The notes under the pieces: model-generated | Databases searched by the model: none | What the model was told of the DNA's origin: nothing | What the model saw: the letters and a program-made list of their open reading frames with translations, nothing else | Translations under genes and position numbers: made by a program | IMG/VR virus record: IMGVR_UViG_3300006108_000069 | Location: 1-22,024 of that record | Length of the DNA stretch: 22,024 bases | Source of the DNA: a virus | Direction: 5' to 3' (one strand) | Part shown: positions 1 to 22,024 of the stretch, piece after piece | Numbering within the stretch: the stretch's first letter is position 1 | Layout of the letters: each line of letters begins with the position of its first letter

Positions 1-309
1 GGTCGTACTTTAATGGGTATTTATACCGTACCGGCAGGATATACTTACTATTTGAGCCGTATTGACATTAATACCAGTTTAAATGCTAATCCAGCAGGTT
101 ATGCAACATATCAAAACTATCAAACAAGTAATTCAGGTGTATCTACTGTTACTATCATAGCCCCATTTACAAACAATTATCATGCACAGCGAGTAATGCC
201 AAGACTTGTTGCTGAAAAAACAGATATTCAATTACAAGCAAAAGTTAGTACTGGTACTGCGGCTTTAACAGTTTCGCAAGAAGGTTACTTAATCGCTAAC
301 GGTAGCTAA
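1..309 (+). CDS. Partial beta-rich virion-like protein (C-terminal part)
   Basis: The reading frame is already open at base 1 (it reads GRTL before the first Met at 13), and no Shine-Dalgarno sequence precedes that Met. I therefore take this as the 3' end of a gene that starts outside the window. The visible 102 residues are rich in Tyr, Thr, Val and Asn with no charged clusters, as expected for beta-sandwich virion proteins. The pattern TVPAG-x-T-x-Y near the start and LVAEKTDIQLQAKV near the end resembles small uncharacterised virion-associated proteins of uncultured phages (family memory, not a search). It ends one base before the next gene. Function unknown; a capsid or tail decoration role is inference only. 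Confidence 0.7.
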   Translation, partial: GRTLMGIYTVPAGYTYYLSRIDINTSLNANPAGYATYQNYQTSNSGVSTVTIIAPFTNNYHAQRVMPRLVAEKTDIQLQAKVSTGTAALTVSQEGYLIANGS

Positions 310-310
310 A

Positions 311-580
311 ATGGCAACTAAGAAAAAAGGCGTTTCTCTTGCGATTGGCCGTGGTGAAAAGTTGCCTGCGTCTAAGGGCGCTGGGCTTACCGCCAAAGGT
401 CGTGCTAAATATAATGCAGCTACTGGCTCGCATTTAAAGGCACCTCAACCTGAAGGCGGACCTCGTAAGAAATCTTTTTGCGCTAGAATGTCGGGAATGC
501 CCGGTCCTATGAAAGACGAAAACGGCAAGCCTACTCGTAAAGCAGCTAGTTTAAGACGATGGAAGTGTGGTACAAAATGA
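311..580 (+). CDS. DUF6321-type small basic protein
   Basis: An 89-residue basic protein that I recognise as the DUF6321 type. The landmarks are GLTAKGRAKYNAATGSHLKA at residues 25-44, RKKSFCARM at 52-60 and RRWKC at 82-86. The two cysteines (57 and 86) and the closing Arg/Trp/Cys motif are the hallmark of the family, which is common in phages and has no established function. The many Lys and Arg residues and the paired Cys make nucleic-acid or metal binding possible, but nothing here proves it. The gene begins one base after the previous stop and its last codon overlaps the next start (ATGA at 577-580), so translation is probably coupled. Confidence 0.85.
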   Translation: MATKKKGVSLAIGRGEKLPASKGAGLTAKGRAKYNAATGSHLKAPQPEGGPRKKSFCARMSGMPGPMKDENGKPTRKAASLRRWKCGTK

Positions 581-777
581 AAGACATTATTGAGCACGTA
601 AGCGAGCCTGCAAAACACGTTGTAGATGCTTTATCTATATTAACCGTGTTAGGAACTCTTGTTGATGTTCTGCCTGCTGTAGCAGCTTTATTATCTATAA
701 TTTGGTCTCTATTACGTATTTATGAGAGCAAAACTGTACAAGGTTGGCTAGGAAAAAAAGATGCCGAGCAAGTCTAA
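577..777 (+). CDS. Two-helix holin-like membrane protein
   Basis: A 66-residue protein starting at the ATG of an ATGA overlap with the upstream stop. An in-frame ATG at 559 would add six residues, but the coupled 577 start fits its neighbours better. It has a hydrophobic hairpin: helix one at about residues 16-32 and helix two at about 34-48, separated by a short D-V-L-P turn. A polar tail ends in QGWLGKKDAEQV. Small size, two close membrane segments and a charged C-terminus are typical of class II-type phage holins, which let endolysin cross the inner membrane. It lies about 15 kb from the endolysin, so it may be an auxiliary holin or a membrane protein of another kind. Confidence 0.6.
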   Translation: MKDIIEHVSEPAKHVVDALSILTVLGTLVDVLPAVAALLSIIWSLLRIYESKTVQGWLGKKDAEQV

Positions 778-1054
778 AAAACAACATAACTTAATGGAAG
801 CCGTGGCGCATAGCCCAGCTTTTGCTAAGAAAGTTGGTATTAAACAGTCAGTTGGTAAAGAGTTTGCCAAAGCTGATAAAGGTAAGAAGTTTGGTACAGG
901 TGGTGGTGTTGGAGTAACTCGAGGCGGTAAGGGTATGATTAATCGTCAAGAGACAAGGTTTGGTAGTGTTCTAGGGCAGGAAAAGAATGTGCCAAATGTT
1001 AATTTAAACAAATACGTCGGCAAAAAAACTGGCGGAAAGGTGAAGAAAAAATGA
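761..1054 (+). CDS. Small lysine-rich phage protein (MPSKSKKQ family)
   Basis: 97 residues, strongly basic. The N-terminal MPSKSKKQHNLMEAVAHSP and the following KKVGIKQSVGKEFAKADKGK form a signature found in many phage proteins of 40-100 residues annotated only as hypothetical. This copy is longer than the usual minimal form and adds a Gly/Lys-rich half, with GTGGGVGVTRGGKG at residues 46-59 and a KKTGGKVKKK tail. It starts inside the end of the holin-like gene (17-base overlap) and its stop overlaps the next ATG. Function unknown; the charge suggests nucleic-acid association (inference). Confidence 0.8.
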   Translation: MPSKSKKQHNLMEAVAHSPAFAKKVGIKQSVGKEFAKADKGKKFGTGGGVGVTRGGKGMINRQETRFGSVLGQEKNVPNVNLNKYVGKKTGGKVKKK

Positions 1055-1227
1055 ACCAAAATAAATCATTCTCTCAAAAAGAGACAATGGGCGACAAGAC
1101 TATGGGCAAAGTGAAAACTGGCGCTCCTAGTATCGACGGTATTGCAGAACGTGGTAAAACCAAGACTAAATATCCAAAAATGTCTGGTAACACAATCGGC
1201 AATGGTCCTTGCATTAATTGTAAATAA
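1051..1227 (+). CDS. 58-residue basic hypothetical protein
   Basis: A 58-residue reading frame fills the space between two confident genes. It begins with MNQNKSFSQKETMGDK and ends with GNGPCINCK. Its ATG is part of an ATGA overlap with the preceding stop, and its TAA stop sits inside the Shine-Dalgarno sequence of the next gene. That exact fit into the tiling is the main evidence that it is real. It is Lys/Gly-rich and closes with a C-x-x-C pair (residues 54 and 57), which could bind metal or form a disulfide. I do not recognise a family. Confidence 0.7.
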   Translation: MNQNKSFSQKETMGDKTMGKVKTGAPSIDGIAERGKTKTKYPKMSGNTIGNGPCINCK

Positions 1228-1231
1228 GGAG
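1226..1231 (+). promoter_or_regulatory. Strong ribosome binding site for the His-rich peptide
   Basis: AAGGAG lies six bases before the ATG at 1238 and overlaps the stop of the previous gene. It decides the start of the His-rich peptide: the longer in-frame ORF from 1142 has no such site and would run through the 58-residue gene. Confidence 0.8.
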
Positions 1232-1237
1232 TTCAAA

Positions 1238-1396
1238 ATGGAACACAAACACAAAATGGAGCACGACAAGAAACATGCTGCTGGTCACATGCATGAGCAA
1301 GAAAAAGTTGCAAAAATGTATGGTGACAAAAGTCATAAGATGAACCACGAGCACGTAAAAGCTATGTGCGGTGGTGGTAAGTCTATGGCCAAATAA
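1238..1396 (+). CDS. Histidine/methionine-rich 52-residue peptide
   Basis: A 52-residue peptide starting at 1238 behind a strong AAGGAG. Nine of its 52 residues are His (3, 5, 9, 13, 17, 19, 33, 37, 39), seven are Met, and one is Cys (44), next to a GGGK segment. Lysines and glutamates fill most of the rest, and there is no hydrophobic core or membrane segment. Such composition is typical of peptides that bind soft or transition metals (Cu, Ni, Zn), but no phage family with a known role comes to mind. It is cotranscribed with other small basic proteins, and its TAA shares a base with the next ATG. Function is open. Confidence 0.7.
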   Translation: MEHKHKMEHDKKHAAGHMHEQEKVAKMYGDKSHKMNHEHVKAMCGGGKSMAK

Positions 1397-1656
1397 TGCG
1401 AGCTTCTCGTGGAATGGGTGCTGTAGCCCCATCTAAAATGCCAAAAGCTAAAACGATTGTCCGTAAGGACGATCCGAACGATGTCACCATGTATAAAAAA
1501 GGTGGTGAGGTTTGGGATAAGCCCCGTCCAAAAGGACTTGGTAAACCCAAAAAAATGTCAGCGGCTAAAAAGTCTAGCGCAAAGGCTATGGCTAAAGCTG
1601 CCGGCAGACCTTACCCTAACCTAGTAGATAACATGAGAGCAGCGAGGAAAAAATGA
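1396..1656 (+). CDS. Small basic phage protein (MRASRGMGA family)
   Basis: 86 residues, very Lys/Arg-rich. The signature MRASRGMGAVAPSKMPKAK at the start, YKKGGEVWDKPRPKGLGKPK in the middle and AAGRPYPNLVDNMRAARKK at the end matches a conserved but uncharacterised protein of uncultured freshwater-type phages (family memory). Conservation of the last 15 or so residues suggests a binding tail rather than a random basic stretch. It is joined to the upstream gene by TAATG and to the downstream gene by ATGA. No function is known. Confidence 0.8.
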   Translation: MRASRGMGAVAPSKMPKAKTIVRKDDPNDVTMYKKGGEVWDKPRPKGLGKPKKMSAAKKSSAKAMAKAAGRPYPNLVDNMRAARKK

Positions 1657-1856
1657 AATTTGCAATTAACTGGGTGCTAGGTTTATTTCGTAAACCAGAC
1701 GTAGAAATTACGTTTGAGCCAGAAGTAGAGGCTTGGCCTTTTCCTGTACCAGCAAAAAAGAAGCCGAAAGTAGCAAAAGCCACAACTCGCACTAAGAAAC
1801 CTGCAGTTGTAGCAAAAACTGCTGTTAAAAAGACCGCCAAGAAAAAGGCTAAGTAA
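1653..1856 (+). CDS. Small protein with histone H1-like lysine/alanine tail
   Basis: 67 residues in two parts. Residues 1-13 (MKFAINWVLGLFR) look like an amphipathic or membrane-touching helix. After an acidic linker (about 15-27), residues 34-67 are almost purely Lys, Ala, Thr, Val and Pro and end in KKTAKKKAK. The tail resembles histone H1-like and AlgP-type C-terminal regions that bind DNA by charge. This is composition only; no domain is visible. Translation is coupled on both sides (ATGA before, TAATG after). A role in packaging or handling DNA near the portal is a guess. Confidence 0.7.
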   Translation: MKFAINWVLGLFRKPDVEITFEPEVEAWPFPVPAKKKPKVAKATTRTKKPAVVAKTAVKKTAKKKAK

Positions 1857-2803
1857 TGGGAACTTCCGGCACAGCGCTGTTTAATTTAGACATGGGCGAC
1901 CTCATTGAGGAAGCCTTTGAGCGTTGTGGTTCGCAGTCACGTTCTGGTTACGACTTTAGAACTGCTGCCCGTAGCGTTAACATGCTTACTATTGAGTGGG
2001 CAAATCGTGGTATTAACTTGTGGACTATTGAGCAGGGTCAGATTCCTATCAATATTAATGCGGGTCAGATTAGCTACCCTATTCCACTAGATACTATCGA
2101 CTTGTATGACCACGTAATCCGTCAGGGTACAGGCCAAAACCAAGTCGATATTAACATTACCCGCATCTCTGCGGATGATTACCTTGATCTGCCTACTAAA
2201 AATGCCCAAGGTCGTCCTATTCAGGTATGGGTTGACCGTCAGTCTGGTAACTTAGATAACGCTGCAGTAACTACTCTAAGTGGCGCTATTTCTGCAACTG
2301 CTACCACAATCCCTGTTACTTCTACCGCTAATATGCGTAGCCAAGGCTATATTAATATTGGTAGTGAAACTATCCTGTACCAAAACATTGGTACGGCTGC
2401 GGCAGGTAATGCTAATCAGCTTTTAAACTGCTATCGTGGCATGAATAATACTACCGCTGCCTCACACGCAAGCGGGGATTCAGTCTACAACAACTACCTA
2501 CCAAACATTAATATTTGGCCTACTGGGGTTGCTGGTACGCAATATACGTTTGTTTACTACCGTTTACGTCGCATACAAGACTCTGGCACCGGCATTAATA
2601 CCGAAGATATCCCGTTCCGGTTTGTGCCCGCTATGGCGGCAGGATTGGCTTATTACCTATCTATGAAGCTGCCAGATATTGATATGAACCGTATACCGAT
2701 GCTAAAAGCAGACTACGAACAACAGTTCCAATTAGCGGCTGATGAGGATAGGGAGAAAGCATCTTGGCGTATGGTTCCACGTAATCTATTCTATTCTAGA
2801 TAA
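1856..2803 (+). CDS. Head-tail connector protein, P22 gp4-like, with inserted domain
   Basis: 315 residues. The N-terminal part (LDMGDLIEEAFERCG at 11-25, then ARSVNMLTIEWANRGINLW at 38-56) is the helical pattern of the gp4-type tail accessory factor or head-tail adaptor of short-tailed phages, which sits under the portal and closes the head. After VQVW-type strands (about 121-129) a foreign-looking segment at about 134-213 carries TTIPVTSTANM, INIGSETILYQN and CYRGMNNTTAASHASGDSV, a recurrent phage virion module. The connector fold resumes with NINIWP at 217-222 and a C-terminal helical region (about 256-300). The connector role is known for the family; the insert's role is inferred to be surface decoration. 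Confidence 0.75.
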   Translation: MGTSGTALFNLDMGDLIEEAFERCGSQSRSGYDFRTAARSVNMLTIEWANRGINLWTIEQGQIPININAGQISYPIPLDTIDLYDHVIRQGTGQNQVDINITRISADDYLDLPTKNAQGRPIQVWVDRQSGNLDNAAVTTLSGAISATATTIPVTSTANMRSQGYINIGSETILYQNIGTAAAGNANQLLNCYRGMNNTTAASHASGDSVYNNYLPNINIWPTGVAGTQYTFVYYRLRRIQDSGTGINTEDIPFRFVPAMAAGLAYYLSMKLPDIDMNRIPMLKADYEQQFQLAADEDREKASWRMVPRNLFYSR

Positions 2804-2805
2804 AT

Positions 2806-3237
2806 ATGACCGCATCTAAGTATGCTTCTGGCAAACACTCGATAGCCGAATGTGACCGATGCGGGCAGCGGTATAAGTTGCATCAGTTAAAAATTGAGAT
2901 TATTAAGACACACCCTTTTAATATTAGGGTTTGTCCGACCTGTTGGGATCCAGATCAGCCACAGTTACAACTTGGTTTATACCCTGTAAATGACCCACAA
3001 GGGGTACGTAATCCAAGACCTGATGTAAGTTATTATTCGTCTGGAACTACAGGGTTGTATATAAACCCAAATGCTAGTAATGATGTAAGTAATGCTGGAT
3101 ACCCTAGCGACGGTAGTAGAAATACACAGTGGGGCTGGAATCCTGTAGGTGGACCTAGAAGTTTTTCAGATGCTTTTAGCCCCAATGATTTAAACTTAGC
3201 GATTACAATAGGCACAGTAACCGTAACAACAACTTAA
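2806..3237 (+). CDS. Zinc-ribbon phage protein next to connector
   Basis: 143 residues. CDRC at 16-19 and CPTC at 43-46 form a CxxC-x23-CxxC zinc ribbon, followed by WDPDQPQLQLGLYPVNDPQ (47-65), a conserved stretch I recall from uncharacterised phage proteins that sit beside the connector gene. The remainder is Asn/Ser/Gly-rich and ends in the Thr/Val-rich strand AITIGTVTVTTT, as often seen in virion proteins. The gene starts two bases after the connector stop. A structural zinc site in a small virion protein is the simplest reading; DNA binding is an alternative. No catalytic motif is visible. Confidence 0.75.
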   Translation: MTASKYASGKHSIAECDRCGQRYKLHQLKIEIIKTHPFNIRVCPTCWDPDQPQLQLGLYPVNDPQGVRNPRPDVSYYSSGTTGLYINPNASNDVSNAGYPSDGSRNTQWGWNPVGGPRSFSDAFSPNDLNLAITIGTVTVTTT

Positions 3238-3241
3238 GGAG
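3236..3241 (+). promoter_or_regulatory. Strong ribosome binding site
   Basis: AAGGAG, seven bases before the ATG at 3249, overlapping the stop codon of the zinc-ribbon gene. Confidence 0.75.
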
Positions 3242-3248
3242 TAGTAAA

Positions 3249-3491
3249 ATGGCAAAAATGGAAAACATGAAAGAAGATATCAAGCAAGATAAAGCTATTG
3301 TTAAAAAAGCTTTTAAAATGCATGATGCTCAAGAACACAAGGGTGGTAAAGGCACTAATCTAGATAATCTTAAAAAAGGCGGTAAGATTAAAAAGATGAA
3401 ACAAGGTGGCGTAACCGGAAAAGAAATGAAAGCTATGGGTCGCAATATGGCTCGTGCTATGAATCAAAAATCTAGCTCAAGAGGTCGTTAA
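3249..3491 (+). CDS. Small lysine-rich phage protein
   Basis: 80 residues, highly basic. It begins MAKMENMKEDIKQDKAIVKK, continues with a His-containing segment (MHDAQEHKGGKG), and has the double-glycine element KKGGKIKKMKQGGV at about residues 41-54. It closes with GRNMARAMNQKSSSRGR. The MAK-x-ENMKEDIKQDK start and the GRNMARAMNQ end are recurrent in uncultured phage genomes, where the protein is unannotated. No fold or function is known. The strong Shine-Dalgarno suggests high expression, as for a virion component. The next gene follows after one base. Confidence 0.75.
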   Translation: MAKMENMKEDIKQDKAIVKKAFKMHDAQEHKGGKGTNLDNLKKGGKIKKMKQGGVTGKEMKAMGRNMARAMNQKSSSRGR

Positions 3492-3492
3492 T

Positions 3493-3795
3493 ATGGCTAC
3501 CCAAATTAAACCAACTACCAAGAATAGTTCGCCTATGCGTACTGGCATGGCTAAAAATAATAAACCTGCCAAAGCATACGAAAAGAACGGTACTGGCGTA
3601 GCTGCAGAGCGTAAAGCTACAGGTTATGCTACAGACCCAAACACCATGAAGGCTGATGAGGTAACTCCGGGTGGTATGCCTGCTATGACAGTATCTATTG
3701 GTAATAAGACTCGTGAACCAAAAACTACTGGTATTGAAGTACGTGGTTCTGGTGCTGCAACTAAAGGTCGTATGGCTAGAGGCCCAATGGCATAA
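3493..3795 (+). CDS. Small phage protein with conserved GAATKG-RMARGPMA tail
   Basis: 100 residues, basic and predicted largely unstructured (Lys, Thr, Gly, Ala, Asn rich). The last 22 residues contain RGSGAATKGRMARGPMA, a C-terminal signature that recurs in otherwise variable phage proteins lying just before the adaptor gene. The conserved tail after a low-complexity body suggests that the tail docks to a partner, perhaps the adaptor or connector encoded next to it (inference). The stop overlaps the adaptor start (TAATG). Confidence 0.75.
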   Translation: MATQIKPTTKNSSPMRTGMAKNNKPAKAYEKNGTGVAAERKATGYATDPNTMKADEVTPGGMPAMTVSIGNKTREPKTTGIEVRGSGAATKGRMARGPMA

Positions 3796-4754
3796 TGAAT
3801 TACGAACAGTTATATAACTCGATTCAAGCCTATACCGAAAACACTGAACAGTTGTTTGTGGCTAATATTCCTGTCTTTGTACAGGAGGCTGAACTTCGTA
3901 TATATAACTCTGTAAACGTACCATCATTACGCAAAAACGTAACCGGTACTATGACATCTGGCAATCAGTATGTTTCCTTGCCTGACGATTGGTTAGCAAA
4001 CTATTCTGTAGCGGTTATAGATCCTACTACTGGAATGTATAACTTCTTAATCAATAAAGATGTTAACTTTATGCGTCAAGCGTATCCTTTTGCTACAAAC
4101 AACGGGACTACGTATCAAGGAACTCCGGGCGGCACACCAAAGTACTACGCACTATTTGGGTCTCAGTATTCAAATATTAACGAAATGACCATTATGGTTG
4201 CACCTACACCGGACCAAAACTATCCGATAGAGATGCACTATTATTACTATCCACCCACCATCGTACAGGGCCAAATTGTTACATTAGGAACGATTACTGC
4301 TGGCTCGCTATATACCAATGGTGTATACCAAAACGTAGCTTTAACAGGAGGTTCAGGTGCTAACGCAACTGCTGATATCGTGGTTTCCGGTGGTGCAGTC
4401 ACATCTTGTAGCCTTAAGTTTGGCGGTAATTTTTATGTCGTGGGCGATGTTCTTTCTTGTGCTTCCCTTGGTCCTACTGGTAGCGGCTTTTCTATTCCGG
4501 TAGCTTCTATATCAAATGCCACAGGAAGTTCTTGGCTTGGCGATAACTTTGACCCAGTACTATTCTATGGTTCTATGCGGGAAGCTATGCTGTTTATGAA
4601 GCAAGAAGCTGACTTAGTAACCAACTATGAGCAAAAGTACCAAGAAGCTTTATTAGAATTTAGACGCTTCTGCGACGGTCTTGATCGTGGTGATAGTTAT
4701 CGTGACGGCCAAACCAAGCTTAATATTGATCTTAAAGGTAATGTGGTCTCATGA
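3795..4754 (+). CDS. Phage adaptor protein (SU10 type) with inserted domain
   Basis: 319 residues. The family pattern is clear: an N-terminal helix with EQLYNSIQAYTEN (4-16), VPVF-type text with VQEAELRIYN (29-38), a strand ending in YVSLPDDW (59-66), GTPKYYALFG (113-122), MTIMVAPTPD (131-140) and a C-terminal helical part, FRRFCDGLDRGDSYRDGQTK (289-308). In SU10-like and related short-tailed phages this protein bridges the portal and the tail nozzle. Residues about 162-240 (YTNGVYQNVALTGGSGANAT onwards) look like a separate beta domain inserted between the YYYYPP strand and SWLGDNFDP. The gene is coupled to both neighbours (TAATG, ATGA). Confidence 0.8.
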   Translation: MNYEQLYNSIQAYTENTEQLFVANIPVFVQEAELRIYNSVNVPSLRKNVTGTMTSGNQYVSLPDDWLANYSVAVIDPTTGMYNFLINKDVNFMRQAYPFATNNGTTYQGTPGGTPKYYALFGSQYSNINEMTIMVAPTPDQNYPIEMHYYYYPPTIVQGQIVTLGTITAGSLYTNGVYQNVALTGGSGANATADIVVSGGAVTSCSLKFGGNFYVVGDVLSCASLGPTGSGFSIPVASISNATGSSWLGDNFDPVLFYGSMREAMLFMKQEADLVTNYEQKYQEALLEFRRFCDGLDRGDSYRDGQTKLNIDLKGNVVS

Positions 4755-5206
4755 TTACCCAAACTTCTTGCACAATTTTTCAGCAAAATTTGCTAAATGG
4801 TAATGAAAACTTTACCACCGGCAGTTATAAAATTGCCCTTTATACCGGATTGGCAAACTTAGGTCAGCAAACTACGGCTTACACTACTACCAATGAAGTG
4901 GTAGGGACGGGCTATACGGCTGGTGGGCAAACTTTAGTTATCTCTGTACCCCCAACCCAAGATAATGTTCATAACATTACCTACGTATCTTTTCAAAATG
5001 CAGTTTGGAACCCAGCAGCCTTTACTGCTAGGGGGGCATTAGTATACAATGCAACTACAGGTGCAGCGTGTTTTGTATTAAATTTTGGGTCAGATAAAAC
5101 TTGTACATCTAGCTTTACCGTGCAATTTCCAACGGCGAATTATTCGTCCGCAATTTTAACCATTGGTACTACTAGCAGTAGTATTAATTATAGTAGTGCA
5201 GATTAG
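4751..5206 (+). CDS. Minor virion structural protein, conserved hypothetical
   Basis: 151 residues, beta-rich, with the conserved order FQQNLLNG (10-17), YKIALYTGLANL (26-37), TTAYTTTNEVVGTGYTAGG (41-59), ARGALVYNA (92-100) and FGSDKTCTSSFTVQFP (112-127). This pattern is widespread among tailed-phage structural proteins, usually unannotated, and is found next to adaptor and fibre genes. It is probably a small beta-sandwich subunit on the tail or capsid surface (inference from composition and place). Translation is coupled to the adaptor gene through ATGA. Confidence 0.75.
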   Translation: MITQTSCTIFQQNLLNGNENFTTGSYKIALYTGLANLGQQTTAYTTTNEVVGTGYTAGGQTLVISVPPTQDNVHNITYVSFQNAVWNPAAFTARGALVYNATTGAACFVLNFGSDKTCTSSFTVQFPTANYSSAILTIGTTSSSINYSSAD

Positions 5207-5209
5207 GAG
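5205..5209 (+). promoter_or_regulatory. Ribosome binding site
   Basis: AGGAG, five bases before the ATG at 5215; it overlaps the TAG stop of the preceding gene. Confidence 0.7.
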
Positions 5210-5214
5210 CAATT

Positions 5215-5823
5215 ATGCAAAAAGAATTAGCAAGCTGTGGCGATAAGGCAGAAATTAGTCTGCAAGCTGGCGCTACACAAAATGAAACCGTTGGTATTGA
5301 AGGCGCATACCATGTTGAATGCCGTGATGCTGCCGGTAATGTTAAATGGACTGAAGAGTTCCCTAACCTAGTAAACGCTGTTGGTAAACAGTTAATGCTT
5401 GATACTTTGTTAAAAGGTTCTGCATACACAGTTACTGGCCCGTATTTAGGTTTGATTGCAACTACTAGCCCAACATTTGGTACTGGTTCAGATACCATGA
5501 CTTCACACTCTGGTTGGACTGAGTTTACTAACTATACAGTTGGCGGTTCTGCAGTTCGTGGTACAGCAGTGTTTGGTTCTTCAACATCTACAGGCTCTAC
5601 ACCATCTAACGTAACAACTTCTGCAGCTTCTGCAATTACCTACACTATTACTGGTGCTGGTGGTAACGTAACAGGTTGTTTCTTGGTTACAGGTTCTGGC
5701 GCTTCTTCTACACAGTCTAATACTGGTGGAACTTTATATAGCGCTGGTGCTTTTGCTACAGCTAAGACTGTTACTGCTGGTGATACAGTAAGCGTTACAT
5801 ATTCGACAACCGCTACAAGCTAA
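5215..5823 (+). CDS. Virion structural protein, beta-rich
   Basis: 202 residues. The N-terminal third has the recurrent phage pattern VECRDAAGNVKWTEEFPNLV (34-53) followed by GKQLMLDTLLKGS (57-69) and GPYLGLIATT (75-84). Next comes WTEFTNYTVGG and a long Ser/Thr/Gly/Ala beta-strand tail ending in VSVTYSTTATS. I know this arrangement from unannotated structural proteins of many phages located before the tail-fibre gene. There are no catalytic motifs. Strong ribosome binding sites on both sides suggest abundant production. It could be a fibre-attachment or decoration protein. Confidence 0.7.
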   Translation: MQKELASCGDKAEISLQAGATQNETVGIEGAYHVECRDAAGNVKWTEEFPNLVNAVGKQLMLDTLLKGSAYTVTGPYLGLIATTSPTFGTGSDTMTSHSGWTEFTNYTVGGSAVRGTAVFGSSTSTGSTPSNVTTSAASAITYTITGAGGNVTGCFLVTGSGASSTQSNTGGTLYSAGAFATAKTVTAGDTVSVTYSTTATS

Positions 5824-5827
5824 GGAG
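5822..5827 (+). promoter_or_regulatory. Strong ribosome binding site of the main tail fibre
   Basis: AAGGAG, five bases before the ATG at 5833; it overlaps the previous stop. Confidence 0.75.
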
Positions 5828-5832
5828 CTTAA

Positions 5833-8800
5833 ATGGCTCTTGTTGTCTATGATAGAGTACAGGAAACTACCACTACAACTGGTACTGGCGCAGTTACCCT
5901 TTTGGGTGCTGTTGCTGGTTTTCAATCTTTTGCTGTAGTTGGCAATGGCAATACTACATTTTATTGCATCGCTGACCAAGGCGGAGGTACGAATTGGGAG
6001 GTTGGTGTTGGCACCTACAGCACTACTGGTCCTACTCTTACTCGCACTACTGTTTTTGCTTCTAGTAACAGCGGTTCTTTGGTTAATTTCACCAGTGGCA
6101 CTAAGTCTGTATTTGTTACTTACCCAGCCGAAAAGTCTGTTAACCTTGATGCTTCTGGTAATGTTACTGCTCTTGGTACTGTTAGTTCTGGCACTTGGCA
6201 GGGAACCACTGTAGGTGTTGCTTATGGCGGTACTGGTGTAACTTCCTCTAGCGGTGCTAACTCTGTTGTTTTACGTGACGCTAACTCCAACGTAATTGCT
6301 AATAACTTTCTTGGCGGATATAACGTAATCACTGCCGCCGCTGGTACAACAGTATTGACTGTTGCTTCTGCCTATTATCAGCGTATTAGCGGTTCTACAA
6401 CCCAGACAATCCAGCTTCCTAATGCTACAACAATGGCTAACGGGCAGGGTTTTACTTTTGATAACGATTCTAGCGGCGCTGTAACTATTGTCGATAATGC
6501 TAGCGGATTTATTGATACTGTTCCGTCTGGTGGTTATTCTTATATATTTGTTGAAGACAACAGCACTTCTGCTGGCTCTTGGGGTAAATACGCTTTAATC
6601 CCAGCTTCTTATGACTTTAGTACTTCTACCGCAAACTTTGGTGGCGCAACAATTACTAACGCTACCTACAACGGAAACACGATTGGTACGGCTTATGGTG
6701 GTACAAACTTAACTGGATTTTCAGCCGCTAACAACGCTTTATACTCAACATCATCTTCCGCACTGACTGCAGGTACTTTGCCAGTATTGGCTGGTGGTAC
6801 TGGAGTTACATCGTCTACTGGTTCTGGTTCAGTTGTTTTAAATACTAGCCCAACTTTAGTTACACCTTTACTTGGTACACCAACTTCTGGTAATTTAGCA
6901 AACTGTACTGGATATCCTGCTGGTTCTATCAGCGGCACAATAAATTTAGCTACTCAAGTAACCGGCACACTTCCTGTAGCCAACGGCGGTACTGGGGCTA
7001 CAACACTAACTGGATACATGTATGGTAACGGCACGTCAGCGGTGACTGCTTCTACTACTATTCCGGGTTCTGCAATTAGTGGAAACATATCTGGTAATGC
7101 TGCTAACGTAACAGGCACTGTTGCTATCGCTAACGGCGGTACAGGACAAACTACAGCTTCAGCAGCATTTAACGCTCTTAGCCCAATTACTACTACTGGT
7201 GACTTAATTGTTGGTAACGGCACAAACAGTGCCACTCGTCTTGGTATTGGTACAGCTAATCAAGTTTTAACTTCTAACGGTACAACTGCTACTTGGTCTA
7301 GCCCATCTACTGGCGCTGGTACTATTACTAGAACAGACTTTACAGCTACTGCAGGACAAACTGTATTTACAGTTAGCTATCAGGTTGGTCTGATTGATGT
7401 ATATCGTAACGGTGTTAAGCTAGCTACTACAGACTTTACTGCTACTAACGGTACTTCATTTACTCTAGCAGTCGGTGCTAACTCTGGTGATATTGTACAA
7501 GCCGAAGTATTTAGCTCATTAAATATTTACGCAACCATTACTACCGACACATTTAGCGGCAACGGCTCTACAACTGCATTTACGATGTCTGTTTCACCAA
7601 GCAGTTCTGGTGCTACCTTGGTTGTTATTTCGGGTGTAACCCAAGACCCAAGTTCATATACCGTATCAGGTACAACGCTGACATTTAGCACTGCGCCTCC
7701 TGCTGGTACAAACAACATCTCCGTTCGCTATCTTGGCGTTCCTTCTGTTACTACTGTTGGCTCATTTAGCGGTGGTACTACAGGTTTAACTCCAAGCTCT
7801 GCTACATCAGGCACGGTTACTTTGGGCGGTGTATTAAACGTTGCTAACGGTGGTACAGGTCAGTCTAGCTTTACTTCTGGCGGTGCTTTATATGCTTCTG
7901 GCTCTACAACTATTGCCTCTGGAACCCTACCTGTAACTGCTGGCGGTACGGGCGTAACTACTTCTACTGGTAGTGGTTCTGTTGTATTGGCATCTAGTCC
8001 GACAATCACAACGCCAACAATTAATCAAATCAACACCTCGGTAGCCAACACTTCACTTGGCGCTGGTAACGCTTCTATTATGAAGAACCGTATTATTAAT
8101 GGTGCGATGGTTATCGACCAAAGAAATGCTGGTGCTTCTACAACACCTGCATCGACTTCTTATACTCTTGACCGTTGGGTTGTATATACTCCAGGCAGTA
8201 AATTTAGTGTTCAACAAAATGCTGGTTCAGTAACTCCACCAGTAGGCTTTTCAAAATATCTTGGCATTACATCAACATCAGCATATTCCATCAGCTCTGG
8301 AGATATTAGTGCAATAGCACAATTAATTGAAGGTTATAATGTTGCTGATCTTAATTGGGGCTCTGCAAATGCAAAAACAGTAACTTTATCTTTTTGGGTT
8401 TACAGTTCATTAACTGGCACTTTTGGTGGCGCTTTGTCTAATAACGGACAAACAAGGTCTTACCCATTTAGCTACACAATATCTTCTGCAAACACTTGGC
8501 AACAAATATCTATAAGTATTGCTGGTGATACCACAGGAACATGGACAACCGATAATACTGCAGGAATAAGATTATTTTTTAGTATTGGAACAGGTTCAAC
8601 TTATAGCGGAACAGCAGGTGCTTGGGCTGGAGCAGCTTATCTTTCATCTACAGGTGCAACATCCGTAGTAGGAACTTCTGGTGCAACATTTTATATAACA
8701 GGCTGTCAACTAGAAGTAGGAAGTAGTGCTACTGGATTTGAGTATCGTCAATACACTACTGAATTACAGTTGTGCCAAAGATATTACACATATATCGGAA

Positions 8801-9105
8801 ATGAAACTGTTGGTACTGAAATACCCGCTGGAAGCAACGGTACAGCAAGGGTTCGTGGAACTTACTATTACCCGGTTACAATGCGAGCAGCGCCAAGTGC
8901 ATCAATAGCAGGAACTCCCGGCTTTTATACTTATGCCGGAACAACTCCAACATATAGTAGTCCAGCAAATATTGCTGGAACAACTACTAAATATGCAACT
9001 ATTGACTTAAACATTACAGGCGCCACATTAACTGCAGGACAATGGGCTAATAATATTAGCTTTAATACTACTGGTTGTTATATTGCTTGGTCAGCGGAGT
9101 TATAA
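5833..9105 (+). CDS. Tail fibre protein with GGTG repeats and C-terminal binding domain
   Basis: 1090 residues. The first 105 or so (MALVVYDRVQETTTTTGTGA, then VFVTYPAEKSVNLDASG) are a known virion-attachment domain of phage fibres. A shaft follows with repeated GGTG-type turns (VAYGGTGVT, VLAGGTGVT, VANGGTGAT, IANGGTGQT, VANGGTGQS, VTAGGTGVT) to about residue 715, interrupted by a beta domain at about 499-640 (TRTDFTATAGQTVFTVSYQ onwards). From residue 750 (MKNRIINGAMVIDQRN) to about 985 runs the common receptor-binding jelly-roll domain, with KTVTLSFWVYSS, CQLEVGSSATGFEYRQY and ELQLCQRYYTY, then a variable tip. Fibres bind host surface sugars or proteins. A 22-codon internal duplication (6790-6855 and 7939-8004) lies in the shaft. 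Confidence 0.9.
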   Translation: MALVVYDRVQETTTTTGTGAVTLLGAVAGFQSFAVVGNGNTTFYCIADQGGGTNWEVGVGTYSTTGPTLTRTTVFASSNSGSLVNFTSGTKSVFVTYPAEKSVNLDASGNVTALGTVSSGTWQGTTVGVAYGGTGVTSSSGANSVVLRDANSNVIANNFLGGYNVITAAAGTTVLTVASAYYQRISGSTTQTIQLPNATTMANGQGFTFDNDSSGAVTIVDNASGFIDTVPSGGYSYIFVEDNSTSAGSWGKYALIPASYDFSTSTANFGGATITNATYNGNTIGTAYGGTNLTGFSAANNALYSTSSSALTAGTLPVLAGGTGVTSSTGSGSVVLNTSPTLVTPLLGTPTSGNLANCTGYPAGSISGTINLATQVTGTLPVANGGTGATTLTGYMYGNGTSAVTASTTIPGSAISGNISGNAANVTGTVAIANGGTGQTTASAAFNALSPITTTGDLIVGNGTNSATRLGIGTANQVLTSNGTTATWSSPSTGAGTITRTDFTATAGQTVFTVSYQVGLIDVYRNGVKLATTDFTATNGTSFTLAVGANSGDIVQAEVFSSLNIYATITTDTFSGNGSTTAFTMSVSPSSSGATLVVISGVTQDPSSYTVSGTTLTFSTAPPAGTNNISVRYLGVPSVTTVGSFSGGTTGLTPSSATSGTVTLGGVLNVANGGTGQSSFTSGGALYASGSTTIASGTLPVTAGGTGVTTSTGSGSVVLASSPTITTPTINQINTSVANTSLGAGNASIMKNRIINGAMVIDQRNAGASTTPASTSYTLDRWVVYTPGSKFSVQQNAGSVTPPVGFSKYLGITSTSAYSISSGDISAIAQLIEGYNVADLNWGSANAKTVTLSFWVYSSLTGTFGGALSNNGQTRSYPFSYTISSANTWQQISISIAGDTTGTWTTDNTAGIRLFFSIGTGSTYSGTAGAWAGAAYLSSTGATSVVGTSGATFYITGCQLEVGSSATGFEYRQYTTELQLCQRYYTYIGNETVGTEIPAGSNGTARVRGTYYYPVTMRAAPSASIAGTPGFYTYAGTTPTYSSPANIAGTTTKYATIDLNITGATLTAGQWANNISFNTTGCYIAWSAEL

Positions 9106-9106
9106 A

Positions 9107-9256
9107 ATGAACTATAAATTACTTAAAGATAAAGGCGTTTTGATTGGTGTTGAACGCTCAGATGGTTGGCATATCCCTTTCGACCCAGCCAACACAGACT
9201 ACCAAGCCTACCTAAAATGGCTTGAAGAAGGTAACACACCGGAGGCAGCAGATTAA
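9107..9256 (+). CDS. 49-residue fibre-partner protein
   Basis: A 49-residue gene that exactly fills the gap between two fibre genes, starting one base after the stop of the large fibre with GGAG (9096-9099) at a good distance upstream. The end, NTDYQAYLKWLEEGNTPEAAD, carries the pattern YxxYLxWLxxGNxPxxAD that recurs in small phage proteins beside fibre genes and in C-termini of tail-fibre assembly-type proteins. HIPFDPAN precedes it. I infer a chaperone or capping role for the upstream fibre. The length and exact fit support a real gene; the function is inferred. Confidence 0.75.
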   Translation: MNYKLLKDKGVLIGVERSDGWHIPFDPANTDYQAYLKWLEEGNTPEAAD

Positions 9257-9258
9257 TT

Positions 9259-10698
9259 ATGGCATTAACTAAAGTCCCACTTGATTCTGGCGTAGTAAAT
9301 ACGCTCCCCGTAGCTAACGGAGGAACAGGTTTAACTTCTGTTGGAACAAACGGTCAGGTATTGACTTCGAATGGAACTTCAATGGCTTGGGGTTCTGTTG
9401 CTTCTGTAACACCTGCTGCTGTTTCTGACCAAGCAAACACCTCTACTGGATACTTTGGTTTACCTTCTGGTACTACAGCACAACGTCCGGGTTCTCCAGC
9501 AAACGGATATACACGTTTTAATACGACATCAAATGCAATAGAAACTTACTCAAGTACTAGCTCGGCTTGGGAAATAGTTACTTACTTTACTTTGCCCGGA
9601 GCACCGACTATTGGAACTGCTACAGCAGCTAGCTCAACATCAGCAACAGTAACTTATACTGCACCAGCAAACACAGGGCAGGGAACAAGCTCGCAAGTAA
9701 TTACTTCTTATACAGCAGTTTCAAGCCCCGGTGGAATAACAGGAACCGTATCACAGTCTGGGTCTGGAACAATTACTGTAAGTGGCTTAAGCCCACAAAC
9801 ATCTTATACATTTACTGTATATGCAACAAACGCAGCAGGAAATAGCGCATCTAGTTCTGCTTCAAACAGCATTACAACTCCAGCATCACCTTACACTTTA
9901 ACTTATCTTGTAGTTGCTGGCGGTGCTGGTGGAGCTTCTGGTGGTGGCGGTGCTGGTGGCTTATTAAGTGGTTCTGCACTAGTTACTCCGGGTCAAGTTT
10001 ATACAACTAGCGTTGGTGGTGGAGGCTCTGGTGGTTCTGGTGGAGGCACAACTACTGCAGGATATGGTGGTAACTCTTCTTTAACGGGTAGTGCCATTTC
10101 TGCTACTTCAATTGGCGGCGGTCGTGGTGGAATCATTGGTGACAATGGCGGTGCTAACGGTGCTGGTAGTGGCGGTTCAGGTGGTGGCGGTGGTGGTTGG
10201 TCTGGCGGTACAACAAATGGTGGTTCAGGCACATCGGGCCAAGGTAATAATGGTGGTTCTAATAGCGGAGCTACTGGAAACCCTTACCCAGCTGGTGGTG
10301 GTGGCGGTGCTGGAGCTGCGGGTCAAAATGCTCCTAGTGGCGTAACATCAGGTAACGGTGGTTCAGGTTCTGCTTCTTCTATTACTGGCTCTTCAGTAAC
10401 TTATGCTGGTGGCGGTGGTGGTGGTAGTTATAACGGAGGAAATGCGGGCTCTGGCGGCTCTGGCGGTGGAGGCAATGGCTCAAATAGTGGTAACGGTAGT
10501 GGTGGAACAGCAAACACTGGCGGTGGAGGTGGCGGTGCTCGAAATGGTGGTACTGGCGGCACAGGTGGTTCAGGTGTAGTAATTATTTCCGTGCCTAGTG
10601 GAAGTTACACTGGTACAACTACTGGTTCTCCTACTGTTACTACAAGCGGAGGAAATACAATTATGACGTTTACATCTAGCGGGAGTTATACAGCATGA
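9259..10698 (+). CDS. Polyglycine-rich tail fibre/adhesin with fibronectin III domain
   Basis: 479 residues. Order: a short start MALTKVPLDSGVVNTLPVA with one GGTG turn (about 20-30), an AQRPGSPANGYTRFNTT-type module (about 74-105), a fibronectin type III domain at about 113-210 (PGAPTIGTATAASSTSATVT, SGLSPQTSYTFTVYATNAAG), then a polyglycine-rich domain from about 212 (YLVVAGGAGGASGG) to 445 (GGSGVVIISVPSG) and a short beta end closing with SSGSYTA. Domains starting YLVVAGG and ending GSGVVII belong to a glycine-rich phage adhesin family. By analogy with phage S16 gp38, Gly stretches may pack as polyglycine II helices with variable loops that bind the receptor (inference). No attachment domain like that of the first fibre is seen. 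Confidence 0.85.
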   Translation: MALTKVPLDSGVVNTLPVANGGTGLTSVGTNGQVLTSNGTSMAWGSVASVTPAAVSDQANTSTGYFGLPSGTTAQRPGSPANGYTRFNTTSNAIETYSSTSSAWEIVTYFTLPGAPTIGTATAASSTSATVTYTAPANTGQGTSSQVITSYTAVSSPGGITGTVSQSGSGTITVSGLSPQTSYTFTVYATNAAGNSASSSASNSITTPASPYTLTYLVVAGGAGGASGGGGAGGLLSGSALVTPGQVYTTSVGGGGSGGSGGGTTTAGYGGNSSLTGSAISATSIGGGRGGIIGDNGGANGAGSGGSGGGGGGWSGGTTNGGSGTSGQGNNGGSNSGATGNPYPAGGGGGAGAAGQNAPSGVTSGNGGSGSASSITGSSVTYAGGGGGGSYNGGNAGSGGSGGGGNGSNSGNGSGGTANTGGGGGGARNGGTGGTGGSGVVIISVPSGSYTGTTTGSPTVTTSGGNTIMTFTSSGSYTA

Positions 10699-11042
10699 GT
10701 CATTTTGCTAAAGTTCTTGATGGAAAAGTTATTAATGTTATTGTGGCTGAACCAGAATTTTTTGATTCTTTTATAGACTCGTCACCCGGAACTTGGATAC
10801 AAACTTCTTACAATACATACGGTAATCAGCATAAGTTAGGTGGTACCCCGTTGCGTGGTAACTACGCTGGTATTGGTTATATCTATGATGCTGCAGAAGA
10901 TGTTTTTTATGCTTCACAACCTTTTCCAAGCTGGACACTAAATAAAACAACTTGGCTATGGGAAGCACCGACACCAATGCCAACAGATGATAAACCATAT
11001 AAATGGGACGAAGCTATTAAAGAATGGGTAGAAATTAAATGA
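10695..11042 (+). CDS. Fibre-partner protein (MSHFAKVLDGKV family)
   Basis: 115 residues, starting MSHFAKVLDGKVINVIVAE, with GTWIQTSYNTYGNQH (32-46), LRGNYAGIGYIYD (54-66) and QPFPSWTL (75-82), and ending in KWDEAIKEWVEIK. This is a widely distributed small phage protein, known from cyanophages and others, often next to tail-fibre genes and usually unannotated. The Trp/Tyr-rich beta pattern matches tail-fibre assembly-type or fibre-capping proteins. It shares its plan (NVIV strand, then GIG-Y/F-x-Y/W-D, then a Pro-rich stretch) with the gene at 12125. It is coupled to both the preceding and following adhesin by ATGA overlaps. Confidence 0.8.
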   Translation: MSHFAKVLDGKVINVIVAEPEFFDSFIDSSPGTWIQTSYNTYGNQHKLGGTPLRGNYAGIGYIYDAAEDVFYASQPFPSWTLNKTTWLWEAPTPMPTDDKPYKWDEAIKEWVEIK

Positions 11043-12112
11043 CACAAGCAGCTAACCTAGCCGCAGAAGGCTCAAACGTAAACTCATCTGGCGTACTTCA
11101 AGTCGCAGGCGGCGGTACGGGCGCAACCACTCAAGCGGGGGCGGCAAATGCCGTATTACCTAGCCAAACAAGCCAGTCAGGTAAATACTTAACCACAGAT
11201 GGAACTAACGCATCTTGGGGAACCGTAACATCTAATCCCGGTACCGTAACATCTGTAAATTTAACTGCTGGTACTGCCATATCTGTAAGTGGTGGTCCAA
11301 TTACTTCTAGCGGTTCTATTACCGTAAATAACACTGGTGTTACTTCGGCTGTAGCAGGTACAGGTATTGGTGTAAGCGCTTCAACTGGTGCGGTGACAAT
11401 ATCAAATTCAGGTGTTACTTCTGTTACTGCTGGTACTGGTATTTCCGTATCTGCTTCTACTGGCGGCGTAACTATTACTAATACTGGTGCAACTACTCCT
11501 TATGTTGGTTTTAGAGGGCAAGCATTTACATCTAACGGAACATTTACTATTCCATCAGGCATTACTCAACTTAAAATTACAGTTGTAGGTGGTGGGGCTG
11601 GTGGTTCAGGGGGTCAGTATCCTTGCCAAAGTATTGGTTTAGGAGGAAATGGTGGAACTTCATCTGTTTCTTCAGGAACACAGTCTATTACTACTATATC
11701 TGCAAGTGGTGGTGGTAATGGAAATACTAACGGCCCTACTGGGGGTGCTGGTGGTATAGGCTCTAACGGCACAATTAATATCGGTGGCGGTGCTGGCGGT
11801 AGTTCTGACACCCAAGCTTACGGTACCCCTGGAGCAACTGGTGGCTCATCTACTTTAGGTGGCGGTGGTAATGGCAATTATAATGCTAACGGTAGTGCTG
11901 GTAGAGCTTATGGTGGTGGTGGTGGTGGTGGTTCTGGTTATGGTAATGGAAGTGGTGGCGGTGCTGGTGGAACTGCTATTTCATATTTAACTGGATTAAC
12001 TTCGGGTGGAACTTTATCAGTCACTATTGGATCTGGCGGTGGTGGAGGCTCAACTTCTTATGCTTATAATGGTGCCGCTGGTGCGGCTGGTGTAGTTATT
12101 TTTGAATGGTAA
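11039..12112 (+). CDS. Polyglycine-rich tail fibre/adhesin, second copy
   Basis: 357 residues. It opens with MTQAANLAAEGSNVNSSGV and one GGTG turn (about 23-30). A Ser/Thr/Val repeat zone follows at about 70-150, with the element GVTS(A/V)(V/T)AGTGI(G/S)VSASTG repeated twice and a third related unit before it. A strand-rich linker (FTSNGTFTIPSGITQLKITV) leads into a polyglycine-rich domain from about 179 to 345, closing AAGVVIFEW. This is the same general class as the other two glycine-rich genes, but the linker and loop sequences differ, suggesting a different receptor. It contains a run of seven GGT codons. It is coupled upstream by ATGA. Confidence 0.85.
   Translation: MTQAANLAAEGSNVNSSGVLQVAGGGTGATTQAGAANAVLPSQTSQSGKYLTTDGTNASWGTVTSNPGTVTSVNLTAGTAISVSGGPITSSGSITVNNTGVTSAVAGTGIGVSASTGAVTISNSGVTSVTAGTGISVSASTGGVTITNTGATTPYVGFRGQAFTSNGTFTIPSGITQLKITVVGGGAGGSGGQYPCQSIGLGGNGGTSSVSSGTQSITTISASGGGNGNTNGPTGGAGGIGSNGTINIGGGAGGSSDTQAYGTPGATGGSSTLGGGGNGNYNANGSAGRAYGGGGGGGSGYGNGSGGGAGGTAISYLTGLTSGGTLSVTIGSGGGGGSTSYAYNGAAGAAGVVIFEW
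11912..11932 (+). repeat. (GGT)7 in-frame microsatellite
   Basis: Seven consecutive GGT triplets inside the second glycine-rich adhesin encode seven glycines. Identical codon use over the whole run makes it prone to slippage, and each change adds or removes whole glycines. Confidence 0.9.
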
Positions 12113-12124
12113 TAGGAAAATAAA

Positions 12125-12427
12125 ATGACAACTCAAAATTATTTAATTATTGAAAATAATGTTGTAACTAATGTTGTTGTATGGGATGGCAACACACAAG
12201 ATTGGACACCGCCAGCAGATTCTATTCAATTAATACAAGCAACAACTCCAGCAAAAATTTGGCAATGGGATTCTGCAACTAAAACTTATAGTTTAGTAGA
12301 ACAAGTTGGTGTTGGTGATATTGGATTTACTTGGGATGGAACAGTTTTAACTACAAATCAACCTAAACCAACACCGCCTAAAGCAGAAGCTAATCAACCA
12401 GCAACAACTGGAACTGTAACAGCATGA
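12125..12427 (+). CDS. Fibre-partner protein, small
   Basis: 100 residues, starting MTTQNYLIIENNVVTNVVVW. Then come DGNTQDWTPPADS (21-33), AKIWQWDSATKTYSLVEQVG (43-62), IGFTWDGTVL (66-75) and a Pro/Ala-rich end. The plan matches small tail-fibre assembly-type proteins and the gene at 10695: an N-terminal strand with NVVV, an aromatic middle and a G-I/F-x-W/Y-D turn. It follows the second glycine-rich adhesin by 12 bases, with AGGA upstream of the ATG, and overlaps the cupin gene by ATGA. I infer a folding or capping partner of the adhesin before it. Confidence 0.7.
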   Translation: MTTQNYLIIENNVVTNVVVWDGNTQDWTPPADSIQLIQATTPAKIWQWDSATKTYSLVEQVGVGDIGFTWDGTVLTTNQPKPTPPKAEANQPATTGTVTA

Positions 12428-12705
12428 CAATTGCCGTAGCACCAAAACATAGTTTTACCTATGATGGGGTGCAGCTTATTGTCTATCATGCAAATAAAGG
12501 AGAAGGTTTGCCTAATCATGGACATTCTTTTTCCCATGCAACTATATGCAATGCTGGTTCTTGTTTAGTAAGTCTTGAAGGCAGAAGTTACACCATTGAT
12601 AAAAATTCAACGCCTTTAAATCTTCCTGCTGGTGAGTGGCACGAAATTGAAGCATTAGAAGATGGCACTGTATTTGTAAACGTATTTGCTGAAGGTAAAT
12701 ACTAA
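12424..12705 (+). CDS. Small cupin-domain protein with intact metal site
   Basis: 93 residues, essentially a single cupin barrel. Motif 1 gives H32 and H34 (NHGHSFSHA) with H38 in the place where Glu is usual. Motif 2, LPAGEWHEI (67-75), gives H73. Thus four potential metal ligands are present, so a bound metal is likely. Small cupins in phages have no settled role; enzymatic action on sugars or nucleotides, a fibre-linked structural metal site, and a sensor role are all possible. It sits inside the fibre block, coupled to the partner protein before it and to the repeat protein after it, which argues for a virion or fibre function (inference). Confidence 0.8.
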   Translation: MTIAVAPKHSFTYDGVQLIVYHANKGEGLPNHGHSFSHATICNAGSCLVSLEGRSYTIDKNSTPLNLPAGEWHEIEALEDGTVFVNVFAEGKY

Positions 12706-13610
12706 TGTTTGGAATAACCGCCTTTGCCCAATCTACATTCGCTGGTCTTGGCGGGAGTGCGTACAACTTTTCATTAACTGAAAACTCAAGCATAGCGGAT
12801 ATAAATTCTGTAGCTGCGGCTTTATTACAGAGTATTACTGAACCTGTAACCATGAACGATTATCCGTTGCCAGCGGGTGCATTTGTAGGGTTTATTTATG
12901 AAAACTCTGGCTTGGCGGATACTAATAGCGTAACAGCAGCCCTATTGCAAAGCTTGACAGAAAACTCTAACCTAGCTGATTCTGAGTCAATAACAGCTCA
13001 ATTTGCCCAAAGCGTAGCCGAAAACTCAAACCTTGCCGATTCTAGCGCACAATACTTTGCCGCCTTGGAAAGCCGTACTGAACCAATAAATTCCGTACAA
13101 GACACAAATTCCACTACGTCAACCTTCCTGCAAAGCCTAACTGAAGCTACAACGATTACCGAAGCCGGGAGCATTACAGCCCAGTTTGCCGCAAGTGTTA
13201 CTGAAAACGTGGTAATGCAGGATGTTATTTCTATAGCCGCCCAGTTTGCTACAAGTATTACCGAGCCTATGACTATGGCAGAGGTTTTATCTATTATCTC
13301 TTTGTTTTTCTTTAATATTACCGAGCCATCCACAATAGCCAATACCCAGACTATCCAAGCCCAGTTTCTAGAATCCATCGTTGAGAACGCTAATTTAGCG
13401 GATGTAGAGTCTATTCAGGCTAATTTCTTGGGCACTGTGGTAGAAAACGTCAATATGCTTGACTCGCTAATTGCTCGTGGATGGATTAAAATTAACGATA
13501 ATCAGAGTACAACTTGGAATGCAGTAAACAATGCGGGCGGAAGTGGCTGGACTACTGTAAACGATGCCCAAAATCCGGGCTGGACAAAAATTAACGATTT
13601 TCAGGGATAA
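12705..13610 (+). CDS. Virion protein of twelve 20-residue repeats and a tryptophan repeat tail
   Basis: 301 residues. After a short start (MFGITAFAQSTFAGLGGSAY) the body is twelve units of 20 residues (one is 21), residues 23-259, each reading roughly S-(I/V/L)-T-E-(N/P)-x-x-(I/L/M)-x-D-x-x-S-(I/V)-x-A-x-(F/L)-x-x. The tail has Trp at 260, 271, 282 and 293, an 11-residue period of W-x-x-(I/V)-N-(D/N). Proteins of this plan, with Ser/Glu/Thr/Ala repeats then GW repeats, occur in many phages as structural proteins of unknown role. The period suggests a solenoid or coiled fibre. The start is coupled to the cupin by TAATG. Confidence 0.8.
   Translation: MFGITAFAQSTFAGLGGSAYNFSLTENSSIADINSVAAALLQSITEPVTMNDYPLPAGAFVGFIYENSGLADTNSVTAALLQSLTENSNLADSESITAQFAQSVAENSNLADSSAQYFAALESRTEPINSVQDTNSTTSTFLQSLTEATTITEAGSITAQFAASVTENVVMQDVISIAAQFATSITEPMTMAEVLSIISLFFFNITEPSTIANTQTIQAQFLESIVENANLADVESIQANFLGTVVENVNMLDSLIARGWIKINDNQSTTWNAVNNAGGSGWTTVNDAQNPGWTKINDFQG
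12771..13481 (+). repeat. Twelve tandem 60-bp coding repeats
   Basis: The 20-residue repeats of the host gene correspond to a 60-bp period over about 710 bp. Copies have drifted at the DNA level while the protein pattern (TEN or TEP, then D, S, A, F) is kept, so the array is old and under selection for protein structure. Confidence 0.8.
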
Positions 13611-13613
13611 ATC

Positions 13614-14417
13614 ATGGCATCAACATATACAACTGACCTAAAACTTACCAAGATGGGTAACGGAGAAGATTCCGGTACTTGGGGTACTATTACCAACACC
13701 AACTGGGATTTGATTGAACAAGCTGTTGCTGGGGTAGTAAATATCCCAATGACTAATGCTAACTATACACTGACCAATTTAAATGGTACTTCCGACGAAG
13801 CCCGCAATATGGTGCTTAATGTTACCGGCTCAAATTCAGCCGTGTATCAAGTTATTATTCCTTCAAACCAATCTAAGTTTTACGTAGTATCAAACAATAC
13901 TTCTGGCAGCTATGCAATTACTGTCGGTACTAGCGGAATTGGTGGAACATTAATTTCTATCCCTAATGGAGTAACTGCTCAAGTTTATTGCGACGGCACA
14001 AATACCTATTCTGCTCAAACTGGATCTGCTGGTAACTTCTTAGTCAATGGTAACTTAAGTGTAACAGGCAACCAAGTAGACGTAGGTAATATGTCTGTGG
14101 GCGGTACTTTTGGTGTTACTGGTACATCTAGCTTAGCGGCTACTTCGTTCTCAGTTAGCCCAACAGCACCTACACCTACAGTTGGCGACAATTCTACTAA
14201 AGTGGCTACAACAGCATTTGTGCAAACAGCAACAGGCACGCTAGGTACTATGGCTCAACAAAACGCTAACAACGTTAATATTACTGGCGGAACAGTTTCT
14301 GGTATTACTGGTTCAATTAATAGCGTTACACCCGGATCTAATTCTGTTGGCGCTCGTACTATTTCTACTTCTGCTCCTTCTGGTGGCTCTAACGGTGATA
14401 TTTGGTATCAGGTTTAA
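13614..14417 (+). CDS. Tail fibre protein
   Basis: 267 residues. The start, MASTYTTDLKLTKMGNGEDS and GTWGTITNTNWDLIEQAVAG (21-41), is a well-known N-terminal domain of phage tail fibre and virion attachment proteins. A beta domain follows (TLTNLNGTSDEARNMVLNVTG at about 52-72, then ALVYQVIIPSNQSKFYVV-like text), then a shaft with NGNLSVTG and TAPTPTVGDNSTKVATTAFV, a motif typical of fibre shafts. The C-terminal part ends in PSGGSNGDIWYQV, also common to fibres. The visible protein lacks an obvious receptor-binding tip, so it may be a base onto which the next adhesin (start at 14421) is mounted (inference). AGGGAT precedes the ATG. Confidence 0.85.
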   Translation: MASTYTTDLKLTKMGNGEDSGTWGTITNTNWDLIEQAVAGVVNIPMTNANYTLTNLNGTSDEARNMVLNVTGSNSAVYQVIIPSNQSKFYVVSNNTSGSYAITVGTSGIGGTLISIPNGVTAQVYCDGTNTYSAQTGSAGNFLVNGNLSVTGNQVDVGNMSVGGTFGVTGTSSLAATSFSVSPTAPTPTVGDNSTKVATTAFVQTATGTLGTMAQQNANNVNITGGTVSGITGSINSVTPGSNSVGARTISTSAPSGGSNGDIWYQV

Positions 14418-14420
14418 TCA

Positions 14421-15350
14421 ATGGCTAATACCTACATTAAAGATGGCGGTACTTGGAAGCAGCTAGTAAACGCCTACGTAAATCAATCTGGGACAAATAC
14501 TCAGGTTAAAAAGATTTACGTTAATGATTCAGGCACTTGGAAGCTTGCATATGCGGCTACTTACGCTATAGATTACCTACTTGTTGCCGGTGGTGGTGGC
14601 GCTGGTGGTCGTGGTGGAGCGGGTGGTGGAGGAGCTGGTGGTTATCTTGCTAACTCTGGCACAGTCACTCTTGGCACAAGCTATCCTATTGTTGTTGGCA
14701 CTGGAGGAGCTGGAGCGCCATCAAGCGGTGGTCAAGGCAACAATGGTACTAACTCCACTTTCAATTCATTAACTGCTGTTGGCGGAGGCGGCGGTGGATA
14801 TGGCGGAGCAGGTAATTCTGGTGGCTCTGGCGGTGGCGGTAATGGTAACGGTGGCTCAGGCGGATCTGGCACTTCAGGACAAGGAAATGCTGGTGGTAAT
14901 GGTAATGGCGTTAGCTCTGGAGTCCCTGCAGGCGGAGGCGGTGGTGCGGGTGCGGTTGGTGGAAACGGTAATCCGGGTCAAGCAGGTAATGGTGGCGATG
15001 GTTTAACTTGGTATGACGGCGTAACTCGTGGCGGTGGCGGTGGTGGCGGTTCTCGTTGGGATGACCCACAACATGCAAACTCTGGTTCAGGTGGTGCTGG
15101 TGGTGGTGGTAATGGCGGTACAGGTGCTGGTTCAGTTCCTCCAACAGACGGTACAGCTAATACTGGTGGCGGTGGCGGTGGCCCTCAAGTTTGGGATAAT
15201 GGTGGACGTTATCAAGCTGGTGGATCAGGTGGATCAGGTATCGTAGTATTGCGTTATGCTGGTAGTCAAAGAGGTACTGGAGGAACAGTTGTTTCTAGTG
15301 GCGGATATACGTACCATTACTTCTATTCATCTGGAACTTATACGGCGTAA
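14421..15350 (+). CDS. Polyglycine-rich adhesin, third copy
   Basis: 309 residues. The first 45 hold two related Trp units (DGGTWKQLVNAYVNQSG and VNDSGTWKLAYA), seen at the start of other phage glycine-rich adhesins. The polyglycine domain runs from about 49 (IDYLLVAGGGGAGGRGG) to 290 (GGSGIVVLRYAGS), followed by a short beta closure ending FYSSGTYTA, nearly the same as the SSGSYTA end of the gene at 9259. That shared frame (YLVVAGG to GSGVV to SSG-x-YTA) marks these two as close relatives; the loops differ. The gene follows the fibre at 13614 by three bases and probably forms its distal tip (inference). Confidence 0.85.
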   Translation: MANTYIKDGGTWKQLVNAYVNQSGTNTQVKKIYVNDSGTWKLAYAATYAIDYLLVAGGGGAGGRGGAGGGGAGGYLANSGTVTLGTSYPIVVGTGGAGAPSSGGQGNNGTNSTFNSLTAVGGGGGGYGGAGNSGGSGGGGNGNGGSGGSGTSGQGNAGGNGNGVSSGVPAGGGGGAGAVGGNGNPGQAGNGGDGLTWYDGVTRGGGGGGGSRWDDPQHANSGSGGAGGGGNGGTGAGSVPPTDGTANTGGGGGGPQVWDNGGRYQAGGSGGSGIVVLRYAGSQRGTGGTVVSSGGYTYHYFYSSGTYTA

Positions 15351-15368
15351 AGGTGAAAAAAGTGTGTT

Positions 15369-15824
15369 ATGCCAGACCCATTAGGACTCTCAGAAGGAGT
15401 AAAGGGGCTTAGTGCAGGCCTAGATTCTGCTCGTGAAGCAAGTAAAGGACTGTCCAAAAGTATTGAAGGTATACAAAATGATGGTTTAGAAGCAGCCCAA
15501 AAACGAGCACAAGAAAGAATACGTGCAAGACGAGAAGCAGAATTAAAAAAGGAACGAGCGTTAATTAAAGCGCTTGAAGAATGGAAACGTAAGAAACAAA
15601 TCTCTGATGAAGAGGCTAGATTAAAGATAGATTTTGTAAAGAAGTATGGTGCAAAAGAGTGGGAAGCGGTATTAAAAATTAAACTGGATATTGAAAACTT
15701 GCAGAGAAAAGATAATGAAGAGTTCCAGCACGATTTAAAAGAAGTAAGGCGGGTGCAGTTTTATTGTTTTGTAGCCGCTTTGATTGTAACGTTATGGCTT
15801 AAATTTGTATTAGGAGTAATTTAA
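15369..15824 (+). CDS. Coiled-coil protein with C-terminal membrane anchor
   Basis: 151 residues. Residues 30-130 are dense in Lys, Glu, Arg, Ala and Leu with heptad-like spacing, predicting long charged helices or coiled coil. Residues 130-151 (VQFYCFVAALIVTLWLKFVLGVI) form one membrane segment at the very end, so the protein is tail-anchored with its body in the cytoplasm. It opens the lysis cassette and is coupled to the holin-like gene by TAATG. The ribosome binding site is weak (AAGGTG, over ten bases away). It may regulate or assist holin action or lysis timing; I do not recognise a named family. The membrane topology is seen; the role is inferred. Confidence 0.65.
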   Translation: MPDPLGLSEGVKGLSAGLDSAREASKGLSKSIEGIQNDGLEAAQKRAQERIRARREAELKKERALIKALEEWKRKKQISDEEARLKIDFVKKYGAKEWEAVLKIKLDIENLQRKDNEEFQHDLKEVRRVQFYCFVAALIVTLWLKFVLGVI

Positions 15825-16060
15825 TGAACGAAATTTTTACACACATCTTAACTGGAAAAGATAACAAGACTCATGACATTGCTCGTTGGGCATGGCTAGG
15901 TGGTTTTGTATTAGTCGGTATTGTGGCAGTTGGCCTAATCTATGCTGGTAAAGAAGTTAGCTTGACTGAATTGGCTGGAGCACTTGGAATTGTTTCTGGT
16001 TCTGGTGCTGCTTCTGTTGCCGGTAAGCAAATGGCCGGTGCCGAGCCGGACGCACAATAA
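15824..16060 (+). CDS. Holin-like small membrane protein
   Basis: 78 residues. It begins MNEIFTHILTGKDNKTHDIA, has a clear membrane helix at about 22-41 (WAWLGGFVLVGIVAVGLIYA) and a second weakly hydrophobic stretch rich in Gly, Ala and Ser at about 47-66, and ends in GAEPDAQ. The DNKTHDI-R-x-x-W start followed by membrane segment(s) and a Gly/Ala-rich end matches small phage proteins often found just before spanins and endolysins. Position and topology make it the best candidate for the principal holin, with the protein at 577 as an alternative. It is coupled to both neighbours by TAATG. Confidence 0.65.
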   Translation: MNEIFTHILTGKDNKTHDIARWAWLGGFVLVGIVAVGLIYAGKEVSLTELAGALGIVSGSGAASVAGKQMAGAEPDAQ

Positions 16061-16503
16061 TGTGGAAAAACTTACTTGGTCTAGCGACCAGCTTTATAGG
16101 TGGGTCTAGTGTCCAAATTTACATATATTTGGCTTTGGCTGTTGGCGGTTTTGGTGCTGGCTTTTATGTAGAGCATTTGCGTTTTTCTCAATTTAAAGAT
16201 GAAGTTGCTATTACCGCCCAAAAACAAGCAGACGAAACGGCTGCAATCCAGAAACAACATGAACTCGTAACTAAAGGAATATCCGATGAATATGATGCGA
16301 AGCTTAGTACTCTGCGTAATTATTACAAGTCTACAAGCGTGTGGAACAACAATGGTAGCGGCCCCGTGTCCGGTATTTCCGCAGCCCCCAAGTCAGCTGA
16401 TGTTGTCTCCGCCTACAACGAACTTGCTGCAAATTGCGCCCAAACAACCTTAATGCTGGTTGAATTACAAAAATGGATTAATGAACAGGTAGGAATTAAA
16501 TGA
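16060..16503 (+). CDS. Rz: Inner-membrane spanin (i-spanin, Rz-like)
   Basis: 147 residues. A membrane segment at about 19-37 (QIYIYLALAVGGFGAGFYV) is followed by a long helical periplasmic part at about 41-90 with EHLRFSQFKDEV, ITAQKQADETAAIQKQHELV and ISDEYDAKLSTLRNYYKS, then a short linker and CAQTTLMLVELQKWINEQ (126-143). This is the plan of Rz-type i-spanins, which join with an outer-membrane lipoprotein to fuse inner and outer membranes in the last step of lysis. The pairing is confirmed here by an Rz1-type lipoprotein frame nested within the gene (16286-16453). The endolysin gene overlaps its stop by ATGA. Confidence 0.85.
   Translation: MWKNLLGLATSFIGGSSVQIYIYLALAVGGFGAGFYVEHLRFSQFKDEVAITAQKQADETAAIQKQHELVTKGISDEYDAKLSTLRNYYKSTSVWNNNGSGPVSGISAAPKSADVVSAYNELAANCAQTTLMLVELQKWINEQVGIK
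16273..16278 (+). promoter_or_regulatory. Ribosome binding site for nested Rz1
   Basis: AAAGGA lies seven bases before the ATG at 16286, inside the i-spanin gene. It favours 16286 over the ATGs at 16292 and 16295 as the Rz1 start. Confidence 0.6.
16286..16453 (+). CDS. Rz1: Outer-membrane lipoprotein spanin (o-spanin, Rz1-like) nested in Rz
   Basis: A 55-residue frame lies entirely inside the i-spanin gene, shifted by +1. It starts MNMMRSLVLCVIITSLQAC, with a basic n-region (R5), a hydrophobic core and a lipobox L-Q-A-C whose Cys (residue 19) would become the acylated first residue of the mature protein. The remaining 37 residues are Pro-rich (PCPVFPQPPSQ, SPPTTN), as in Rz1 of lambda-type phages. 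An AAAGGA site precedes the ATG by seven bases. Signal peptide, lipobox, short Pro-rich mature part and nesting in Rz together are very specific to Rz1. It would anchor in the outer membrane and bind the C-terminus of the i-spanin across the periplasm. This indicates a Gram-negative host. Confidence 0.88.
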   Translation: MNMMRSLVLCVIITSLQACGTTMVAAPCPVFPQPPSQLMLSPPTTNLLQIAPKQP

Positions 16504-17093
16504 ACGTTACACAGCTACAACAACTTGGTATAGACCCAAAGTGGGACATCCCGCTTAACCAAACTTTTGTTAAATACAACATTAACACTACTCTACGTCA
16601 GGCAGCATTCTTGGGGCAGTGTATGCACGAGTCTAATAACTTTAAGACGTTAGAAGAAAACCTGCACTATAAAGCCGAGTCATTAATGAAAGTTTGGCCT
16701 AGCCGCTTTACAGATAAAGTTGTTGCTGATGCTTACGCTAACAACCCAGAAAAGATTGCCAACAAAGTTTATGCAGGTCGTATGGGTAATGGCACCGAAG
16801 AGTCTGGTGATGGCTGGAAATATCACGGCAGGGGCTTAATTCAATTGACTGGAAAAGAAAACTATGAGCGATGTGGAAGTGCAATTGGCGTTGATCTTAT
16901 CAGCCAACCTAATCTTTTGGTTGACCCTCAATATGCTGCTTTATCTGCCGGTTGGTTCTGGAATAAAATGGGTCTTAATGATTTGGCGGACGCTCAAGAA
17001 TATGGTCAAATGACCAAAAGAATTAACGGCGGGACCTTGGGTTTAGACGACAGAATTGTTAAAATAACTAAAGCAAAACAAATACTAGGGTAA
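16500..17093 (+). CDS. Endolysin, glycoside hydrolase family 19
   Basis: 197 residues, the usual size of phage GH19 lysins. The active-site region QAAFLGQCMHESNNFKTLEE (34-53) gives the catalytic pair E44 (in HES) and E53 (in LEEN). GDGWKYHGRGLIQLTGKENY (103-122) is the strongly conserved core of the family, and GWFWNKMGLNDLAD (151-164) and KRINGG (173-178) complete it. GH19 phage enzymes cleave the glycan chain of peptidoglycan. There is no signal peptide or separate wall-binding domain, so release to the periplasm should depend on a holin. It overlaps the i-spanin by ATGA. Confidence 0.92.
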   Translation: MNVTQLQQLGIDPKWDIPLNQTFVKYNINTTLRQAAFLGQCMHESNNFKTLEENLHYKAESLMKVWPSRFTDKVVADAYANNPEKIANKVYAGRMGNGTEESGDGWKYHGRGLIQLTGKENYERCGSAIGVDLISQPNLLVDPQYAALSAGWFWNKMGLNDLADAQEYGQMTKRINGGTLGLDDRIVKITKAKQILG

Positions 17094-17099
17094 ACCCGA

Positions 17100-19235
17100 A
17101 TGCCATTACAGAAACTACAATTTAGACCCGGTTTAAACCGTGAAGGCACCATATACAGCAACGAAGGCGGCTGGTATGACGGGGATAAAATTCGTTTTCG
17201 TTCTGGCTTACCTGAAAAAATTGGTGGTTGGACCCAAGTATCTACTAATCAATTTAATGGTGTGTGCCGTTCTATTTGGGTGTGGTCAGACCAAAGTACT
17301 GGCAATAGTGCGTTGTATTATGGTTTAGGTACAAATACTAAGTACTACATCTATTATGGTGGTACGTACTATGATGTTACCCCAATATCCCAGACAGATA
17401 CATTAACAAATCCGTTTACAACGGTAAATGGTTCAAGAACAGTAACGGTTACTGACGCTACTTATAGCCCTACGGCTGGGGACTTTGTTACGTTCTCAGG
17501 CGGTATAGCAGTTGGTGGTTTAACCATATCTGGCGATTATAAAGTTCAAACTGTTCCCACTGCAACAACCTATACCATTACGGCAGCTTCCGCAGCCTCG
17601 TCTTCAACTACAGGTGGCGGTACGGTTACGGCTGCATACGAGTATCCTACCGGGTTAGATGTATTTTCTATTGGTAACGGTTGGGGCGCAGGTCCTTGGA
17701 ATGCTGGTTCTTCTTCAGATCCTTGGGCACACGCATGGGGTACCCCTTATGTTGGTACCGGTATTGGTGAGCAGCTACGTCTTTGGTCTAATGATAACTT
17801 TGGTTCTGACCTTGTTTTAGCTCCTCGTGGTGGACCTATTTTCTATTGGCAATCTGCTAATGGTGTAAGTACTCGTGCTCAATATTTAAGTAATCTTGCT
17901 AACTCTACAACTGCCGTAACCGACGCTTCTACATTTAGTTCAGGCGCAACAAGCATTACAGTAACAGCAACTAACGCCCCAAACATTTATCCTTATATGG
18001 TTATTACGGGCACTGGCATCCCAACTGGCACCAAGGTAGCTTCTACTTATATTACAGGCGCAACAACCGTTCCTATTACTGGCACAACAACCGCCAATAG
18101 CTCTGGTAACTATAGCTTTTCATACGCTGGAGCATTCGTACCAACATCTACATTCCAAGTACTTTCTTCAGTAATTCAAGAGTTTGTTATCGCATTTGGT
18201 TCTAACCAATATTCACCTAATAATGCTAATACTGTTTTTAACCCGATGACAGTACGTTGGTCTGACCAAGCAAACCAATATCAATGGGTGCCGCAACTAA
18301 CTAATCAATCAGGCGAATTTACTTTAACTAACGGCTCTTACATTATGGGTGCCCGTGCAACCCGCCAAGAGATTTTAGTTTGGACAGATTCGGCCTTATA
18401 TTCTATGCAGTATATTGGCGCTCCTTATGTTTGGGGCTTCCAAATTTTGATGGATAACATATCTGTTATGTCACCTAACTGTATGATTACAGTGAATAAT
18501 GTGACTTATTGGATGGGTCGAGATCGCTTCTACATGTACAACGGTACTGTAGCAACCCTGCCTTGTTCATTAAAACAATACATTTTTGAAGATTTAAACC
18601 AAGATCAGTCCTATCAAGTATTTGCTGGTGCAAACGAAGGCTTTAATGAAATCTGGTGGTTCTACGTTAGCCAATCTAGTGGTGGCACTTCTATTGATAA
18701 ATATGTTGTATACAACTATTTAGATAATGTTTGGTATTACGGTTCTATGGCTCGTACCGCTTGGTATCAGACTGGTGCTGTGCAATACCCTATTGCTGCC
18801 GACTACAACAGCAGATTACTTTATCATGAAAACGGCAACGATGATTTGTCTACCGCACAGACTTTGCCGATAACAGCCTACATACAGTCTTCTGACTTTG
18901 ATATTGGTGATGGGCAGAGTTTTGGGTTTGTATGGCGCATGCTGCCCGATATTAACTTTAATAGTTCAACTACTAATCTACCATCGGTAACAATGCAGTT
19001 GCAGCCACGGCAAAACTCCGGCACATCCTATAACACGTCTACGGATAATCCACAGGTTCAAAGTCCACAAAACTTTACTAATGTACCTGCATATACGGTT
19101 AACCAGTTTGATGGTCAGGTATATACACGGGTTCGTGGTCGTCAGATGGCTATTCGAATTGAATCTACTGGTGTAGGGGTAGCTTGGCAGCTAGGTAGTC
19201 CACGTATTGATATTCGCCCAGACGGAAGAAGATAA
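17100..19235 (+). CDS. Large tail protein, nozzle/P22 gp10-type, with two inserted domains
   Basis: 711 residues. The start MPLQKLQFRPGLNREGTIYS and NEGGWYDGDKIRFRSGLPEK (21-40) then IGGW is a conserved opening of large tail proteins of short-tailed phages, probably the propeller-like nozzle or DNA-stabilisation (P22 gp10-like) component below the adaptor. Repeated W-x-x-x-(N/D)-aromatic segments (about 180-250 and 380-560) fit a propeller. Two segments look inserted: about 110-181 (VTVTDATYSPTAGDFVTFSG onwards, ending TAAYEY) and about 272-346 (AVTDASTFSSGATSITVTAT onwards). Near the C-terminus, SSDFDIGDGQSFGFVWRMLP (about 596-615) and RGRQMAIRIES (about 680-690) are also family-like. The exact equivalence to P22 or T7 proteins is inferred. 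Confidence 0.75.
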   Translation: MPLQKLQFRPGLNREGTIYSNEGGWYDGDKIRFRSGLPEKIGGWTQVSTNQFNGVCRSIWVWSDQSTGNSALYYGLGTNTKYYIYYGGTYYDVTPISQTDTLTNPFTTVNGSRTVTVTDATYSPTAGDFVTFSGGIAVGGLTISGDYKVQTVPTATTYTITAASAASSSTTGGGTVTAAYEYPTGLDVFSIGNGWGAGPWNAGSSSDPWAHAWGTPYVGTGIGEQLRLWSNDNFGSDLVLAPRGGPIFYWQSANGVSTRAQYLSNLANSTTAVTDASTFSSGATSITVTATNAPNIYPYMVITGTGIPTGTKVASTYITGATTVPITGTTTANSSGNYSFSYAGAFVPTSTFQVLSSVIQEFVIAFGSNQYSPNNANTVFNPMTVRWSDQANQYQWVPQLTNQSGEFTLTNGSYIMGARATRQEILVWTDSALYSMQYIGAPYVWGFQILMDNISVMSPNCMITVNNVTYWMGRDRFYMYNGTVATLPCSLKQYIFEDLNQDQSYQVFAGANEGFNEIWWFYVSQSSGGTSIDKYVVYNYLDNVWYYGSMARTAWYQTGAVQYPIAADYNSRLLYHENGNDDLSTAQTLPITAYIQSSDFDIGDGQSFGFVWRMLPDINFNSSTTNLPSVTMQLQPRQNSGTSYNTSTDNPQVQSPQNFTNVPAYTVNQFDGQVYTRVRGRQMAIRIESTGVGVAWQLGSPRIDIRPDGRR

Positions 19236-19537
19236 TGACTATCCCAACCTACCAAAACTACAATGGGCTCCCAATACCTCCTGCCCCACCTAACTTACCT
19301 GTTGCCCCTACGCAGTATGATGCAGGGCACGATAATCAGGTATTAAGCCAACTACGTCTATACTTCAATCAGCTAAATAACTATACGCAGGCTACAGCAA
19401 CTCCTGATTTTGGTAAAACAACACAAAGACCAACAGCAAACCAACAAATAGGACAATTTTACTTTGATACTACTTTAGGGTATCCTATATGGTGGAATGG
19501 CACAAAATGGGTTAATTATAACGGAACGGTGGTATAA
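19235..19537 (+). CDS. Small virion protein, conserved hypothetical
   Basis: 100 residues. The Pro-rich start (GLPIPPAPPNLPVAPTQYDA) is followed by a helix (VLSQLRLYFNQLNNYTQ at about 36-52) and the module TTQRPTANQQIGQFYFDTTLGYPIWWNGTKWVN in shortened form at about 61-94. That module (QRP, then G-Q-x-x-F-D-T, then a Trp pair) recurs in many phage proteins and also occurs in the adhesin at 9259 (AQRPGSPANGYTRFNTT). It probably makes a small beta-hairpin used for binding. The gene is coupled to the nozzle-type protein by TAATG. Function unknown. Confidence 0.75.
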   Translation: MTIPTYQNYNGLPIPPAPPNLPVAPTQYDAGHDNQVLSQLRLYFNQLNNYTQATATPDFGKTTQRPTANQQIGQFYFDTTLGYPIWWNGTKWVNYNGTVV

Positions 19538-19540
19538 AAT

Positions 19541-20008
19541 ATGAACCAAGGTATTGGCGAATTAATGCTTATGAAATCGGCTATGGGTGGGATGAACCCT
19601 GCCGAAAGTAACCAAGGCATAGCTGCAGCTCCTGCACAAAAACCGTCTACAAGTGCTTTAAAGATTTTAACAAGTTATTTCCAGAATAGGGGAATACCCC
19701 TACAGCAAGGATATGCTGCGGTACAGAAAGAGCTTGGCGAGGGGTTAAAACTCCTGCAATTCCAAAATTCTATCTTAGCAATCAAGGACTTAGGTCAAGG
19801 TGTGGCACAGATTCACTTCTTTACTACCGACACCCACGAGCAGTTGGCACAAGATATTAAACACTTTATTGACTTAATGCGTAAAGCTGGTATCCATACT
19901 GTCTATGATAAAGATGCTGACCCTGTATTTATGCAGGCTGCCCAAGAGTTTGGTGTTCAAGCACAACAATCTGATAACCCTCAGTTTAAATTAATGGCTA
20001 CTCTATGA
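19541..20008 (+). CDS. Conserved hypothetical protein, possibly acetyltransferase-like fold
   Basis: 155 residues. A Met/Gly/Ala-rich leader (1-45) precedes an alpha/beta part, with SILAIKDLGQGVAQIHFFTT (about 77-96), a helix DTHEQLAQDIKHFIDLMRKAG (about 97-117), and then a DPVFMQAAQEFGV helix and DNPQFKLMATL end. The order strand-strand-helix-strand-helix-strand resembles the C-terminal half of GNAT proteins, but the acetyl-CoA loop (Q/R-x-x-G-x-A/G) is not visible, so enzyme activity is doubtful. Similar proteins occur in other phages of this type beside a cupin (memory). It overlaps the cupin gene by ATGA. Confidence 0.6.
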   Translation: MNQGIGELMLMKSAMGGMNPAESNQGIAAAPAQKPSTSALKILTSYFQNRGIPLQQGYAAVQKELGEGLKLLQFQNSILAIKDLGQGVAQIHFFTTDTHEQLAQDIKHFIDLMRKAGIHTVYDKDADPVFMQAAQEFGVQAQQSDNPQFKLMATL

Positions 20009-20385
20009 CCCAAGTAGTTCACCGGATTGAATCAGTATTGCCACAGCTTCGGGAGATGCCACAGGTTGAGTGCACCGAGAAGCATTACTTTGCTCCGGGA
20101 ATCTATGTTAAAGAAGTTACTATGCCTGCAGGGTCTATAATTGTGGGTAAGCCCCACAAGACTGAACACTTGTGTGTAATGCTGCAAGGTCGTATGAAGT
20201 TATTAAAAGATGATGGTGAGGTTGTTGAGCTAGTGGCTCCTGCTACTTTTGTAGGAAAACCGGGTCGTAAAGTAGCTCAGATAATTGAGACCGTTGTATT
20301 TCAGAATATTTTTGCAACCGACGAAACTGATGTGGAAAAACTAGAACACATGTTCGTTGAGAATCCGTTATTGGAAGGAAACTAA
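20005..20385 (+). CDS. Cupin-like protein with degenerate metal site
   Basis: 126 residues. The barrel pattern is clear: YVKEVTMPAGSIIVGKPHKT (34-53), EHLCVMLQGRMKLLKDDGE (54-72), VELVAPATFVGKPGRKVAQI (74-93), then VVFQNIFATDETDVEKLEHM (97-116). Motif 1 supplies H51, E54 and H55; motif 2 has GKPGRK where a P-x-G-x-x-H would be, so the second-motif His is missing (Arg88/Lys89). Proteins of this type in phages are annotated as cupins with no known role. The incomplete site suggests a binding or structural function rather than catalysis (inference). It is coupled upstream by ATGA, and its end lies one base before the next ATG. Confidence 0.75.
   Translation: MTQVVHRIESVLPQLREMPQVECTEKHYFAPGIYVKEVTMPAGSIIVGKPHKTEHLCVMLQGRMKLLKDDGEVVELVAPATFVGKPGRKVAQIIETVVFQNIFATDETDVEKLEHMFVENPLLEGN
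20375..20379 (+). promoter_or_regulatory. Ribosome binding site fixing the start of the glycine-zipper protein
   Basis: AAGGA (within GGAAGGAA at 20373-20380) lies seven bases before the ATG at 20387. It supports that start over the in-frame TTG at 20357, which has no such site. Confidence 0.75.
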
Positions 20386-20386
20386 T

Positions 20387-21586
20387 ATGGCATTTGTTGA
20401 TATTGGGGTTGGTACAGCAATGCTGTATGGTGCCGGAGCTGGCGCAGTATTAGGTGGCGTAGTTCAAGGAGTTCAGGGTAAGAACGTATTGAATGGTGCA
20501 TTGATGGGTGGACTTGCAGGTGGTGCCTTGGGCGCTGGCGCTGCTGGTTTAGCTGGTGCATCATGGGGTGGACTTGCTGCCGCAGGTAACGTAGGCGACT
20601 TTGTACTTACTCCCGCTGCTGAACAAGCTGCTATTAATATGGGCTATACAGGTGCTGCTGATGCACTATCTTCTGGTGTATCCCCTTCAGCTCTTGGTTT
20701 AACTGCTAACGCAGGTTCTACTGCAGCAAATACCCTTGGCGCTAGCCAAAGTCTTTTAGGTCCAGTAAGTAATATGGTAGGCGGTATCAATAGTTCTACT
20801 GCCGCAGGTACAGGGAACCAAGCGGTTCAGTCTGCTTCTTCTGGTATGACCCCATATTTAAAATACGGTATTCCTGCAGCTATGATGGCTTATGGTACAG
20901 GCATGTTTGGTAATAAAACCAGTACTCCTGGAATTACTCAAGTATCTACTGTTGGTCAATCTAAACCTTCACCTAATATGATTAACGGTGGGCTATCCCC
21001 AAACTATAAACCTTACTTCCAAGCAGCAGAAGGTGGTATAGCTAAGTTAGCTGCTGGTGGGGCCGGTACAGCAACGTCTATGACTCCAGACGTTAATCAA
21101 GAAAATTATAACCCCGAAGATATAAACAAAGCTCAAGGTTCTACGCTATCTTCTGGCACACAAGCCTTGCTAAACCAATATGGCATTAATCCAACACAAG
21201 CAACGGGCGTAATATCTGCACTCCAAAGCCAAGGTATTGGCGGTACAAGAACTGCGGCAGAGGGTGGCATCATGGGTTATTCCCACGGTGGTAAATCAGA
21301 ATATCATTTAGGATCTTATAGCGATGGCGGACGATTACTCAAAGGACCCGGCGATGGAATGTCAGATGAAATCCCAGCAACAATTGCCCATAAGCAGCCT
21401 GCCCGTTTGGCAGAAGGTGAGTTTGTTGTCCCTGCCGATGTGGTATCCCATCTTGGCAACGGCAGTACTGATGCTGGTGCTAAACACTTGTATAAGATGA
21501 TGGATAATGTACGACATGCACGTACTGGCAAAAAGAAGCAAGCTAAACAAATTAAAGCGGAAAAATTTTTACCAAAAACTAAATGA
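20387..21586 (+). CDS. Glycine-zipper virion protein with conserved C-terminal domain
   Basis: 399 residues from the ATG at 20387. The N-terminus (about 5-60) is a Gly/Ala-rich hydrophobic region with glycine-zipper spacing (GAGAGAVLGGVVQGV, GGLAGGALGAGAAGLAG), able to form or cross membranes. A low-complexity middle follows. From about 213 the double-glycine elements EGGIAKLAAGG, EGGIMGYSHGG and SDGGRLLKGPGDGMSDEIPA appear, then the well-conserved QPARLAEGEFVVPADVVSHL (about 340-360), GNGSTDAGAKHLYKMMD and a basic tail. The C-terminal text is common to uncharacterised phage virion proteins. Ejection into, or insertion in, the host envelope is plausible from the zipper (inference). Confidence 0.75.
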   Translation: MAFVDIGVGTAMLYGAGAGAVLGGVVQGVQGKNVLNGALMGGLAGGALGAGAAGLAGASWGGLAAAGNVGDFVLTPAAEQAAINMGYTGAADALSSGVSPSALGLTANAGSTAANTLGASQSLLGPVSNMVGGINSSTAAGTGNQAVQSASSGMTPYLKYGIPAAMMAYGTGMFGNKTSTPGITQVSTVGQSKPSPNMINGGLSPNYKPYFQAAEGGIAKLAAGGAGTATSMTPDVNQENYNPEDINKAQGSTLSSGTQALLNQYGINPTQATGVISALQSQGIGGTRTAAEGGIMGYSHGGKSEYHLGSYSDGGRLLKGPGDGMSDEIPATIAHKQPARLAEGEFVVPADVVSHLGNGSTDAGAKHLYKMMDNVRHARTGKKKQAKQIKAEKFLPKTK

Positions 21587-21987
21587 TTATTCAGCATATC
21601 CCCACTGAGAAGTGTGCACAAATATGGTCTGCAGTAGAAAAGTTTATTGTTGAAGCCCATAAGCATGACAGTGAAGATTATTCAGTAGATCAGATTAGAC
21701 AATTTATTTGTACAGGACAGTGGATTTTATTAGTAGCAATGGACAAGAATGTAATTAAAGGAGCAATGACTATAACTTTTTTAAATTATCCGAACGATAG
21801 GATTGCTTTTATAACTTGTACCGGTGGGAACATGATTATTTGTCAAGAGTCATATAACCAAATGGTTGGGATTGTAAAGAAGTTCGGTGCGACAAAAGTA
21901 CAAACGGCTGTACGTGAATCAATGAGTCGGTTGCTTAGTCGTGTAGGTTTTAAAAATAGATATATTGTTGCAGAACAAAGAATTTAG
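21583..21987 (+). CDS. GNAT-like internal virion protein (T7 gp13 position)
   Basis: 134 residues, alpha/beta. It begins MIIQHIPTEKCAQIWSAVEK, has the strand-turn-strand WILLVAMDKNVIKGAMTITF (about 46-66), then RIAFITCTGG and a helix with SYNQMVGIVKKFGATKVQ and ESMSRLLSRVGFKNRY. The last pattern (helix, then R-x-x-R-x-GF-x-x-x-Y) is the usual end of GNAT acetyltransferases. T7 gp13 and its relatives in podoviruses have such a fold, and this gene lies in the matching place before a glycine-rich protein. The acetyl-CoA loop is not convincing, so it may be a non-catalytic relative. It is coupled upstream by ATGA. Confidence 0.7.
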   Translation: MIIQHIPTEKCAQIWSAVEKFIVEAHKHDSEDYSVDQIRQFICTGQWILLVAMDKNVIKGAMTITFLNYPNDRIAFITCTGGNMIICQESYNQMVGIVKKFGATKVQTAVRESMSRLLSRVGFKNRYIVAEQRI

Positions 21988-21991
21988 GAGG
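21986..21991 (+). promoter_or_regulatory. Very strong ribosome binding site
   Basis: AGGAGG, four bases before the ATG at 21996: the most complete Shine-Dalgarno in the window, so the last gene is probably highly expressed. Confidence 0.8.
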
Positions 21992-21995
21992 CATT

Positions 21996-22024
21996 ATGGG
22001 TGGCGGTGGATCAAGCGGTGGCGG
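21996..22024 (+). CDS. Start of a glycine-rich protein (cut by window end)
   Basis: Only nine full codons are visible (MGGGGSSGG). The perfect AGGAGG site and the place directly after the gp13-like gene support a real gene. In related phages a protein starting MGGG follows the acetyltransferase-like protein and is thought to be an internal or tail protein (memory). Nothing more can be said from the visible part. Confidence 0.7.

Follow-up and report, generated by a model that had tools for sequence, protein, structure and literature searches.

Three fibre genes and their small followers

The window, that is, the whole 22,024-nucleotide stretch of DNA that was analysed, is a 22 kb viral contig from a lake-water virus of bacteria, with an array of fibre genes within its structural region. 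The small genes behind the fibres are here called followers A, B and C, and the features of the array are as follows.

5833..9105, + strand: type A fibre, 1090 aa, matching tail fibre phrog_4492 and ending SAEL
from about 8083, + strand: C-terminal part of the type A fibre, with a RIINGAM/DQRN domain
9107..9256, + strand: follower A, 49 aa, phrog_20370, containing YLKWLEEGN
9259..10698, + strand: type B fibre, 479 aa, with fn3 at residues 115-202 and Gly_rich_2 at 202-444, ending SGSYTA
10695..11042, + strand: follower B, 115 aa, phrog_7759, with a predicted fold like the fibre-binding domain of Pam3 gp25
11039..12112, + strand: type C fibre, 357 aa, with a glycine-rich tip domain from about 11516, ending FEW, fold like Pam3 gp24
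12125..12427, + strand: follower C, 100 aa, phrog_14370
12424..12705, + strand: small cupin gene, 93 aa, found behind C in 25 of the 43 loci that could be scored
12705..13610, + strand: downstream anchor gene (MFG...FAQ.PF..), here after C and the cupin gene
13614 (start): fibre-like gene, beyond the anchor gene
14421..15350, + strand: another Gly_rich_2 fibre, with SGTYTA as its end and no B behind it; the next gene, 18 bases on, is unrelated

As the original prediction had proposed, each of the three fibre genes (5833, 9259 and 11039) has a small gene right behind it, and translation is coupled or nearly coupled, with a spacing from fibre to follower of +1 base for A, -4 for B (an ATGA overlap) and +12 bases for C. 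Each follower is in turn coupled to what comes after it: a 2-base gap separates A from fibre 9259, and ATGA joins B to fibre 11039 and C to the cupin gene at 12424. The YLxWLxxGN motif expected in the first follower is also present. Fibre and follower are separate reading frames with stops between them, in contrast to intramolecular chaperone fibres (T5, K1F), where the chaperone is fused to the fibre C-terminus. The PHROG families matched by A, B and C all lack a function, and searches of Pfam and NCBIfam gave zero matches; for Pfam Caudo_TAP (PF02413) there was no match at E 1 or better for the three followers or for the longer relatives of A described below. Elsewhere in the window, fibre 14421 may rely on the B encoded in the 9259 cassette, and a second cupin-like gene lies at 20005-20385.

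Linkage of each follower family to one fibre end type

We examined which fibres accompany the followers in public viral contigs, using two sets of loci. For the follower-first set, we collected viral contig loci with relatives of the three followers and counted close variants of each end motif, while loci of the fibre-first set were fetched by fibre domain, regardless of follower. The fibre-first tests are the stronger evidence because the end patterns in the follower-first counts were picked after viewing the data, and the linkage counts are not independent since the contigs are related to one another. Fibre–follower adjacency is far above chance, and each follower family is tied to one type of fibre end: A to SAEL, B to glycine-rich SGSYTA and C to glycine-rich FEW. 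No cross-pairing between follower classes and fibre end types was found in the fibre-first sets.

In the follower-first set, all A with an ORF upstream (96/96) stand behind a fibre whose end is EL or closely resembles it. When fibres were the starting point, A adjoined 61 of the 62 scorable fibres with a RIINGAM domain, and B and C adjoined none. Five SAEL fibres seemingly lacking A have a divergent short ORF instead, which is clearly A-like in four cases and doubtful in the fifth (L013). The final S-A-E-L of these fibres is conserved and is preceded by a variable stretch. Divergence of A correlates with that of the last 120 fibre residues (r 0.24, p 0.001), as opposed to r 0.02 for the fibre N-terminus. 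There are also longer A relatives of 128-148 aa with additional sequence at the C-terminus, one of which, gene 51 of cyanophage S-2L (148 aa), is annotated as tail fibre assembly-like. It is located behind a fibre ending TAEL and shares homology with A in its N-terminal part, whereas the remaining C-terminal part, about 90 aa long, is absent from A.

For follower B (follower-first), 61 of the 66 copies with an ORF upstream come after a glycine-rich fibre that ends SGSYTA or a close variant. Of the exceptions, four have one more small gene intervening between the fibre and B, and the fifth (L014) lies behind a fibre with a different, coiled-coil-like end. Starting from the fibres, B adjoins 59 of 74 with an SGSYTA end and lies within 1.5 kb of 2 more, 13 have none, and A and C adjoin none; some tandem SGSYTA fibres share one B. 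Named phages with B behind glycine-rich fibres include Roseobacter, Methylophilales, Pelagibacter and Synechococcus phages, and a search of genome contigs returned zero B relatives.

Small genes moving apart from their fibres had been named as grounds against the original prediction. What we found in a distant branch of B is a glycine-rich fibre upstream in 61/65 testable loci, 16 of them adjacent, with B often one or two genes away in the same neighborhood; most of the non-adjacent loci have a small gene and/or a 2OG-Fe(II) oxygenase between fibre and B. Phage P-RSM4 has the same kind of neighborhood. In L227, L228, L239, L250, L268, L277 and L292 (and in P-RSM4, L209), the glycine-rich fibre is followed by a conserved gene set consisting of a protein of about 84 aa (IYRLYGIDTAMHLLRPGA..), a B relative and a 2OG-Fe(II) oxygenase about 200 aa long. 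Near the P-RSM4 fibre and B lie genes whose annotations read 2OG oxygenase and ferrochelatase, and a role of these neighbors in fibre modification is possible. Homing-endonuclease-like genes, so judged by eye, were also seen directly after glycine-rich fibres (L056, about 2190-2700; L063, about 3050-3550 and 4500-4990), two of them, in L056 and L063, between fibre and B.

In all 34 cases with an upstream ORF, follower C comes after a glycine-rich fibre whose last residue is W or Y (follower-first). Fibre-first, C adjoins 39 of 52 scorable FEW/EY-type fibres with a matching or near-matching end, and A and B adjoin none; an apparent B next to a FEW fibre (L501) proved to be a C protein with a weak match to the B model. 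Since 11 of the 13 fibres without C have another follower of 72-84 aa (MKALIS..TGYRVAQVE..FW..C; L469, L470, L500, L502-L504, L507, L508, L510, L526 and L527), the FEW/EY type is seldom without a small partner. A follower like this MKALIS.. type was also noticed behind a fibre in L134, where a cupin-like ORF comes next. Divergence of C correlates weakly with that of its fibre.

Phages from the sea and from fresh water, differing in morphology, show this end-type-specific linkage. It amounts to a simple rule, by which fibre end type predicts partner, and the rule would help to annotate receptor-binding proteins in metagenomic phages.

Exchange of fibre tip and follower as a unit

The N-terminal parts of the fibres cut across these classes. 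We found 98 cross-class pairs of fibre N-termini passing E 1e-5, the closest agreement being that of the B-type fibres L029 and L033 with the A-type fibre L184 (80% identity over the first 90 residues). Since N-termini are common to classes that differ in tip and follower, tip and follower have been exchanged together. The downstream side agrees, with the same anchor gene directly behind A in 11 loci and directly behind B in 10 others. Together with the linkage to end types, these findings uphold the proposal that modular cassettes of fibre and partner move as units.

Linkage of this sort might also arise with no physical partnership at all, if conserved followers served as a 3' homology block for recombination and the tips hitchhiked with them. 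For B, divergence correlates more closely with the fibre N-terminus (r 0.36) than with its C-terminus (r 0.19 for all pairs, 0.13 for complete fibres), a pattern that fits general relatedness, and several SGSYTA fibres have no B, both of which agree with hitchhiking. By itself, however, hitchhiking would predict neither the end-type specificity of the linkage, seen in phages that differ in morphology and come from marine or fresh waters, nor a chaperone-like fold for B (see below), and we regard it as improbable.

Loci with several followers occur in the orders BA (10), AB (3) and ABC (3), the last apparently being copies of this phage. With several fibre types thus combined in a single operon-like array, in this phage and in a few relatives, the branched or multi-receptor fibre that the original prediction had also suggested could arise if the stacked fibres were joined to one another through the small proteins. 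We consider this very improbable: no connector signature was seen, and the most frequent loci among the stretches fetched have a single follower class, which suggests that a pair can function by itself.

Predicted fold of follower B and the role of the followers

Follower B was modeled from an alignment of 94 sequences, all from the fetched loci. The model has a pLDDT of 94.5 and consists of strands and loops apart from one short helix. Among 105 chains compared with it, only two gave a Z of at least 2, and both are fibre chaperones: Pam3 gp25 (VIA Z 5.7, rmsd 2.2 over 57 residues, gp25 residues 3-60) and Mu Tfa (Z 2.4). Foldseek also ranked gp25 top, with a weak E of 0.88. The Z of 5.7 is modest, and a common arrangement may be its cause. 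The helical C-terminal trimerisation domain of gp25 is absent from the B model, and A has only 49 aa. At the sequence level, searches of A, B, C and the fibre tips against solved structures gave no chaperone match, and Pam3 itself is absent from the fibre search, so gp25 was compared with B by structure only.

The fibre side points to the same system. The modeled C-type fibre domain has a TNF-like and glycine-rich tip fold of the Pam3 gp24 kind, with matches to a Bxb1 tail tip protein (Z 12.1) and to gp24 (7ypx_A; Z 11.7 over 151 residues). Pam3 gp25 binds gp24 3:3 via its N-terminal domain and renders gp24 soluble (PMC9608196). With a C-type tip resembling gp24 and B resembling gp25, a Pam3-like arrangement appears on both sides, the modeled fibre being that of C and the follower B, which are not a cognate pair. 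When the C-type tip and follower C were folded as a read-through fusion, the tip was good, follower C had a pLDDT of 43-68 and no confident interface was obtained. The proposed chaperone role gains from the predicted fold of B and from the likeness of the C-type tip to gp25's client, but not from a contact between fibre and follower C.

On this evidence we consider it probable (roughly 0.7) that the followers are dedicated fibre chaperones of a reduced Tfa/gp25-like kind, each matched to a tip type, with the highest confidence for B and lower for A and C. The array would then consist of three stacked cassettes, each made of a fibre gene and the gene for its fibre-folding partner, the partners being reduced relatives or functional analogues of the intermolecular chaperones Mu Tfa and Pam3 gp25. 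Each partner would attach to its own fibre at the C-terminal domain, near the conserved end (SAEL, SGSYTA or FEW), help the tip to fold and trimerise, and then depart or remain as a cap. Because partner and tip must match, the two would be exchanged as a unit, with the attachment end retained. Lacking the helical trimerisation domain of gp25, B and A would be fibre-binding arms only, or would trimerise on the fibre. We infer the binding, the help with folding, its specificity and the extension of B's job to A and C. A more specific form of this idea, which we put forward tentatively, is that the fibre end is an address read by the matching minimal chaperone (a binding arm only) and that three mutually exclusive pairs let the phage display several adhesins.

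The same linkage and fold data fit followers that are permanent virion parts, that is, small caps or adhesin tips remaining at the ends of the fibres and contributing to receptor binding, as is reported for Mu Tfa. Mu Tfa is present in mature phages (PMC9608196), and the chaperones of Alteromonas phages have been proposed as transient caps (PMC10579305). On the other hand, mass spectrometry of Pam3 virions did not find gp25 (PMC9608196), the closest structural match, and the strong conservation of B, with 15 invariant columns among 94 sequences, is not what a variable receptor-binding tip would show. A permanent role is therefore rather unlikely, and we favor chaperones.

So understood, the three-fibre array is a richer version of the known arrangement of fibre plus chaperone, not a new kind of system. 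Cyanophage Pam3 (gp24/gp25; PDB 7YPX, PMC9608196) likewise has a glycine-rich fibre with its own chaperone, but it has one cassette whereas this phage has three different ones, no sequence similarity was detected, B lacks the helical trimerisation domain and A is only 49 residues long. In phage Mu (fibre/Tfa, PDB 5YVQ), too, a small gene lies directly downstream of the fibre and its product matches the fold of B weakly, but A, B and C are smaller and have no Caudo_TAP match. With neither a sequence match nor the helical domain, the followers are not filed as Tfa members. Alteromonas phages V22 (gp26/gp27) and A5 (gp8/gp9) show the module of fibre and cognate downstream chaperone across morphologies, their chaperones having 195-240 aa, helical bodies and hairpin tentacles (PMC7289586, PMC10579305). 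The portions of the literature covered by our search contained no description of families A, B and C. Three families with no annotated function, two of which (A and B) have hundreds of copies in viral contigs, are thus likely fibre chaperones, and proteins so small would make fibre–chaperone specificity testable.

Finally, we asked whether the followers are related to each other. Sequence-level comparison gave no support for a shared origin of A and either B or C. For B and C, the predicted common plan, an NV(I/V)V strand and then a GIG/GF-aromatic-D turn, can be seen, as NVIV and GIGYIYD in B and as NVVV and DIGFTWDG in C, but sequence homology is too weak to make them clear relatives, with hhalign giving a probability of 6.9% over 19 columns. 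The B HMM scored above 5 bits in 5 of 34 C proteins versus 4 of 340 shuffles, and phrog_14370 matches both B and C.
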